Below, piece after piece: positions 1 to 64,000 of a stretch of DNA of 64,000 nt. Source of the stretch: Saprospira grandis DSM 2844. GTDB lineage: Bacteria > Bacteroidota > Bacteroidia > Chitinophagales > Saprospiraceae. The stretch is from positions 813,600 through 877,599 of the forward strand of contig NZ_JH719942.1 of assembly GCF_000275825.1 (NCBI RefSeq), given 5' to 3'. The position numbers and the translations under genes are program-made. The notes beneath the pieces were generated by a model. That model saw only the letters and a program-made list of their open reading frames with translations. It made no database searches and was not told the origin of the DNA. Within the stretch, counting starts at the first letter, position 1; each line of letters opens with the position of its first letter.

Positions 1-44
1 AACTTCTTGCTTCGGCCCCACACCCCAAAAAAACTCCCCTAATT

Positions 45-3000
45 ATGCTAAAAAAAAGCCTTTACCTCCTCCCCTTTCTCTTGCCCCATCTTCTGCTGGC
101 CCAAACCGCCGAAGAGTATCTAGAACAGGCCCAATCGGCAGAAAGCCCAGCCGCGGCTCAGACCCTCTACCAACAAGCTGCCCAAAAATTTAAGGCCCAA
201 GGCCAAGCCGATCAATATCTACAAGCCCAAGCCGAATGGATCAAGGGCCAAATGAATGATTTAGGCTATGCCAATAGCCGAAAATTACTAGAAAACGCCA
301 TTAAAGAAGGCCAAGAAATGCTCGGGATGCAGGGCCAAGGTATGGCCCTACTTCATAAGTACCTAGGCTATACCTACTACTATGAAGATAACCTGATTGA
401 TGCCACTCCAACCCTAGAAACCGCCCTGGCACTAAGAGAAAAAGCCAACCCCAATGACCCCGAACTCTTTCGAGATTTTTTCAATCTAGGGGTCGTTTAC
501 AACAGTTTTGGAGCCTACCAAAGAGCTAATGCAAAATTAGCAAAAAGCTTGGCCCTCGCTAAGCTAAATAAAGCGGAAGAAACAGTCATTTATCGCATTC
601 AAATTGAGCTAGCCAATAACTTAACCCTCTCCTTACGCTATAAGGAGGGCCTCCAATTACTAAATGCTATAGAGCCTAAACTTAAAAATCTAGATCAAAA
701 AGCAAGTAATCAACGCCTGCAAGCTTTCTTCTATACTAAAAAAGCTAATTCCATCTATGAACAAGCAACTACCTATAAGGAAATGCTTCAAGCGGCCCTA
801 ACAGAAAAAAAAGCCCTTGCATTTTATGAAGCTGGACAAGATAAAGTAAATAGCATAGTATCTAAACTCAAAATCATAGAGTTTTATAGGCTGGCCTATG
901 TAGACAAGCCTGATGAAACTTATATGAAAAAAGCTTTTAATTTTTTTGAAGAGATAGATAAAAGTAGCCTAACCCCTTACCAATTCAATAAGTATTTAAC
1001 TATGGCGACTTTTTTTAGTAGCCATAATCAGAACGCTGCTTTTTCCTCTCAAAAAATAGAACAGGAGATTAACCAACTAATAAAGTCCCCTCAACTTACC
1101 ACTTTCAGTAAAAGTAACTTATTTTCTACTCTTGCTACATTAGCTGCAGCTCAGAAAAAATGGACCAACACCCAAGAACAGCTAGATATGGCAGGCCGCG
1201 CACTCTTAAAAGAAGGTGCAGAAGTAGAAGGAAATATTTCCAAAAGTTGGGTAAATCAGATTAGCCATCTCGATTTATTTTCCACTGTGTTGATCCGAAA
1301 AATACGCTTCTACCAAGAGCAATACGCCCAAGAAAAAGACAAAGCCCTTTTAGTGAAAAGCTTGGCCCTTATGGAGGTCTATGATGCTGTAGTAGATGAA
1401 ATCCGCAAACAGCTTAATGAATCTGGAGGACAAATGGCTTGGTCTAGCTTCTTAGTAGTAGACTACAAATATGCGCTCAATGCCTGCTATATTTTAGGCC
1501 AAGAAGACCCTCAATACCTAGAAAAGGCGTTCTATTACTCAGAGCGAGCAAAAAGCTTTTTGCTCTTACAGTCTTTTCAGGCAGCAAAAGCCAGACAAGA
1601 AGCGGGCTTGCCTCAGCAACTACTGGAGAAAGAGGAGGGCTTCCGCCAAACAATTACCGCTCTTAAGCAGGATATTTTTCAGTATAAGCAGGCGGGCCGA
1701 AGCAAGGAGCAAGCCGCCCAAAATTTAGAAAAAGAACTGTTGGCCCAAGAAACAGCCTTTAGCAACTTTCAAAAAGAGTTGCAAGAAGATTATCCAGCCT
1801 ATTATCAAATGCAATATGAGTTGCCTATCCGCGACCTAAAGAGCTGCCAAGCGGCCTTGGCCCAAAACCAAGGGCTGCTAGAGTTCTTTGTTGGAGAAGA
1901 ATATACTTATAGCTTTGGCATCCAAAAGGACCAAATTCAACTAAAACGCCATAAAATTAGCCGAGATGGGCTAAGCAAACGCATCAAAAGCTACCGTAAT
2001 AGCATTTATGGGCATTATTTGGGCCTAGGCAAAAAAACAGAGGAGAGCTACAAAGAAGATGCAAAGGCTTTTTATGAGCAAGGGTTGGCTTTTTATCAGG
2101 ACCTTATTGCGCCCTTGGGCAAACTGCCTGAACGGCTCATTATTGTGCCCGCTGGAGCTTTGGCTACTTTGCCCTTTGAGCCAATGATTACCGCTAAGGT
2201 GGAGCAGCCCACAAATTATCAAACGCACCCTTATTTGATCCAGAAACACGCCATTAGCTACAACTATTCAGCAACACTTTGGCAAGAAATGAAGGAACGC
2301 AAAGGCCCTCAGGCTAAAAAAGAACTTTTGGCTTTTGCCCCTGAGTTTGGGCAGGGAGCAGCTTCTTTTGTGCGGGGTCGACGCTTTGCGCTTTCTCCAC
2401 TTACTTATAATAAAAGAGAGGTGGAACGAGTCCGTGAAATTTGGGGCGCAGGCGATATTTTTATGGGCCAAGAAGCAACTGAAGATAAATTTAAAGCGCT
2501 AGGCGAAGACTATAAAATTATTCACTTTGCCACCCATGGCATGGCCAACGACCAAGATCCAGATTTCTCGCTTTTGGCCTTTACCGAAATTGCCGATAGC
2601 ATAGAAAATGAGTTTTTGTATGTGAGCGATATTTACAATATGCAGCTCAAAGCCGATTTGGTGGTCCTTTCTGCCTGCGAAACAGCCTTGGGAGAGCTCA
2701 ATGAAGGTGAGGGCAGTATTTCTTTGGCTCGGAGTTTTTCTTATGCTGGGGCCAAAAGTATTTTTACCACCCTTTGGTCGGTAAATGACCAAGCGACCTC
2801 GGCCTTGGTAGAAAACTTTTACTACAACCTCAAGCAGGGCATGCCCAAAGACAAGGCCCTACAAAAAGCCAAAACCATGTTTTTGGCGGCGGGCAATCAT
2901 GAAACCTCGCATCCTTTTTTATGGTCACCTTATATTTTGATTGGCGATAGCCAGCCTATTAACAGCCCTTCTTCGCTTTGGGGGTATGGCCTAGGTGCTG

Positions 3001-3065
3001 CGGGAGTTCTTTTATTGGGCGGCGGTTTTCTTTGGTTTAGAAGAAGAAAAAAGCAAGAAGCCTAA
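45..3065 (+). CDS. Secreted/membrane-anchored TPR-CHAT protein
   Basis: The N-terminus is a signal peptide (hydrophobic residues 4-19, ending LLLAQ). Helical TPR-like repeats fill about residues 20-520, followed by a charged coiled-coil stretch (about 525-590). The last 300 residues are a CHAT domain, the caspase-like peptidase fold: His831 in HFATHG and Cys878 in LSACET are the expected catalytic dyad. A single membrane helix (about 978-998) and an RRRKK tail close the protein. A signal peptide plus a C-terminal helix with a basic tail would place the CHAT domain outside the cytoplasm. CHAT proteins are proteases or decayed proteases used in signalling and cell death; the substrate here is unknown. 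It stands alone, converging on ftsK. Confidence 0.85.
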   Translation: MLKKSLYLLPFLLPHLLLAQTAEEYLEQAQSAESPAAAQTLYQQAAQKFKAQGQADQYLQAQAEWIKGQMNDLGYANSRKLLENAIKEGQEMLGMQGQGMALLHKYLGYTYYYEDNLIDATPTLETALALREKANPNDPELFRDFFNLGVVYNSFGAYQRANAKLAKSLALAKLNKAEETVIYRIQIELANNLTLSLRYKEGLQLLNAIEPKLKNLDQKASNQRLQAFFYTKKANSIYEQATTYKEMLQAALTEKKALAFYEAGQDKVNSIVSKLKIIEFYRLAYVDKPDETYMKKAFNFFEEIDKSSLTPYQFNKYLTMATFFSSHNQNAAFSSQKIEQEINQLIKSPQLTTFSKSNLFSTLATLAAAQKKWTNTQEQLDMAGRALLKEGAEVEGNISKSWVNQISHLDLFSTVLIRKIRFYQEQYAQEKDKALLVKSLALMEVYDAVVDEIRKQLNESGGQMAWSSFLVVDYKYALNACYILGQEDPQYLEKAFYYSERAKSFLLLQSFQAAKARQEAGLPQQLLEKEEGFRQTITALKQDIFQYKQAGRSKEQAAQNLEKELLAQETAFSNFQKELQEDYPAYYQMQYELPIRDLKSCQAALAQNQGLLEFFVGEEYTYSFGIQKDQIQLKRHKISRDGLSKRIKSYRNSIYGHYLGLGKKTEESYKEDAKAFYEQGLAFYQDLIAPLGKLPERLIIVPAGALATLPFEPMITAKVEQPTNYQTHPYLIQKHAISYNYSATLWQEMKERKGPQAKKELLAFAPEFGQGAASFVRGRRFALSPLTYNKREVERVREIWGAGDIFMGQEATEDKFKALGEDYKIIHFATHGMANDQDPDFSLLAFTEIADSIENEFLYVSDIYNMQLKADLVVLSACETALGELNEGEGSISLARSFSYAGAKSIFTTLWSVNDQATSALVENFYYNLKQGMPKDKALQKAKTMFLAAGNHETSHPFLWSPYILIGDSQPINSPSSLWGYGLGAAGVLLLGGGFLWFRRRKKQEA

Positions 3066-3080
3066 TTTGGTCCAGAAAGG

Positions 3081-3312
3081 CGCGAAGCGCCTTGGCCACA
3101 ACAAACCCTTTAGGGTGCAGTTCGACGACCAGAGGGAGTAACCGATCTGCAGGCAGGGCTGGCTCAAAGGGCCGTCAGGCCCGCAGGCCTAGCGATGTGA
3201 AAGGGGGGCCACAGGCCCGACCGAGTTTTTGAGCGTAGCGAAAAACGAAGGGCCGAGCAGACCTGCGAGCCCTGAAACGTAGCGCCGACGAGCGTAGCGA
3301 GGCGGAGGCCCC
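3081..3312 (-). repeat. Modular GC-rich intergenic repeat R1 (type A, reverse)
   Basis: The type A unit covers 3186-3312, read on the minus strand from GGGGCCTCCGCC to the tail ATCGCTAGGCC. The variable hairpin is a GTTTTT/AAAAAC stem. A second module at 3096-3142 holds the ACAACAA...TTCGACGACC...GGGAGTAA signature seen again at 6908, 11622, 19163, 49378, 58693 and 59168. It lies between convergent genes. Confidence 0.85.
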
Positions 3313-3325
3313 AAAACATCATAAA

Positions 3326-3356
3326 AAAGCCCAATACTTAGCGTACTGGGCTTTTC
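3326..3356 (-). terminator. Intrinsic terminator of ftsK, probably bidirectional
   Basis: AGCCCAATAC pairs with GTACTGGGCT (one mismatch). An A-run on the left gives the U-tract for the minus strand; T-rich sequence on the right could serve the CHAT gene as well. Confidence 0.75.
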
Positions 3357-3357
3357 T

Positions 3358-5955
3358 TTATTTAAAGCTCAACTTATTTTTTTGGTCTTTAAGGTGTTTG
3401 AGGTATTCCTCCAATTCGATTTCATCCATAAAGAGGACATCTCGGGCTTTGGAGCCTTGATTGGGGCCTACAATGCCGGTATGTTCTAGTTGGTCCATAA
3501 TGCGGCCAGCGCGATTGTAGCCCAATTTGAGGCGTCTTTGGATCATGGAAGTAGAGCCCGATTGATTGATAACGACCAGGCGGGCCGCATCCTCAAAATA
3601 CTCATCTAGATCGTGTAGCACTTGGCTGAGTTGGTCGCCACCGCTACCGCCCTCCTCGCCATAAGTGGGCAGATAATAGGGTTCTGGATAGCCAGGTTGC
3701 TCGGCAATATGTTCAATAATTCGCTCCACTTCGGGGGTATCGACAAAGGCACATTGGAGGCGGATCAGGGTAGATCCTGAAGAAAGCAACATATCTCCTC
3801 GGCCAATGAGTTGTTCGGCTCCGCCAGCGTCCAGAATAGTTCTGGAGTCAATTTTTGAGGCTACTTTAAAGGCTAAGCGGGCGGGAAAGTTGGCCTTAAT
3901 GACCCCGGTAATAATGTTTACCGAGGGGCGCTGTGTGGCAATAATCAGGTGGATCCCCACGGCTCGGGCCAGCTGTGCGAGGCGGCCAATGGGCAGCTCG
4001 ACCTCTTTGCCTGCGGTCATGATAAGGTCGGCAAATTCATCAATGACCAAAACGATAAAGGGTAAAAAGCGGTGGCCTTTTTCGGGATTGAGGCGGCGAG
4101 CCACAAACTTGGCATTATACTCATTGAGGTTACGCACCCTTGCTTTTTTGAGCAAATTGTAGCGTTCATCCATTTCTACGGTTAGGGAGTAGAGGGTTTG
4201 AACTACCTGAGCGGTTTCGGTCACGATGGCCTCTTCTTCGCCGGGCAGGTAGCCCAAAAAGTGCGAAGCGATGGCATTATAGGGCGAAAGCTCTACCTTT
4301 TTGGGGTCAATCAGGATAAGTTTGAGCTGAGAGGGGTGTTTTTTATAGAGCAGGCTGGCAATGATGGTGTTGATTCCCACCGATTTACCTTGGCCCGTGG
4401 CCCCTGCAATCAGCAAGTGAGGCATTTTGGCCAAATCGGCGACAAAAACCTCATTGGAAATGGATTTCCCCAAGGCGATGGGCAGGTCCATTTTGGCATT
4501 TTTAAATTTGGGCGAGGCCAGCACCTCTTTGAGAGAAACAATCTGTTTATTGCGGTTGGGCACCTCAATACCGATCGTTCCTCGGCCAGGAATGGGGGCA
4601 ATAATCCGAATCCCCAAAGCGGCCAAACTCAGGGCAATATCATCTTCTAAGTTCTTAATTTTAGAGATACGCACCCCTGGGGCGGGCACAATTTCATAGA
4701 GGGTGACGGTGGGCCCGATGGTCGCCTTAATTTTAACGATTTCGATTTTATAGTTGAGTAAGGTCTCAATAATTTGGTCCTTATTCGCTTCTAGTTCGGC
4801 CCGATCGATAACGGGTTTTTGGTCCTCATAGCTTTCTAGCAAATCTAAAACGGGGCTTTCATATCGGGGCAGCTCTAGAGTGGGGTCATAGGGTTCGATA
4901 TGGTCCGAGTTTTCCTCTGCGATGGCTACATCTTGGGCCAATTTGTCTTGATCAGACAAGAGCTCTACATCTAGTTCTCCATCCGATTCGGCCTGTTCTT
5001 TCTTTTTGGCCTCTAGATTGAGTTCGAGTTGGTTTTCGGTCAGGCCCTTTACTCGTTCTTCCAATTCTTTGCTCTTGCTTTTCTTTTCTGCTTTGGCTTC
5101 TTCCGCCACAAGTCCTTCGGCCCGCAGGCGTTGGTCTTCGGTATGCTTGGGCAGCTCAGCCTCTCGCTCTTCTTGCGTTCGGGGGCGAAGCGTTTTGGGC
5201 TCTTCTTTTTCTTTGAGGCTTTCGTTTTTATCCCCTGCGGCCTTTACATCTTTGGGTTTAGGCTGATTTTTGGGCAGCTGTTCGGCCTGAAAGGGGCTTT
5301 CGCCTTTGATAAAATTGTTAAAGACTCGGCTTAGGCTGCGCAGCACTGTTTTTGGGGCCAAGCTCGACATAAAGAACTGCGGGGTCCATTCCTGAAAGTT
5401 GGGGTTGCGTAGCCAGACCAAAATAATTAGGGCAATAAAAATTAGCATGCCCACAATGCCCGCCGTTCCCACAAAAGAAGAGAGCGAGCCAATAATTAGG
5501 GCACCAAAACTCCCGCCCCAAGGAAACTGAGAGCTAGCCGACTGAAAAATAAATTGTAGCAAACAACTGGTCCAAACCATACTGACCAAGCCCCGACGAT
5601 AAATTTTGAGCATAGAGCGAATCCCCTCGCCCATTACCAAGTTGTAGCCCGTTTTATAAAACAAGCCCACAAAAACATAGGAGGAAATCCCAAAGCCCCA
5701 ATAAAAGAAGCTATGCGAAAGCACCGCCCCCAAACGGCCCAACCAATTACTCATCTCTTGCGGACGAAGCAGGATGGCCCAATAGGCTTTGTCCCAATCT
5801 TGTTTCCAGGTAAATAGATAAGAAGTAAAGGCAATCAGTAAATAAAGTGATATAAAAATGAGAAATAACCCAATCATTTTGGGCCAACGCTCGTCTTTAT
5901 AAAAATTCATGGAGATTTGTCCTCCAGACTTCTTTTTTTTCTTGGCTTTAGACAT
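3358..5955 (-). CDS. ftsK: DNA translocase FtsK
   Basis: FtsK/SpoIIIE ATPase that pumps chromosomal DNA at the division septum and promotes dimer resolution. From the ATG at 5955 the protein is 865 residues: a basic start (MSKAKKKKK), four membrane helices within about residues 25-190, a charged Glu/Lys-rich linker to about 380, the alpha domain, the RecA-like motor with Walker A GATGQGKSVG (near 515) and Walker B LVIDEFADLI, and a C-terminal winged-helix gamma domain (QRRLKLGYNRAGRIMDQLE). The reading frame extends to a TTG at 5985, but the ATG is preferred because it begins the usual basic N-terminus. The length is normal for Bacteroidota FtsK. Confidence 0.96.
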   Translation of the reverse strand: MSKAKKKKKSGGQISMNFYKDERWPKMIGLFLIFISLYLLIAFTSYLFTWKQDWDKAYWAILLRPQEMSNWLGRLGAVLSHSFFYWGFGISSYVFVGLFYKTGYNLVMGEGIRSMLKIYRRGLVSMVWTSCLLQFIFQSASSQFPWGGSFGALIIGSLSSFVGTAGIVGMLIFIALIILVWLRNPNFQEWTPQFFMSSLAPKTVLRSLSRVFNNFIKGESPFQAEQLPKNQPKPKDVKAAGDKNESLKEKEEPKTLRPRTQEEREAELPKHTEDQRLRAEGLVAEEAKAEKKSKSKELEERVKGLTENQLELNLEAKKKEQAESDGELDVELLSDQDKLAQDVAIAEENSDHIEPYDPTLELPRYESPVLDLLESYEDQKPVIDRAELEANKDQIIETLLNYKIEIVKIKATIGPTVTLYEIVPAPGVRISKIKNLEDDIALSLAALGIRIIAPIPGRGTIGIEVPNRNKQIVSLKEVLASPKFKNAKMDLPIALGKSISNEVFVADLAKMPHLLIAGATGQGKSVGINTIIASLLYKKHPSQLKLILIDPKKVELSPYNAIASHFLGYLPGEEEAIVTETAQVVQTLYSLTVEMDERYNLLKKARVRNLNEYNAKFVARRLNPEKGHRFLPFIVLVIDEFADLIMTAGKEVELPIGRLAQLARAVGIHLIIATQRPSVNIITGVIKANFPARLAFKVASKIDSRTILDAGGAEQLIGRGDMLLSSGSTLIRLQCAFVDTPEVERIIEHIAEQPGYPEPYYLPTYGEEGGSGGDQLSQVLHDLDEYFEDAARLVVINQSGSTSMIQRRLKLGYNRAGRIMDQLEHTGIVGPNQGSKARDVLFMDEIELEEYLKHLKDQKNKLSFK

Positions 5956-6001
5956 GCTTTTTGCTGAAAGTTTTGCGAAACCCAAATTTAAGGAAAATTA
6001 G

Positions 6002-6009
6002 TAGCTTTG
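6002..6009 (+). promoter_or_regulatory. Possible -7 box (TAGCTTTG) for the 6136 gene
   Basis: The sequence matches the Bacteroidota -7 consensus TAnnTTTG about 125 bp upstream of the start. No convincing -33 TTG lies at 19-21 bp. Confidence 0.3.
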
Positions 6010-6135
6010 CCAGTCCTCTAGCAAGAAAAGCTCGTTTATCCCCTATAGCCCTAGACCTAGGGCCGCAAAAGCGAAACAAACACCCCAAATTTTACGTTTT
6101 TAATTCAATTTAGCCCCCTCAAACCTCCACCGCCT

Positions 6136-6885
6136 ATGAAATTTATCCTCTACCTCTTTTGCCTCCTCGGCGCACTCTCTACTTTTGCCCAAAATGACAA
6201 TACCCCCAACCATCAACATGAAGTGGTTCTTGGGGGCGGCCTACACAGCCGAGGCTATATGTTCGGCGGGACCTACAGCCATTTTTACCAGCCAAAACGC
6301 GCCTTCTTAGGCCAAGCCCAATTTGCCTATATTAAACACCCCAAAGAACGGGTGATGGACAATGATAACAATATTTCTATTAGCAATAGCGGCCAAAGCC
6401 GATACACTTTTGGCAAACAAAATAGCCTCTACAGCCTCCGCCTAGGCGCTGGCCAACGCTTTTTCCTCTCGCCCAGAAGCCGCAAACAAAATCTCGCCCT
6501 CGCCTGGAGCTATACCGCCGGCCTCAACCTCGGCCTGCTCAAACCCTATTATCTCGACCTCATCTACAGAACAAGCAATGATGGCGTAATTATCCGCTCC
6601 GAAACCTATTCCGAAGATAATCGCTATAAGTTTTTAGACCCCCTAGATATTAACGGCGCATCTAGCTCTTCTATGGGCTGGGACGAGCTCCAAGGCCGCA
6701 CAGGCCTCTACCTCCAAGGCAGCCTCTACTTTGATTTTGGCCCCAGCGACCAAATCGCCAAAGCTATCGAAATTGGCCTCTCTGCCGACTATTTCTTCCA
6801 AGAAATGCCCATTATGCTCGAACAGCCCGACGAACGCCTTTTTGTCAATATTTTTATCCACTTTTATCTAGGTAAACGCTGGTAA
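6136..6885 (+). CDS. Secreted protein, probable outer-membrane beta-barrel
   Basis: This 249-residue protein has a clear signal peptide (residues 1-18, ending STFAQ). The mature part alternates short polar turns with strands rich in Tyr, Phe and Gly (GGGLHSRGYMFGGTYSHF, FDFGPSDQIAKAIEIGLSAD) and ends in FIHFYLGKRW, typical of small Bacteroidota beta-barrel proteins. No catalytic motif is visible and I do not recognise a named family. Its neighbours (ftsK divergent, lipA downstream beyond a repeat) say nothing about its role. Confidence 0.7.
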   Translation: MKFILYLFCLLGALSTFAQNDNTPNHQHEVVLGGGLHSRGYMFGGTYSHFYQPKRAFLGQAQFAYIKHPKERVMDNDNNISISNSGQSRYTFGKQNSLYSLRLGAGQRFFLSPRSRKQNLALAWSYTAGLNLGLLKPYYLDLIYRTSNDGVIIRSETYSEDNRYKFLDPLDINGASSSSMGWDELQGRTGLYLQGSLYFDFGPSDQIAKAIEIGLSADYFFQEMPIMLEQPDERLFVNIFIHFYLGKRW

Positions 6886-6889
6886 TTTG

Positions 6890-7150
6890 AGGCCTTCGCT
6901 GCGGCGGTTACTCCCTTCGCTCGTCGAACTGGCGCCCTAAAGGGCTTGTTGTCGTTCTGGGGCTCACTGATGTTTTGGGGCCTCCGCAGCTTCGCTGCGG
7001 CGCTACGTTCCGGGGCTCGCAGGTCTGCTCGGCCCTGCGGCGCAAGCGCCTGGGTCTGCGGCTGCGCCGCCCCCCTGCACATCGCTAGGCCAATCTGCGG
7101 CTGCGCCGCACTGCGCCTTCGGCGCAGCCCAACTGAACTTAATTGGCCTA
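6890..7150 (+). repeat. Modular GC-rich intergenic repeat R2 (type A, forward)
   Basis: The type A unit runs 6977-7091, from GGGGCCTCCGC to ATCGCTAGGCC. Its variable stems are CCGCAGC/GCTGCGG, GGCGC/GCGCC and GCGGC/GCCGC. A TCGTCGAACT module (6908-6954) precedes it. A further arm to 7148 closes with ATTGGCC against GGCCAAT. Confidence 0.85.
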
Positions 7151-7256
7151 AATTCCTCGGCTTTTGGGCAAAAAACAGTAATTTTGCCCCCATTCTTTTC
7201 CATCAGCTAACCGAACAGAAGCCAATTTCTGCTGTTCTCAAAATAAAACTTGCTGT

Positions 7257-8147
7257 ATGTTCGAACTTCCAATCGTTGAATCTAAAAAAGAACGCCGCAA
7301 AAAGCCAGATTGGCTTCGGGTGAAACTCCCCATCGGCGAGAATTATAGAAAGGTCCGCGATTTAGTGGACCAATATAAACTGCATACCATTTGCCAAAGT
7401 GGCCACTGCCCCAATATGGGCGAATGCTGGGGCGAAGGTACTGCCACCTTTATGATTTTGGGCAATGTCTGTACCCGCTCTTGTTCTTTCTGTGCCGTGG
7501 CCACGGGCCGCCCACCAGAATATGATGAGGATGAACCCCAAAGAGTGGCCGAGGCCGTCCGCCTCATGCAGGTCAAACATGCAGTCCTCACTTCCGTCAA
7601 CCGAGATGAACTCAAGGACCGAGGCGCCGCTATCTGGCACCAAACTGTTCGGGCCATTAAAGAACAATCACCCCAAACCACTATCGAAACCCTCATCCCC
7701 GATGTGCGCGCCAATTGGGAAGCCCTAGAAACTATGATTTCTGCCGGCCAAGAAGTGGTTTCTCACAATATGGAAACCGTAGAATCGCTCTACCGCAAAG
7801 TACGCCCCCAAGGAAAGTACAAACGCAGCTTAGAGCAAATCCAACGCATCAAAGACTATGGCAAACGGACCAAAACAGGAATCATGGTCGGCCTAGGCGA
7901 AAGCAAAGAAGATGTCTTCAAAATCATGGACGACCTGCTCGAACATGGCTGCGATGTCCTCACTATTGGCCAATACCTGCAACCTACCAAAATGCATATC
8001 GAAGTGGCCGAGTATATCCATCCCGACCTCTTTGCAGAATATGAGCAAGTCGGCCTAGAAAAAGGCTTCGACTTTGTAGAAAGTGGGCCCCTCGTCCGCT
8101 CTTCTTATCATGCAGAACGACATGTTTATCCCAATCAGAAGAAATAA
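7257..8147 (+). CDS. lipA: Lipoyl synthase LipA
   Basis: Radical-SAM enzyme that inserts two sulfurs into protein-bound octanoate to make lipoate. Both clusters are visible: the auxiliary Cys46-x4-Cys51-x5-Cys57 ([12 protein letters not shown]) and the radical-SAM Cys72-x3-Cys76-x2-Cys79 (CTRSCSFC). The conserved C-terminal RSSYHAE that contacts the auxiliary cluster is also present. The length of 296 residues is standard. It stands alone between repeats. GcvH, a classic lipoylated substrate, is encoded at 30661-31041. Confidence 0.97.
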
Positions 8148-8174
8148 AAAAAAGGCCCTTAGGGGCCTTTTTTA
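8148..8174 (+). terminator. Intrinsic terminator of lipA
   Basis: AAAGGCCC pairs with GGGCCTTT across a short loop, followed by six T, directly after the lipA stop codon. Confidence 0.85.
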
Positions 8175-8175
8175 G

Positions 8176-8396
8176 TTTATAATTGTTTGGCGGTTGTTTT
8201 TTTGAACCCGTAGGTTGAAACCCACAGCAACCAAAAGGCCATACTAAACGCAATAAAAATGAGCCGAGGGTTGAAACCATCGGCCCATAGCAAACAAAGG
8301 CTTTAGCTCGCTTTTGCATAGACCCATAACCATGGGCTGAACGCAAAACTACCCAACCGCCGAGGAAAACAGCCAAAAGAAAAAAGACAGCTGAGC
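8176..8396. other. Non-coding gap, nothing recognised
   Basis: About 220 bp between the lipA terminator and repeat R3. It holds two similar short phrases (GTAGGTTGAAACCCA near 8210 and GAGGGTTGAAACC near 8265), but no ORF, tRNA or terminator that I can support. Confidence 0.4.
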
Positions 8397-8510
8397 GGCC
8401 TAGCGATGCGAAAGGGGGCGGCAAAGCCGCAGACCGAGGAGCGAAGCGACGAAGGGCCGAGCAGACCTGCGAGCCCTGAAGCGTAGCGCCCGCCGAAGGC
8501 GGGAGGCCCC
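8397..8510 (-). repeat. Modular GC-rich intergenic repeat R3 (type A, reverse)
   Basis: The unit runs from the CTAGGCC-like tail at 8397 to the GGGGCCTCCCGCC head at 8510. The head stem is CCCGCC/GGCGGG. The central variable hairpin is not clearly self-complementary in this copy. It lies between convergent genes. Confidence 0.8.
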
Positions 8511-8543
8511 AAAAAAAACAGCAGTCCAAAACTGAACTGCTGC
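8511..8543 (-). terminator. Probable terminator of the 8566-10665 gene
   Basis: AGCAGT pairs with ACTGCT, with an eight-base A-run on the left that becomes the U-tract on the minus strand. Confidence 0.55.
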
Positions 8544-8565
8544 TTAAAAAATGGAGCAAAATGGC

Positions 8566-10665
8566 TTAGAACTTTAGGCGGAGCTGCACTTTTAGTTCTG
8601 AGCGAGTATTGCCCAAAATTAGATTTTGGCCCGAGCTAATCTCCTCGCGATCGGCCCAATAAGTTTGTGCATAGCGGACCCAAAGCGTTAGTTTTCGATT
8701 AAATTTATAGCTCGTGTTGATGTAAAATCGGCTGCCACGGCCATAATAAGCGGGCACCGAAAATGCGTAAAGCACATCATTTTCGTAGGCATAAATGCGG
8801 GTATCATAATCTTCGGTGGCAAAAATGGCAAATCGAGTTTGGACCTTGAGGGGCGCAAAACGGGCCGACCAAACCAAGTCTTGGTACATCATAAAGCCCT
8901 TGCTGAACTCATGGTCCTCATAGAAGGACAGCTCCGCTCGGCTGCGGATTTCCCACTCTCGGCTCAGGCGATAGCGAAAATGAATGCGGGCATTTTGCCG
9001 CTTTTTGTCAATCAGATAATCGTAGGGCGTGGCATTATCAGAGCGGTTGCCTTCTTTTTGCTCAAAGCGATATTGGAAGTAGAGGTTCCAGCGGTAAGCG
9101 GGCTGATAATCTAGGCGAACAAAATACTCATGTCCCTTGGAGGGTGCGTCAATATTGGAGCGCAGCCAAGGAAAAACGAAGAGGTCAAAATAGCCGCTAA
9201 AGCTCAGGCCACGGCCCAAATTGGCATTGAGGCCCATATATAGGCCCTTTTCGTTATTGGTTCCAGAAGACTCGCCAAAAGCATTGCCCGTTAGGGTCTG
9301 ATACTCTTTGGCATAATTCCGATAAATCAGAGCCATGCTCACTTTTTCGTCTAGGGCCGCCGTCAGGCCGTTGATGGTTGCCAAGCCGCCATTATCACTC
9401 AGCGCCGTTTCGCCAAAAAACTGTAGGTTTTTGTAGGCCAGATTATAATCTAGACTAGCATTGAGCAGCGACTGCCCATTAAAGGCATACTTTTGATAGA
9501 GGCGGGGCGTGCGGACCAAAGAGTCGCTAAGGCGGTTATAGACTACATTTGCGCCAATTCGCCAAGTATTGGCCTTATAGGTCATATTGGCCCCCGTGGT
9601 AATTTGCTGCAAGCTGTTTTTGTCCTCCAATTCGTTTTCGGTCCGATGCAGACCACTCAATTGCAAAGAAGAAACCTCTAAGACCTCAAAAGAATCATCT
9701 AGGCTATCGGTTTGGACCAAAGAGATATTGCCATCTCTAAAACGGTGCGAGCCAAAGACCGTCGCCTCCCATTTGCTGCCGCCAATCGTGGCCGCCCCAC
9801 CCCGCATAAACAAGGCCTCATTGACCGAACTATAGGGGCGAATTTTATTAGACAAGCGCTTAATATTGAGCACGGCGGCCCCCTTTCGGGTACCAAAGCC
9901 ACTCCAAGTGGTGAGTCCCTGCCCAAAATAGACCTGATAATCGCCTAAGGCAATGGCTTTGACCCATTTATTGTAATCTTTGATAAAGAAATGGGCCGAA
10001 AAATAATCGGGTAATTTCGTCTGGTTTTTCTGACTAAAAGGCGTCAGCCATTCTTCACCCGCATCCTTTTCCAAGGTCAGGCCCATACTCAAACGGTCCT
10101 TGTAAGTGAGGCGATAACGCAAATAAAGTTTGTCGGGACTCCCCAAAAAGTCGGGATCTTCCCCATCCTGAGGCAGAAAACCAGCTTGATCCTCTATATT
10201 TCGCTGATAGCGCATAAAAACTTGCTGCCGCTTATATTTAAAGGCCCGTTTAAAGCTAAAAGCCTCCATTTCCTTAGTGGCTTCTAGACTGACAAAGGGC
10301 AGAATTTTGGCAATGCTACTTTGGTCAAAAGTGGGCACGCCCTGTAGTTCATAGAGCGAAAAGATTTGGCCAAAGCGATTTCGGTAGTTAATCAAGGCCT
10401 GAATCTGAATGGCCGACAGTAAGTTCAGGGCCTGTAGCTCCTCCCGGCTCGCCTTATTGATGTCTAAAGGGTTGCGTTGATAGATTTCGAGGTTTTCAAA
10501 TTCTGTATCAAAATCAAACTCTTGCGCATCGGCATCATCCACCAAGTTTTCAATCTGGATTTGCGTGGCGCTATTGTCATCTAAAGGAGCGTCTGTAGTA
10601 TCTACCTGACCAAAAAGGCTGGCAGTTAGGCCCATAAACAGGCCCAATAATGATCGTCTTAACAT
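8566..10665 (-). CDS. Helix-hairpin-helix domain outer-membrane protein
   Basis: From the ATG at 10665 (the frame extends to a TTG at 10674) the protein is 699 residues with a signal peptide (residues 1-20, ending SLFGQ). Residues about 65-130 are two ComEA-like helix-hairpin-helix units (NPLDINKASREELQALNLL, then SLYELQGVPTFDQ). The remaining 560 residues are strand-turn repeats rich in aromatic and charged residues that end in LKVQLRLKF, as in an outer-membrane beta-barrel. The family is widespread in Bacteroidota with no assigned function; the HhH part may be only a protein-protein or plug element. It lies 27 bp downstream of the PorV/PorQ-like gene on the same strand, so the two are probably cotranscribed. 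Confidence 0.8.
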   Translation of the reverse strand: MLRRSLLGLFMGLTASLFGQVDTTDAPLDDNSATQIQIENLVDDADAQEFDFDTEFENLEIYQRNPLDINKASREELQALNLLSAIQIQALINYRNRFGQIFSLYELQGVPTFDQSSIAKILPFVSLEATKEMEAFSFKRAFKYKRQQVFMRYQRNIEDQAGFLPQDGEDPDFLGSPDKLYLRYRLTYKDRLSMGLTLEKDAGEEWLTPFSQKNQTKLPDYFSAHFFIKDYNKWVKAIALGDYQVYFGQGLTTWSGFGTRKGAAVLNIKRLSNKIRPYSSVNEALFMRGGAATIGGSKWEATVFGSHRFRDGNISLVQTDSLDDSFEVLEVSSLQLSGLHRTENELEDKNSLQQITTGANMTYKANTWRIGANVVYNRLSDSLVRTPRLYQKYAFNGQSLLNASLDYNLAYKNLQFFGETALSDNGGLATINGLTAALDEKVSMALIYRNYAKEYQTLTGNAFGESSGTNNEKGLYMGLNANLGRGLSFSGYFDLFVFPWLRSNIDAPSKGHEYFVRLDYQPAYRWNLYFQYRFEQKEGNRSDNATPYDYLIDKKRQNARIHFRYRLSREWEIRSRAELSFYEDHEFSKGFMMYQDLVWSARFAPLKVQTRFAIFATEDYDTRIYAYENDVLYAFSVPAYYGRGSRFYINTSYKFNRKLTLWVRYAQTYWADREEISSGQNLILGNTRSELKVQLRLKF

Positions 10666-10692
10666 AATGGACAAAGTATTAAATGGGCAATT

Positions 10693-11553
10693 TTATTCTT
10701 CTTCTGTTTTGGCCTCGGCGGGTTTTTCACTCTTTTGCAAGCGATAACTTAGGGCAAAAGAAGGCGTAAACCCAAGCACTTGATGATAGGCCGTGGCCAA
10801 ATCAATTTGTAGCTCGTCTAGGTCTAAGCCCAAACCAAAAGAAAGCTGGCTCAAATCACTGAGCTGCATGCCCGCTCGCAACTTAAATACCTTATGGGCC
10901 TGATACTCAATACCGGCCTTGGCCCCAAAAGGCTGATTGTAAATATCTTTTTCTAGGGCCGCATAAATCCCCACTTTTTCAGAGGGATGATAGGCCAAAC
11001 CCAAATTAAAAAGGGCCGGCAGACGCTCGTCCAATTGGCCCAATTTGGCATGTACCGGATTATATACATGCGCTGCTAATGTCAATTCTTCAGTAATTTT
11101 GGCCGTCAAGCCCAACTCAAAGGTAAAACTATTGGCCGAGCCATAATTCGGAATCCGTGTCCCCAAATAATCTAATTGTACCCCCAAAGCAAAACGCTCC
11201 GATAGCTTTCTGGCATAGGCCAAGCCAATTTTTTGCTCGTTATAGGCCGAAAAACCAAAGTAGTTCAGCGTCAAACCAAAGGTCCCCTGATTATTTTCTA
11301 AGGGATAGGCCGCCGCAAATAAAAAGGAGTTGAGCCCCTCGGCCAAAAATCGCCGCTCGCCATAGGCCGAAAAGCTCAATTCTTCTAAAAAAGCAAGGCC
11401 AGCCTGGTTGCTGTAAGCGGCATTGATGTCGGTAAAAGCAACCGATGCATTCCCCAAGGCCGCCCCTCTGGCCGCAGCCGATTGAGGTTGGCCCTGCTGG
11501 GCAAAAAGTCCAAAAGCCATACTGGACAAAAGAAGAGTGTAAAGCGTTCTCAT
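10693..11553 (-). CDS. PorV/PorQ-type outer-membrane protein
   Basis: This 286-residue protein has a signal peptide (ending GLFAQ) and the family's typical start to the mature chain: AARGAALGNASVAFTDINAA followed by NQAGLAFL. These are FadL-fold outer-membrane barrels; PorV and PorQ serve type IX secretion, but most paralogues have no proven role. The C-terminus is an unusual charged tail (KSEKPAEAKTEEE). It is the first gene of a probable two-gene unit with the helix-hairpin-helix barrel protein. I cannot tell PorV, PorQ and paralogues apart from sequence alone. Confidence 0.75.
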   Translation of the reverse strand: MRTLYTLLLSSMAFGLFAQQGQPQSAAARGAALGNASVAFTDINAAYSNQAGLAFLEELSFSAYGERRFLAEGLNSFLFAAAYPLENNQGTFGLTLNYFGFSAYNEQKIGLAYARKLSERFALGVQLDYLGTRIPNYGSANSFTFELGLTAKITEELTLAAHVYNPVHAKLGQLDERLPALFNLGLAYHPSEKVGIYAALEKDIYNQPFGAKAGIEYQAHKVFKLRAGMQLSDLSQLSFGLGLDLDELQIDLATAYHQVLGFTPSFALSYRLQKSEKPAEAKTEEE

Positions 11554-11589
11554 AGTTTTTGTAATTTGCTGATGATGTTGGTTTTTTTT

Positions 11590-11810
11590 GGGGCCTTCGC
11601 TGCGGCTTCGCCTTGCGGCGGTTACTCCCTTTGGTCGTCGAACTGCGAACTAAAGTTCTTGTTGTCGTTTCGCAGCTCGCTGCTATTTTGGGGCCTCCGC
11701 CTCCCTTTGGTCGTCGGCGCTACGTTTCGCAGCTCGCAAGTCTGCTCGGCCCTTCGCCGCTTTCAGCGGCTCGGTCTGGCCTAACGGCCACTGCTGCACA
11801 TCGCTAGGCC
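11590..11810 (+). repeat. Modular GC-rich intergenic repeat R4 (type A, forward)
   Basis: Two heads lie in tandem. The first (11590-11689) carries the TCGTCGAACTGCG module. The full unit (11690-11810) has variable stems GCCGCT/AGCGGC and GGCC/GGCC and the tail ACATCGCTAGGCC. The 160-bp palindrome copy P3 starts inside this tail. Confidence 0.85.
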
Positions 11811-11966
11811 AAATGGAAGCCCTGCGCTTCGGCCATTCTTTGATAAAAACTTCAGGCTAGTCAAGGCATTTTTTAAAGGCATAGCCCTAGCTATGGCTGA
11901 GAAAAATAAGGCAGAATAGCAGGAAATTAATTCAAAGGATAGAAGTGGCAGGGCTTTCATTTGGCC
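11807..11966. repeat. 160-bp long palindrome, copy P3 (diverged)
   Basis: The outer arms GGCCAAATGGAAGCCCTGC and the reverse complement of the right end differ at one base. The core TTTTTTAAAGGCATAGC starts at offset 62, exactly as in copy P2 (58819). The apical stem CATAGC/GCTATG is kept with a changed loop. The outer arms are unrelated in sequence to P1 and P2 yet still pair. Confidence 0.75.
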
Positions 11967-12123
11967 TTCGGCCAAAGGGAGCAAGGCAGCCAGCGCTTGG
12001 CCGCCCAACAAATTACATAATTCAGTAGCCTTCTACAAAAGAGGCTTGGCTTTCTTAAAGTTTAATTAAAGCTGAAAGCAAAAAATAAGCTTGTCGCTCA
12101 TGGCCTTAAGACTGGGCCGCTAA

Positions 12124-12166
12124 AAAACAAAAGACCCAAAATCTAGGATTTTGGGTCTTTTGTTTA
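12124..12166 (-). terminator. Strong terminator of the AraC-family gene
   Basis: ACAAAAGACCCAAAATC pairs perfectly with GATTTTGGGTCTTTTGT-type sequence across a two-base loop, immediately downstream of the stop at 12182. Confidence 0.85.
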
Positions 12167-12181
12167 GCGCTAAAATGAGGC

Positions 12182-13048
12182 TTAGGCAGAAACTAGCTCT
12201 TGTTGTAGGCCTTGGCGATATTGCTCTGGAGAACAATCTTGGCTCTTACGGAAAAACGTAATAAAATAAGAGGGCGTTTCAAAACCCAACTCCTGAGAAA
12301 TTTCGGCAATAGTGAGGTTGCTATGGCAAAGCAGGCGCTCGGCTTCTAGTTGCACTCTTTTGCGGATAACTGCCCCAGAGGTTTTACCAAAAACGCGTTT
12401 GCACAATTTATTGAGGTAATTGGTGCTAATGAACAATTTTTGCGCATAAAAAGAGGGCGCTCTAGAGCTCTGAAAATGCTCCTCTACCAACTGCTCAAAC
12501 TCTAGCATTTTTTCTTCCTGTCGGTTAGGACGGGCCAATTGAATATTGCGGGCCATTTTTTCGGGAGCAAAACGCTCTTGCAATTCAAAGAAAATAATAT
12601 TGGCATAAGAGCGCAATACGGCCAATTGCTGCGGCTCTTGCTGGTAGTCATTATACATACAAGCCAACAAAACATTTAGTTTGCTTACCGCATCCTGAGG
12701 CAAATCGACTAGGGCCAAAAGGCCTTTTTGCATAAAGGCAAAAGCCTTGAGAATATTGTTGTGATAGCGTTGCTCGAAAAAAGCTGGCGAAAAAGAAAAC
12801 AGATAGCCTTCAGCAGCCTCTCCTTCTGCAGAAAGCAGAATTTGATCGGGACGAAGCAAAAGCGCTTGGCCAGCTGTTAAGGTCGTTTGGCGACGGTTGA
12901 GCTCCATCTTAAGTTGGCCAGCCGACAAATAAAAGAAACTATAGCCTCCTTCTAGCAAAGGAAGTTGCAGTTCAGCCTTGGGCTGAATCAATTGCATATC
13001 AATGAGTTGCGGCCCATCTTGGGGCTGATATATAGCGTGAATAGTCAT
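12182..13048 (-). CDS. AraC-family transcriptional regulator
   Basis: This 288-residue protein has an N-terminal cupin-like sensing half (residues about 15-150). The C-terminal AraC double helix-turn-helix covers about 190-285: FYAQKLFISTNYLNKLCKR is the first HTH and LTIAEISQELGFETPSYF the second, followed by FFRKSQDCSPEQYR. This is the usual length and layout for cytoplasmic AraC regulators. The ligand and targets are unknown. The nearest candidate target is the small cysteine-motif gene 91 bp upstream on the same strand. Confidence 0.92.
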   Translation of the reverse strand: MTIHAIYQPQDGPQLIDMQLIQPKAELQLPLLEGGYSFFYLSAGQLKMELNRRQTTLTAGQALLLRPDQILLSAEGEAAEGYLFSFSPAFFEQRYHNNILKAFAFMQKGLLALVDLPQDAVSKLNVLLACMYNDYQQEPQQLAVLRSYANIIFFELQERFAPEKMARNIQLARPNRQEEKMLEFEQLVEEHFQSSRAPSFYAQKLFISTNYLNKLCKRVFGKTSGAVIRKRVQLEAERLLCHSNLTIAEISQELGFETPSYFITFFRKSQDCSPEQYRQGLQQELVSA

Positions 13049-13139
13049 GAGATTCCACTTTATTAGGATAATAGAAACAGGCCCAACAAACTGATTCTTA
13101 GCTTGTTGAACACAATAAAATTCAAAAAACGGTTTGAAT

Positions 13140-13550
13140 TTATCCTAAAAGTGGAGGGTGAAAGACAGAAAGACCTGGCCCAGGATTTTCAGAAAAACAG
13201 TAGGCTGGAAAAGGGGCAGGTTCTAAAATAAAGGGAATGGCAATAATGGAATTACTTAGCCTAGCAGTAGCTGGGGCCAAATCTTCATACAAAAAGTTAA
13301 TGTGCAGCTCTTTTTTCGAGTCTAGGCCTTTTTCTTCCTGCTCTTCAGCATCTTCGGCCCAATTATTTAGCTGCTCTTTGTAGTAGCATTTACCTTGGCA
13401 CATAGGAAACTCATCGGGAATATTTCTATTTACACAAAACTCCTCTGCTATAAGCTCCTGCTGTAGCTTATAGGAAAGGTATACTTGCAAAGGCCGACTA
13501 AGGGGCAAGAGCAAAGTACAGATGAGTAAATATAATCCGAATTGCTTCAA
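13140..13550 (-). CDS. Small exported protein with CVN...CxGKCYxKEQL motif
   Basis: This 136-residue protein has an N-terminal hydrophobic segment (residues 4-24). It then carries EEFCVNRN...FPMCQGKCYYKEQL (residues about 37-61), an acidic stretch, and ends SVFHPPLLG. From recall, a family of small Bacteroidota proteins shares the Cys-Val-Asn plus C-x-GKC motif and the FHPP ending and often sits near metal or TonB transport genes. The three spaced cysteines suggest metal binding or disulfides. No function is established. It is upstream of the AraC gene in the same direction. Confidence 0.65.
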   Translation of the reverse strand: MKQFGLYLLICTLLLPLSRPLQVYLSYKLQQELIAEEFCVNRNIPDEFPMCQGKCYYKEQLNNWAEDAEEQEEKGLDSKKELHINFLYEDLAPATARLSNSIIAIPFILEPAPFPAYCFSENPGPGLSVFHPPLLG

Positions 13551-13733
13551 AATTCTGCTGCGATTTATTTGTTGGTAATATAATACTTTTGAGCAGAATA
13601 AAAAGTGATCAAAGTATTCTTGCCCCTTTTTTAGATGATTAGTCCGCTTTAGTGGTACAAATAGCCATTATAAAATAGCTACGTTTTTTTTGTATTTTGC
13701 GGCCCATTTTAACGCCTACTTAACTACTTACGC

Positions 13734-14528
13734 ATGTCGTTCTTTAAAATACATTTGCTTGCTTGTTGTTTGCTTCTCAGCCTACTTGCTTGTCAGCAGG
13801 AGCCCGCTAAAATTGAGCATCAGTTGCAGCCTGCAGATGACAGCCGAATTGGGCAAGCCATAGATGCGCAGTTTTTGGCCCATTGGGATAGTTTGCCCGA
13901 AGTAGAGCTACTACAAACGGCAGACTATCCACAGGCTTATAATTATTTAGACAGTCTGTTGTTATTTTGTTTGGCCCAACCTCAGTTTGAGCATGCCCAA
14001 ACCTTTAATTGGCAGTTGCGTATTTTTCAGGCAGCAGAAAAAGAGCAACTATTTGTGGCCCCTGGCGGCTATCTATATTTTTCTACAGACTTCCTTCGCT
14101 TTTTGGCCAATGAAGAAGAATTAAAGGCCGTTTTGGCCCATGCCATGCTTAGCATTGACCAACGAATTATTAGCCAGCAACTACAGGAGGCCTTTTCAAT
14201 TAGCTATTTATTGGACCTTGCCCTTGGGGCCGAACCCGATGAGCCTGCTCAACTCTTGGCGCTAGTAGAAACCGTAGCCTACAAAAAAGAAGAGATGCAG
14301 CAACTAGAGCCCCTATTTGAAGCCCTGCTCTGCCAAATTTATAGCTCTCCGGATAGTATGCGCTCTTTTTTGCAAAGAGTAGAAGGACAAAATGATTTTG
14401 ACTGGGCTTGGCGATTTAATTCTGACTTTGACTGGCCCGCAGCGCTTAGCAACAATAACAACTGTCCCCTCTCTCCCACTATGCTTTCTAGCAATAACTA
14501 TTTATCCTTTTTAGAACAACTTCCTTAA
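13734..14528 (+). CDS. Lipoprotein with decayed M48-type peptidase domain
   Basis: The signal peptide ends in a lipobox, LLAC with Cys20, so a lipoprotein is predicted. Residues 105-150 follow the M48 pattern closely: VAPGGYLYFSTDFL, then NEEELKAVLAHAMLSIDQRI. In active M48 enzymes the last part reads AVLAHExxHxxxRH. Here His136 is kept but the catalytic Glu and second His are Ala137 and Ser140, so a zinc protease activity is not expected. The rest (264 residues in all) is helical with no other motif. It is followed 22 bp later by another lipoprotein gene, a probable operon. Confidence 0.7.
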   Translation: MSFFKIHLLACCLLLSLLACQQEPAKIEHQLQPADDSRIGQAIDAQFLAHWDSLPEVELLQTADYPQAYNYLDSLLLFCLAQPQFEHAQTFNWQLRIFQAAEKEQLFVAPGGYLYFSTDFLRFLANEEELKAVLAHAMLSIDQRIISQQLQEAFSISYLLDLALGAEPDEPAQLLALVETVAYKKEEMQQLEPLFEALLCQIYSSPDSMRSFLQRVEGQNDFDWAWRFNSDFDWPAALSNNNNCPLSPTMLSSNNYLSFLEQLP

Positions 14529-14550
14529 CCCTTTAGCGCCAATTTCCCCT

Positions 14551-15159
14551 ATGAAAAAAAGCATTCTCCTATTTTTGGCCCTAGGCCTCTTGGCCTGCCA
14601 AAACAAAGAACAAGAAAATAAAGTCATTCAAGAGATAACACCTCTGCCCAGCGCTACATCTCTTTCTCCAAAAGATAGCCTTAGCCAATTTCCTAAAGAT
14701 TGGGAAGGCCGCTATGAAGGCGAAATGTACTGGTATGTCAATGGACAACTAAGGGGCAAAATTCCTTGCCGACATGAGGTCTTACCTCAAAAGCCAGGCG
14801 TTTGGAGCTGGACCACCGAATTTGACTCTAGCCAACTCGTCCCCAAAACCGTCCTCAAAGACTATCTCTTAATAGAAGATAAAAGCCAAGCCCAAGGGCA
14901 TTATATCCTCGATGAACAAGATGGAATTCTAATTGACATGATTTTAATGGGCAATAGCTTGTATAGCCAATTTGAAGTGGGCAATAATAAAATTACTACA
15001 GTGGACCGAGTAGAAGGCGACCTCCTCTACAAAGAAATTATTATGGTCCCTAAAGACAAAGTCCGAAAAAGCTCCGCTAAAATTGGCAAAGAAAGCTTTG
15101 AAGTAAGCGCAGCAAACAGCATTGTTCTCCAAAAATCTATCCTGAAAAAACAAAAATAA
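14551..15159 (+). CDS. Hypothetical lipoprotein
   Basis: This 202-residue protein has a short lipoprotein signal (MKKSILLFLALGLLAC, Cys16). The mature part contains WEGRYEGEMYWYVNGQLRGK, a strand-rich region with W-x-W-x-E (WSWTTEFD), and a basic C-terminus (KSILKKQK). It resembles no family that I recognise. The small beta-rich layout would suit a lipocalin-like or similar binding fold, but that is a guess. It is the second gene of the pair that begins with the decayed M48 lipoprotein. Confidence 0.6.
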   Translation: MKKSILLFLALGLLACQNKEQENKVIQEITPLPSATSLSPKDSLSQFPKDWEGRYEGEMYWYVNGQLRGKIPCRHEVLPQKPGVWSWTTEFDSSQLVPKTVLKDYLLIEDKSQAQGHYILDEQDGILIDMILMGNSLYSQFEVGNNKITTVDRVEGDLLYKEIIMVPKDKVRKSSAKIGKESFEVSAANSIVLQKSILKKQK

Positions 15160-15289
15160 CTCGCTCTAGAAGAACAGCTTTCATCCTCATTTTAGCTCCC
15201 TAAACTTTTTCATAAAAAAAGTCTTGGAGAGGGTGCAAAAGGCTTCATTTTTGGATTAGAAGCAAGCCCCCCATTTTATATTACACACT

Positions 15290-15868
15290 ATGAAAGCAAA
15301 ACAGCTAATGAAAAACCTAGTTTTACTTCTCTTCTGTAGCCTCAGTCTACAGCTCTTTGCCCAAAACAAAGAAAACCTCATCAACAATGGTCAATTCCGA
15401 AATAGCCTAGATGGTTGGGAAATTCTGCTCAGCAATGGGAGCCCCGGCATTAAGGCCCAAATTTTATCGGAGGAGGCAGATTATAAGAAATTTGGCTTGG
15501 CCGATAACTTTGTCGGCACCTCTTTTGTCGAAATTGACGAAAACTCTAGCATTCGGCAAGATGTAGAGCTAAAAAGCATTGAACCACACAGCCTTGTTTT
15601 TGCCTATGCCCCTCGCCCTAATGCTGGCGATAAACAACTCATTGTAAAAGTAGATGGTCGGGCCGTTTGGACCACCACCCTAGGCAACCAAGATGCCCTA
15701 GGTCGTTTTCAGTATAAAGCCATTAAGTTGATGCCCGAAGAAAAGTCGGCCCAAATTAGTTTTTATGTGGTCTCTCTTTCTGGAAAAAAGGACCAAGGCG
15801 TTTTCATTGCCGATATTTTCCTCAATGAAGAGCCACTAGTAGATTTGTACATGATTGATAAACACTAA
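15290..15868 (+). CDS. Secreted jelly-roll-like (carbohydrate-binding-like) protein
   Basis: A signal peptide (ending SLQLFAQ) precedes about 165 residues with the layout of a galactose-binding-like jelly roll: NLINNGQFRNSLDGWEIL at the start, FVEIDENSSIRQDVEL, then LIVKVDGRAVWTTTL and a FYVVSL strand. NL(I)NNGxFExxxxGW is the familiar opening of such modules. Ligand and partner are unknown. The stop is followed after 3 bp by the thioredoxin-like gene, so the two are cotranscribed. Confidence 0.6.
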   Translation: MKAKQLMKNLVLLLFCSLSLQLFAQNKENLINNGQFRNSLDGWEILLSNGSPGIKAQILSEEADYKKFGLADNFVGTSFVEIDENSSIRQDVELKSIEPHSLVFAYAPRPNAGDKQLIVKVDGRAVWTTTLGNQDALGRFQYKAIKLMPEEKSAQISFYVVSLSGKKDQGVFIADIFLNEEPLVDLYMIDKH

Positions 15869-15871
15869 TTT

Positions 15872-16345
15872 ATGATTTGGCGCATTTTCTTTCTCTTGCT
15901 GCTCAGCGCCCCTCTTTTGGGGCAAATGGCCGCTCCTGACTTTCAATTGCAAGACCATAAGGAGCAATCCCTTGACTATCAGGAAGCTCGAAAGGCCAAG
16001 TATTACCTGCTCTTTTTTTGGCACTTCCAATGTAGCCATTGCCAACAGGGCTTGGCCAAGGTAGAACAATTTTTAAAAGACAAATCGCCAGAGGATATTC
16101 AGGTCGTTACGATTTTTCCCTTTGCCCACCAAAAAGAAGAATTTTGGGCCTATGTGCAAGATAGTAGCAACCAATTGCAGACGCCTTTCTTTCAGCATGC
16201 TACAGATTATAAAGCCACGGCTCGCCGAGCCTTTGCGCTGAAAGGACAGCCGCCTTTTTTGGTTTTGCTCAATGCAGAAAATGAAATTTTATCTTCTGGC
16301 TTTAAAGCCAAAAAATTGCAGCGCATCTGGAAAACGCTCCGCTAA
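15872..16345 (+). CDS. Periplasmic thioredoxin-like (TlpA/AhpC-type) protein
   Basis: This 157-residue protein has a signal peptide (ending APLLGQ) and a redoxin fold: APDFQLQDHKEQSL, then YLLFFWHFQCSHCQQGLAKV with the redox pair Cys-Ser-His-Cys, and the cis-proline region GQPPFLVLL. It is probably a periplasmic thiol-disulfide oxidoreductase, reduced by a membrane partner not in this window. The 3-bp spacing to the jelly-roll gene suggests they act together, for instance that the redoxin services an exported protein made from the same transcript. Confidence 0.8.
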   Translation: MIWRIFFLLLLSAPLLGQMAAPDFQLQDHKEQSLDYQEARKAKYYLLFFWHFQCSHCQQGLAKVEQFLKDKSPEDIQVVTIFPFAHQKEEFWAYVQDSSNQLQTPFFQHATDYKATARRAFALKGQPPFLVLLNAENEILSSGFKAKKLQRIWKTLR

Positions 16346-16350
16346 GCTAA

Positions 16351-16376
16351 ACAGCCCCTAGGGGCTGTTTTTTTTG
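16351..16376 (+). terminator. Intrinsic terminator after the thioredoxin-like gene
   Basis: ACAGCCCC pairs with GGGGCTGT, followed by nine T. Confidence 0.9.
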
Positions 16377-16480
16377 TCCCCCTGCTTTTAGGTCGAGTTT
16401 TTGCGCAGGCTGAAATTCTTTTGTTCCTCTTTGCTAAAATACTATTTTTAAGCGTTCGTTAAAGCCTTGGCCCTATTGGC

Positions 16481-16617
16481 CCAGCGCTGCGGAGCGGGTG
16501 GCCGAAGGCCAGACCGAGTTTTTGAGCGCAGCGAAAAAACGAAGGGCCGAGCAGACCTGCGAGCCCCGAAGCATAGCGGCGGCCGACCTAGGCAAAGCCT
16601 AGCCGGCCGCGGGCCCC
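16481..16617 (-). repeat. Modular GC-rich intergenic repeat R5 (type A-like, reverse)
   Basis: It contains the core linker (GAGCAGACCTGCGAGCCCC on this strand), a GTTTTT/AAAAAC central stem and a long head stem GGCCGACCTAGGC/GCCTAGCCGGCC. The tail differs from other type A copies and resembles that of R9. Confidence 0.75.
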
Positions 16618-16675
16618 AAGAAAAATAAAACCCTACAGAAAGACTCATATATCTGTTTCATTAAAACCAATAAAA

Positions 16676-19069
16676 ATGAAAAACATCTTACAGTCAGCGT
16701 TTTTGCTGCTTATTTTTCAGTTGATGGGGAGTATAGGCGCGCAGGCCCAGCTCATCAACTTTGAAGAAACTTGGCAAGCCTTTTTAAAAGATCCTCTGAC
16801 GGCCTCTGTTTCAGAACTGCCCAAGCCGCCAAAATCTAGTGTGGGCGATTATGCCAAATATCATTTGATGTATGCCAACTCTAGCTTTTGTGCCGACGAA
16901 TTGATTGATGCAGAAAGCTTTTTGAGAGAGCTCAAAAGTATGGATAAATCGCAATACGATAAATATCCGGGCTTTTCGCAGCGCTTGGCCGATTTGGAAG
17001 GAAAAATGAAAGCCTACTACAAAGTAGATGTACTTTGGAAGCGTCATTTGCAGAAATTTGATGTTTCTAGAGGCGAACTAGAAGGCGCCGAAGAAGGCCG
17101 CAAAGTTTGTGAAAAAGGGACCTTGGCCAAATATTATCAGATGATGTCGATGGCCTATTATTGTGAAGGCAATGAGGTAGAATCCCTCAATCAGTTTGAG
17201 AATAAAGCCATGCGCATTGTAGACAAAACCTCTTTGCAAGCTGCCGATGTAGAAGGTCTGCCCGGCGAAATTAAGCGCTCTAAGGCCCATTTTAAGGTCT
17301 TGGGACAGCTCAATAAAGCCTGGAAAACCTATATGGATAGCGATGTATCGCCTGGTTTTGAGCCTGAAATGCCTCTTTATACCTGTTATACCATTCCCAA
17401 TATGAAAGCTTATATGCTGCGGGCTATGGTAGATGTTTGTAAAAATGGCTCGGAAATGCTGGCCAAAATTAAAGCACTAGAAGCCGAAAATACCCATGAT
17501 ATTCCCGCCGACTTGGCCGAGAAAATTGGTTGGTTGGAAGCCGAAGTGAAGAAATACAACGGAAACTTGGCCGTGCTCAACAAAGCTTGGGGACAATTTA
17601 CCAGCAGCGGAAAAGTAGACCCCAGCCTAAAATATATGGGCGAATACTGCGAAAAAGATGCGCAAATTAAGGCCTATACTATGGCCGGAACCCTAGATTA
17701 CTGTAACATTGGAGAAGAAATGCTCGGCAAAATTGCAGCAGTGCAAAAAGAGTATAATCCAACCCTAGACGCCACCACCAAGGCCAAAATTAAGGCCCTA
17801 GAAAAATTGGTGACAGAAGATGCCGCCCGCCAAGCCAAACTAGAAGAAGCTTGGGCCGAATTTGTTCCTCAAGATACCCTCAATAGCATTGATTTTGCCT
17901 TTGAATACTGCGATAAAGAAGCCCAAATCCGTGCCTATATCATGGATGGCCGCGTCAATGCTTGCTACAAAGGCGAACAACGCCTAGCCGATATCGATAA
18001 ACTCATGGCCTCGGCCAAGCCTAGCCTACAAGCCGATACCAAAGCCAAATGGGAGGACCTCAAAGTTGTTGTGGCCAAATATCGTGGAGATATTGCCGCC
18101 CTAGACCAACTTTGGGCCACTTTTATCAAAAATAATGATACCATTCCCAATGAGTTTAGCGTAGAACCCTACTACTGCGATAAAATTACTCAGGTGAAAT
18201 CTTGGTGCCTAGTCGGTAATGTGAATACCTGCGAACAAGGCCAAGAATACATGGACAAAATTGATAGCTATACCAAAACTTACAAACTCAAATATGACCG
18301 CGAACTAAGCTGCCGCATCAGTCGCCTCCGCCAACAAATTTGGGACTGCCGCTACTGGGAACTCGTGCGACAAGCACAACGCGAAACCCATGAAGAACGC
18401 GAACGCTTTGGCCCCGAATCTGCCGAGAATATGCGCCTAGACCTCAATAACGATAAACTTCCCTGTAAAACAGAGGTGCTCTATGAACCCCTCGGAAAAA
18501 TTGGCGTGCGCTACGTCATCCAAACCTTCCTCTGCCAAGGAACAGACCTCGCCAAAATGGGCGATCCCGAATACTATAAGAAAATTGCCGGTTGGGTAGA
18601 TACCGAAGTACTAAGCAAATATTGCGAAGCCAACATGCGCTGTAAAAAAGATTTTTATATCTACCTAGAAGGCCATACCGATGGCCACCCCTTTAGCTTC
18701 CACCGCTACAAAAAATCTTTGGGCGTTCCCCAAGGCACCGAGTTTACTCACTTTGTAGGCAAAGGAGAAAAAGAAGCCACCGATACGATCGTTAAGAAAA
18801 CAGCACGCGAACTAAGCTTTGACCTAAAAAGCAATATGGAGTTGGGTATCGCCCGCGCCTGGACGGTCCGCAAGCAACTTCAGTTTATGAACGTTCCCAT
18901 CACTATTGGCGCCTATGAGCACCCCTCTAAAGAGCGTGGAGCCGACTACCGCCGCGTAGATGTCGAGCTAAATATTACCAACCTTTTGCTCGATTTTTAT
19001 GAAAAACGCCTAGCCGAACTCATCGAAGAATCTGGCATTGGCGAAAAACCTAAAGATTGTAAAGGCTAA
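16676..19069 (+). CDS. OmpA-like protein with six-fold cysteine repeats
   Basis: This 797-residue protein has a signal peptide (ending SIGAQA). About residues 20-540 consist of roughly six repeats of 80-110 residues, each with a leading W or LW-x-x-F, a Tyr-Cys or Cys, then QIKAY or similar, and a second Cys before G-x-E-x-L-x-K-I (for example YCEKDAQIKAYTMAGTLDYC; YCDKEAQIRAYIMDGRVNAC). The C-terminal 200 residues include EGHTDGHPF, NMELGIARAWTVRKQL and DYRRVDVELNI, the pattern of an OmpA-type peptidoglycan-binding domain with an insertion. The regular cysteine pairs suggest one disulfide per repeat. A periplasmic scaffold anchored to peptidoglycan is a reasonable inference; the repeat family is not one I know. 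Confidence 0.75.
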   Translation: MKNILQSAFLLLIFQLMGSIGAQAQLINFEETWQAFLKDPLTASVSELPKPPKSSVGDYAKYHLMYANSSFCADELIDAESFLRELKSMDKSQYDKYPGFSQRLADLEGKMKAYYKVDVLWKRHLQKFDVSRGELEGAEEGRKVCEKGTLAKYYQMMSMAYYCEGNEVESLNQFENKAMRIVDKTSLQAADVEGLPGEIKRSKAHFKVLGQLNKAWKTYMDSDVSPGFEPEMPLYTCYTIPNMKAYMLRAMVDVCKNGSEMLAKIKALEAENTHDIPADLAEKIGWLEAEVKKYNGNLAVLNKAWGQFTSSGKVDPSLKYMGEYCEKDAQIKAYTMAGTLDYCNIGEEMLGKIAAVQKEYNPTLDATTKAKIKALEKLVTEDAARQAKLEEAWAEFVPQDTLNSIDFAFEYCDKEAQIRAYIMDGRVNACYKGEQRLADIDKLMASAKPSLQADTKAKWEDLKVVVAKYRGDIAALDQLWATFIKNNDTIPNEFSVEPYYCDKITQVKSWCLVGNVNTCEQGQEYMDKIDSYTKTYKLKYDRELSCRISRLRQQIWDCRYWELVRQAQRETHEERERFGPESAENMRLDLNNDKLPCKTEVLYEPLGKIGVRYVIQTFLCQGTDLAKMGDPEYYKKIAGWVDTEVLSKYCEANMRCKKDFYIYLEGHTDGHPFSFHRYKKSLGVPQGTEFTHFVGKGEKEATDTIVKKTARELSFDLKSNMELGIARAWTVRKQLQFMNVPITIGAYEHPSKERGADYRRVDVELNITNLLLDFYEKRLAELIEESGIGEKPKDCKG

Positions 19070-19089
19070 TTCTTTAGCCAAAAGTATCT

Positions 19090-19126
19090 GGGCCGGTCCT
19101 CTTTTTAAGGGCTGGCCCTTTTTTAT
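19090..19126 (+). terminator. Probable terminator after the OmpA-like gene
   Basis: GGGCCGG pairs with GCTGGCCC-type sequence across a 12-base loop, followed by a T-rich run. Confidence 0.6.
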
Positions 19127-19134
19127 TTTTTTTT

Positions 19135-19462
19135 GGGGCCTCCGCTGCGGCGGGCGCTACGTTTACTCCCTTCGGTCGTCGAACTGCGGACTAAAGTCCT
19201 TGTTGTCGCAGCTCGCTGAGTTTTTGGGGCCTCCGCTGCGGCGGGCGCTACGTTTACTCCCTTCGGTCGTCGAACTGCGGACTAAAGTCCTTGTTGTCGC
19301 AGCTCGCTGAGTTTTTGGGGCCTCCGCCTCGCTTCGCTCGTCGGCGCTACGTTTCGCAGCTCGCTATTCGCTCGGCCCTGCGCAAAAAAACAAGTTTTTT
19401 GCTGGGTCTGCGGCTGCGCCGCACTGCTACACATCGCTAGGCCGGGCGGCTGCGCCGCCCCC
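19135..19462 (+). repeat. Modular GC-rich intergenic repeat R6 (type A) with 91-bp tandem duplication
   Basis: 19135-19225 and 19226-19316 are identical 91-bp copies of a type A head plus the TCGTCGAACTGCG module. A full unit follows to the ACATCGCTAGGCC tail at 19443. The central hairpin of the full unit is GCAAAAAA/TTTTTTGC. A GGGCGGC/GCCGCCC hairpin ends the block. Confidence 0.85.
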
Positions 19463-19580
19463 AAAACCATTTTGGCCCTCTTTTTTTGCCATTGGTCGAA
19501 CTTTAGCCCAAAGCTTTGTAATATGTCCGCATCTTGCTTAAATTAGAATAAGCAACCCCAACCGCATTGAACGAATAAAA

Positions 19581-21236
19581 ATGCCTATGTTAAAGCAACT
19601 CTACCTTTTAGTTTTTCTCCTCTCTAGCCAACTTATTTTTGCCCAAAGAGATTACGATTTATTTTGGGTGCAATTTGACCATAAGGACAATAGCCCCTAC
19701 AGCATTTTTCACCCTCAAGAGTATCTCTCTTCTGCCGCCATTGAGCGCCGCCAAAAGATGGGCATAAAGATCGACAGCCTAGATTTACCTGTAGATCCTA
19801 GCTATTTGGCCCAAATAAAGGCCCAAGGCTTTGCCATTCAGTATAGCTCCAAATGGAAAAACGGCGCCGTGATCCGTGGCAATGGCCAAAAACTCCAATT
19901 CGTCCAAGAACTGCCCTTTGTCCAAAAAATAGCCGCCATCGGCTTTAGCCGCAAAAAAAATGAAGGGACCAACTACATCGGCCGCCGAGAATATAAAACC
20001 GAATATACCCAAGAAGACGACTTTTATGGCCTGAGCGAAAACCAAATCCATATGCTACAAGCCGATTATCTCCACCAACTCGGTTTTGCTGGACAAAATA
20101 TGCCCCTAGCCGTTTTTGATGGCGGTTTCTCGGACCTCCGAGAAACCCCCGCCTTTGATTCCCTCCGCCAAAAGGGCCAAATTTTAGGCAGCTACGACTT
20201 TGTCCAACTCGATACCTTTGTCTATGAAGGCTCCGAACATGGCCGAGATGTTCTCTCCTGTATGGCCGCCAATTTGCCCGGCCAAGTCATGGGCAGCGCC
20301 CCCCAAGCCAATTACTTTTTATGCAAAACCGAAGACTCTAATGGAGAATACCGCATTGAAGAATATAACTGGCTGGCCGCCGCAGAATTTGCCGATAGCG
20401 TTGGCGTTTATCTGATCAATTCCTCTTTGGGCTATGCCGATTTTGATGACGATAAAATGGATTATGCCTATGTAGACCTAGATGGCAATACCACCACCAT
20501 CACGCAGGCCGCCGACCTAGCCGCTAGCCGTGGCATTTTGGTCGTTACTTCAGCCGGAAATGAAGGCAATGACCCCTGGCACCACCTCTCCGCCCCCGGC
20601 GATGCCGATAGCATCCTGACCGTTGGCGCCACCGACCGCGACGGCTTTCATGCCGCTTTTAGCTCCTATGGTTTTGATTCTAGCTATTTGGTCAAACCCA
20701 ACCTATCCGCCCGTGGCCTCTTCTCTATTGTGGCCCAAGTTGGCCGCTATCGACACAATTTTAATTCGGGAACTTCTTTTTCTTCGCCCATCTTGGCCGG
20801 CGCCATGGCTTGCCTTTGGCAAGCCCTGCCCGAGTACAGCAATCTAGAACTCATTCGCTTGGCCGAAAGCCTAGGCAGCCAATACAAAAAACCCGATACC
20901 GCCCTAGGCTATGGCGTGCCCGCCCTTTTTGATGCCTGGAAAAAAGCCAGAGCCGGCCACTATCTAGAGGTCCAAGAAACAGAAGATCTCTATTATCTGC
21001 CCATGGCCAAAGCCCAAGAAGATTTCTTTATCATCTGGCCAGAAGCTATAGACAAAGAAGTAGAAGTAAAACTCTATGGCCCAATCGGCCAATTGGTTTA
21101 TGCTCAAAAGCATAGCGCTGTTTTTGGACAACGCTTTTTATGCAAAATTCCAAACTGGAAAACACTGCCCGCAGGCCTTTATCAACTGGAGCTGAAAATG
21201 GGACCCGCCAAGAAAAAAGCCCTTTTGGCCAAGTAG
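19581..21236 (+). CDS. Secreted subtilisin-family (S8) serine protease
   Basis: This 551-residue protein has a signal peptide (ending LIFAQ) and the complete catalytic triad: Asp180 in AVFDGGF, His220 in EHGRDV and Ser399 in GTSFSSP. The oxyanion Asn is in TSAGNEG. Residues 25-130 form a prodomain-like region. The last 80 residues (VEVKLYGPIGQLVYAQ ... LPAGLYQLELKMG) resemble a type IX secretion sorting domain, so export to the surface is likely but not certain. ATG 19581 and ATG 19587 are both possible starts. It is monocistronic between repeats. Confidence 0.92.
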   Translation: MPMLKQLYLLVFLLSSQLIFAQRDYDLFWVQFDHKDNSPYSIFHPQEYLSSAAIERRQKMGIKIDSLDLPVDPSYLAQIKAQGFAIQYSSKWKNGAVIRGNGQKLQFVQELPFVQKIAAIGFSRKKNEGTNYIGRREYKTEYTQEDDFYGLSENQIHMLQADYLHQLGFAGQNMPLAVFDGGFSDLRETPAFDSLRQKGQILGSYDFVQLDTFVYEGSEHGRDVLSCMAANLPGQVMGSAPQANYFLCKTEDSNGEYRIEEYNWLAAAEFADSVGVYLINSSLGYADFDDDKMDYAYVDLDGNTTTITQAADLAASRGILVVTSAGNEGNDPWHHLSAPGDADSILTVGATDRDGFHAAFSSYGFDSSYLVKPNLSARGLFSIVAQVGRYRHNFNSGTSFSSPILAGAMACLWQALPEYSNLELIRLAESLGSQYKKPDTALGYGVPALFDAWKKARAGHYLEVQETEDLYYLPMAKAQEDFFIIWPEAIDKEVEVKLYGPIGQLVYAQKHSAVFGQRFLCKIPNWKTLPAGLYQLELKMGPAKKKALLAK

Positions 21237-21335
21237 GACCCATAAAATATTGAACTCATTCATAGTTTTTTTTAGCTTTGCTAAAGGAAGGCTAACCCAC
21301 TCATTTAAAACAGCAATAAGATCCTTTTGCAGAGG

Positions 21336-21483
21336 ACAGGCGGCAAAGCCGCCGCAGGCTGAGCTGCCCGGCAGGGTGGCCGAAGGCCAGACCCAAGTTT
21401 TTGAGCGCAGCGAAAAAACTGCAGGGCCGAGCAGACCTGCGAGCCCTAAGGGGAGCGACCCGACCAGCGGGAGGGGCAGCCCC
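21336..21483 (-). repeat. Modular GC-rich intergenic repeat R7 (type B, reverse)
   Basis: The head is GGGGCTGCCCC..., with the core linker GAGCAGACCTGCGAGCCC. The central stem is AGTTTTT/AAAAACT with loop GAGCGCAGCG. The tail deviates (GGACAGGCGGC/GCCGCC arm at the left end). Confidence 0.8.
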
Positions 21484-21530
21484 AAAAAAATAAAATTAAG
21501 ATAAGCTAACAGCTAAATAATAGTACAATT

Positions 21531-22748
21531 ATGCAAAATCAAGAATTGCTAGACAGCATTAAGCGTTCGGCCAAACAAGACCGCTTTAAGGGCCAAGATT
21601 ATTATATGATTAACGATCTGCTAACGGATGAGCAAAAAATTGCTCGCGATGCCGTTCGCGAATTTGTTCGTGGCGAAATCTCTCCCATTATTGAGGATTG
21701 CTACGAACGCGCCATCTATCCCCGCCACCTCATCAAAGGATTGGCAGAGTTGGGCGCTTTTGGTCCCTCTTTACCCGAAAAATACGGCTGCGCAGGTACC
21801 GATGAAACCACCTACGGCCTCATGATGCAAGAATTGGAACGTGGCGACTCTGGCATTCGCTCTGCCGCCTCTGTGCAAGGTTCTTTGGTCATGTACCCCA
21901 TCTATCGCTTCGGTAGCGAAGAACAACGCATGAAATACTTGCCCAAATTGGCCGCTGGCGAATTTATCGGCTGCTTTGGTTTGACTGAGCCCGATCATGG
22001 ATCGAATCCCGCCGGCATGATTACCAATATCAAAGAAGATGGCGACCACTATATCCTCAATGGCGCAAAAATGTGGATCACCAACTCGCCTATCGCAGAT
22101 GTGGCCGTGGTTTGGGCCAAGGATGAAGAAGGCGTTATCCGTGGTCTGATTGTCGATATGGATACCCCCGGCGTTTCTGCTCCCGAAATTCACGGAAAAC
22201 TTTCTCTCCGCGCTTCTATTACTGGCGAATTGGTTTTTGAAGATGCTCGCATCCCCAAAGCCAATCTTTTGCCCAATGTAAAAGGCTTGAAAGGTCCTTT
22301 GTCTTGCCTCACTAAAGCCCGCTACGGCATCGCTTGGGGTGCTTTGGGTGCCGCTATGGATTGTTATGAGTCGGCTTTGCGCTACTCTTTGGAGCGCGAG
22401 CAGTTTGGTAAACCTATCGCTGGTTTCCAATTGACTCAGAAAAAATTGGCCGAAATGATTACCGAAATTACCAAAGCACAGCTTTTGCTTTGGCGTTTGG
22501 GTGGTTTGATGGATGCTGGCAAAGCTACTTCCGCTCAAGTATCTATGGCTAAACGGAATAATGTGGCCATGGCCCTAGACATTGCTCGCGAAGCTCGCCA
22601 AATTCATGGTGGAATGGGAATTACCAACGAGTATCCCTGCATGCGCCACATGATGAACCTAGAAACGGTATTGACTTATGAAGGTACTCACGATATTCAC
22701 TTGCTCATTACGGGTATGGATGTTACGGGTTTGAACGCCTTTAAATAA
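21531..22748 (+). CDS. gcdH: Glutaryl-CoA dehydrogenase
   Basis: FAD-dependent acyl-CoA dehydrogenase of lysine/tryptophan breakdown that oxidises and decarboxylates glutaryl-CoA to crotonyl-CoA. All 405 residues align with the family pattern: ERGDSGIRSAASVQGSLVM, FGLTEPDHGSNPAGM, MWITNSPIADVAVVWAK and the catalytic Glu384 in TYEGTHDIH. The EPDHGSNP and TYEGTHDIH motifs favour glutaryl-CoA over straight-chain substrates. It stands alone with its own terminator. Confidence 0.93.
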   Translation: MQNQELLDSIKRSAKQDRFKGQDYYMINDLLTDEQKIARDAVREFVRGEISPIIEDCYERAIYPRHLIKGLAELGAFGPSLPEKYGCAGTDETTYGLMMQELERGDSGIRSAASVQGSLVMYPIYRFGSEEQRMKYLPKLAAGEFIGCFGLTEPDHGSNPAGMITNIKEDGDHYILNGAKMWITNSPIADVAVVWAKDEEGVIRGLIVDMDTPGVSAPEIHGKLSLRASITGELVFEDARIPKANLLPNVKGLKGPLSCLTKARYGIAWGALGAAMDCYESALRYSLEREQFGKPIAGFQLTQKKLAEMITEITKAQLLLWRLGGLMDAGKATSAQVSMAKRNNVAMALDIAREARQIHGGMGITNEYPCMRHMMNLETVLTYEGTHDIHLLITGMDVTGLNAFK

Positions 22749-22766
22749 GCGAAATCAATAAACTTT

Positions 22767-22797
22767 AGCCTCCTCTAGTTGATAGAGGAGGCTTTTT
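22767..22797 (+). terminator. Intrinsic terminator of gcdH
   Basis: GCCTCCTCTA pairs with TAGAGGAGGC around GTTGA, followed by six T. Confidence 0.9.
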
Positions 22798-22810
22798 TGT
22801 CTACAAAATT

Positions 22811-23350
22811 ATGGAACTGAAAAAAAAGAGCATGCTAGAGCTACAACGGCCTAGCATTGAAGAGTATAAGCAACAACCCAAAATGCCTTTGCTCCTCATT
22901 TTAGATAATTTGCGCTCGGCCCTAAATGTGGGGGCTGCTTTTCGCACCGCCGATGCTTTTGGCATTGAAGGCATTTACTTGACGGGAATTTCGGCCCAAC
23001 CGCCGCAAAGAGAAATTATGAAGTCGGCCTTGGGCGCCGATAGAGCTGTAGATTGGCAATATTTTGAAGAAAATAAAGCCGCTATAGCTGCGGCCAAGGC
23101 CAAAGGCTATAAAGTCTATGCCGTAGAGCAAACTTTTGGCAGCCATTCTTTAGAACAGTTTGTTTGGGCCGCCCAAGAAGGCATTGCCCTCATTTTTGGC
23201 AATGAAGTAAAAGGCGTAGATGCCGAGCTCTTGCCTTTGGTAGATGGCGCCATTGAAATTCCGCAATTTGGCAGCAAACATTCTTTAAATGTTTCGGTGA
23301 GCATGGGCGTTTTGCTTTGGGAAATGCGCAGACAATATTTTGGGCGTTAA
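22811..23350 (+). CDS. SpoU/TrmH-family RNA 2'-O-methyltransferase
   Basis: This 179-residue SPOUT methyltransferase shows the three family motifs: LDNLRSALNVGAAFRTADAF (motif 1), IALIFGNEVKGVD (motif 2) and IPQFGSKHSLNVSVSMGVLL (motif 3, the trefoil-knot SAM site). It probably methylates a tRNA or rRNA ribose; target specificity cannot be read from sequence. It begins 12 bp after the gcdH terminator and so has its own promoter or depends on readthrough. Confidence 0.9.
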   Translation: MELKKKSMLELQRPSIEEYKQQPKMPLLLILDNLRSALNVGAAFRTADAFGIEGIYLTGISAQPPQREIMKSALGADRAVDWQYFEENKAAIAAAKAKGYKVYAVEQTFGSHSLEQFVWAAQEGIALIFGNEVKGVDAELLPLVDGAIEIPQFGSKHSLNVSVSMGVLLWEMRRQYFGR

Positions 23351-23423
23351 GTCTAGAAAAAAATGAGCGAACAGAGTGATAAAATCCTCTTTCGCTTTTT
23401 TTAGTGCTTTTTATAAGCTTTTT

Positions 23424-23489
23424 GGGGCTGTCCCTCGCCTTCGGCTCGGGTCGCTACGCTCCGCAAGGCGAAGCCGCAGCGGAGGCCCC
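23424..23489 (+). repeat. Partial repeat R8: type B head joined to an inverted type A head
   Basis: This 66-bp block runs from GGGGCTGTCCC to GGAGGCCCC. It has head-type sequence at both ends, no core linker and no tail. Internal stems are GCCTTCGGC and GCCTTGC-type pairs. It looks like a recombination product of two repeats. Confidence 0.7.
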
Positions 23490-23585
23490 AAAAGAAATAA
23501 TAGAAAAAAATTATATTAAGGTCAAGACTAGGGGCAGATAGGGCCAACAAGTATCTCCCTAAAAGAGAAATCGTTTTAAAAATAT

Positions 23586-23593
23586 TACCTTTG
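23586..23593 (+). promoter_or_regulatory. -7 box TACCTTTG for the ketoacyl synthase gene
   Basis: Exact match to TAnnTTTG, 64 bp upstream of the ATG at 23658. A clear -33 TTG is not seen. Confidence 0.45.
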
Positions 23594-23657
23594 TGCCTAA
23601 GCGGAGTGAAAGCTTGGCCAACAATATCCTAAATACCAATAATTAGCTGCTTTTAAT

Positions 23658-24731
23658 ATGTGTGCATACTATAGTAAGATTGTGGGAACGGGTTCTTATG
23701 AGCCTCAAGTCGTGGTCCCTAATAAATATTTTACCGACTATCAATTTTATAAAGCCAATGGCGAGAAGAATCTAAAGGAGCCAGCGAAAATTGTGAGCAA
23801 ATTGGCTGAAATTTCGGGCATTAGCGAGCGTCGTTATGCTCAAAAACACATCAACACCTCTGATTTGGCTTATTTGGCGGCCAAAGATGCTTTGGAGAGT
23901 TCTGGAATAGATGGCGAAAGTTTGGACCATATCATTGTGGCCCATAATTTTGGTGATGTTCATAGCAAAACGCATTATACCGATATGCTTCCCAATGTTG
24001 CGGCCAAGGTCAAGCAAAAACTAGGGATTATCAATTCGGATTGTGTAGCCTATGATCTTTTGTTTGGTTGCCCAAGTTGGGTACAGGCTGTCATTCAGGC
24101 CGATTATTATTTGCGTTCGGGCGATGCCAAACGGGTATTGGTTGTTGGTGCCGATATTATGTCTAGAGTATTGGACCCACATGATTTAGATTCTATGCTT
24201 TTTGGCGATGGTGCTGGTGCCGTTGTTTTGGAGCGTTTTGAATCGGAAGAACCTGCGGGAATTCTTTGCCATAAAACGGTAACCGATAGTGTGCAGGGAG
24301 CCAACTTCTTGTACATGGATGGTTCTTATAATGAAGAGGCAGAAGATCGTCTATTTGTAAAAATGAATGGTCGCTCTGTTTATAAATATGCGATGGAAAA
24401 AGTGCCGGCCACTATGGATGCCTGCTTAAAAAAGGCGAATGTAGATATTGCCGACCTCAAGCAAATTTTGATTCATCAGGCCAATGAAAAAATGATCCGT
24501 CAGTTGTGTAAGAAACTATACAGCATGCACGACCGCCAAATGCCCGAAACTGTTTTTCCCTTGACCGTAGGCAAATGGGGAAATAGTTCGGCGGCCACGG
24601 TCCCTATGTTATTGGACCATATCTTGAAAGGAAAATTGGAAGGCCACCAAATTGAAGCAGGAGACCATATTATTCTCTCTTCGGTAGGTGGTGGGATGCA
24701 CGCCAACTGCATCGTTTATAAACATGTCTAA
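23658..24731 (+). CDS. 3-oxoacyl-ACP synthase III-like enzyme
   Basis: This 357-residue thiolase-fold condensing enzyme of the FabH group has a complete Cys-His-Asn triad: Cys138 in LFGCPSW, His273 in IHQANEK and Asn309 in KWGNSSAAT. The C-terminal SSVGGGMHANCIVY is the usual closing strand-loop. It initiates fatty-acid or related acyl condensation from acyl-CoA. It is longer than housekeeping FabH (about 320-330 residues) because of an N-terminal insertion (KANGEKNLKEPAK), so a paralogue with a specialised starter is possible. It is monocistronic. Confidence 0.88.
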   Translation: MCAYYSKIVGTGSYEPQVVVPNKYFTDYQFYKANGEKNLKEPAKIVSKLAEISGISERRYAQKHINTSDLAYLAAKDALESSGIDGESLDHIIVAHNFGDVHSKTHYTDMLPNVAAKVKQKLGIINSDCVAYDLLFGCPSWVQAVIQADYYLRSGDAKRVLVVGADIMSRVLDPHDLDSMLFGDGAGAVVLERFESEEPAGILCHKTVTDSVQGANFLYMDGSYNEEAEDRLFVKMNGRSVYKYAMEKVPATMDACLKKANVDIADLKQILIHQANEKMIRQLCKKLYSMHDRQMPETVFPLTVGKWGNSSAATVPMLLDHILKGKLEGHQIEAGDHIILSSVGGGMHANCIVYKHV

Positions 24732-24771
24732 AAAACAAGAGGGAATTCTGCCCTTTTTTCTATAAGTTCGC

Positions 24772-24779
24772 TATTTTTG
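24772..24779 (+). promoter_or_regulatory. -7 box TATTTTTG for ychF
   Basis: Matches TAnnTTTG 66 bp upstream of ychF. A terminator-like hairpin lies between it and the start. Confidence 0.4.
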
Positions 24780-24794
24780 CGGCAAATGAATACA

Positions 24795-24818
24795 AGGGGC
24801 TTCGGCCCCTTTCTTTTT
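24795..24818 (+). terminator. Hairpin with T-tract in the ychF leader
   Basis: AGGGGC-TTCG-GCCCCT with a UUCG-type tetraloop and a T-rich tail. It lies 27 bp before the ychF start and downstream of its likely -7 box, so it would either end upstream transcripts or attenuate ychF. Confidence 0.6.
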
Positions 24819-24844
24819 GAGGCCCTCAAAACTATACGCTATAT

Positions 24845-25948
24845 ATGGCTCTTCAATGTGGTATTGTAGGTTTGCCCAATGTGGGAAAATCGACACTCTT
24901 CAACGCACTCACTCAGGCTGGCGCACTAGCGGCCAACTATCCTTTTGCTACTAAAGACCCCAATGTTGGGGTGGTTACTGTTCCGGATTATCGTTTGGAC
25001 AAGCTAGAGGAAATTGTTCAACCCCAAAAAACGGTTCCTACTACAGTAGAGATTGTAGATATTGCGGGCCTCATTCGTGGTGCGAGTAAAGGCGAAGGCC
25101 TGGGCAACCAGTTTTTGGCCAATATCCGTGAAGTAAATGCCATTATGCATGTGGTCCGTTGCTTTGACGATGGAAACGTAACGCATGTAGATGGTGGCGT
25201 AGACCCCGTTCGCGATAAAGAAACCATTGATTTGGAATTGATTTTCAAGGATATGGAAACCTTGGAAAAACGCAAACAACGGCTACAAAAACTAGCCAAA
25301 GCCCTAGACCGTACGGTTTTGCGCCAACTCAAAATTGTAGAAGATTTACTTGCACATTTGGAGCAAGAGCAGCCTGCTCGTTCTTTTGATGAGCTAGACA
25401 GCGATGATGACGAAAAGTTCTTTAAAGAATTGCAACTGCTTACCGCCAAGCCCATTATTTATATCTGCAATGTGGATGAGGCTTCTGTACTTACAGGAAA
25501 TGAGCATACCGAAAAATTCAAGGCGGCTGTAGCCAAAGAAAATGCAGAAGTGATTCTCGTTTCTGCTGCTATTGAGGCAGATATTGCCGAGCTAGAAGAA
25601 GAAGAGGAGCGCAAAGAATTTTTGGCCGACATGGGCCTAGAAGAACCTGGCGTAAACCGTGTTGTTCGGGCTTGCTACAACCTACTCGAGCTGATTACCT
25701 ATTTTACGGCTGGCGAAAAAGAGGTGCGTGCTTGGACCATTCGCAGAGGGACCAAAGCCCCAGAAGCGGCTGGTGTTATCCACTCTGATATTGAAAGAGG
25801 ATTTATTAAGGCCCGTACCGTAGCTTATGAAAAATTTGTAGCGCTAGGCGGCTGGAAAGGCGCCCAAGAAGTAGGCGCTATGCGCCAAGAAGGTAAAGAA
25901 TATGTAGTTCAAGATGGTGACCTTCTTGAGTTTATGCATAATACCTAG
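24845..25948 (+). CDS. ychF: Ribosome-associated ATPase YchF
   Basis: Obg-type P-loop NTPase that prefers ATP and associates with ribosomes. The G1 motif GLPNVGKST begins at residue 7, G3 is [10 protein letters not shown], and the NVDE motif replaces the usual G4 NKxD, the mark of YchF. A coiled-coil insert follows (about 120-200). The C-terminus is a TGS domain ([19 protein letters not shown] ... [16 protein letters not shown]). The length of 367 residues is typical. Confidence 0.96.
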
Positions 25949-26017
25949 ATCGATAGGCCAGACTACCTATTTTTAGGCTTTAGGTCTTATCAGCAAAAAA
26001 GATAATGCCCCCTGCCC

Positions 26018-26128
26018 TATCTTTGTCATAGACAAGAAGGAAATACCTTGTCTTATCCAATTAAGTTTGGGGTAAATCATGGGGATTAACATTTAGCAAG
26101 TAGCTTGGGGAAGCTGCTTGCTTTTTTT
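26018..26128 (+). ncRNA. Candidate small RNA (promoter box plus terminator, no ORF)
   Basis: A -7 box TATCTTTG (26018-26025) is followed about 7 bp later by a first hairpin (AGACAAG/CTTGTCT, 26031-26055). About 40 unpaired bases come next, then a terminator hairpin GCAAGTAGCTT/AAGCTGCTTGC with seven T (26096-26128). The predicted transcript is about 97 nt and has no ORF. It could instead be the tail of the ychF transcript. No known RNA family was recognised, and no -33 TTG is seen. Confidence 0.35.
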
Positions 26129-26165
26129 GTTTTGGGGCCGAAGCAATTTGTTCTGAGCAAAAAAG

Positions 26166-26296
26166 GAGGTGGAGCGGCTGAGCGCTGTGGAGTGGGTGGC
26201 CGAAGGCCAGACCAAGGAGCGAAGCGACGCAGGGCCGAGCGAGCAGCGAGCCCCGCAACATAGCGACCCGAGGCCGCAGGCCGAAGGGGCTGCCCC
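26166..26296 (-). repeat. Modular GC-rich intergenic repeat R9 (type B, reverse)
   Basis: It has the head GGGGCAGCCCC..GGGTCGC and the linker GAGCGAGCAGCGAGCCCC. The central hairpin is weak in this copy. The tail is of the ACTCCACAGCGCT kind shared with R5. Confidence 0.75.
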
Positions 26297-26326
26297 AAAA
26301 AAATAGCCCAGCAAAAAGCTAGGCTA
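26297..26326 (-). terminator. Terminator of the 26334 membrane-protein gene
   Basis: TAGCCCAGC pairs with GCTAGGCTA (one mismatch); a seven-base A-run on the left forms the U-tract on the minus strand. Confidence 0.65.
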
Positions 26327-26333
26327 CAATAAT

Positions 26334-27116
26334 TTAGAAATCTTCATACTTTTGGCGGAAAGCGACATAGCGCCAAAGGACGTACGAAAAGGCCAGGTTG
26401 GGCGTTAGGCAAAGGAGCTCCCAGGTAGAACGGAGCATGGATTTCCAGTAAGGCAGCTCCCAAAATAGTAGGCCAATGCTACTGATCATGATAAATATTC
26501 CCCAGGCAAAAATGCCCCAAAAAGCTGCTTTTTGGCTAGGTTTAAACCAAAGCAAGGGAATCAGGGCCAGCTCTACCCCGCCCATAATTTGCAAAATCAG
26601 GCGGCTGCTGCCATAACTTAGGCCAAAGCTATCTTGTAGGGCCTCCTGCCAATTGATCTGATTGGGCGCATGAACATCTAGGGCATAAAAGGCATAGGCC
26701 AAAAGGCTGAGGCTAAGGGCCATTTTCATCCGCCAGACAATTTTCTGCACTGGTTTTTTGCTAAAGAGCAGCAAATAGTAGCCAAAAGGCAAAGAAAACT
26801 GCAAACTGTGCACAAAAAAACTGGGCCAATAGGCGCCCGCTTCAATTTGATAGAGCCAGGCCAAAACCATCAATGCGCCTCCCTGCCAAATGAAAATGCG
26901 GCCCTTGTTTCGGCTATCGCTAAAGACCGTGGCGGCAGCGCCCAAAACATAAAACCAGCCCATCAAATGGGTAAAGCGGTCGACCCCATCGGGGCCCCAG
27001 CTGGCGGGTAAAATATATTCATAGGGGGCCGACCAAAAAAAGTGCTGCCAAGCTCGGCCAATCAAAAGTAAGAAAAGGCTCCATTTGAGAAGCCGAATGA
27101 GCATAAATCGGAGCAT
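26334..27116 (-). CDS. Multi-pass membrane protein, unknown
   Basis: The ATG at 27116 (MLRFMLIRLLKWSLF) is chosen because the longer frame to 27194 runs through the terminator of the acyl-CoA ligase gene. The resulting protein has 260 residues and about seven hydrophobic helices, with WQHFFWSAPYEYILPASWGP and HLMGWFYVLGAAATVF near the start. The layout resembles DoxX-like membrane proteins, but no motif settles it. It follows the acyl-CoA ligase gene on the same strand. Confidence 0.7.
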   Translation of the reverse strand: MLRFMLIRLLKWSLFLLLIGRAWQHFFWSAPYEYILPASWGPDGVDRFTHLMGWFYVLGAAATVFSDSRNKGRIFIWQGGALMVLAWLYQIEAGAYWPSFFVHSLQFSLPFGYYLLLFSKKPVQKIVWRMKMALSLSLLAYAFYALDVHAPNQINWQEALQDSFGLSYGSSRLILQIMGGVELALIPLLWFKPSQKAAFWGIFAWGIFIMISSIGLLFWELPYWKSMLRSTWELLCLTPNLAFSYVLWRYVAFRQKYEDF

Positions 27117-27133
27117 ACTGCTTTTTTTTCTCC

Positions 27134-27157
27134 AAAAAAAAGGGGCCGAAGCCCCTT
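27134..27157 (-). terminator. Terminator of the acyl-CoA ligase gene
   Basis: AGGGGC-CGAA-GCCCCT with an A-run on the left (U-tract on the minus strand), 18 bp past the ligase stop. Confidence 0.85.
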
Positions 27158-27174
27158 TGGTCCTAACTAAATTC

Positions 27175-28881
27175 TTATGCCTGTTTGGCCTCATCTCTTA
27201 GGGCCCGGCGAAGGATTTTACCCACATTGGTTTTGGGCAACTCCTCTCTAAATTCATAATGCTTGGGCTTTTTGTAACCCGTAAAGTTTTCTTTAGAGAA
27301 AGCACGCAGCTCCTCTTCCGTCAAAGAAGGATCTTTTTTGACCACAAAAACCTTAACGGCCTCCGTAGATTTGGGATCGGGAACGCCAACTGCGGCCACC
27401 TCCAACACTTTGGGATGAGCGGCAAGGACCTCCTCAATTTCATTGGGATAAACATTAAAGCCCGAGACCAAAATCATGTCCTTAATGCGGTCCACAATTT
27501 TTACAAAACCATCTTCATCCATAATGCCCACATCTCCAGTGCGCAACCAACCGTCAATAATGGTTTTGGCCGTAGCTTCTGGGCGGTTGAGATAGCCCTT
27601 CATCACCTGAGGACCCCGAACTTGGATTTCTCCAGCCTCGCCCAAAGGTAAAAGGTTATTTTCTTCATCGCAAATGCGAATTTCGGTAGAGGGAATAGGC
27701 AAACCAATGGTGCCAATACGGCCCTCATCATAGAGCGGATTGACAGAAACCACCGGAGAGGCTTCGGTCATACCGTAACCTTCCGTTAGGGTAGACCCCG
27801 TTATTTTTTTCCATTTTTCGGCCACGGGTTTCTGGATGGCCATCGCTCCACCAATGACAATTTGTAGCTTAGAAAAATCGAGCTGCGTAAATTCTGCATG
27901 ATTCAAAAGGGCATTAAATAAGGTATTTACCCCAGTCATAATAGATGGTTGCGTCTTTTTCATGATGTCCACCACCGCAGGCAAATCTCTAGGATTGACC
28001 ACCAAGATATTGCAGGCACCAAAAGATGTCCCCAAACAAAGTAAATTTACGGTAAAGGAGAAAATATGATAGAGCGGAAGCGGGGTCAGGATGCGCTCCT
28101 GCCCTTCTTTAATGTTAGCGCTCTTGATCCAGCCTTCTACCTGAAAAGCATTGGCCAATAGGTTTTTATTGGTCAGTTCGGCCCCCTTGGCCACCCCCGT
28201 AGTACCTCCCGTATATTGTAGGCAAATTACATCATCGAGTTGGCCGCCAGTAGCCATTTTGAGCTGGCTGGCATTGCCTTTATTTAGGGCCTTTTTAAAT
28301 TTGATATGCCCCGCCAAATTATAGCTAGGGACCATTTTCTTAAGATTGCGCACCGCAAAATTGATCAGCCAGCCCTTAAAGCCGCCAAACATTTCTCCAA
28401 TGCTCACCACAATCACCTTATTGCGCTTCACTTGGGTCTTATCGATTACTTTTTCGAGCTCGGCTGCAAAGTTTTCGGCAATGATAACCGCGGTCACCTC
28501 TGCATCATTAAACTGATGCTCAATTTCTCTGGCCGTATAAAGCGGATTGGTATTGACAATGGTCAAACCCGCACGCATAGCCGCAAAAAGAGCAATAGGA
28601 TACTGTAGAAGGTTGGGCATCATCAACGCCAGGCGATCACCAGGCTTTAGGCCCATATCATTTTGCAAATAGGCCGCAAACTGCTTCGATAACTGATCGA
28701 CCTCCGCAAAGCTGAGGGCCTTTTCCGAACTGCCCACAAAGCTCTTAAAAGCGGGACGGTTTGCATATTTTTTTAGGTTGTTGTTAACCAAATCTACTAA
28801 GCTGGTGTATCCTCCAAAATCGATTTCATGAGGAACGCCTTGGGGGTAATTTTTCAGCCATCGTTTTTCTACAGCAGACAT
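27175..28881 (-). CDS. fadD: Long-chain-fatty-acid--CoA ligase
   Basis: This 568-residue adenylate-forming enzyme activates fatty acids to acyl-CoA in two steps. Visible motifs are the phosphate-binding loop LQYTGGTTGVAKGA, the motif EGYGMTEASPVVSVNP, the hinge GWLRTGDVGIMDEDGF and RIKDMILVSGFNVYPNEIEE, and the catalytic Lys in PKTNVGKILRR near the C-terminus. Length and motif wording fit FadD better than shorter-chain ligases. It opens beta-oxidation, in keeping with gcdH and HMG-CoA lyase in the same window. Confidence 0.92.
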   Translation of the reverse strand: MSAVEKRWLKNYPQGVPHEIDFGGYTSLVDLVNNNLKKYANRPAFKSFVGSSEKALSFAEVDQLSKQFAAYLQNDMGLKPGDRLALMMPNLLQYPIALFAAMRAGLTIVNTNPLYTAREIEHQFNDAEVTAVIIAENFAAELEKVIDKTQVKRNKVIVVSIGEMFGGFKGWLINFAVRNLKKMVPSYNLAGHIKFKKALNKGNASQLKMATGGQLDDVICLQYTGGTTGVAKGAELTNKNLLANAFQVEGWIKSANIKEGQERILTPLPLYHIFSFTVNLLCLGTSFGACNILVVNPRDLPAVVDIMKKTQPSIMTGVNTLFNALLNHAEFTQLDFSKLQIVIGGAMAIQKPVAEKWKKITGSTLTEGYGMTEASPVVSVNPLYDEGRIGTIGLPIPSTEIRICDEENNLLPLGEAGEIQVRGPQVMKGYLNRPEATAKTIIDGWLRTGDVGIMDEDGFVKIVDRIKDMILVSGFNVYPNEIEEVLAAHPKVLEVAAVGVPDPKSTEAVKVFVVKKDPSLTEEELRAFSKENFTGYKKPKHYEFREELPKTNVGKILRRALRDEAKQA

Positions 28882-29073
28882 ATATTTTGTTGTTTTTCTA
28901 TCTTCTGTCTCCTTACTGCCTAATTATGAGGCAACTAAGCAGCAGCTTAAATTGATTGTTGATGTCAGTTGAGTGGGAAGCAAACAAACTTTTGATTCCA
29001 AGACCCAAAATATACACAATCTTCTTTTTTATTTAAGCTTTGGCCCTCATTTTTATTAGGAGGCTATTTTTTT

Positions 29074-29265
29074 GGGGCTGCCCCTTCGCCTATCGGCTCG
29101 GGTCGGGCTCTGTCGCAGCTCGCAGGTCTGCTCGGCCCTGCAGCGCTTTCAGCGCTTTGGTCTGCCGCCTTCGGCGGCCCTGCTTTCCATCCCTCAGCCG
29201 AGGCGCTGCGCGCCTTACTCCCTTCGGTCGTTTTTGGAGCAGGATGCTGCGCTTTGGGCCAAAAA
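29074..29265 (+). repeat. Modular GC-rich intergenic repeat R10 (type B, forward)
   Basis: The unit covers 29074-29199 from GGGGCTGCCCC to CCATCCCTCAGCC. Stems are AGCGCT/AGCGCT around TTC and CCGCC/GGCGG. An arm with GCGCTGCGCGCC and a partial ACTCCCTTCGGTCG module continues to about 29265. Confidence 0.85.
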
Positions 29266-29290
29266 AAAAGCTACTCCCAAGGGAGTAGCT
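29261..29290 (-). terminator. Strong terminator of tonB
   Basis: Perfect 10-bp stem AGCTACTCCC/GGGAGTAGCT around AA, with a nine-base A-run on the left. Confidence 0.9.
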
Positions 29291-29316
29291 CTATACAGTT
29301 TGGCCTAAGCCAAGAT

Positions 29317-30303
29317 TTAGTTCAATTGGAACTTGATAGGCACTACCATACGTACACGTACGGGATTACCTCTTTGGCGACCGGGCGTCCATTTTTCCTT
29401 CATACTGTTCATACTTTTCACAGCACGGAGGGCAGCTTCTGCTAGTCCTCCACCGCCAGTCATGTCGCGAACGACTTCAACATTGGCGATACGGCCATCT
29501 TCTAGTACGATGTAACGAACGTAAACGGTTCCTTCGATGCCATTTTCACGGGCCATAGCGGGATAACCTGCTTTTTTACCCAGATAGGCACGGAGCTTCA
29601 AATCAGCACATTGCTTCTTTTCTGCATCAGAGCCTGTCTTATCCTCACAACCGGGGAAGCGAGGAAACTGCTCCACAAACTCAAAAACCTCGGGGGCTTT
29701 GGGGGGAGGAGGAGGGGGGGGAGGTGGTGGTGGGGGCGGAGGCGGAGGGGGTGTCCCTTTGCTTCCTTTCTTCCCATCTTTATCTCCTTCAAGATCCTGT
29801 TTCTCATCATCCTGAGAAGGTGGCTCGGGGGGAGGCTCCGGCTTGGTATCATCAATTTGTACCTGCGTGGGAGGAGGAGGAGGTGGTGGTGGTGGTGGTG
29901 GCGGAGGCGGAGGTGGTGGCGTGTTAGGCACATCGATCAGAATTTCTTCTGATTCGATCACCGTTTCCTCCTCAAAAGCAAACTCTTCCCATTCGGTTTG
30001 AGTCCAGTTTAGCGCCAAGAAGACCACAAAGAGCGAACATGCCAAACCTGCCCGGTACACCATGGGCGAGTGCTTAAACACATTCACCTCCTCATACTTT
30101 CTAGTAATGGCCGAGTAATTGGCATCTTCTTTTCCTTCCTTGGCCTGCATGAGCTTTTCGCTCTGCTTAGCCAAATAGGATTTGTAGCCAAAAATAGCTC
30201 CGGCAGCAACTGCAATCAGCGCAACGAGGCTAATTACAATTTGGCTTCCAGAGACCATAATGCTCGCCATCAGAAAGTCATTAGAGAGGAATCCTAACAG
30301 CAT
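29317..30303 (-). CDS. tonB: TonB energy-transducing protein
   Basis: Periplasm-spanning protein that couples proton-motive force from ExbB/ExbD to outer-membrane receptors. The ATG at 30303 (MLLGFLSND) is chosen over the upstream frame, giving 328 residues. Two hydrophobic segments lie near the N-terminus (about 14-35 and 82-98). Two separate runs of exactly 17 prolines are split by an acidic/basic spacer (residues about 125-210). The TonB C-terminal domain ends the protein (YPAMARENGIEGTVYVRYI ... GNPVRVRMVVPIKF). Partners in this window would be the receptors at 31634 and 35848. exbB and exbD are not here. Confidence 0.92.
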   Translation of the reverse strand: MLLGFLSNDFLMASIMVSGSQIVISLVALIAVAAGAIFGYKSYLAKQSEKLMQAKEGKEDANYSAITRKYEEVNVFKHSPMVYRAGLACSLFVVFLALNWTQTEWEEFAFEEETVIESEEILIDVPNTPPPPPPPPPPPPPPPPPTQVQIDDTKPEPPPEPPSQDDEKQDLEGDKDGKKGSKGTPPPPPPPPPPPPPPPPPKAPEVFEFVEQFPRFPGCEDKTGSDAEKKQCADLKLRAYLGKKAGYPAMARENGIEGTVYVRYIVLEDGRIANVEVVRDMTGGGGLAEAALRAVKSMNSMKEKWTPGRQRGNPVRVRMVVPIKFQLN

Positions 30304-30332
30304 AATTCTGTGGTTTTGGGTGAAAAAATAGT

Positions 30333-30668
30333 TTATTGAAATAATGAATATTTCCTTAATAAATAGTAGCCTATAAGGGCGCCCATTGTATTTGCGGCCA
30401 GGTCCCAATAGTCAAATTGACGATAAGGGCTAAGGTCTTGCAAACACTCTAGGAGGAGGCCCAAAGCGAGGCTAAAATAGAGATTATTTCTTTTTTTGGT
30501 CCAGATGCTATTGCCCAAGAGCAGTAGTCCGAAGTAAAAAAGAAAATGGGCTAATTTGTCCCAGCCCAAGCCATTTAGGCCAGCGGGCAATTGCAGGGGC
30601 CAAAGCGAGAGCAAGACCAGCGCAATCAGGGCCAAAAAATAGGCTGAGGAAAAAAGTCGCTTAAGCAT
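30333..30668 (-). CDS. VanZ-like membrane protein
   Basis: About 111 residues from ATG 30668 with four hydrophobic helices and the VanZ-like pattern [16 protein letters not shown] ... [30 protein letters not shown]. The acidic Glu/Asp-rich loop is conserved in the family. The function is not established. Its start overlaps the gcvH stop by 8 bp, so translation is probably coupled; alternative in-frame ATGs lie at 30680 and 30695. Confidence 0.8.
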
Positions 30669-31041
30669 TGATGGCTGCATTATAGGCAGCGGCATCCATC
30701 AAATCGTCCATTTCGGCAGTGTCTCGAACTTTGATTTTAACCATCCAGCCTTCGCCGTAGGGATCAGAGTTGACCAACTCGGGGCTATCTTCTAGGCCTT
30801 CGTTAAATTCTACCACCTCTCCGCTAATGGGCATCATTAGGTCTGAAACTGTTTTTACAGCTTCTACAGAGCCAAAGATTTCATCAGCGTCTAGGTCCTC
30901 CCCTTCTTCAGAAATATCAACATAAACAATATCTCCGAGTTCGGATTGGGCAAAATCAGTAATACCAACAAAAGCGAACTCCCCTTCTAGGCGAACCCAT
31001 TCGTGGTCCTTACTGTACTTCAGATTTTCTGGAATATTCAT
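30661..31041 (-). CDS. gcvH: Glycine cleavage system H protein
   Basis: This 126-residue lipoyl carrier moves the aminomethyl group between the P, T and L proteins of glycine cleavage. The lipoylated lysine lies in [17 protein letters not shown]. The N-terminal [20 protein letters not shown] and the C-terminal [12 protein letters not shown] are the standard family segments. The enzyme that matures it, LipA, is encoded at 7257. The P and T proteins are not in this window. Confidence 0.96.
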
Positions 31042-31234
31042 AAGCGAAACTAGCTTAATTAAAGGATATTAAAATTGTGATTGGCCTCCAAGAATAGATT
31101 GGCCCAGAGGTATTGGGCGGCTATTTTGGGGGTATTTGCTGCCAAAAATAATTTTTTTTTGGGGAAAACACTAAAGCACTTCCTTTAATTTCGCTTTTTT
31201 CCTTGCGGGGCTGCATATATTGCCGCCCTATTCG
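31042..31234. other. gcvH upstream region, nothing further recognised
   Basis: About 190 bp of AT-rich sequence that should hold the gcvH promoter. I see no confident TAnnTTTG on the minus strand and no ORF. Confidence 0.4.
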
Positions 31235-31427
31235 CCTTTAAGAACTTTCTATTTGACTAGATGTAAGCGGCTTGTATTTTGGTGGTCGCCTTTTTGAAAA
31301 AAGTATTTTTTCTGTGAGGCGTAGGTGGCAGAGCCGTTCCCTTCTCCTTTAAGCGCTTTCTCTATTTGACTAGATGTAAGCGGCTTATATTTTGGTGGTT
31401 GTTTTTGTGAAAAAAGTATTTTTCTGC
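31235..31427 (-). repeat. Diverged tandem duplication of an 80-bp segment
   Basis: 31235-31314 and 31346-31427 share CTATTTGACTAGATGTAAGC and flanks with few differences, offset 111 bp. Read on the minus strand both encode the same C-terminal-looking peptide (KYFF-x-K-x-x-HQN-x-SRLHLVK, stop). They may be remnants of a duplicated gene end. Confidence 0.7.
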
Positions 31428-31430
31428 GGG

Positions 31431-31569
31431 GGACAGGCGGCGAAGCCGCCGCAGGCCTAGGGACATGCAGCAGGGCCGCAAAGCGGCCGACCAAGGCGCT
31501 GCAAGCGCCGCAGGGCCGAGCAGACCTGCGAGCTGCGCAATGGCCCGGCCGCCGCAGGCGGCAGGCCCC
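31431..31569 (-). repeat. Modular GC-rich intergenic repeat R11 (reverse, mixed type)
   Basis: The core linker GAGCAGACCTGCGAGC is present. The central stem is GGCGCT/AGCGCC and the head stem CCGCC/GGCGG. The tail (CATGTCCCTAGGCC on the minus strand) mixes features of types A and B. Confidence 0.8.
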
Positions 31570-31580
31570 AAAAAACAATA

Positions 31581-31613
31581 AAAAAAGCCCAACTCTGAAG
31601 AATTGGGCTTTTC
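31581..31613 (-). terminator. Terminator of the 31634 receptor gene
   Basis: AAGCCCAA pairs with TTGGGCTT across a ten-base loop, with an A-run on the left. Confidence 0.8.
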
Positions 31614-31633
31614 TATATATATAATAGTTCCTT

Positions 31634-34045
31634 TTAGAACTTGAGTACAGCGCCTAGGGCGGGGAGGATAGGCAATTGATTTACTCTTTGGTAGCGGACG
31701 CGATCAAAGTAGAAAATATTGGCTCGGTCGTACATATTGGTTACACTGGCATTGAGGAGCAGCTTGCTATATCGGCCAAGGTCAAAGGTATAAGTGGCCG
31801 AAAAATCGAGGCGATGATAATAAGGTAGGCGGCCACCGTTGAGTTCATCGCTGTAGAGCACGCCCAATTCGGTATCGGGATTATTATTGGCGGTAATATA
31901 ATCGCTATTGATACCATCTTGGAAGCTATAGTTGGTAAAAAAGCCTTGAGTTTCTGTAAAGGGGAAGCCTGAGCCGAGGTTCCAGCGGATAGAAAGCTCT
32001 AGGGGGTACTCGGTACGTCTGCGGCGTTCTTCTGCGGGGAGGTCTTCGGGTAGGGACTTAAACTTAAGCTTATAGGAGCCTACAAAGTTGAGGTTATGTC
32101 GGCGGTCGAAGTGAGCGGGAAACTCTTGCAGGCCATCATCTCGGCGGACATGGCCTAGGGAGTAGGCTAGGTAGAGATAAAGTTGATCTTTTTCATAAGT
32201 TCCGGAGAGGTCGAGGCCATAGGCTTTTCCTTCTTCGGTGATATAAGTGGGTTGTAGTTGGTCGGTATCGGCGGTGCGGTTACGGTTCAGGCCAATAATT
32301 TGGGGGAACCATTTGATATAGGGTTCTACATTAAAGACCAAATGTTTGCCTGCGTCAAACTCTATACCGCCGATAGCATGAATAGAAGTTTGCAGTTTAG
32401 AATCGGTGGCCTCATAAATAGGCGATTGACTTTCTTCATCGTATCCTGTAATGCGGAATACTTGTTGGTCGGGGCCGCCCAAAAATCCTACAAACAAGTT
32501 AACTACATCTCGTTCGTCTACAGAGCTAATGAGGTTTTGGGAGTACATCCCGCCGGCCATTTTGATTCGGATATTTTCGGTAATATTATACTTAAGGCCT
32601 AGGCGGGGTTCTGCTCTAAACTCGCCCAGAGAGGCATAATATTGAGCGCGCAGGCTAGGTTCGATCACCAAATTGCCAAAGCGGCCTTGGTAGCGGATAT
32701 AGCCGGCCACCTCTGTATTAGATTGAGTTTGGCCGATGGGGATACCATTATTGTTTACAAAGGCGAAATCGGTGCCGATACTATTGAACTCTAGGCCGTA
32801 GTTGAGTTCTCTAGAGAGGCCCATATAGTAGGTAAAATTAAAGTTGGCGTTAAAATTAGAGATATCGCTACGGCGTTCGCGGCTACCGTCGCCTTCTTCA
32901 AAGTTGGAGCCATAGAGCGAGTAGGCCAGGGTACCGTCCATAATAATTTTGGCTGCGCCGGGGACGATACGGAAATTGATTCCACCGCCGGCAGAATTCC
33001 AGCTATACTTAGCGACATCGCCAAAATTGGCCACATCATTATGGCTAAAGCCGTAGGCATTTAGTCGGCTACCGTTGGCGGCATTAAAAGAGAGTTTTGC
33101 GTGAAAATCGGTAAAGCTATAAGGGAGTGTACTATCGGAAACGGCGGTTCCTTCACGGCTGAGGATAGATTTATAGAGTAACTTAGAGCTTTCATTGAGG
33201 TAAGAATGCTTGGCTGTCACAAAATAAGAGAGGCTACTTCCGCCATCATCGCCTAGGGGGATGATAGGTCCTTCAATTAAGGCTTTAGCGACAAAGGGGT
33301 TGACACTAATCATTCCTGCGGTACGTTTTTTATTGCCATCTCGGGTTCGGATATCGACAATAGCGGAAGAGCGTCCGCCATATTTGGCGCTAAAGCCGCC
33401 GGTATAGACATCGGCGCTACGGATGAGTTCTGTTTCGAAGACCGAGAAAAAGCCGATAGAGTGGAAAGCGTTAGAGATGGTCATTCCATCGAGTAGAATT
33501 TTATTTTGGACGGGGGCGCCACCACGGATATAGAACTGTCCGCCTTGGTCGCCGGTAAAGACAATACCTGGAATAACTTGTAGGTATTGGGCGATATCGG
33601 CCTCGCCACCGGTAGAGGGCAGGCGTTTAATATCTTTGGGGGTAACTTGGACCACAGAGACGCGCACTGTATTTTGGGCTTTTTCTTTATCTGCATCTAC
33701 GGTTACGATGCCTACCTGTTGGGCCGAGGGGAGCATATTGAGGTTTACGGTGATAAACTTACCGGCGATGACCTCTACATCTACTACCAAACTATCATAG
33801 CCGAGGCTACGGCATTTGAGTTGATAATTGCCTGGGGGCACATTAGCGATGGTATAAAAGCCATCATCGCCGGAGAGGGCATTATACTCTCCGTTATTGA
33901 GGTAGACGGGTGTAAAAGGGATAGGCATTCCCGTTTCATCATCTAGAAGGGTACCTCTTAGTCCGCCATTTTGGGCCATAAGGCTAAAAGAAAAGAGGCC
34001 AAAAAGCAGCAGAAAGAGGCTGCTCATTTTAAAATTCTGCATCAT
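31634..34045 (-). CDS. TonB-dependent outer-membrane receptor
   Basis: This 803-residue protein has a signal peptide (ending FSLMAQ) and a carboxypeptidase-regulatory-like domain (residues 26-115: GLRGTLLDDETGMPIPFTPV). The plug follows (RLPSTGGEADIAQYLQVIPG, then QFYIRGGAPVQNKILLDG). The 22-strand barrel ends in GAVLKF. It imports a substrate across the outer membrane with TonB energy. There is no SusD partner, so it is not a classic glycan (SusCD) system. It lies next to the secreted nuclease-fold gene and faces away from the second receptor (35848). Confidence 0.93.
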   Translation of the reverse strand: MMQNFKMSSLFLLLFGLFSFSLMAQNGGLRGTLLDDETGMPIPFTPVYLNNGEYNALSGDDGFYTIANVPPGNYQLKCRSLGYDSLVVDVEVIAGKFITVNLNMLPSAQQVGIVTVDADKEKAQNTVRVSVVQVTPKDIKRLPSTGGEADIAQYLQVIPGIVFTGDQGGQFYIRGGAPVQNKILLDGMTISNAFHSIGFFSVFETELIRSADVYTGGFSAKYGGRSSAIVDIRTRDGNKKRTAGMISVNPFVAKALIEGPIIPLGDDGGSSLSYFVTAKHSYLNESSKLLYKSILSREGTAVSDSTLPYSFTDFHAKLSFNAANGSRLNAYGFSHNDVANFGDVAKYSWNSAGGGINFRIVPGAAKIIMDGTLAYSLYGSNFEEGDGSRERRSDISNFNANFNFTYYMGLSRELNYGLEFNSIGTDFAFVNNNGIPIGQTQSNTEVAGYIRYQGRFGNLVIEPSLRAQYYASLGEFRAEPRLGLKYNITENIRIKMAGGMYSQNLISSVDERDVVNLFVGFLGGPDQQVFRITGYDEESQSPIYEATDSKLQTSIHAIGGIEFDAGKHLVFNVEPYIKWFPQIIGLNRNRTADTDQLQPTYITEEGKAYGLDLSGTYEKDQLYLYLAYSLGHVRRDDGLQEFPAHFDRRHNLNFVGSYKLKFKSLPEDLPAEERRRRTEYPLELSIRWNLGSGFPFTETQGFFTNYSFQDGINSDYITANNNPDTELGVLYSDELNGGRLPYYHRLDFSATYTFDLGRYSKLLLNASVTNMYDRANIFYFDRVRYQRVNQLPILPALGAVLKF

Positions 34046-34308
34046 TTGATAAGATTATCAGTAGTCCGTTTTTGAATAAAAAGTGAAGTTTAGAGAAATG
34101 TTATAATTTTCCATACTTAACTTCTCTACAGCGGCCAAAATAGCCTTTTTCAAGGGGATTGCCCTAAAAAACAACTTTATAAATTTTGTTAAGAGAAGCC
34201 AAACAAAAAACAATATTTGGCAGCTGGAAAGCTTCTCCTGATTGTGTTGGGGACTATTTTTTGGGTGGAGCAGGGCGCGTAGCGGCCTAAAAAGGAGCGC
34301 AGCGACTT

Positions 34309-34423
34309 GGCTGAGGGATGGAGAGGGGGGCCGCAGGCCCGACCGAGCCGCTAAAAGCGGCGCAGGGCCGAGCGAGCAGCGAGCCCGGAACAGCCCGACC
34401 CGGCCTATGGCCGGGGCAGCCCC
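34309..34423 (-). repeat. Modular GC-rich intergenic repeat R12 (type B, reverse)
   Basis: Central stem GCCGCT/AGCGGC and head stem CCGGCC/GGCCGG. On the minus strand the tail CCCTCAGCC runs straight into AAGTCGCTGCGCTCC. That makes it an empty site for palindrome P1, where the same flanks are split by 159 bp. Confidence 0.85.
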
Positions 34424-34425
34424 AA

Positions 34426-34460
34426 AAGAAAAAAGACCTAAAGCATGGGCCTTAGATCTT
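34426..34460 (-). terminator. Probable terminator of the nuclease-fold gene
   Basis: AAGACCTAA pairs with TTAGATCTT (one mismatch) across about 11 bases, with an A-run on the left. Confidence 0.55.
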
Positions 34461-34484
34461 TTTGTGGGGAAAAAGTTTAATTGC

Positions 34485-35546
34485 TTATTGTTGTACTCGG
34501 CGGAGGAAAACGCTGTAGACGGGAAGGTGGTCGCTATAGCCGCCGATGAAGGTACCAAAAGAGTAGGTTCTTTTGGGGGCATTTTTGAATCTGCCTTCTT
34601 TTTGGAAGAGGTAACCTTTGCGGAAAACCACTGCTTTTTGGAAGAAAAAGCCCTTTTGTTTTTTATTGAGGAAAGCGGAAGAGACGATGGTTTGATCGAA
34701 GAGGTTCCAGCTATCGTTCCAGGCTAGGGTACCGTTACCTTTCTTATATTTTTTCCACATGGGGTTAAAGAACTCGCCAGTTTGCACCTCCTTTTTTTTG
34801 CCTTTGGCTTGCAGAACATTTTTCACAGAAGGGCTAACGGGGTCGTCATTGAGGTCGCCGGTAATAAAGACTTTGGTATTGGGGTTAATCTTCATGAGTG
34901 AGTCGATCACGGTTTTGCATTGTTTGGCGGCATGTTCTCGGCGGGGAGAGGAGCGTTTTTCTCCGCCACGGCGAGAGGGCCAGTGATTGACAAAAATGTG
35001 CATAGTATCGGTACCTCCGAGAATACCTTCTACCCAAAGGATATCGCGAGAGTGGTAAGTGCCATCGCCTTCATTGCGTGGAAAATTGACGGCTAGGGTT
35101 TTATGGCTAAGTTCGCGAAAATAGCGGGGGTTATAGAGCAGGGCCACATCGATACCGCGGGCATCGGGAGACTCTTCATGGATAATTTTGTAATTGCGAT
35201 CTTTAATTTTGGGTTGTTGGACCAAATCCTCGAGCACCTTGCGGTTTTCGATTTCGGAAACGCCGAGAATGACTACTCCATCGGGGGTAATATCGGTAGC
35301 CATTTCGCTAATCACCTTAGAGAGGTTATTCATTTTGGATTGGTAGACCTCTGTATTGTATTTATTGCGGCCTGTTGGGGTAAACTCTTCATCTCGTTTA
35401 TCGGGAGTATCTAGGGTATCAAAAAGATTTTCGAGGTTATAAAAGCCGATTGGCGCCACCTGATAATTTTGGGCGCTAAGGGGTTGTTGCAAAGCTAGGA
35501 GGCAAAGGCCTAGGGCCAAAACAGGAAGTTTAAAGAGAGCGTGCAT
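34485..35546 (-). CDS. Secreted endonuclease/exonuclease/phosphatase-fold hydrolase
   Basis: This 353-residue protein has a signal peptide (ending PLSAQ) and the full DNase I-like active-site set: FYNLENLFD, the metal-binding Glu in GVSEIENRKVL, VNHWPSRRGG, the VFITGDLNDDP loop and the closing SDHLPVY. The metal-dependent fold hydrolyses phosphodiesters or phosphomonoesters. The FYNLENLFD start is typical of the secreted Bacteroidota nuclease group. It is flanked by two TonB-dependent receptors and, 3 kb away, a DUF5689 lipoprotein, which suggests use of extracellular nucleic acid or organic phosphate. Confidence 0.88.
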   Translation of the reverse strand: MHALFKLPVLALGLCLLALQQPLSAQNYQVAPIGFYNLENLFDTLDTPDKRDEEFTPTGRNKYNTEVYQSKMNNLSKVISEMATDITPDGVVILGVSEIENRKVLEDLVQQPKIKDRNYKIIHEESPDARGIDVALLYNPRYFRELSHKTLAVNFPRNEGDGTYHSRDILWVEGILGGTDTMHIFVNHWPSRRGGEKRSSPRREHAAKQCKTVIDSLMKINPNTKVFITGDLNDDPVSPSVKNVLQAKGKKKEVQTGEFFNPMWKKYKKGNGTLAWNDSWNLFDQTIVSSAFLNKKQKGFFFQKAVVFRKGYLFQKEGRFKNAPKRTYSFGTFIGGYSDHLPVYSVFLRRVQQ

Positions 35547-35847
35547 GATAGTCGTTCTTTAGTTTCGAGCAAAAAAAATAAAATTTAAGTTAGCCAAAGG
35601 AAGCTAACAGCTAGGCCAAAACAGGGCCAAAACGAAACAAAGATAAAGGCTTGGGCCGCTTTTAGGTGCTGTTTCATTCAAATATGACTTTAACTTATTG
35701 TTAATTCCTAATAAAGTTTCGGTGGGCTCTCTCTTATTTGTGCTAACTTTGCCCCCGAAAAGGAGGGGCTAGCTTTTGCTTGCATCAATTTGCCAAGGGT
35801 AAAGGTTGGTCTTCATTTTACTATTAAAATAGCACAGTATTCTGCTT
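35547..35847. other. Divergent promoter region between nuclease and receptor
   Basis: About 300 bp, AT-rich. It contains a -7 box TAACTTTG for the rightward receptor gene (35744-35751). No hairpins or ORFs stand out. Confidence 0.5.
35744..35751 (+). promoter_or_regulatory. -7 box TAACTTTG for the 35848 receptor
   Basis: Exact TAnnTTTG match 96 bp before the ATG. The expected -33 TTG is poor (TTTC at 35717). Confidence 0.4.
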
Positions 35848-38703
35848 ATGAAACAGTTAACCACATTATTCGCCTTGCTTTTGCTCTTAGGGCAGACGGT
35901 TTGGGCACAATCTGGGGTAGGGCTAAAAGGCTCGCTTAAGGATAGTGACAACCGGCCTGTGGATGGAGTTGCCTTAAGTGTAGATGGCCAAGAAGCTGCC
36001 GGTTCTTCTAATGAAGAGGGCTACTTCGAGCTATCTGGGCTGTCGGCAGGTAGCCACACCCTTATTTTTAGTAAAGCAGGTTGGAACACCTACCGCCTAG
36101 ATGTAAACCTTACTGAAGGGAGCAAAGATCTAGGGACAATCATTATGGTCCAAGAAGGAGGCATTGATATGTTTTCTAGTGAGGACCTCATTCCCACTGT
36201 TAGCCTTTCGGACCAAGACGTTTCTGGAGGTTCTGGTGCTGGGGGCTCTAATGTCTCTGGTCTATTGACTTCTTCTAGAGATGTATTTTATAGTACCGCG
36301 GCTTTTGCCTTTAGCCCCTTGCGTTTCCGTATTCGTGGCTATGATTCTGAGCACTCTACGGTTTATATCAATGGCTTGCCTATGAACTCACCCGAAAATG
36401 GCTACGCAACTTGGAGCCTTTGGGGTGGATTGAATGACGCTATGCGCAACCGTAGCAATACCGTTGGTTTGGCCCCTACTGATTATACCTTTGGTGGAAT
36501 TGGTGGAGCTACTCAAATTGATATGCGTGCCTCTACGCAATGGAAGCAACTTCGCGTTGGGGTAGCGGCTTCTAACCGCTCTTATCGTGTTCGTCCTATG
36601 TTTATCTACTCTACGGGCCTAATGGCTAATGGCTGGGCTTTTTCTATGAGTGGATCTTTGCGTTTGGCCGAACAAGGACAGGTAGATGGTACTTACTATA
36701 ATGCAGGTTCTTACTATGCTGCCGCCGAAAAGCGCATTGGTAAAAAGCATGCCCTTAACCTTTCTATTTTTGGTGCGCCTAGAGCCAGAGGTAAAAATGC
36801 CCCCGTTACCGCTGAAATGCAAGAAATTGCCCGGGAAGCCAATGACGATGATGGCTATTTTTACAACCCCTACTGGGGCTGGCAAACCCAAGAAGATGGC
36901 AGCCGTGTAAAGCGTAACTCTCGCTACTCTTATACCCATATTCCCGTTATTATGCTTACGCATGACTGGAAAATCACGCCTTCTTCTAAATTGACCACTA
37001 GCTTTGGCTACCAATTTGGCGAAAACGGAAGCACCGCCCTTAACTGGTACAACTCTTCTGACCCCCGCCCCGAGTACTACCGAAAATGGCCCAGCTATTT
37101 CGATAATACCGACCAAGCTACTGCCGATGCCCTACGCGCACAGTATGTAGCCAACCCCGAACAACTACAGCTTGACTGGGATAACTTCTATGAAGTAAAC
37201 CGCAATAGCTACGATGAGTCCATCTCTAACACAGAAACTCGCGCAAAATACATCGTTGAAGAACGTCGCTACGATACCAAACAATTTAATTTCAACAGTA
37301 TCTACCGCAATTTCCTCAACGAAAATGTAACCCTCAACGCTGGTGTTAATGGCCAATACTATATCGGCCACAACTACAAGGTCCTTAACGATCTTCTTGG
37401 TGCCGATTATTACGTAGATGTAGACCAATTCGCCCTACGCGACTCGGCCCAAAATGAAGATTTCTACCAAAATGATCTCGATAACCCCAATGCAGAACTT
37501 TCTGAAGGCGATGTCTTTGGCTACGACTATGAGTCGCATATCCAAAATGTTGCCGCCTGGGGACAAGGTCAGTTCAAGTACGGACAACTCGAGTTCTTCG
37601 GCGCTGCCGAACTTAGCTACACCCAGTTCTGGAGAGAAGGAAATATGCGCAATGGCCGCTTCCCCGATAATTCTCTAGGTAAAGGCGAAGTTTTCTCCGA
37701 TTTTAACTACAACTTTAAGACGGGCGCCACCTATAAACTAGATGGCCGCAACTTTTTCTTCCTCAACGGAAGCTATGGTACCAAAGCCCCCTATTTCCGC
37801 AACTCTTATGTTTCGGCCCGTACCCGCGACCAAATCGTTCCCGGCCTACAAAGCAAAACAGTTTATGGCGTAGAAGGAGGTTACCTCCTCAAAGCCCCCA
37901 AAGCCAAAGCTCGTATCTCTGGATACTATACCGTTTTCGAAAACGAATTCTATAACCGCAGCTTCTTCTCCGATAACGCCTTTGCCGCCGATGACGGAAG
38001 CCTACAAAGCGGTTATGTAAACTTTGTTATGGATGGTATCAACCGCCGCCATATGGGCCTCGAACTAGCCGGAGAATATGAAGTGCTTACCGGCCTCAAA
38101 CTAAGAGCGGTTGCCGCTGTTGGTGAAAATATCTACACCAGCCGCCCCAATATCTCGATCTACCTAGATAATGACCCCAATACGCAGGTCTCTAGCCGTA
38201 CCGCCTACATGAAAAACGCTTATGTAGCCGGATCTCCCCAAATTGCAACTTCTTTTGCAATCAACTACCGCTCACCTAAATACTGGTTTGTCAACCTCAG
38301 TTTCAACTATATGGCCCGCAGCTTCGTCGATATTAACCCCGACCGCCGCACTTATGAAGCCGTTACCTACAGCGCCGACCCCACTTACCAACAACAGGCC
38401 GTTGTCCCCGACTCTGATCAGTGGAATGCCATTTTGGCCCAAGAAGAATTACCCGCTGCCTTTACCGTAGACCTTTTCGCCGGTAAATCGCTCCGCCTGA
38501 AAACCAAAAAAGGCAAAACGTACTTCCTCTACTTCAACCTAGGGGTAAATAATATCTTGAATAACCGCAATATCGTTAGCGGTGGCTTTGAACAACTTCG
38601 CTACGATTTTGAAGAAAAAGATCCCGAGAAGTTCCCTACCCGTTACTTCTATAGCAACGGCATCAATTACTTCGCAAGCATTACTTACCGTCTACCTATG
38701 TAG
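35848..38703 (+). CDS. TonB-dependent outer-membrane receptor
   Basis: This 951-residue protein has a signal peptide (ending TVWAQ) and a carboxypeptidase-regulatory-like domain (residues 24-107: GVGLKGSLKDSDNRPVDGV). A plug follows (FSPLRFRIRGYDSEHSTVYINGLPMNSPENG), then a large barrel ending in FASITYRLPM. The absence of a SusD gene and the downstream DUF5689 lipoprotein are the context cues: such receptor-lipoprotein pairs commonly handle one substrate. It is likely to be energised by the TonB at 29317. Confidence 0.93.
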   Translation: MKQLTTLFALLLLLGQTVWAQSGVGLKGSLKDSDNRPVDGVALSVDGQEAAGSSNEEGYFELSGLSAGSHTLIFSKAGWNTYRLDVNLTEGSKDLGTIIMVQEGGIDMFSSEDLIPTVSLSDQDVSGGSGAGGSNVSGLLTSSRDVFYSTAAFAFSPLRFRIRGYDSEHSTVYINGLPMNSPENGYATWSLWGGLNDAMRNRSNTVGLAPTDYTFGGIGGATQIDMRASTQWKQLRVGVAASNRSYRVRPMFIYSTGLMANGWAFSMSGSLRLAEQGQVDGTYYNAGSYYAAAEKRIGKKHALNLSIFGAPRARGKNAPVTAEMQEIAREANDDDGYFYNPYWGWQTQEDGSRVKRNSRYSYTHIPVIMLTHDWKITPSSKLTTSFGYQFGENGSTALNWYNSSDPRPEYYRKWPSYFDNTDQATADALRAQYVANPEQLQLDWDNFYEVNRNSYDESISNTETRAKYIVEERRYDTKQFNFNSIYRNFLNENVTLNAGVNGQYYIGHNYKVLNDLLGADYYVDVDQFALRDSAQNEDFYQNDLDNPNAELSEGDVFGYDYESHIQNVAAWGQGQFKYGQLEFFGAAELSYTQFWREGNMRNGRFPDNSLGKGEVFSDFNYNFKTGATYKLDGRNFFFLNGSYGTKAPYFRNSYVSARTRDQIVPGLQSKTVYGVEGGYLLKAPKAKARISGYYTVFENEFYNRSFFSDNAFAADDGSLQSGYVNFVMDGINRRHMGLELAGEYEVLTGLKLRAVAAVGENIYTSRPNISIYLDNDPNTQVSSRTAYMKNAYVAGSPQIATSFAINYRSPKYWFVNLSFNYMARSFVDINPDRRTYEAVTYSADPTYQQQAVVPDSDQWNAILAQEELPAAFTVDLFAGKSLRLKTKKGKTYFLYFNLGVNNILNNRNIVSGGFEQLRYDFEEKDPEKFPTRYFYSNGINYFASITYRLPM

Positions 38704-38743
38704 ATGAATCTTCATTTTTTCTGACTTTTATTTAGTTGGTTTT

Positions 38744-38857
38744 GGGGCCTCCCGCCTGCGGCGGGCGCTACGTTTCGCAGCTCGCTTTTCGCTCGGCCCT
38801 TCGGCAGCTCCGCTGCCTCGGTCTGGCCTGACGGCCACTGCTGCACATCGCTAGGCC
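38744..38857 (+). repeat. Modular GC-rich intergenic repeat R13 (type A, forward)
   Basis: Head stem CCCGCC/GGCGGG, central stem GGCAGC/GCTGCC, third stem GGCC/GGCC, tail ACATCGCTAGGCC. It occupies most of the 187-bp gap between the receptor and the DUF5689 gene, which read in the same direction. Confidence 0.85.
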
Positions 38858-38917
38858 AATCGCCGCCCGGATGCCCCCAAACTAACCTCAATGACTTCTA
38901 CTGAAAAATACCATATT

Positions 38918-40948
38918 ATGAAAAGTATGTCTTATCGCATTTTTGCGCTTTTCTTGGGCCTCACCCTTTTTGGCCTCAATTTCCAAAGTTGTAAGAAAGA
39001 CTTTGATGAGCCCCCCATCCGTGAGCTCCCTAGCCTTACTGGCAACACTACCGTAGCCGAACTCCAAGCGCTACACAATATCGGCGAAACCGCCGACTCT
39101 ATCTCCGGCGATATCATCGTCGAGGCTATCGTCGTCTCTTCTGATGAAGCCGGTAACTTCTACAAACAACTTATCGTTCAAGATGCTAGCGGTGGTGTAG
39201 AAATTCGCGTAGAAATGAATAATCTCTACAACGATTATCCCGTTGGCCGCCAAGTCTGGATCAACTGTAATGGCCTCTACCTAGGCGATTATGAAGGAAA
39301 CTACCAATTGACCATCAACGCCAATGGCGACCGTATCCCCGAAGGCCTTTTGCCCGAGATTATCGTCGCCGGTGAACGTGACCAGCCCATCAACGCTCCT
39401 GTGGTCACTATCGCTGACATCAAAAGCAGTACGCAGTACCGCAACATGTTGGTCCAAATCGATGATGCCCAATTCGCTACTGCAGACGCTGGCCAACCCT
39501 ATGCCGATGCAGCCGCTCAGCAATCTGCTAACCGTACTATCGTAGACTGTAATGGGGAGGCTATCCTCCTTCGTAGCTCTGGCTACTCTGACTTCGTTGC
39601 AGAACTTACCCCTAGCGGAAAAGGTACTGTTTTTGGCATCCACTCTAACTTTGGCTCTGATGCCCAACTCTATATCCGCGATACCGATGATATCAACTTT
39701 AATGATGCTCGCTGTAGCGTAAATGTTGGTGGCAACCTCATTGACTTGACTACCCTCCGCGCTGCTTATACCGGTAGCACAACCGTAGCTCCAGCCAACT
39801 CTAAGATCAATGTTTATGTGATCTCTGACCGCAATACAGACAACTTGGTGGACCAAAATATGGTCGTTACTGATGGTACCGCTGGTATCACCATCCGTTT
39901 CTCTTCTGCTCATAGCTTTAATGAAGGGGACCAACTAGAAATTGGTATCGATGGCGCTACTTTGGATGAGTTTAACGGCTTGCTACAACTAGAAGGCGTA
40001 AACACGGCCAATGTAGGCATTTTGAGCAGCAACAACGCTGTTCCCGCTACTACGGTAACGCTTAGCGATTTGAATACCAATGCCGAAACCTATGAGTCTA
40101 TGCTCATCAAAGTAGTTAATGCTAGCCTTTCTGGTGGCGCTACTTACTCTGGTAGCTTGACTATTGACGATGGTACCGGTAGTATGGACCTCTTCACTCG
40201 CTTTGGCGCTACTTTCGCTAGCGATGCCGTTCCTTGCGGTACCCTAGAGGTAACGGCTATTGTTGGCCAATTTACTAGCTACCAACTTCAGTTGCGTAAC
40301 CCCGCTAATGATGTAGTAGGTGGTACTACTTGTACTGTTGGTCCTGCCAACTTGACCACTATTGATAGCATCCGCATGCTTTATACTGGAAGTAATGTAA
40401 CTGTAAATGCCAAAAAAGTAAGAGGTGTAGTTATCTCTGATGCAGCCAATGGCAATATCAATAACCAAAACTTGGTACTCCAAGACGGTACGGCTGGTAT
40501 TACCCTTCGTTTCTCAAATGCGCACTCTTTCAATCTTGGCGACTCTATAGAGGTGATCTTGAATAGCGGTGTAGTAGGTGAGTACAACGGTCTTCTTCAA
40601 GTAGATGCCTTGTCGACGACTAACGCTACACTTATTGCTTCTGGTGTAACGCCTGCTGTTCGCACGGCTACTATTGCTCAGGTTTTGGCCAATGCTGAAG
40701 ACTGGGAATCTACTTTGATTCAAATCACTGGGGTTACTATTAGCGGTGATGCTACTTACGGCTTCAATGATATTACTGATGCTTCTGGTACTATGGATTT
40801 CTATACCAATAGTAGTGCTAACTTCCATGGACAAACTGTTCCTACGGGTACTGTAAATATTACGGGAATCTTGGGCCAATATGACTCTAACGTTCCTGCG
40901 ACTACAGACTACCAAATCCTTATCCGCAGCACTGCTGATGTTCAGTAA
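38918..40948 (+). CDS. DUF5689 lipoprotein with three OB-fold-like modules
   Basis: Starting at ATG 38918 (an in-frame ATG also lies at 38891) the protein is 676 residues with a lipoprotein signal (FGLNFQSC). The first 240 residues are the DUF5689 module (TVAELQALHNIGETADSIS, GDIIVEAIVVSSDEAGNFYKQ). Two further modules follow with nearly the same phrases, DGTAGITIRFSSAHSFNEGD and DGTAGITLRFSNAHSFNLGD, so internal duplication is evident. OB-fold modules of this kind are found in surface nucleases and their partners. It is probably cotranscribed with, and a surface partner of, the receptor at 35848. Confidence 0.85.
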   Translation: MKSMSYRIFALFLGLTLFGLNFQSCKKDFDEPPIRELPSLTGNTTVAELQALHNIGETADSISGDIIVEAIVVSSDEAGNFYKQLIVQDASGGVEIRVEMNNLYNDYPVGRQVWINCNGLYLGDYEGNYQLTINANGDRIPEGLLPEIIVAGERDQPINAPVVTIADIKSSTQYRNMLVQIDDAQFATADAGQPYADAAAQQSANRTIVDCNGEAILLRSSGYSDFVAELTPSGKGTVFGIHSNFGSDAQLYIRDTDDINFNDARCSVNVGGNLIDLTTLRAAYTGSTTVAPANSKINVYVISDRNTDNLVDQNMVVTDGTAGITIRFSSAHSFNEGDQLEIGIDGATLDEFNGLLQLEGVNTANVGILSSNNAVPATTVTLSDLNTNAETYESMLIKVVNASLSGGATYSGSLTIDDGTGSMDLFTRFGATFASDAVPCGTLEVTAIVGQFTSYQLQLRNPANDVVGGTTCTVGPANLTTIDSIRMLYTGSNVTVNAKKVRGVVISDAANGNINNQNLVLQDGTAGITLRFSNAHSFNLGDSIEVILNSGVVGEYNGLLQVDALSTTNATLIASGVTPAVRTATIAQVLANAEDWESTLIQITGVTISGDATYGFNDITDASGTMDFYTNSSANFHGQTVPTGTVNITGILGQYDSNVPATTDYQILIRSTADVQ

Positions 40949-40974
40949 GCTTTAGGCTATTGATTATAATGAGG

Positions 40975-41013
40975 ACTGCCCGCTAGCCAAAAGCTAGCGG
41001 GCAGTTTTTTTTT
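40975..41013 (+). terminator. Strong terminator of the DUF5689 gene
   Basis: Perfect 13-bp stem ACTGCCCGCTAGC/GCTAGCGGGCAGT with a CAAAA-type loop and nine T. Confidence 0.95.
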
Positions 41014-41059
41014 GGCCCAAGGTCTTGTTCTGCGTTCTACAGGGCGCGAAGCGCCCGCA

Positions 41060-41184
41060 GGCTGAGGGATAGATAGCAGTGGCCGCAGGCCAGACCCAGC
41101 CGCCAAAGGCGGCGCAGGGCCGAGCGAACAGCGAGCTGCGACATAGCCCGACCCGAAGGCCCAAAGGGCCGTAGGGGCAGCCCC
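41060..41184 (-). repeat. Modular GC-rich intergenic repeat R14 (type B, reverse)
   Basis: Central stem GCCGCC/GGCGGC, third stem GGCC/GGCC, head GGGGCTGCCCC. It ends four bases before the stop codon of the next minus-strand gene, so the repeat would lie in that gene's 3' UTR. Confidence 0.85.
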
Positions 41185-41188
41185 TCCC

Positions 41189-42310
41189 CTACTTCCTCAG
41201 TATTTCTAGCTCCTCCTCGGCCTTTTGGGGCCAAGGTCCCTTGCGCTCTACCCACCTCAACTGAATGGCAGAGTAGGGCGTTTGCGACAAATAAGTTTTG
41301 GCCCAAGCCCGCAAATAAGGCTTGTTAGAAAAGCTGGGTAAATCGTACTCCATGATGCTCCAATCATCTACAGATAGCCAGTAGAGTCTTTTGCTGCGAT
41401 AGGCCGTTTTTAGGACCTTGAGTGGAATTTGTTGCTTGAGGCTGGGGGCATTAAATTGCTCTTCCGAAAAGCCCAAATACAGCTCTGTAGAACAGGCCGA
41501 ATACATAGAAAAGGAAAGTGGATAGGGCCAAAATCCGGTACTTCGCTGGCTGGGGAGCAGGCCAAAAAGCAGGAAACTGAGCATAAAAGCAGGCTGTTTG
41601 TACAAGGCCCTTTGTTGGTGTTTTTGGGGGCTAAAAAGCAGCAGTCCCAAGAGCGGCATGCCCAAATTCCAGGGATAAACCACCCGATTCCAGTCGTCGA
41701 AAAAGAGGAAAAGCAAGATGCCCAAATGAAAGGGAATGAGCAGCCAGCGGCTATAGCGGGCCAATTTTGGGAAGAAAAAGCTCAAGCCCAGAAGGGCCTC
41801 AAAAATGGCAATGAGGTAGCCGCCCAGGGGCCAATTGGCCCAGCTTTCGGTCCAAGAGAAAATGCCCATCAGCCAGGGAAATACCTCGCTGGCAAAGAGC
41901 GGGTTAATTTTATTTAGGCCCGCCCAAAGGTAGCAGCAAGCCATAAAAACAGACAGTAGCTTGAGGACCAGCGCTTGTCTTTGGCTTTGCCATTGGGCCC
42001 AGGCCAGGGCCAAAAAGAAGAAAAAATACTGATAGCTCCAGGCTTGTAGCAGTTGTAAATCGGCCAAAAATCCGTAGGTCAAACAGAGCACAGCCGCCGA
42101 TAAGCTATAGCGGTTGGGGCGAAATACAACTGCTATGAGGACTACAACTAAGGCATAAAAATAGGGGGCGCCCAAGGGCAGGGGCAAGAGGCCCTGCATG
42201 GGGAAAAAACGTTGGCCCAAGCCCCAGGCAGAGGCCGAGAGCAGCAATTGGGCAAAAAACATCAGGCCGCAAAGGCGGGCAATTAGGGAGAGGCGTTTGC
42301 TGTTAGGCAT
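41189..42310 (-). CDS. Multi-pass membrane protein, HTTM/DoxX-like
   Basis: From ATG 42310 (MPNSKRLSLIARL) the protein is 373 residues. It has about nine hydrophobic helices and a soluble C-terminal 110 residues (LYWLSVDDWSIMEYDLPSF ... PQKAEEELEILRK). The helical part has LLSVFMACCYLWAGLNKINPLF and WLLIPFHLGILLFLFFDDWN. The Ala-Gly-Leu-Asn-Lys phrase recurs in DoxX- and HTTM-type membrane proteins. Function unknown. It follows the coiled-coil gene on the same strand, beyond that gene's terminator. Confidence 0.7.
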   Translation of the reverse strand: MPNSKRLSLIARLCGLMFFAQLLLSASAWGLGQRFFPMQGLLPLPLGAPYFYALVVVLIAVVFRPNRYSLSAAVLCLTYGFLADLQLLQAWSYQYFFFFLALAWAQWQSQRQALVLKLLSVFMACCYLWAGLNKINPLFASEVFPWLMGIFSWTESWANWPLGGYLIAIFEALLGLSFFFPKLARYSRWLLIPFHLGILLFLFFDDWNRVVYPWNLGMPLLGLLLFSPQKHQQRALYKQPAFMLSFLLFGLLPSQRSTGFWPYPLSFSMYSACSTELYLGFSEEQFNAPSLKQQIPLKVLKTAYRSKRLYWLSVDDWSIMEYDLPSFSNKPYLRAWAKTYLSQTPYSAIQLRWVERKGPWPQKAEEELEILRK

Positions 42311-42330
42311 AAAAAAAGAGTCAAAAAAGA

Positions 42331-42370
42331 TCAAAAAAAGAGCCCGACATCCTCAGATAAATCGGGCTCT
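42331..42370 (-). terminator. Terminator of the coiled-coil gene
   Basis: AGAGCCCGA pairs with TCGGGCTCT across 14 bases; A-rich sequence on the left gives the minus-strand U-tract. Confidence 0.85.
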
Positions 42371-42389
42371 AAACTACTTAAATCAGGTG

Positions 42390-45293
42390 CTATTTGCCTT
42401 CTTCTAGTCGGCGTTCAGATTTAATTTGCTTGAGGGCATTTTCCTCATCTGCGATCTGTTTTCTCAAGAAGGCCAATTTATTTTCCTTCTCTTTAATTTC
42501 TGCCTGAATTTTATCCAGTTGCTCTTGGGTCGCTTTTCGGGCAGCTTCAATCTTCGCCATATTCTCAACCTCCACGGCCTTGAGGTTTTCGGCTAGTTTT
42601 TGTTTGGCGGCAAGATTATCGGCCTGAATATTTTTGATTTCCTCTTCAGAGCGTTTTTTGGCCTCGGCAATTTTTTGGGCCGCATTTTCTTGGGCCTTGG
42701 CAATTTGCTCGGCATTGAGTTTCAGCACTACATTGAGCGAGTCTTGCAATTCTTGCTTTTTGGCAGTGGTTTCTTTTTTGGCTTTGGCAATTTCGCTAGC
42801 GCCTTTCTCTTTGGTATCGGCAATTTGGTTGGCTACATTTTCCTTTACCTTGAGTAGGCGTTCGGTTTCGGCTTTTTCAACCAAAACGGTCTTGCTACGA
42901 ATCTCCTGAATGGCCTTAGCGGCTTCTTCCTTAGTTTTTGCAATTTCAAAGGCGGCCGTTTCTTTGGTGGCGGCCACTTCGCTCAAAATCTTTTGGCGTT
43001 CGATAGCGGCCTTTTCCTTATCGGCACGGATGGCCTCGGCTTGGGTCTCTCTGTTTTCGGCAATCTTTTTGGCTTTTTCCTGATCAGAAGCGGCCATATC
43101 GGCATAGGCAGCGGCTTTTTCTGAAGCGACCTTTTTGCGCAATTCGGCAATTTCTTTTAGGGCTTTTTCTTGGGCCAAAAGGACCTCCTCTGCGGCAATT
43201 TCCTGGGTCTCTTTCATTTCTCCCTGAGACATGCGGTTCACCTCATCGGCCTGGGCTCTAGCTGTAATGATATCGGATTGTACCTTTTCTTGAATTTCCT
43301 TTTGCTTTTTCACGGCTTCTGCTTGGGCCTCTTGTACGGCCTCTGCATATCTGGCCTTAGCCGCAGCGGCATCTTTGCTGGCCTGCTGTGCTTCTTTTTG
43401 TGCTTCGGCATCTGCGGCAGCAATTTGCTCGGCGGCCTTTTCTTTGGCCTGGGCAATTTCCTTAGCGGCAGCAGCCTTAATTTCAGCCTCTCTGGCTTTG
43501 GCGGCCTTAATTTGCTCCTGAATTTCTTTCTGAATACGCTCAATTTCTTCTTGGGCTTTCACCTTGGCAGAGGCCACATCGGCCGCCAATTTTCGCTTCA
43601 TGCTTTGGGCCTCTTCTCTGGCTTTAATGACCTCTTCATTGGTCAATTCCTTAGAGTTGGCAATTTCTGCTGCCGCTTTCTTTTTGGCTTCGGCTACCTC
43701 TTCGGCAGTAAGGGCTTTTTCTTTGGCCGCATCTGCTTTATCTTCTCTAATTTCCGACTTAATTCGGGCAATTTCATCCGCGGCAATTTTGCGCTCTTTC
43801 TCAATCTGAGCAGCAATGGCCTCTCTTTCTGTGGCCGCCTTTTCTAGAGTTGCGGCCACCGATTGGGCCGATTTCTCCTGCGCAGAGGCAATGTCTTCAG
43901 CGGCTTTGCGGCGCGCCTCCAAAACATCCATCTGAATCAATTCTTTTTCCTTGGCGGCTTTTTCTCTGGCTGCCGCAATGCTTTTAGCGGCCGCAATTTC
44001 GGCCTCGGCAATTTTCTCTGCAGCCGTCTTACGAGACTGGTCTACATCCGCAGCCGTTAGATTTTGCTGCTTTTTGGCCTTCTCTTTAGCCGCCGAAATT
44101 TCGGCCGCCATTTCTTCCTGAATGCTCTTGACTTTTTCATCAGAGGTTTCTTTGGCTAGCTCTACCTCGGCATCATACTGCGCCTTGGCCGATACGTACT
44201 GCTCTTTGGCGCTTTTGATGCGCTCGGCAGCATTCTTTTGAGCCTCAGCCACTTTCTTGGCCTCATTGGCCTGAATCTCACTGATTTTAGCATCGGCCTT
44301 CTGCCGAACTTGCATGGCCTCCAACTGCGCTTTTTCAATCAAACTGTTGGCCGTAGCCTGCGCATCCTCAATGGCTTTTCGCATCACCTCTCTAGCCTTG
44401 GCAATCTCCTCTTGGGCCTTCTGACGCACCGCAACCACCTCTTCCGCAATAGAAGATTTTTCCTTAGAAGCATTCTCCCGAGCCGTAGCCAAAGAACGCT
44501 GAATGCTCTCCCGAGCATCCGCCGCCTTCTGCTTTTCGTTCCGAATCGCTTCCTGCGTCAATTCTTTTTGTACGTTCAACTCATACTTCAATTTCTTGAT
44601 CTCCTCATCCGAAAATTCTTCGCAAGGAGAAGATTGCGCCCGGGCAATCAATGCCGTAGAGTTGTTTTTCTTGGGGTCCTCCTTGGGCTTTTCGCCCCCT
44701 CTAGAAGAAGCCACCGGCCCCGATTTCTTCGCCCCAGCAATAGTTACATTAACGTCCTTATAAGGCAGCAAATCTTTGTTGATCACCTGCGTTAAACAAT
44801 AAGCCGTGTTCTTCAACTCCTCTTGCCGCGTACTCGATACCGGACGCACATACATTTTACTCACCGTCATGTCTACCAAACGAAGAGTGCGTACTTTATT
44901 CACCGCCAACCACTTGAGGTTTTCCATATTGAGCTGAATACTGTTTTGGTAGCCCTTGCGGTTCCCCACCTTAATCTGCTCCGCCGTCGAAATAAAGTCG
45001 TACAAACGCTTTTCCCCACTAGTCGAAATCAACATGATTTTAGTATTCCCCTTTTCCAAAGGATGCTCATCCGTAGAGGTAACTTCCAAGATAATCCCAT
45101 CATCATCAACCTGCAAAACAAATTGATAACTCAAAGAGGTCTGACTATGAATGATAATAGATTTGGAGCGAATCTTTTGACGATCACTCATGCTTACTTT
45201 TTGATCAAAAACGGTATTACACCCCTGCTGAGCAAAAAGCGAAGGGCCAGCCAATAGCATATAGCCCATCAATAAAAGTAGAATATGACGCAT
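42390..45293 (-). CDS. Exported giant coiled-coil (alanine/glutamate/lysine-rich) protein
   Basis: This 967-residue protein has a signal peptide (ending GPSLFAQ). A folded N-terminal domain of about 185 residues follows (QKIRSKSIIIHSQTSLSYQF, MYVRPVSSTRQEELKNTA). About residues 230-960 are one unbroken run of Ala/Glu/Lys/Ile repeats such as AAEIAxAKEKA and EEVxxAKxKAAxEI, with almost no Pro or Gly, so a single very long helix is predicted. Nothing resembles a catalytic motif. If helical throughout, it would span about 110 nm at 1.5 Å per residue. A periplasmic rod, tether or filament is possible. It has its own terminator and no obvious operon partner. Confidence 0.8.
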   Translation of the reverse strand: MRHILLLLMGYMLLAGPSLFAQQGCNTVFDQKVSMSDRQKIRSKSIIIHSQTSLSYQFVLQVDDDGIILEVTSTDEHPLEKGNTKIMLISTSGEKRLYDFISTAEQIKVGNRKGYQNSIQLNMENLKWLAVNKVRTLRLVDMTVSKMYVRPVSSTRQEELKNTAYCLTQVINKDLLPYKDVNVTIAGAKKSGPVASSRGGEKPKEDPKKNNSTALIARAQSSPCEEFSDEEIKKLKYELNVQKELTQEAIRNEKQKAADARESIQRSLATARENASKEKSSIAEEVVAVRQKAQEEIAKAREVMRKAIEDAQATANSLIEKAQLEAMQVRQKADAKISEIQANEAKKVAEAQKNAAERIKSAKEQYVSAKAQYDAEVELAKETSDEKVKSIQEEMAAEISAAKEKAKKQQNLTAADVDQSRKTAAEKIAEAEIAAAKSIAAAREKAAKEKELIQMDVLEARRKAAEDIASAQEKSAQSVAATLEKAATEREAIAAQIEKERKIAADEIARIKSEIREDKADAAKEKALTAEEVAEAKKKAAAEIANSKELTNEEVIKAREEAQSMKRKLAADVASAKVKAQEEIERIQKEIQEQIKAAKAREAEIKAAAAKEIAQAKEKAAEQIAAADAEAQKEAQQASKDAAAAKARYAEAVQEAQAEAVKKQKEIQEKVQSDIITARAQADEVNRMSQGEMKETQEIAAEEVLLAQEKALKEIAELRKKVASEKAAAYADMAASDQEKAKKIAENRETQAEAIRADKEKAAIERQKILSEVAATKETAAFEIAKTKEEAAKAIQEIRSKTVLVEKAETERLLKVKENVANQIADTKEKGASEIAKAKKETTAKKQELQDSLNVVLKLNAEQIAKAQENAAQKIAEAKKRSEEEIKNIQADNLAAKQKLAENLKAVEVENMAKIEAARKATQEQLDKIQAEIKEKENKLAFLRKQIADEENALKQIKSERRLEEGK

Positions 45294-45431
45294 ATAAATA
45301 TATATTTTGGGGAAAATTAAAGGGATAAGTCATTCATACCCTCATAAGTTACAGAAAAAAGGACAAAAGCTTTGGAGAAGCCCCCATTTTAAGAGTTCTC
45401 CTCCCTAAGGAGGCCCTACTTGCTGTTTTTT

Positions 45432-45562
45432 GGGGCTGCCCCTCGCCTATCGGCTCGGGTCGGGCTGTGTCGGGGCTCGCTATTCGCTCGGCCCTGCACA
45501 AAAAAAGCTGCGCTTTTTTGCTGGGTCTGCGGCTGCGCCGCCCCCCTTTCCATCCCTCAGCC
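45432..45562 (+). repeat. Modular GC-rich intergenic repeat R15 (type B, forward)
   Basis: Central stem CAAAAAAAGC/GCTTTTTTG, third stem GCGGC/GCCGC, tail CCATCCCTCAGCC. Palindrome P1 is inserted directly after the tail. Confidence 0.85.
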
Positions 45563-45721
45563 AGATTTAATCGCGCTGCTTTGGTCGTAGTTTGCTATGA
45601 ATTTTTGGCTAAGCCAGCTATTTTTTAAGGGCATAGCCTTCGCTATGGCCGAGAAAAATAGGGCCGACTAGCGGGAAATTGCTGCAAACTATAAAAGTGA
45701 GTGCGTTTAAATTTGGCTATA
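45559..45721. repeat. 159-bp long palindrome, copy P1
   Basis: The ends are AGCCAGATTTAA and TTAAATTTGGCT (one mismatch when paired). Nested inside are TAGTTTGC/GCAAACTA and the apical CATAGC/GCTATG. It differs from P2 at 4 of 160 positions. It is followed by a second AGCC and then GTCGCTGCGCTCC, the sequence that directly follows the tail in R12. Confidence 0.85.
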
Positions 45722-45792
45722 GCCAGTCGCTGCGCTCCTTTGCGGGCGCTGCGCACCCTGCTCCATCCAAAAGAGAGCAAGGCCAAGCAAAA

Positions 45793-46395
45793 CTAGTGCA
45801 TGCGGTCGGCCCGAAGTTCTAGCCCAGCCAAAACCTCCGCCTCAAAAGCCAAACACGCTTTCCAACGAGCCATGGCCGTTTCTTCTCCACAATACTCTTT
45901 GGCCAAAGATAAAAAGAGCTTATAATGCCCCGCCTCCGCTACCATAAAACCATGGTAAAACTTCCGCAGATGCTCTTCTTCTAATTGAGTGGCCAACAAG
46001 CGAAAACGCTCACAACTTCGGGCCTCAATCATGGCACAAACCAAAAGCTTATCGAGTAAGGCCGTTTCTGGGCGCCCACCTTTACGCACAAAGGTAAACA
46101 ACTTATTGACGTACTCGTCTTTGCGCTGCCGCCCCAACTTTAACCCCCGCTTTTTGAGCTCTTTGAGGACCGAACGAAAATGTCCCCACTCTTCCGTAAC
46201 AATAGGGGCCAATTCAGCCACCAAACGCTCGTAATCCGAATAGCGCTGAATGAGCGAAATGCAGCTGGTCGCCGCCTTTTGCTCACAATAAGCATGATCG
46301 GTCAAAATATCTTCCAATTGCATGGCCGCCAAATCTACCCAACGTGGGTCGGTAGGTAGTTCTAGGCCCAAAACACGTTTAGTCGTTAGTTCCAT
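45793..46395 (-). CDS. miaE: tRNA-(ms2io6A)-hydroxylase MiaE
   Basis: Ferritin-like di-iron monooxygenase that hydroxylates 2-methylthio-N6-isopentenyl-adenosine at tRNA position 37. The iron ligands are visible in order: LEDILTDHAYCEQKAA, APIVTEEWGHF, MIEARSCERF and VAEAGHYKLF. The length of 200 residues matches the family. It lies 3 bp after folP on the same strand, a probable operon. MiaA and MiaB, which make its substrate, are not in the window. Confidence 0.93.
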   Translation of the reverse strand: MELTTKRVLGLELPTDPRWVDLAAMQLEDILTDHAYCEQKAATSCISLIQRYSDYERLVAELAPIVTEEWGHFRSVLKELKKRGLKLGRQRKDEYVNKLFTFVRKGGRPETALLDKLLVCAMIEARSCERFRLLATQLEEEHLRKFYHGFMVAEAGHYKLFLSLAKEYCGEETAMARWKACLAFEAEVLAGLELRADRMH

Positions 46396-46398
46396 AAA

Positions 46399-47253
46399 CT
46401 AATTTATCTTTAATTCTTCTTTTGCTTCCTGATAAGCCTGCCAAACTCCAATAGCCTGACGAGCCGCTTCTACATCATGTACCCGCAAAATGCGAGCCCC
46501 TTCTTCTAAGGCAAAAATATGCGCTGCAGTAGTAGCCGGCAAAACTTCTTGCGGCTGGCTGCCCAAAAGTTTGTACAGCATCGACTTTCGAGAAACCCCC
46601 GCTAAAATAGGCAAACCCAATTGCCGAAAAGCTTGCCCCCCCGCCAATAACTGATAGTTCTGCCCCAGGCTTTTTCCAAAGCCATAACCAAGGTCCAAAA
46701 TAATATCTTTGACCCCCAACTGACGCAAGGCGCCCAGACGCTCCACAAAAAAGTCATAGACTTCTAAAACTACTGACTCATATTGGGGTTTATCTTGCAT
46801 CGTCTCTGGCCGCCCCTGCATATGCATCAATACATAAGGCAAACCCAACTTAGCCAGCACTGGCCAAAGTTTAGGGTCTATAGAGCCCGCCGATATATCA
46901 TTGACCAAATGAATGCCCTCGGCCGCTGTAGCCTCAATAACTTCAGCCCAATAACTATCAATGCTGATCAATAAATCTGGAAACTCTTGCCGAATGCGCC
47001 TTAATGGCCCCAAAATTCGCTTTAACTCCTCCTCCGCAGAAACTGCCAGCGCCCCAGGCTTAGTCGATGCGCCACCAATATCTAAAATATCTAGCCCTTC
47101 CCCAATCATCCGCTCCACTTGCTCCAAATAAGCCTCTTCCCCCAAATAACGCCCGCCATCATAAAATGAATCTGGCGTTAGGTTGAGAACCCCCATAATC
47201 TTCGGAGAAGAGAGGTCCAAAAGTCGCCCCGCCGCATTAATCGTTGTTTGCAT
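46399..47253 (-). CDS. folP: Dihydropteroate synthase
   Basis: Condenses p-aminobenzoate with the pterin pyrophosphate in folate synthesis and is the target of sulfonamides. Motifs are MGVLNLTPDSFYDGG (residues about 20-34), DIGGASTKPG, the pterin-site ILDLGYGFGKS and the C-terminal RVHDVEAARQA. The length of 284 residues is standard. It is the first gene of a probable unit with miaE. Confidence 0.96.
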   Translation of the reverse strand: MQTTINAAGRLLDLSSPKIMGVLNLTPDSFYDGGRYLGEEAYLEQVERMIGEGLDILDIGGASTKPGALAVSAEEELKRILGPLRRIRQEFPDLLISIDSYWAEVIEATAAEGIHLVNDISAGSIDPKLWPVLAKLGLPYVLMHMQGRPETMQDKPQYESVVLEVYDFFVERLGALRQLGVKDIILDLGYGFGKSLGQNYQLLAGGQAFRQLGLPILAGVSRKSMLYKLLGSQPQEVLPATTAAHIFALEEGARILRVHDVEAARQAIGVWQAYQEAKEELKIN

Positions 47254-47384
47254 ACTGCTTTTATACTTTAATGCGGCTAAAATAAGCCTTTTTTTTGAGA
47301 AACTAAGCCCCCAGGCCCTGCCGCTTATTTAGATAAAGTCTGATAAAAAACAGTTCTTTTTTTCCTTATATCAAGCCCCCTAAT

Positions 47385-47392
47385 TACCTTTG
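47385..47392 (+). promoter_or_regulatory. -7 box TACCTTTG for the 47444 gene
   Basis: Exact TAnnTTTG match 51 bp before the start codon. Confidence 0.45.
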
Positions 47393-47443
47393 AAGCCCCT
47401 TCTGACAAGGATCATTTTTTAATGTATAAATGCAACTAAACTT

Positions 47444-47890
47444 ATGTTAAACGGACTACAACACGCTCACTCTGGCCTCCGCTGGCTAGTACTTATCTTT
47501 CTTTTACTCGCCATTGTGACCTCTTTCCAAAAATGGAGAGCCAATAAACAAGAGTACCTAAACAGCGATAAAAAACTACCGCTTTTTGCTCTCATTTTTA
47601 CGCATACGCAGTTCCTAATCGGACTCATTCTCTATTTTATCAGCCCTAAGGTACAGTTTGTAGAAGGCATGATGAAGGATACTTATCTCCGCTTTTATGC
47701 CGTAGAGCATATCAGCATGATGGTCCTTGCTGTGGTAGCCATTACGATTGGCTATAGCCGTGCAAAACGCCTAGACGATGCCCCCGCTCGCTATAAAACG
47801 CAGTTTATGTTCTACCTTATCGGCCTAGTCATTATGCTAGCTGGTATCCCTTGGCCTTTCCGTGAAGCCTTGGGCGCTGGATGGTTCTAA
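47444..47890 (+). CDS. Small four-helix membrane protein (cytochrome b-like)
   Basis: This 148-residue protein has four hydrophobic helices (about 14-29, 47-65, 88-103 and 121-138). Histidines sit near helix starts (HAHSGLRW, FTHTQFLIG, VEHISMMVLAV), which fits a small b-type haem membrane protein; relatives are often labelled cytochrome B in Bacteroidota, from recall. Haem binding is an inference. It has its own -7 box and a perfect terminator, so it is probably monocistronic. Confidence 0.7.
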   Translation: MLNGLQHAHSGLRWLVLIFLLLAIVTSFQKWRANKQEYLNSDKKLPLFALIFTHTQFLIGLILYFISPKVQFVEGMMKDTYLRFYAVEHISMMVLAVVAITIGYSRAKRLDDAPARYKTQFMFYLIGLVIMLAGIPWPFREALGAGWF

Positions 47891-47920
47891 ATCATTGAAT
47901 CAAAAAATAGAACTATACCC

Positions 47921-47952
47921 AAAGGGGCAAAACTGTAGTTTTGCCCCTTTTC
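47921..47952 (+). terminator. Strong terminator of the 47444 gene
   Basis: Perfect stem AAAGGGGCAAAACT/AGTTTTGCCCCTTT around GT, followed by a T-rich tail. Confidence 0.92.
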
Positions 47953-48158
47953 TATTCCAAAATACGCTAAGGCCATATTTTAGCGCTACGCCCTTGCTAA
48001 TCATTTAGCTTAGGGGCGAAATAATATGCGCTTAAATTCAGCCAAGGAGCCAATCCAAGATATCTGCACGGCTTAGTGCAAAGCATAAATTTTAAATAGC
48101 CTAGCCCCAAAAAGGAAAAGACTTTATTTTAGGCTTAACAAACCCTAAGCGGTAAAAC
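47953..48158. other. Non-coding gap with a long imperfect inverted repeat
   Basis: 47972-48047 can fold on itself (TTTAGCGC against GCGCTTAAA-type sequence, then CGCCC..TTGCTA against TAGCTTAGGGGCG). A second small hairpin is TGCAC/GTGCA near 48065-48080. No ORF was seen. Confidence 0.4.
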
Positions 48159-48189
48159 TTGTTTGCCTAACTGGAATTCAATACCTTTG
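48159..48189 (+). promoter_or_regulatory. trxB: trxB promoter (TTG-N20-TACCTTTG)
   Basis: TTG at 48159-48161 and TACCTTTG at 48182-48189 are 20 bp apart, the expected Bacteroidota spacing, 52 bp before the trxB start. Confidence 0.6.
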
Positions 48190-48240
48190 CAGCAGGAATT
48201 TTTAATATAAATCTTATACCTACACATAATATATATAGTT

Positions 48241-49182
48241 ATGCCCAAAACAGTCAAATGTCTCATTATCGGTTCTGGCCCTGCTGGCTACACCGCTGCA
48301 ATTTATGCTTCTAGAGCCAATATGGAGCCTGTACTTTATACAGGAAAAGAGCCAGGTGGTCAGCTGATGATCACAACAGATGTAGAAAACTTTCCGGGTT
48401 ATCCCAATGGCATCATGGGACCTGAAATAATGGAAGATTTCCGCAATCAGGCGGCCCGTTTTGGTACCGAGATCCACACAGGAGTCATGATTGAGAAAGT
48501 AGACTTTTCTGGTCCAGTACATAAAGCTTGGACTGAAAGTGGAGAAGAGATCCATGCTCATTCTGTAGTGATTGCTACGGGTGCTTCGGCCAAATGGCTA
48601 GGCATTGAGTCTGAAAAGAGGCTAATGAACAAAGGCGTTTCTGCCTGTGCTGTTTGTGATGGCTTTTTCTTCCGTGGGCAAGAAGTCTCTGTAGTTGGTG
48701 GTGGAGACACTGCTGCTGAGGAGGCCCTTTATTTATCTAAACTTTGTCCCAAGGTGCACCTCTTTGTTCGTCGCGACGAGCTACGGGCCTCTAAGATTAT
48801 GCAAGAGCGCATTGAGAAAACCGAAAATGTGGAGGTACACTGGAATACCGAGATCGAAGAGATTTTGGGCGATGATGGTGTCACTGGCGTTCGTCTTGTC
48901 AATAATAAAACGAAGGAAAATAGCGAACTCAGCCTAGGCGCTGTCTTTATTGCTATTGGCCATAAACCCAATACCGATATTTTCAAGGAGTGGTTACCCA
49001 CAGATGAAACTGGCTACCTCATTGTAGACCAGCCAGGTACTTCTAAGACTAAGATTCCTGGTGTTTTTGTTAGTGGCGATGCTGCAGACAAAGTATATCG
49101 CCAGGCAATTACCGCCGCAGGTACTGGCTGTATGGCCGCCCTAGATGCCGAGCGCTACTTAGCTGAAGAAGGCATTATTTAA
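48241..49182 (+). CDS. trxB: Thioredoxin reductase
   Basis: NADPH-dependent FAD enzyme that reduces thioredoxin. The FAD motif GSGPAGYTAAIYASRA begins at residue 10. The redox pair Cys136-x-x-Cys139 (CAVCDG) is at the canonical place. The NADPH motif is GGGDTAAEEALYL, and GVFVSGDAADKVYRQAITAAGTG closes the FAD domain. The length of 313 residues is standard. It is monocistronic with its own promoter and terminator. Confidence 0.96.
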   Translation: MPKTVKCLIIGSGPAGYTAAIYASRANMEPVLYTGKEPGGQLMITTDVENFPGYPNGIMGPEIMEDFRNQAARFGTEIHTGVMIEKVDFSGPVHKAWTESGEEIHAHSVVIATGASAKWLGIESEKRLMNKGVSACAVCDGFFFRGQEVSVVGGGDTAAEEALYLSKLCPKVHLFVRRDELRASKIMQERIEKTENVEVHWNTEIEEILGDDGVTGVRLVNNKTKENSELSLGAVFIAIGHKPNTDIFKEWLPTDETGYLIVDQPGTSKTKIPGVFVSGDAADKVYRQAITAAGTGCMAALDAERYLAEEGII

Positions 49183-49200
49183 GCCTATACCTTGGCAAAA

Positions 49201-49236
49201 AAGGCTGTCGAATTTCTCTTCGGCAGCCTTTTTTTT
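49201..49236 (+). terminator. Intrinsic terminator of trxB
   Basis: AAGGCTGTCGA pairs with TCGGCAGCCTT (one mismatch), followed by a nine-T tract. Confidence 0.9.
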
Positions 49237-49290
49237 GTTTGGCTAGGGCCCATTTTGGTCCAAAAGGCCACCTAGCGCCATGCCGCCCTT

Positions 49291-49452
49291 GGCCTAGCGA
49301 TGTGGAGGGGGGGCCAAAGGCCAGACCCAGCGGGCGAAGCCCGCGCAGGGCCGAGCGAACAGCGAGCCCCGAAACGACAACAAGCCCTTTAGGGCGCAGT
49401 TCGACGACCGAAGGGAGTAACCGCCGCAAGGCGAAGCCGCAGCGGAGGCCCC
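49291..49452 (-). repeat. Modular GC-rich intergenic repeat R16 (type A, reverse)
   Basis: Central stem GCGGGC/GCCCGC, plus the ACAACAAGCCC...TTCGACGACC module (49378-49420) between core and head. It ends 36 bp before the murF-alr start. Confidence 0.85.
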
Positions 49453-49488
49453 AAAAAAAAATAGATACAGCATAAAAAAATAGCTAAG

Positions 49489-51927
49489 ATGGAAGCAATA
49501 GATTTTGGAGGAGCATTTTGGCAAGGCAAGCGGGCACTAACGGATAGTCGGCAGGCGGTAGAAGCTGAGCGGCAAATCTTTTTTGCTCGTTTGGGGCCGC
49601 AGCACAATGGGCACGATTATATTCCTGCCCTTTATGAAAAAGGCCTGCGGCATTTTGTGGTAGAAGAGGGCGGTTGGGCAGAGCGCTACCCCAAGGCCAA
49701 TTTTTTGCATTTTCCTGATAGTTTGGCCATTTTGCAAGCTTGGGCGGCCTGGCATCGGCAGCAATTTGAGGGGCCAATATTGGGCATTGCGGGCAGTAAT
49801 GGCAAAACGATTATTAAGGAATGGCTCTATCAGTTGCTTTCGCCGCATTTGGCCCTACTCAAAAGCCCCAAGAGCTATAATTCTCAGTTGGGGGTGGCGC
49901 TTTCGCTTTTGGAATTACGCAAAGAGCATCAGTTGGGCCTCATTGAGGCGGGAATTTCGAAGCCGGGCGAGATGCAGCGGCTGGCTAAAATGATTTCGCC
50001 CCAATATGGGCTCTTTAGTAATTTGGGCTCGGCACATGATGAAGGTTTTGCCCATAGAAGCGAAAAACTAGCCGAGAAAATGCGTCTTTTTGAGGGGGTA
50101 GAGCAGCTGGTTTATTGTTTGGACCAGAGCGAATTGGCCCAGTATGTCGCAGAGCATTTTGAGGAAGATCGCCGCTTTAGTTGGGGCCGTTCGCCCTTGG
50201 CCAAGTTGCAGCTTTTATCGGAAAAACAGCAAGGCGCCCAGACCATTTTGCGCCTAGCTTATGCGGGTCAAGAGCAAACAGTTGTTCTGCCCTTTTGGGG
50301 AAAAGCCGCCATAGAAAACGCCCTGCAAGTCTTGAGTTTTTGTCTACTTTCGGGCTTATCTTGGGCCGATATTCAGGCTGGATTTAGGGAGCTGCGCAAA
50401 TTGCCTATGCGGCTCAGTTGGAAAAAAGGGAGTCGAGATTGCCTCATTTTAGACGATAGTTATAGCAATGATTTATTGGGTCTTCGGCATGCTTTAGAGT
50501 TTATGGCCCAGCATCAGGAACATCGCTTTTTGCGGCCCAGCATCATCCTCTCCGACATCATGGAATCGGGCCAAGAAGAGGAGCAACTTTATGCAGAGGT
50601 TGCCCAATTATTGGAGCAATATCAGATGGAGCGGATCTTGGGCATTGGTCCAGCCATGCAGCGACAGCAAGGACAATTTGACTTTATTCCGGAGCGCAAT
50701 TTTTACCCCAACACAGAGCAGGCCTTGGCGGCCTTGGTCTCGGATGAGTTGCTTTTTCAATCGGAATACGTCTTGGTCAAGGGAGCTCGGTCTTTCCGTT
50801 TGGAGCGTTTGAGTCAGCGCCTCCTCGAGCAGCGGCATCGCTCGGTTTTGGAGCTCTCCAAATCGGCTATTTTGCATAATTTGCGGACCTACAAGCGGCA
50901 ATTGAAGCCCTCCACTCGGCTGATGGTCATGGTCAAGGCCTTTGCCTATGGCAGCAGCTATGAGATGGCCCATTTACTGGCCAATCAGGGGGTCGATTAC
51001 TTTGGGGTAGCCTATGCCGATGAGGGGGTACGTTTGCGGAAAGAGGGCATTCAGCAACCGATTATGGTCATGAACAGTGAAAACCTGGCCTTTGAGGACC
51101 TCTTACAGTTTCGCTTGGCTCCTTCCATCTTTAGTTTGGCCCAGCTCAAGGCCTTTGTACAATTTTTGGAGCGTTACCACTACCCTGCTCATCCCATTCA
51201 CATCGAGTTGGATACGGGCATGCATCGTTTGGGTTTTGAGGGCCAGGAATTACCCGCCCTTTTGGCCTTTTTGAAAGCGAAAAAGCAATATGTACAAGTG
51301 GCGGGTATCTTCTCGCATCTGGCCGCAGCCGATGAGGCCGAGCAGCAGGCCTTTACCCATTTGCAGGCCCAGCGTTTTGCCCATTGGGCCGAGCAAATAG
51401 AGGCCATTTTGGAGGAGAAACCCCTGCGGCATCTACTCAATTCGGCGGGAATTTCGGCCTATCCAAAGTACCAATACGACATGGTTCGTTTGGGCATTGG
51501 GTTGCATGGGGTAGACCCTGCCGAGCGCTTAAATTTGCAGGCGGTGGCTCGTTTGCGCAGCCAGGTCTCGCAGGTCAAGCAACTAGAGGCGGGAGAGGCC
51601 GTTGGCTATGGCCGAGCGGCCAAGGCTCCGCAGGCTAGAGAAATTGCCACCTTGGCCATTGGTTATGGAGATGGCTTGCCTAGGGGGCTGGGCAATGGCA
51701 AGGGGCAGGTTTATATAGGGGGAAAACTTTGTCCCTTGGTGGGCAATGTTTGCATGGACATGTGCTTTGCGGATGTATCGGGACTAGGGGTTCGGGCGGC
51801 TGATAAGGCCATATTTTTTGGTCCCGAGCTGCCCATTGAGGGGCAGGCCAAGGCCTTGGGCAGTATTCCCTACGAGCTCCTGACTCGGATAGGGCCAAGG
51901 GTGCCGCGTTTGTATTATGAGGATTAG
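49489..51927 (+). CDS. Fused MurF ligase / alanine racemase
   Basis: This 812-residue protein makes two steps of the D-alanine branch of peptidoglycan synthesis. Residues 1 to about 455 are MurF, which adds D-Ala-D-Ala to UDP-MurNAc-tripeptide: P-loop GIAGSNGKTI with Lys106, then SPKSYNSQLGVALSLL. Residues about 456-812 are a PLP-dependent alanine racemase: Lys483 in VMVKAFAYGSS is the PLP lysine, Tyr726 in AIGYGDG is in the conserved C-terminal segment, and GNVCMDM follows. Both halves look intact. Such fusions are known in Bacteroidota. The repeat R16 directly precedes the gene. Confidence 0.94.
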   Translation: MEAIDFGGAFWQGKRALTDSRQAVEAERQIFFARLGPQHNGHDYIPALYEKGLRHFVVEEGGWAERYPKANFLHFPDSLAILQAWAAWHRQQFEGPILGIAGSNGKTIIKEWLYQLLSPHLALLKSPKSYNSQLGVALSLLELRKEHQLGLIEAGISKPGEMQRLAKMISPQYGLFSNLGSAHDEGFAHRSEKLAEKMRLFEGVEQLVYCLDQSELAQYVAEHFEEDRRFSWGRSPLAKLQLLSEKQQGAQTILRLAYAGQEQTVVLPFWGKAAIENALQVLSFCLLSGLSWADIQAGFRELRKLPMRLSWKKGSRDCLILDDSYSNDLLGLRHALEFMAQHQEHRFLRPSIILSDIMESGQEEEQLYAEVAQLLEQYQMERILGIGPAMQRQQGQFDFIPERNFYPNTEQALAALVSDELLFQSEYVLVKGARSFRLERLSQRLLEQRHRSVLELSKSAILHNLRTYKRQLKPSTRLMVMVKAFAYGSSYEMAHLLANQGVDYFGVAYADEGVRLRKEGIQQPIMVMNSENLAFEDLLQFRLAPSIFSLAQLKAFVQFLERYHYPAHPIHIELDTGMHRLGFEGQELPALLAFLKAKKQYVQVAGIFSHLAAADEAEQQAFTHLQAQRFAHWAEQIEAILEEKPLRHLLNSAGISAYPKYQYDMVRLGIGLHGVDPAERLNLQAVARLRSQVSQVKQLEAGEAVGYGRAAKAPQAREIATLAIGYGDGLPRGLGNGKGQVYIGGKLCPLVGNVCMDMCFADVSGLGVRAADKAIFFGPELPIEGQAKALGSIPYELLTRIGPRVPRLYYED

Positions 51928-51932
51928 GATTT

Positions 51933-52067
51933 GGGGCTGCCCGCTCGCTTCGCTCGGGTCGGGCCATTACACAGCTCGCAGGTCTGCTCGGCCCTGCAGG
52001 CTTTTTCGCTTTGCTTCAAAAGCCTTGGGTCTGCCGCCTTTGGCGGCCCTGCTCCAGCCCCTCAGCC
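51933..52067 (+). repeat. Modular GC-rich intergenic repeat R17 (type B, forward)
   Basis: Central stem AGGCTTTT/AAAAGCCT, third stem CCGCC/GGCGG, tail CCCCTCAGCC. It starts six bases after the murF-alr stop. Sequence beyond the tail closes back on it through CAGCC/GGCTG (to about 52135). Confidence 0.85.
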
Positions 52068-52084
52068 GATAGCGCCAATAAAAG

Positions 52085-52114
52085 AGCCCCAAATGGCCTT
52101 TGGCCATTTGGGGC
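52085..52114. terminator. Bidirectional terminator between murF-alr and HMG-CoA lyase
   Basis: Perfect 14-bp stem AGCCCCAAATGGCC/GGCCATTTGGGGCT around TTT. The T-tract is weak on both sides. Confidence 0.6.
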
Positions 52115-52136
52115 TTGCGCTAGTCTATTGGCTGGC

Positions 52137-53000
52137 TTAAATTGTTGTTTTTTGAGGAAAGACAGCAAGCGCCATGCTTAAGCTATCTTGCAAAGCCGTC
52201 TCATTGAGGGCGAGCTCTTCCTTTTGGCTATTAAAATAATAGACCAGATTTTCGGTAGGCATATTGCCCGTTAGATCATCTTTGGCCATAGGGCAGCCGC
52301 CATATCCTCTGAGCGCCCCATCAAAGCGGCGGCAATTATTTTGGTAAGCGGCCACTACTTTTTCCTCCCAGTTGTGGGCTTGAGTATGAAAATGGGCGCC
52401 AAACTCTACATCTGGATAAGGGGGAATCAGGTTGGCAAAAAGGTATTCGATAATTTGGGGATTAGCCACTCCAATCGTATCAGAAAGCGAAATAATTTTG
52501 ATCCCCATATCGGCCAGAACATTGACCCAATGCTGCACCAATTCTACATTCCAGGGATCGCCATAAGGGTTCCCAAAGCCCATAGAGACATAGACCACCA
52601 ACTGCTTATTATGCTTGAGGCAAAGCTTTTGGATAGCCTCCACCCGGCCCAAAGAATCAGCGATACTTGCATTCGTATTGCGTTGTTGGAAGGTTTCGGA
52701 GATCGAAAAGGGATAGCCTAGGTAGCGAATTTCTTCAAATTGGCAGGCCTCTTCGGCTCCTCTTTGGTTGGCCACAATAGCCAGCAACTGGCTGCTACTC
52801 TGCTCCAAATGCAGTTGGCCAAGGACCTTGGCGGTATCTCTCATTTGCGGAATCGCCTTAGGCGAGACAAAGCTGCCAAAATCTAGGGTATGAAAGCCCA
52901 CTTTTAGCAATTGATTGAGATAATTTACCTTCTCTTCTGTGGGGATAAAATCATGCAAACCCTGCATGGCATCCCTTGGACATTCAATTAATTTGATCAT
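52137..53000 (-). CDS. mvaB: Hydroxymethylglutaryl-CoA lyase
   Basis: Cleaves HMG-CoA to acetoacetate and acetyl-CoA at the end of leucine breakdown. It is a DRE-TIM barrel aldolase: ECPRDAMQGL at the start (catalytic Arg), DFGSFVSPKAIPQM, the metal-binding His pair in GAHFHTQAHNW, and the catalytic Cys in the glycine-rich loop GGCPMAKDDLTGNMPTE. The length of 287 residues is normal. The CPMAKDD wording differs slightly from the common CPYAxGA form, so a relative acting on another 3-hydroxyacyl-CoA cannot be excluded. Confidence 0.88.
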   Translation of the reverse strand: MIKLIECPRDAMQGLHDFIPTEEKVNYLNQLLKVGFHTLDFGSFVSPKAIPQMRDTAKVLGQLHLEQSSSQLLAIVANQRGAEEACQFEEIRYLGYPFSISETFQQRNTNASIADSLGRVEAIQKLCLKHNKQLVVYVSMGFGNPYGDPWNVELVQHWVNVLADMGIKIISLSDTIGVANPQIIEYLFANLIPPYPDVEFGAHFHTQAHNWEEKVVAAYQNNCRRFDGALRGYGGCPMAKDDLTGNMPTENLVYYFNSQKEELALNETALQDSLSMALAVFPQKTTI

Positions 53001-53090
53001 TAGCTGTTAGTATGTTGTTAGTGAGGTCTAATTTTATACGGATCGGGCGAAAAGGAGCGAGAACAAAATGTAATTCTAATAGTTCTTTAG

Positions 53091-53098
53091 TAAGTTTG
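53091..53098 (+). promoter_or_regulatory. -7 box TAAGTTTG for the 53128 gene
   Basis: Exact TAnnTTTG match 29 bp before the start codon. Confidence 0.4.
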
Positions 53099-53127
53099 CG
53101 GCTTCAACGGAAATAGCATCTACAATT

Positions 53128-53376
53128 ATGAAAAACAAAACAACCCTAACCCTCATTGCCTTTGGGCTTTTCCTCATTGGTTTTGTGGGCCTAATTGTCA
53201 ACCTTATTGGTCTGCCATTTATGCTGACCGACTGGCTCAACCAGCTCTTTGGCACAGCCATTGGCTTTTTACTTAAACTCCTTCTCGTGATGATCGGTTT
53301 AGGTTTGGCGGTCTTTGCCAATAGTCCAGAAAAGGAACCCTATGATGAATACTTTGATGGGGACAAATTTGATTAG
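53128..53376 (+). CDS. Small two-helix membrane protein
   Basis: This 82-residue protein has two hydrophobic helices (about 7-33 and 46-65) and an acidic C-terminal tail (EKEPYDEYFDGDKFD). No family was recognised. A -7 box lies 29 bp upstream. Its TAG stop interlocks with the TAA stop of the convergent dcd gene (4-bp overlap), which argues that the frame is real and fixed. Confidence 0.6.
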   Translation: MKNKTTLTLIAFGLFLIGFVGLIVNLIGLPFMLTDWLNQLFGTAIGFLLKLLLVMIGLGLAVFANSPEKEPYDEYFDGDKFD

Positions 53377-53909
53377 AACTTATTTTTCCACATCATAGAT
53401 TCTACAGGATAAGGGGTTTTCTCTACATACTTGGCATTTTGTTTTTTATTGTAGCGATTTTCTACCTCGCCATCTAAGGCGAAGTAAATGAGTTGGCCAA
53501 TAGGCATACCTGCATATACGCGGACGGGCAAGCTACAAGAAATCTCTAAGGTCCAATAATTACAGAAGCCCACATCTCCTTTGCCTGCTGTGGCATGAAT
53601 ATCAATGCCTAGGCGGCCCACACTAGATTTCCCCTCTAAAAAAGGAACTTGTTGATGGGTTTCGGTGTACTCTTGAGTCACGCCTAAATAAAGTTGACCA
53701 GGTTGTAGAACATAGCCTTCTTCGGGGATATCGAAACGGCGAACCGAGTTATGTTTTCGAGCATCTAGGACCTCGGCCTCATAGACGGCCAAGCTGGCTC
53801 CTAGGTGAACATCATAGGAATTGCTGCCTAGGCAAGCTCTATCAAAAGGCTCAATAACAATTTCGCCTTGCGCTATACGCCTTAAAATGGCTTTATCAGA
53901 TAGGATCAT
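53373..53909 (-). CDS. dcd: dCTP deaminase
   Basis: Deaminates dCTP to dUTP for thymidylate synthesis. The 178-residue trimeric dUTPase-fold protein shows RACLGSNSYDVHLG, the signature FLEGKSSVGRLGIDIHATAG with the conserved Arg and Ser, and CNYWTLEIS carrying the catalytic Glu. It lacks the extra motif of the bifunctional dCTP deaminase/dUTPase as far as I can tell. It converges on the small membrane gene with interlocking stop codons. Confidence 0.92.
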   Translation of the reverse strand: MILSDKAILRRIAQGEIVIEPFDRACLGSNSYDVHLGASLAVYEAEVLDARKHNSVRRFDIPEEGYVLQPGQLYLGVTQEYTETHQQVPFLEGKSSVGRLGIDIHATAGKGDVGFCNYWTLEISCSLPVRVYAGMPIGQLIYFALDGEVENRYNKKQNAKYVEKTPYPVESMMWKNKF

Positions 53910-54106
53910 CTTGTTCTTCTTGAAGACTGTTCTACGAGCTAGACCAATCTTTATTTTGAATAATAATAATTTTGGGCGAATTAAAAAAGAAAAACAGACT
54001 TAGCTACTATTTATCAGGATAAGATTTTATTAAACTTTTGTCTTTTTTTCTTGGCCAGCCCACTTTTTTTTCGCTCTTTTCGTTATGGAAATTAACGGCT
54101 AGCCCT

Positions 54107-54114
54107 TACATTTG
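54107..54114 (+). promoter_or_regulatory. -7 box TACATTTG for the DUF2795 gene
   Basis: Exact TAnnTTTG match 84 bp upstream of the start. Confidence 0.45.
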
Positions 54115-54198
54115 CAGGCCTTTGAGGGGCCCGAATAAATAGAGGGTAATCCTTTAAAAGACAACATAAAAGCAAACCATCGAAAATTCTATTTCTCT

Positions 54199-54420
54199 AT
54201 GTATTGGACGTTAGAACTCGCCTCTTATTTGCAGGATGCTCCTTGGCCTGCCACTCGCGACGAACTTATTGATTATGCTATCCGCTCTGGTGCGCCTATC
54301 GAGGTGATTGAAAACCTTCAGGCCCTAGAAGACGAGGGAGAGCATTACGAAGGCATTGAAGACATCTGGGATGATTATCCCACCAAAAGTGATTTCTTCT
54401 TTCCTGAAGACGAATATTAA
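54199..54420 (+). CDS. DUF2795 family protein
   Basis: This 73-residue acidic protein matches the DUF2795 pattern throughout: WPATRDELIDYAIRSGAPIE, VIENLQALEDEGEHYEGIED and IWDDYPTKSDFFFPEDEY. It is small, soluble and highly conserved among Bacteroidota. The function is unknown. It is monocistronic, with a -7 box upstream and a terminator immediately after the stop. Confidence 0.88.
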   Translation: MYWTLELASYLQDAPWPATRDELIDYAIRSGAPIEVIENLQALEDEGEHYEGIEDIWDDYPTKSDFFFPEDEY

Positions 54421-54424
54421 ATGC

Positions 54425-54463
54425 GAAAAGCGTTCTGGTAGAGCCCAGAGCGCTTTTTTTTTG
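54425..54463 (+). terminator. Intrinsic terminator of the DUF2795 gene
   Basis: AAAAGCGTTCTGG pairs with CCAGAGCGCTTTT (one mismatch) followed by T-rich sequence. Confidence 0.85.
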
Positions 54464-54500
54464 GTTCTATTTTGCGGTTTTGCAGGCCCAAAGGGCCGCA

Positions 54501-54632
54501 GGCTGAGGGATGGATAAGGGGGCGGCGAAGCCGCAGACCAAAGGCTTTTGAGCGAAGCGAAAAAGCCTGCAGGGCCGAGCAGACCTGCGAGCCCTGACAC
54601 AGCCCGACCCGCCCGCAGGGCGGGGCAGCCCC
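54501..54632 (-). repeat. Modular GC-rich intergenic repeat R18 (type B, reverse)
   Basis: Central stem AGGCTTTT/AAAAGCCT, head stem CCGCCC/GGGCGG. On the minus strand the tail CCCTCAGCC continues straight into TGCGGCCCTTTGGGCC. That makes it an empty site for palindrome P2, where the same flanks are split. Confidence 0.85.
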
Positions 54633-54641
54633 AAAAACAGC

Positions 54642-56057
54642 TTATCGAAAAATAGATTTTCGTTCAAAATCGAGTTTGAAGAGGATGGCTAGCAGGATGC
54701 CAAAAGACATTAGGGAAGAGCCTCCATAGCTAATAAAGGGGAGTGGAATGCCGATCACGGGGACTAGGCCGACCGTCATGCCGATATTGACAAAGAGGTG
54801 CATAAAGAGAATAAAGGCCACTCCATAGGCGTAATATTTGGCAAAATCGGATCGTTGGCGTTCGGCTAAGTAGAGAATGCGGAGCAAAAGGGCTGTAAAC
54901 AGGCTAATGAGGAGAAAACTGCCCATAAAGCCCCATTCTTCGCCCATGGTACAAAAAATAAAGTCGGTAGATTGTTCGGGCACATAGTCTAGTTTTGTGC
55001 GTTCGCCTTCTAAGAAACCTTTGCCCCAGAGCCCGCCAGAACCAATGGCAAATTTAGATTGCTCTACATTGTAGAGTGCGCCAAGGGGGTCGCATTTTTC
55101 GGGCCGAAGCCAGACCAAAATGCGTTCTTGTTGGTGGGGGCGAAGGAGTTTATAAATGGCATAATTGACGGTAGCGCTATAGCCGATGCTGAGAGCAAGG
55201 ATTCCTAAATTGAAGCCAAGGGCTTGCCATTGGTTTCGTTTCTTGAGCCCTGCTAGGGCCGATAAGCTGAGCAGGCTTGTTGAAAACAAGAAGAGTAGGG
55301 GCCAAAAATAGGCAGCTTGATAGATAAAATAGAGTAGTACGCCTAGGGCAACAGCTGCTAGCAGCCAGCGTTCATTTTTTTGCCAAAGGCGAAGGGCCAC
55401 CAAATTGGCTAAAAAAATGAGGGTTAAAATCAGCCCGCTCACATCATCGACCATCAGGGAGGCGATGCCCAAACTGGCCATACTTAGGCCTAAGATATAG
55501 ATGAAAGGTGGAAAACCTGCACGAAAAATGACAAGAAAAAAGGCGACGTAAACCAAACAAGAACCTGCATCGGGTTGTAGGGCAATAAGAACCACTGGGC
55601 TCAGGATAAGGCCTACGGCTTGCATTTGGTACTTAAATTCCTGCATCCTAAACTGTGGCCGAGTGAGTAGGGCGGCTAGGGCCAAGTTAGTGGCTGTTTT
55701 AGAAAACTCTGAGGGTTGCAGCCTAAAGCTGCCAATGCCAAACCAAGAACTAGCCCCATTGACTGGTTTGGTAAAGAGGACCGCAAAGAGTAGAAATAAA
55801 ACGCCAGCAAACGCTAGGGGGCTCATAGTATGAATAAACTTAGAGTCGATAATTTGGACCCCCACAGCCAACACGATAGCTGCTATAATCCAGATGAGCT
55901 GCTTGCCGTAGTTCTTGTCTAGGTCTAGTAAATCTGTATAGCTTTCGGCATGATACTCCGAGGCAAAAATCATTAGCCAGCCGATGGCCATCAGGGCTAG
56001 GGTGAGGCCAATGCCCAGCCAATCATAATTGCTAAATTCTTTTCTGAGGTCGTTCAT
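54642..56057 (-). CDS. rodA: Rod-shape-determining protein RodA
   Basis: SEDS-family peptidoglycan glycosyltransferase of the elongation machinery. From ATG 56057 (MNDLRKEFSNYDW) it has 471 residues and about ten membrane helices. SEDS signatures are VNGASSWFGIGSFRLQPSEFSK, LIALQPDAGSCLVY, the periplasmic YNVEQSKFAIGSGGLWGKGF, TDFIFCTMGEEWGFMGS and the closing PVIGIPLPFISYGGSSLMSF. It is longer than typical RodA because of an inserted loop with extra helices (about 215-300), as in other Bacteroidota. The partner transpeptidase (PBP2) is not within this window. Confidence 0.94.
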   Translation of the reverse strand: MNDLRKEFSNYDWLGIGLTLALMAIGWLMIFASEYHAESYTDLLDLDKNYGKQLIWIIAAIVLAVGVQIIDSKFIHTMSPLAFAGVLFLLFAVLFTKPVNGASSWFGIGSFRLQPSEFSKTATNLALAALLTRPQFRMQEFKYQMQAVGLILSPVVLIALQPDAGSCLVYVAFFLVIFRAGFPPFIYILGLSMASLGIASLMVDDVSGLILTLIFLANLVALRLWQKNERWLLAAVALGVLLYFIYQAAYFWPLLFLFSTSLLSLSALAGLKKRNQWQALGFNLGILALSIGYSATVNYAIYKLLRPHQQERILVWLRPEKCDPLGALYNVEQSKFAIGSGGLWGKGFLEGERTKLDYVPEQSTDFIFCTMGEEWGFMGSFLLISLFTALLLRILYLAERQRSDFAKYYAYGVAFILFMHLFVNIGMTVGLVPVIGIPLPFISYGGSSLMSFGILLAILFKLDFERKSIFR

Positions 56058-56112
56058 GAATAATAAAATTAGGCTCAAAGATAAGAAAGGGGGGGCGGCC
56101 CTTGGTCCAAAA

Positions 56113-56158
56113 GCGAAAAAAAAGCGGAAAAACCCAGAGGTTTTTCCGCTTTTTTGCG
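56113..56158 (-). terminator. Terminator of the 56174 gene (bidirectional shape)
   Basis: AAGCGGAAAAACC pairs with GGTTTTTCCGCTT around CAGA. An A-run on the left and T-run on the right could serve either strand. Confidence 0.85.
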
Positions 56159-56173
56159 CTACCTAAAAAGGCC

Positions 56174-57571
56174 TTAGCTATTTAGGGCCTGCCAGCTTTC
56201 GTCGCCGGCCTTAATCACTCCTGTTTGAGGGAGTTCATTGGCGGCTTGGAATTCGCTGACTGTGGCGGCTAGTTCGCTGCTATATTCTCCATCTGCTGCG
56301 CAGCTGTAGCCATTTTGGGCCAAAAGGACCTGAATGGTATAGACATCAGAGGTTTCGTTTTTGCCTCCTTTGCCCACGCTACCATCTAGGCGGCTCTTGA
56401 GGTCCATATTGAGCTGTTGAGCAGAGGCTTGGTCATATTCCATCCCAATCAAATCGACCTGATTAGAGCTGCTATTGCCTACTTTTCCGTTGGCCAAGAA
56501 GCGGCGCATATCTTCTTTGAGGTTAGAGGGGTTGATATAGCCTTCATGTCGCCCTACTTCATTGCCATCGCGGAGATAGACCATAGTGGGCACTTTGTCC
56601 ACCTTAAAGCGCTCATGCAATTTGGTGCGGCCATCAATCAATACATTTTCATATTTGATGCTGGTTGTTTTATTGGCCTCTGCGGCTAGTTCGAGCACGG
56701 CATCTTTTACGGAGCTGCCCACTTTTTTACAAGCGCCAGACCAGACGGTTTCGAAGTAGACCAGCACAAACTCGCCCAGCTCGAAGAGTTCTCTTTCCGA
56801 GATAGTTTTTTGGTCCTCCATAGAAATCACCTTGCTACTATCCGAGAACTTAGCGCCCTCGAGCATCGTATTGATTTTTTGTTGGAGGCTAGCTAGGCTA
56901 ATTTCGCCTTCATGTCGAGCAAACTCCTTATTGTCCACCATAAAGAGGAGGCTAGGAAAGTGCTCGATATTATGTTTTTTGCGCAAGCCTTCTTGGCCAT
57001 CATCTACATGTTTTTCTAGGCTAAACTGCCCGGCATGTTCGGCTGCCAAGTCATCTAGATGTTTAGAGAGCTTGCGACTGTCGCCAGTTTGAGTACCAAA
57101 GAAAGCAATTTTGTAATTGCCTTCAGCTTTTTGGGCCGAGCCGAGCAATTGTTTGGCTCTATCGCTTAGGCCGGCCACGGTGGCCTTGATATTTTGCGGC
57201 ACTTCGGCAAGGTCGGCAAATTGGCCATACCAGTTGCTGGCCAACTTTTGGGCTTCTCCGGCCAATTTTTGAACGCTTTCATCTACTTTTTTGCCAGCGG
57301 CTAACAAGTCTTCTGCTGCGGCAAAGCAATTGGCAAAGAAGGGTTCTTGTTCAAATTGGGCCTTGAGTTTATCGAATTCTGCTTGCCAGTTGCCGCTACT
57401 GCCTTTGGCCTTGGCCAAAATCTGATTACATTTTTCTAGGGTGGCCTTCATTTCTTGGGCCTGAGCGGCTAGGGCTGCATCTTGGCCAAAGTCGCCGGCT
57501 TCATAGTGCTTGAGCCACTTTTGGGTCGCGGCCTGAAGGTCCTTAACTTTATTTATAGTTGCTTGATCCAT
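56174..57571 (-). CDS. Two thioredoxin-like domains fused to a peptidoglycan-binding domain, no signal peptide
   Basis: This 465-residue protein is helical from residue 1 to about 150. It is followed by two thioredoxin-fold segments: about 155-245 (YKIAFFGTQTGDSRKL, cis-Pro in FPSLLFMVDN) and 262-360 (EFVLVYFETVWSGACKK, cis-Pro in VPTMVYLRDG). The first has no redox cysteines; the second keeps only one (SGAC for CxxC). Residues about 405-465 match a peptidoglycan-binding-type module (TIQVLLAQNGYSCAADGEY, VSEFQAANELPQTGVI). There is no signal peptide, so access to peptidoglycan would need unusual export or injection. It lies 9 bp after the 57581 gene and is cotranscribed with it. Confidence 0.65.
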   Translation of the reverse strand: MDQATINKVKDLQAATQKWLKHYEAGDFGQDAALAAQAQEMKATLEKCNQILAKAKGSSGNWQAEFDKLKAQFEQEPFFANCFAAAEDLLAAGKKVDESVQKLAGEAQKLASNWYGQFADLAEVPQNIKATVAGLSDRAKQLLGSAQKAEGNYKIAFFGTQTGDSRKLSKHLDDLAAEHAGQFSLEKHVDDGQEGLRKKHNIEHFPSLLFMVDNKEFARHEGEISLASLQQKINTMLEGAKFSDSSKVISMEDQKTISERELFELGEFVLVYFETVWSGACKKVGSSVKDAVLELAAEANKTTSIKYENVLIDGRTKLHERFKVDKVPTMVYLRDGNEVGRHEGYINPSNLKEDMRRFLANGKVGNSSSNQVDLIGMEYDQASAQQLNMDLKSRLDGSVGKGGKNETSDVYTIQVLLAQNGYSCAADGEYSSELAATVSEFQAANELPQTGVIKAGDESWQALNS

Positions 57572-57580
57572 TGCTGTGGT

Positions 57581-58495
57581 TTATACAAGTTGCTGCAATT
57601 GGCTCTCTTGGATGAGCTGATTGATTTCTTCAAAAAGGGCGGCATTGCTAGCAATAGCCTCCCCTTTATTTTCGGGAGCGGCTACAGTTTCTTCAGCTGC
57701 GGCAGTGGCCGTTTCCTCTTCTTCTAGCTCGCCAAATTCGGCGGCTAGTTCGGCATTGAGTTCTGCTTCAAGGGCTTTGGCGGCGGCAATTTCCTCTTCT
57801 AGTTTCTTAAAGAGCTTACGGGTTTTAATAAAGGCTGCACCAAATTCTTGGCGGAGTCCGGCATCTGCGTCTTTGAGCAAGAGCGCAAATTGGCGAATGG
57901 CGGTTTTTAGCTCTTCGGCCTGGCTGATGTCTTCTGGCTGAAGTCCATCCGCTAGGTTGATGCCTTTATTGAGCTCTGAAATCTCGACCAATAGCCCTTG
58001 AATTTGTTCTTTGGGGCTAGCGGGCGCCTCTTCTGCGGGGGCTTCGCTAGCATCGGCTACATCTACGGTGGCTTCAGCTGTAGCCATGGCTACTTCTACG
58101 CCTGTACCTTTTAGGGCTGTTTTGCTCAGTTGCTTAAGCAATAGGGCTTTTTTTGCATTCCCCTTCAATGGTTCAAGTTGAAGCACGGGATTGTCATATT
58201 CATCTAAGCTAATGTAGCATTGCCCTAGGCTAATTTCTTTTTTATTGGCTTTGAGCAGCTCTTTAGAGAGTTTGGTCCAGCTAGCGGTTTGGTCGCCAGG
58301 AATAATAAGGCCCATTTTTTTGCCAGGCATATCGGCAAACTCATAGTTGGTGAGGGCCAAATATTTGGTGGGCAGATCGGCACTGTTGTGCTCCGATTGC
58401 ATGCTGTTGAGCAAGGTCTTAATGACCTTTTTGTACTCCTTGTATCCCAGGCTTTTTTCCTGAACCTGTTCGGGCGTAAGCTTCTTAATTTTCAT
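57581..58495 (-). CDS. Unknown protein with acidic alanine/glutamate coiled coil
   Basis: I do not recognise this 304-residue protein. The first 125 residues look globular (KLTPEQVQEKSLGYKEYKK, KMGLIIPGDQTASWTKLSKE, LGQCYISLDEYDNPVLQL). A Glu/Ala-rich low-complexity linker follows (about 135-160), then a helical coiled coil (about 160-260), and the chain ends NQLIQESQLQQLV. There is no signal peptide or membrane helix. It is the first gene of a two-gene unit with the thioredoxin/peptidoglycan-binding fusion, so the two are probably partners. Confidence 0.6.
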   Translation of the reverse strand: MKIKKLTPEQVQEKSLGYKEYKKVIKTLLNSMQSEHNSADLPTKYLALTNYEFADMPGKKMGLIIPGDQTASWTKLSKELLKANKKEISLGQCYISLDEYDNPVLQLEPLKGNAKKALLLKQLSKTALKGTGVEVAMATAEATVDVADASEAPAEEAPASPKEQIQGLLVEISELNKGINLADGLQPEDISQAEELKTAIRQFALLLKDADAGLRQEFGAAFIKTRKLFKKLEEEIAAAKALEAELNAELAAEFGELEEEETATAAAEETVAAPENKGEAIASNAALFEEINQLIQESQLQQLV

Positions 58496-58658
58496 AATCT
58501 GGTTCGCTTAATTTTTTTGGCAAATGTATTTGGAATCCGAAAATACAAAATTTATTAGGCTTCAGCCAAGCAAAAAGGGAAAAGCCATTTTTTTTTTCGC
58601 TTTTCTAAAAAACTATTGTTTATCTGTCTTTTATAGCTTATTTTATTGCCTTTTTTTT

Positions 58659-58822
58659 GGGGCTGCCCACTCGCTTCGCTCGGGTCGGGCTGTGTACTCC
58701 CGTTGGTCGTCGAACTGGCGCCCCTATAGGGGCTGGTTGTCACAGCTCGCAGCTCTGCTCGGCCCTGCGGCGCAAAGCGCCTGGGTCTGGCCCTTTGGGC
58801 CACTGCTTTCCATCCCTCAGCC
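58659..58822 (+). repeat. Modular GC-rich intergenic repeat R19 (type B, forward)
   Basis: Central stem GGCGC/GCGCC, third stem GGCCC/GGGCC, a TCGTCGAACTGGCGCCCC module inserted between head and core, and the tail CCATCCCTCAGCC. Palindrome P2 follows the tail directly. Confidence 0.85.
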
Positions 58823-58981
58823 AGATTTAATCGCGCTGCTTTGGCCATAGTTTGCTATGAATTTTTGGCTAGGCCAGCTATTTTTTAAGGGCATAGCCTT
58901 CGCTATGGCCGAGAAAAATAGGGCCGACTAGCGGGAAATTGCTGCAAACTATAAAAGTGAGTGCGTTTAAATCTGGCTATT
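58819..58981. repeat. 159-bp long palindrome, copy P2
   Basis: Perfect 12-bp terminal inverted repeats AGCCAGATTTAA/TTAAATCTGGCT. Inner stems are TAGTTTGC/GCAAACTA and CATAGC/GCTATG. Nearly the whole element folds as one imperfect hairpin. It is followed by GCC and then TGCGGCCCTTTGGGCC, the sequence that directly follows the tail in R18. Confidence 0.88.
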
Positions 58982-59127
58982 GCCTGCGGCCCTTTGGGCC
59001 TGCAAGACGCAGAAAAGCGGTATTCGTCGCTGCGCTCCTCATGCTTTTATATGTCCCCGCCCACCCACCCCTTTTCGGGATTCCTTAAAGGAATCCCTCG
59101 GGGTAGTTGGGCCATTTTGGTCCAAAC

Positions 59128-59235
59128 AGGCGGCTTTGCCGCCTGCTGGCCGCAGGCCAGAACGGCCACAACAAGGACTTTAGTTCGTCTTCGACGACCA
59201 AAGGGAGTAACCGCCTGCCGCAGGCGGGAGGCCCC
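59128..59235 (-). repeat. Partial repeat R20 (TCGTCGAA-type module plus type A head, reverse)
   Basis: It holds ACAACAAGGACTTTAGTTCG, then CGACGACCAAAGGGAGTAA and the head CCGCCTGCCGCAGGCGGG, but no core linker or tail. The stem GCGGCTTTGCCGC-like arm lies at the left. Confidence 0.7.
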
Positions 59236-59270
59236 CAAAAAAAACGCCTCACAAAAAAATGCGAGGCGTT
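59236..59270 (-). terminator. Terminator of the sulP gene
   Basis: AACGCCTC pairs with GAGGCGTT across an A-rich loop; an eight-base A-run on the left gives the U-tract. Confidence 0.85.
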
Positions 59271-59284
59271 AAAGGAAAGGGATT

Positions 59285-60814
59285 TTATTTTAAATCATCG
59301 ACCACCAACTTATAATTAGGATCTTCTATAACATTTACATCGACCACCTTATCGGCATTGGCCAAAAGTTTTCGGCAATCTTCAGAGAGGTGTTTGAGGT
59401 GGAGCTCCTTATTGGCTTTTTGGTAGCGCTCTGTTAGTTTATTGAGGGCCTCAATGGCCGACATATCGACCACTCGGCTTTCGGCAAAGTCAATAATAAT
59501 AACTTCGGGGTCATTTTGGACATCAAATTTCTCATTAAAGGTAGCCACAGAGCCAAAAAAGAGGGGGCCAAAAATTTCGTAATGCTTCTGGCCGTTTTCG
59601 TCGGTATACTTGCGGGCCCGAATCCGAACGGCGCTATCCCAAGCAAAAACCAAGGCCGAGATAATCACGCCCACTACTACGGCTAGGGCCAAATTATGCA
59701 AAACCAAAGTGACCACGGTAACCAGTATCATCACAAAAATATCGGATTTGGGCATCTTGTTGAAAACCGTAAAACTGGCCCATTCAAAGGTACCAATAGC
59801 CACCATAAACATCACACCAGCCAGAGCGGCAATGGGGAGTTGCTCAATCACGCCAGCGCCAAACATGATAAAAATGAGCAGCATTACGGCTGCTGTAATG
59901 CCCGACAAGCGAGCGCGGGCGCCACTAGAAATATTAATTAAACTTTGGCCCAACATAGCGCAACCGCCCATACCCGAAAAAAGGCCAGAGAGGATATTTG
60001 CGGTTCCCTGTGCCAGGGCTTCGCGGTTGCCAGAACCTCGGCTTTCGGTAATCTCGTCAATAATATTGAGGGTTAGCAAGCTCTCGATAAGGCCCACGGC
60101 GGCCACCACGCCTGCATAAGGCAAAATAATCTCTAAGGTTTTGAGGCTAAAGGGAACTTGGGGAATATGAAAGGGCGGAAAACTTCCCTGAATCGAGCTA
60201 ATATCACCCACTGTTTTAGTGTCGATACCCAGAATAGAGACCAGGCCAAAGACGGCCAAAATAGCCACCAAAGAAGAGGGAATAGCCCGAGTTAACTTAG
60301 GCAACAGCCAGATAATCAGCATAGAAAGGACCGTGAGGCCGAGCATCATCCAGATGTCACTGTCAATTACCCATTCGCCATCTTGCTTAAAATGGTCAAA
60401 TTGAGCGGTAAAAATGATAATGGCCAAGCCATTGACAAAACCAAAAATAACGGGATGCGGGACCAGCCGCATAAATTTGCCTAGGCGGAAAATCCCGGCC
60501 CCAATTTGGAAAATCCCGGCCAAAACAACGGCTGCAAAAACGTATTCGACCCCATGATGCAAGGCCAATTCGACAATCACCACCGCCACGGCGCCGGTTG
60601 CGCCAGAAATCATACCGGGCCGTCCGCCCAAAATAGCGGTAACGATTCCCATCATAAAAGCGGCATAGAGCCCTGTTAGCGGATTTAGGCCGGCAATCAT
60701 GGCAAAGGCTACGGCCTCGGGAATTAGGGCTAGGGCCACGGTTAGGCCCGAGAGTAATTCTTTTTGATAATCTACTTTTTGAGAGAGATCAAAGAGTTGA
60801 TATTTCTTTTTCAT
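59285..60814 (-). CDS. SulP-family anion transporter with STAS domain
   Basis: This 509-residue SLC26/SulP protein has an N-terminal signature GLTVALALIPEAVAFAMIAGLNPLTGLYAAFM, about 12-14 membrane helices to residue 385, and a C-terminal STAS domain (VIIDFAESRVVDMSAIEALNKL). It moves sulfate, bicarbonate or a similar anion across the inner membrane. The substrate cannot be fixed from sequence. The region from 60815 to the helicase start holds its promoter. Confidence 0.92.
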   Translation of the reverse strand: MKKKYQLFDLSQKVDYQKELLSGLTVALALIPEAVAFAMIAGLNPLTGLYAAFMMGIVTAILGGRPGMISGATGAVAVVIVELALHHGVEYVFAAVVLAGIFQIGAGIFRLGKFMRLVPHPVIFGFVNGLAIIIFTAQFDHFKQDGEWVIDSDIWMMLGLTVLSMLIIWLLPKLTRAIPSSLVAILAVFGLVSILGIDTKTVGDISSIQGSFPPFHIPQVPFSLKTLEIILPYAGVVAAVGLIESLLTLNIIDEITESRGSGNREALAQGTANILSGLFSGMGGCAMLGQSLINISSGARARLSGITAAVMLLIFIMFGAGVIEQLPIAALAGVMFMVAIGTFEWASFTVFNKMPKSDIFVMILVTVVTLVLHNLALAVVVGVIISALVFAWDSAVRIRARKYTDENGQKHYEIFGPLFFGSVATFNEKFDVQNDPEVIIIDFAESRVVDMSAIEALNKLTERYQKANKELHLKHLSEDCRKLLANADKVVDVNVIEDPNYKLVVDDLK

Positions 60815-61166
60815 CGCTTAAAACTATTGATTTTCAGTGGGTTATTTTTTCATTGGCCCAAGCTTGGGCAAAACGGCCACAAAACTAGGCTTTTTTGAAC
60901 AAAAGACCCTAAATAACTGAAAAACTTTGTCTTAACAGATGGCAGATTTAATATTAAATCTGCTAGGCAGAATACCGATTTTATCAATTTTAGGCTCAGT
61001 TCTGCAATATTTTACGCATCTTTGCGGCGAGCAATACCAAAAAAAACAATTGGATCAAGCTCAACTAATGATCATTTTGGCCTAAGGGCTCCTATTACTT
61101 TTGAATGAATTTGAGAAAGATTTTTGATGAAGGGGGCGAGTGGGTCGAGTTTAAATTAATACTACT
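60815..61166. other. Divergent intergenic region with two perfect palindromes
   Basis: About 350 bp between sulP and the helicase gene. It contains a perfect 14-bp palindrome GCCCAAGCTTGGGC (60856-60869), a perfect 22-bp palindrome with half-site GCAGATTTAAT (60942-60963) and a near -7 box CATCTTTG (about 61017-61024). No ORF. Confidence 0.6.
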
Positions 61167-62660
61167 TTGCTAACCTTCAAGGAGTTGGGCCTTTCGCAGC
61201 CCACGCTAAAAGCAATTGCGGAAATGGGATTTGAGAATCCTAGTGAAATTCAACATGAAGCTATTCCCGAACTACTAGAGCAGGACCGCGACTTTTTGGG
61301 CTTGGCCCAAACCGGAACCGGAAAAACCGCTGCTTTTGGTCTGCCGCTCATCGAGCGCATGGATAGCCAAATGCCCCTAACACAGGCATTGATCTTGGCC
61401 CCCACTCGAGAGTTGGGCCAACAGATTGCCAAACAACTGGCGCTTTTCGGAAAATACCAGCAGCGCGTTAATATGCTTGCCGTTTATGGTGGTGCTCCCA
61501 TCGTTAAACAACTCAAAGCGCTTCGCTCTGAGACGCAGCATATTATTATTGCTACGCCTGGCCGCTTGATCGATTTGCTCAAACGTGGCGCTGTAGACCT
61601 CAGAGGGTTGCGCTATTTGGTCCTCGATGAAGCCGATGAGATGCTCAATATGGGCTTTAAAGAAGATCTAGACGAAATTCTAGAATATACCGCTGAAGGC
61701 AAAAACCTTTGGTTGTTCTCTGCCACTATGTCTAAGGATATTAAGGGCATCGTAAAACGCTATATGACTAACCCCCTAGAGGTGCAGCTCAATAGCAAGC
61801 AAGAGGTCAATGAAAATATCGAACACCAATATGTAGGCCTACACTATAAGGATAAATCAGAGGCTTTGGGCCGTTTCCTAGATGCTCAACCTGATATGCG
61901 GGCCGTGGTTTTTTGCCGCACTCGTCGCAATACCCAAGAGCTAGCCGAGCTCTTAATCCAAAGAGGCTATACTGCCGATGCTTTGCATGGCGATTTGTCG
62001 CAGGCGCAACGAGATCAAGTAATGCGCCGCTTCCGCCAGCATAACTTGCAGATGCTTATCGCTACCGATATTGCCGCCCGTGGTATTGATGTTGATGATC
62101 TAACGCATGTTTTTCACTACCATTTGCCCGATGACCTTTCTTATTATACGCACCGAAGTGGCCGTACCGCTCGTGCAGGTAAAAAAGGCTTGTCGATCGC
62201 TTTTGTAGAAAAACGCGACTTCCACCGCCTTCGCCATATCGAAAAGATGTTGGGCCTCAAGATTAAGCAAGCAGATGTGCCTTCTGCAGAACTGATCCGC
62301 AACGAACGCCTCAAAACTTGGTGCAAAAATGTATCGGATCAATCTATCCGGGCCAACCTCACCGAGGAAATGAAGGAACAGGCCAATTTGCTTTTTGCTA
62401 ATCTCAGCAAAGAAGAGCTGATCGATAAGGTCCTCGCTCACGAATTGAGCAAAATCCAACTCGGCAAAATGGGCGCCCCTCAGTCTTTTTCTGAAAAAGG
62501 TGGAGGAGACCGTGGCCGCTCTGGCCGCAAAGATGGTCGCCGTGGTGGCTATAAAGGCAAGAAAAGAAGTGGAAGTGGAAGTGGAGGCGCTGGCAAAGGC
62601 CGCCCCAACGACCGCTTTAGTAGCTTCAAGAAAAAGAAGAAGAAAAGAGGGAAGTACTAA
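61167..62660 (+). CDS. DEAD-box RNA helicase (non-ATG start)
   Basis: The helicase core is complete: Q-motif FENPSEIQHEAIP, AQTGTGKT, PTRELGQQ, TPGR, DEAD, SAT, ATDIAARGIDV and HRSGRTARAG. The C-terminus is a Gly/Arg/Lys-rich tail from about residue 435. The frame opens after a stop at 61152 and has no ATG before the Q-motif: TTG at 61167 (LTFKELGLSQPT) is the best start, and an ATT at 61155 is the alternative. The next ATG would remove the start of the conserved helicase N-terminus. It is likely a CsdA/RhlE-type ribosome or cold-shock helicase. Confidence 0.92.
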   Translation: MLTFKELGLSQPTLKAIAEMGFENPSEIQHEAIPELLEQDRDFLGLAQTGTGKTAAFGLPLIERMDSQMPLTQALILAPTRELGQQIAKQLALFGKYQQRVNMLAVYGGAPIVKQLKALRSETQHIIIATPGRLIDLLKRGAVDLRGLRYLVLDEADEMLNMGFKEDLDEILEYTAEGKNLWLFSATMSKDIKGIVKRYMTNPLEVQLNSKQEVNENIEHQYVGLHYKDKSEALGRFLDAQPDMRAVVFCRTRRNTQELAELLIQRGYTADALHGDLSQAQRDQVMRRFRQHNLQMLIATDIAARGIDVDDLTHVFHYHLPDDLSYYTHRSGRTARAGKKGLSIAFVEKRDFHRLRHIEKMLGLKIKQADVPSAELIRNERLKTWCKNVSDQSIRANLTEEMKEQANLLFANLSKEELIDKVLAHELSKIQLGKMGAPQSFSEKGGGDRGRSGRKDGRRGGYKGKKRSGSGSGGAGKGRPNDRFSSFKKKKKKRGKY

Positions 62661-62682
62661 ACATCACTCCAACTTCTAAGTA

Positions 62683-62717
62683 AAAAACCTTCTCCAGTTT
62701 TTGGAGAAGGTTTTTCT
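62683..62717 (+). terminator. Terminator of the helicase gene
   Basis: AAAAACCTTCTCCA pairs with TGGAGAAGGTTTTT around GTTT, with a T-rich tail. Confidence 0.92.
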
Positions 62718-62723
62718 TTTTTT

Positions 62724-62838
62724 GGGGCCTCCCGCCTGCGGCGGGCGCTACGTTTCGGGGCTCGCTATTCGCTCGGCCCTGCGCAGGCTTCGCCAGCTTG
62801 GTCTGGCCCTACGGGCCTCCCCTGCACATCGCTAGGCC
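62724..62838 (+). repeat. Modular GC-rich intergenic repeat R21 (type A, forward)
   Basis: Head stem CCCGCC/GGCGGG, central stem GC-A-GGC/GCC-A-GC (one mismatch), third stem GGCCC/GGGCC, tail ACATCGCTAGGCC. Confidence 0.85.
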
Positions 62839-62863
62839 TGCGGGCCTTCGGCCCTGTAGGACT

Positions 62864-62899
62864 GCAAAAAGCGCTAAACCAGAAATTGGTTTAGCGCTC
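62864..62899 (-). terminator. Terminator of the Lrp/AsnC gene
   Basis: AGCGCTAAACCA pairs perfectly with TGGTTTAGCGCT around GAAAT, with an A-run on the left. Confidence 0.9.
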
Positions 62900-62923
62900 C
62901 TGCTGTCAATAGTAAGACAAAAC

Positions 62924-63421
62924 TTAGTGCTGATGCAACTTATCATAATTAAAAGGCAACAACTTAGAATCCTTCACAGTAGATAAAGTCATCAACGTCT
63001 TGAGCCGCTCAATCTCCTCAATTTTAGATAGGGTCTTGAACAAAAGCTGCTCATAAGTGGGAATATCCTTACAAACCAACTTCATCAAGAAATCAGCCTC
63101 ACCTGTAATAATATAGCACTCTACAATTTCGTCAATTTGATCCACCTTAGACAAAAAGCTCTCTAGGGCATTCTCTTTTTGCCAGGCCAAAGAAACCAAA
63201 ACAAAAGTCTTTACGCTAAGTCCCATAGCCGCAGGGGCCACCTGGGCATGATAACTCTCAATAATACCAGAGTTCTCTAACTTCTTTACTCGCTCCAAAG
63301 TAGGAGCTGGAGACAAACCAATTCGCTTCGATAGCTCCAAATTGGTAATCTTGCTGTTCTGCTGAAGAATCTTCAAAATCTTCAGGTCAATCTTATCCAA
63401 CTTATGATTTCCTGTTGGCAT
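62924..63421 (-). CDS. Lrp/AsnC-family transcriptional regulator
   Basis: This 165-residue protein has an N-terminal winged helix-turn-helix (LDKIDLKILKILQQNSKITN, then LELSKRIGLSPAPTLERVKK). The C-terminal RAM ligand domain (about 75-150) carries ECYIITGEADFLMKLVCKDI. It senses amino acids and controls their metabolism. The divergently placed neighbour looks like the end of a glutamate-dehydrogenase-family gene, which would fit regulation of amino-acid breakdown. Confidence 0.93.
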   Translation of the reverse strand: MPTGNHKLDKIDLKILKILQQNSKITNLELSKRIGLSPAPTLERVKKLENSGIIESYHAQVAPAAMGLSVKTFVLVSLAWQKENALESFLSKVDQIDEIVECYIITGEADFLMKLVCKDIPTYEQLLFKTLSKIEEIERLKTLMTLSTVKDSKLLPFNYDKLHQH

Positions 63422-63639
63422 AATGCGTTGTTTAGCAAAGGACTATTCGCCCTTTTGTTATAGTAATATATATCCTAATCTCAAACGGTATGGCTCAGGG
63501 CCAAATATCTATTTATATAGATACACAAAAATAGTCTTTTTTTTCTATTCCAAAAGTGCTTTACAGGAATTTAACAAAATAAAATTTTGTTTCACCTATT
63601 AAACTTCTACTTATACAGTAGTATTGTGTTAGTTGTTAC

Positions 63640-63666
63640 AAAAAAAGGAGGCCGAAGCCTCCTTTT
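63640..63666 (-). terminator. Terminator of the dehydrogenase-like gene
   Basis: AAAAGGAGGC pairs with GCCTCCTTTT around CGAA, with an A-run on the left. Confidence 0.9.
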
Positions 63667-63715
63667 CTTGTTGTTTGTTAGCGGTATAAACCAACTTTAA
63701 ATTGGTCAATTTTGG

Positions 63716-64000
63716 CTACGGCCAAATACCGAGAGACATATAATCTGCGCCAATTTTTCTAATGGCGTAAACAAGTGCCGCAGTACGTAGATCTGGAATA
63801 GCGGGGTTAGACTTCCAAGTAGCACGAATATTTTGGTAAGAAGTTACCATGGTTTCTTCTAGGCCAGAGCGCACAAGGTCCAGCTCATCGGCACCAGAAG
63901 TAAGCATACTTCTTTGGGCGGGGCTGAGGTCTTTGCCAGTCATTTCCAAAATCATATCGACCAAATGGGTGTAGCGATTCGAGGTGAAGCGCTTCTCCAT
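63716..64000 (-). CDS. C-terminal end of a Glu/Leu/Phe/Val dehydrogenase-like protein (partial)
   Basis: The frame runs off the right edge, so only the last 94 residues are seen; the Met at 63998-64000 is probably internal. The segment reads MEKRFTSNRYTHLVDMILEM, then DELDLVRSGLEETMVTSYQN, NPAIPDLRTAALVYAIRKIG and ends YMSLGIWP. From recall, this matches the C-terminal tail of Bacteroidota glutamate-dehydrogenase-family enzymes (SGLEDTM, NPAIPDLRTAA, YxxLGIFP). The Lrp regulator nearby supports an amino-acid role. The catalytic parts are outside the window. Confidence 0.65.
   Translation of the reverse strand: MEKRFTSNRYTHLVDMILEMTGKDLSPAQRSMLTSGADELDLVRSGLEETMVTSYQNIRATWKSNPAIPDLRTAALVYAIRKIGADYMSLGIWP

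What the first reader, a model, noticed from the sequence alone, without database searches (positions are those of the whole stretch)
11807..11966. Third palindrome copy keeps length and pairing but not end sequence
P3 is 160 bp, as are P1 and P2 measured between the same outer pairs. The core starts at the same offset (62) and the apical CATAGC/GCTATG stem is identical, but its outer arms (GGCCAAATGGAAGCCCTGC and complement, one mismatch) are unrelated to AGCCAGATTTAA. It also sits in a type A tail, not type B: the outermost bases match the tail it follows (GGCC after CTAGGCC; AGCC after CTCAGCC). Ends appear to be matched to the host repeat while hairpin shape is held constant.
Basis: seen in the sequence. 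Interest (0 to 1): 0.65.

Follow-up and report, generated by a model that had tools for sequence, protein, structure and literature searches.

The report
Mobile hairpin in dispersed intergenic repeats
The 160-base palindrome is one copy of a small mobile DNA hairpin that inserts at one exact spot, facing one way, in a repeat present about 890 times per Saprospira genome; it belongs to an apparently undescribed family that keeps its length, fold and tip across the Saprospiraceae while its arm sequences change.

Summary
The palindrome is real (fold z = -7). G000 (Saprospira) holds 52 full copies: subfamily A (P3 type, 23) and B (P1/P2 type, 29). All follow CTMRGCC in the dispersed "tail" repeat, in one orientation. 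At four orthologous tails in sister genomes, removing 159 bp plus one GCC restores the empty site, so this is a precisely inserted, non-autonomous, MITE-like element. Its first four "palindrome" bases (GGCC/AGCC) are target sequence, also present in empty tails, which explains most of the "ends match the host repeat" effect. A subfamily/tail link is real (B 29/29 in CTC tails, A 20/23 in CTA tails), but three A copies sit in B tails. Outer arms of A and B are not unrelated: 13 outer pairs identical, 9 changed on both sides, 1 on one side, none broken. The tip is found in 23 of 398 Saprospiraceae genomes, capping 157-165-bp palindromes with different arms and 2-5-bp target duplications; its helices covary (11 of 16 pairs). 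Constant length, fold and tip with changing ends is a family property. No mobilising enzyme was found; no Rfam match and no description found.

The parts
11807..11966 (+). P3 palindrome, subfamily A; first 4 bases GGCC are target, element proper 11811-11966 (last 3 bp and the 3' GCC deleted here, kept in G005)
11860..11916 (+). conserved core at the hairpin tip: GTCAAGGC-ATTTTTT-AAAGG-CATAGC-CCTA-GCTATG-GCTGA-GAAAAAT-AAGGCAG
   Evidence: same core in 16 genera of Saprospiraceae, helices covary
11580..11810 (+). host 'tail' repeat, A type, ending CATCGCTA|GGCC (insertion point after GGCC)
11967..12005 (+). 3' part of the host repeat (TTCGGCCAAAGGG...) after the insertion
45559..45718 (+). P1, subfamily B; element proper 45563-45721, then GCC 45722-45724
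58819..58978 (+). P2, subfamily B; element proper 58823-58981, then GCC 58982-58984
38838..38857 (+). example of an empty A-type tail end (CTGCTGCACATCGCTAGGCC followed directly by other sequence)
54502..54513 (-). example of an empty B-type tail end (CCATCCCTCAGCC|TGCGGCCC on the - strand)

Best explanation
P3 is one copy of a non-autonomous, MITE-class mobile element of 159 bp that is almost wholly one long imperfect hairpin. In Saprospira it inserts directly 3' of (CTM)RGCC in the roughly 890-copy tail repeat, always in the same orientation, leaving GCC on both sides. The most likely mover is a cut-and-paste (DDE) transposase supplied in trans, reading the element ends; relatives in other genera with clear terminal inverted repeats and 2-5-bp duplications point that way. 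The tails act as a safe landing site. Arms evolve freely as long as they pair and keep length; the tip, with two conserved internal loops, is held nearly constant, probably because the folded strand (DNA or RNA) is what a protein recognises. Shown: precise insertion, fixed site and orientation, pairing-preserving change, constant length, conserved tip. Inferred: transposase class, that GCC is a duplication rather than element-borne, the safe-landing role of tails, and the role of the tip.
For: Four orthologous filled/empty pairs where deleting 159 bp + one GCC gives flank alignments of 486-603 columns at 96.2, 98.5, 96.7 and 95.9% identity with 0, 0, 0 and 3 gaps (alignments); the outgroup G002 is also empty at the P2 and G001:67933 sites, so these read as gains. 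52/52 full copies in tails, one orientation; in a 400-kb sample 113 tails and 6 full palindromes, all in tails. Many different 3' contexts follow the insertion (TGCGG, GCTCATC, GTTTGG, AGTCGC, ATTTTGG) and the same contexts follow empty tails. Palindrome similarity is only weakly tied to tail similarity (Mantel r -0.02 to 0.29), so it moves between tails. Pairing: 15/52 pairs changed on both sides, 97.8% paired against 89.0% shuffled and 39-50% slid; across genera 11/16 core pairs, 95.2% against 87.4% and 41-61%. Relatives: direct repeats 3 (TTA/TAA), 3, 5, 4 (CTAG/TTAG), 2 (TA) and lengths 157-165.
Against: No autonomous copy or transposase with matching ends was found. Strict orientation and one exact site are unusual for a symmetric MITE. 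Empty sites could partly be precise deletions between the two GCCs. Gene conversion between tails certainly happens (P2 tail replaced in G000) and could spread the palindrome. The duplication length differs between genera, which is odd for a single transposase.
Confidence: 0.72

Rival explanations
1. The palindrome inserted once in an ancestral tail and spreads by gene conversion / recombination among the ~890 tails, not by transposition.
For: Same site and orientation in every copy; A and B homologous along their length; tails recombine (P2 tail replaced in G000; inversion with breakpoints in tails); subfamily/tail-type association.
Against: Flanks at four gain/loss loci are unchanged on both sides right up to the insertion; 3' contexts are non-homologous between copies, so conversion tracts would have to end exactly at GCC; weak palindrome-tail correlation; relatives elsewhere have real target duplications.
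Confidence: 0.15
2. Single-strand (HUH/Y1, IS200/IS605- or REP/RAYT-like) transposition: the folded strand is cut 3' of GCC on both sides, giving fixed orientation, with the right end GGCY able to pair with either the 5' RGCC or the 3' GCC.
For: Orientation- and strand-specific insertion 3' of a fixed short motif; fully hairpin element; Y1 transposases exist in these genomes.
Against: The Saprospira Y1 genes are flanked by their own different small palindromes (GGAGGGTTGAAACCCTCC, GCCTAGGGACAAGCCCCTAGGC); other-genus relatives show 2-5-bp duplications, which this chemistry does not make (general knowledge).
Confidence: 0.12
3. It is a structured regulatory RNA module of the tail (e.g. terminator or mRNA stabiliser), not a mobile element.
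For: Strong pairing-preserving evolution with conserved internal loops; intergenic.
Against: Precise insertion polymorphism; no Rfam match even at relaxed threshold; relatives in other genera sit at unrelated sites with target duplications. It could still have such an effect secondarily.
Confidence: 0.08
4. IS110-type, bridge-RNA-guided insertion.
For: IS110-family elements insert at one point in repeated palindromes (PMC1525189).
Against: No IS110 transposase (PF01548) in four Saprospira genomes, with positive controls ringing.
Confidence: 0.02

Closest known systems
Bacterial MITEs (ERIC, Correia/NEMIS, Nezha, RUP)
   Same: Short, non-coding, multi-copy, inverted repeats, short target duplications, foldable RNA/DNA (features as listed in PMC3733652).
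   Different: Here the middle (hairpin tip and its internal loops) is conserved across genera while the ends are not, length is held near 159 bp, and in Saprospira site and orientation are fixed. In classical MITEs the ends are the conserved part (general knowledge).
Insertion sequences that target REP repeats (ISPsy8, ISPa11, ISPpu9/10, ISRm22, IS1397, IS621)
   Same: Always the same point of a dispersed palindromic repeat; ISPsy8 makes a 3-bp direct repeat (PMC1525189).
   Different: Those are full insertion sequences with transposase genes; this is a 159-bp hairpin without a gene, and the target repeat is a different one.
REP / RAYT system
   Same: Palindromic intergenic repeats; Y1 transposase genes are present in Saprospira.
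   Different: REPs are 20-40 bp; the Saprospira Y1 genes carry other palindromes.

Membership tests
MITE | short, non-coding, multi-copy | tested here: met
   159 bp, 52 full copies in G000; the in-frame peptide seen in many cores is broken by stops in others and phase bias is weak
MITE | terminal inverted repeats | tested here: met
   arms pair along almost the whole length; in Saprospira the two ends are offset by 7 bp, the outer RGCC being target
MITE | target-site duplication / empty sites | tested here: met
   four empty orthologs, GCC on both sides; 2-5 bp in relatives
MITE | mobilised by an insertion sequence sharing its ends | tested here: inconclusive
   no autonomous copy found in Saprospira matches or for the G501/G626 ends; most IS families not searched
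REP/RAYT | 20-40 bp palindrome flanking its own Y1 transposase gene | tested here: not met
   159 bp; Y1 genes flanked by other palindromes
IS110 / bridge RNA element | IS110 transposase in the genome | tested here: not met
   PF01548 absent from 4 genomes
Described structured RNA (Rfam) | match to a covariance model | tested here: not met
   no hit in the window at gathering threshold, none in 11500-12100 at E <= 1; only two weak, chance-level microRNA-model hits in five relatives
Integron attC site | folded-strand recombination by IntI | not tested
   no integrase search done

The most novel reading that the evidence does not exclude
A mobile hairpin whose arms are rewritten as a matched pair (self-templated or by relentless compensation) at constant length, and which moves or acts as a folded strand recognised through its conserved tip rather than its ends, so that the same core is carried by elements with different ends and target duplications.
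Probability: 0.2. Interest if true: 0.8.

Novelty: new variant of a known kind. Interest (0 to 1): 0.55.

Why it matters
Elements are normally grouped by conserved ends. Here ends turn over completely while length, fold and tip persist across a bacterial family, which suggests that the folded form is under selection and gives a natural covariation data set to find out what reads it. The four insertion polymorphisms in Saprospira make the movement directly testable.

Tried and rejected
IS110 guide-RNA model: no IS110 gene. RAYT model: Y1 genes have other REPs; the odd left halves in L032/L033/L066/L068/L179 are such REPs joined to A halves. Coding remnant (core reads FFEGIAxAMAEKNNE in one frame): mean column entropy by codon phase 0.73/0.62/0.81, in-frame stops in several genera, no Pfam or plasmid hit. 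Co-amplification of tail plus palindrome as one unit: weak Mantel correlation and empty orthologs. Autonomous partner via the ends GTAACGAGCAAATAATAAR in G501/G626: only ~158-bp copies or host genes. Viral contigs: no core match. Plasmids: no convincing match. The paper on S. grandis Lewin is not held; library searches found no description of this repeat, which is not proof of absence.

Full report
WHAT IS THERE. P3 (11807-11966) is a 160-base imperfect palindrome with outer arms 95% complementary and a fold far below shuffles (z = -7.1). The genome (G000, 4.50 Mb) is a Saprospira: the sister genome G001 has the contig length of S. grandis Lewin NC_016940.1. G000 has 52 full copies in two subfamilies: A (P3, 23) and B (P1 and P2, 29).

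WHERE IT SITS. Every full copy follows CTA|GGCC or CTC|AGCC at the end of a dispersed repeat, the 'tail', in one orientation (the core is asymmetric, so orientation can be read). The tail signature CATCSCTMRGCC occurs 871-931 times in each of four Saprospira genomes and 2-4 times when read backwards. In a 400-kb sample there were 113 tails and 6 full palindromes, all in tails.

IT IS AN INSERTION. Empty tails read CTAGGCC|TGCGG or CTCAGCC|TGCGG. In syntenic DNA of G001, G005 and G002, four loci differ by the palindrome alone. Deleting 159 bp plus one GCC from the filled allele gives alignments to the empty allele at 96.2% (P3, G005/G001), 98.5% (G001:67933/G005), 96.7% (P2, G001/G005) and 95.9% (G001:59527/G005), three of them without gaps. 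G002 is empty at P2 and at 67933 as well, so those look like gains. Hence the outermost GGCC/AGCC of the 'palindrome' is target sequence, which explains why it matches the tail.

DO ENDS MATCH THE TAIL? A: 20 in CTA, 3 in CTC. B: 0 in CTA, 29 in CTC (p = 1.4e-11). Background tails in the 400-kb sample: 60 CTAGGCC to 49 CTCAGCC. So there is a subfamily preference, strict for B, but not copy-by-copy matching: three A.C and two G.T terminal pairs occur. Palindrome distance correlates only weakly with tail distance, and the 3' contexts vary.

SHAPE IS HELD. In the alignment of 52 copies 97.8% of cells pair (89.0% shuffled, 39-50% slid) and 15 of 52 pairs changed on both sides. Between A and B consensus the 23 outer pairs are 13 identical, 9 doubly changed, 1 singly changed, none broken, and arm identity is above chance: the arms are homologous, not unrelated.

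THE FAMILY. A pattern for the core, with up to 3 mismatches, is present in 23 of 398 Saprospiraceae genomes, 16 of 112 genera, often in many copies, and its reversed control in none. These copies are palindromes with wholly different arms: element length 159 (G501, G730), 158-159 (G720), 157-158 (G626), 165 (G488), with direct repeats of 3 (TTA/TAA), 5, 2 (TA), 4 (CTAG/TTAG) and 3 bp respectively (not every copy shows a perfect repeat). Thirteen further single loci fold into hairpins spanning 160-167; in some others the predicted hairpin runs on into the flanks, so those spans are not element lengths. Core pairs covary across genera (11/16 changed on both sides), e.g. the apical closing pair C-G, A-T, G-C. 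One relative (L257 around 2,640-2,740) has replaced nearly both inner helices but keeps AAGGC and AACGATG. Conserved loops plus freely covarying helices mean that a specific folded shape, not just palindromy, is maintained.

MECHANISM. Best supported: a non-autonomous element moved in trans. Target duplications in relatives favour a DDE transposase, but none with these ends was found. Fixed orientation favours strand-specific chemistry; the known Y1 genes carry other repeats and IS110 is absent. Gene conversion among tails is real (G000 P2 tail) and may add copies. The closest precedent for the targeting is insertion sequences that enter REP repeats at one point, some with 3-bp repeats (PMC1525189).

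LIMITS. GCC duplication and an element-borne GCC cannot be told apart where every target is GCC. Only the 64-kb syntenic region was compared for empty sites. The pattern scan requires the core, so more diverged members are missed, and conservation of the core is partly by selection of hits. 394 other Bacteroidota sampled with a stricter pattern gave none. Pair counts lean on structures derived from these sequences, and copies within a subfamily are closely related, so cells are not independent events. The literature library is partial.

Noticed in passing
whole genome; window 3186-3316, 6894-7093, 11580-11810, 19127-19443, 45433-45562, 58656-58822 and others: The host 'tail' repeat is present about 890 times per Saprospira genome; its internal hairpins (GGCCTTCGGCC, GCGGCTGCGCCGC, AAAAAGCTGCGCTTTTT ...) differ between orthologous loci, as if hairpin cassettes are swapped.
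   Followed up: partly
window ~54503 and ~62833: Relative to G001 and G005 the window carries an inversion of about 8.3 kb whose breakpoints lie in two oppositely oriented tails; both tails are empty here and filled in G001.
   Followed up: partly
L032, L033, L066, L068, L179: A-palindrome halves joined to small REPs (ATGAGGGTTGAAACCCTCAT) of the kind flanking Saprospira Y1 (RAYT) genes.
   Followed up: partly
L159 around 1160-1370: In a Saprospiraceae MAG one copy sits in the loop of a host hairpin (AATGAATAGAGAATGAA ... TTCATTCTCTATTCATT), extending the palindrome.
   Followed up: no
core, window 11863-11919: One frame of the core reads (A)FFKGIALAMAEKNKAE*, with E/D and synonymous-looking changes across genera, but with stops in several; probably not coding.
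   Followed up: partly
L064 560-730: A third, single Saprospira palindrome type with ends GAACTCATTTAA/TTAAATGAGTTC carrying the core outside any tail.
   Followed up: no
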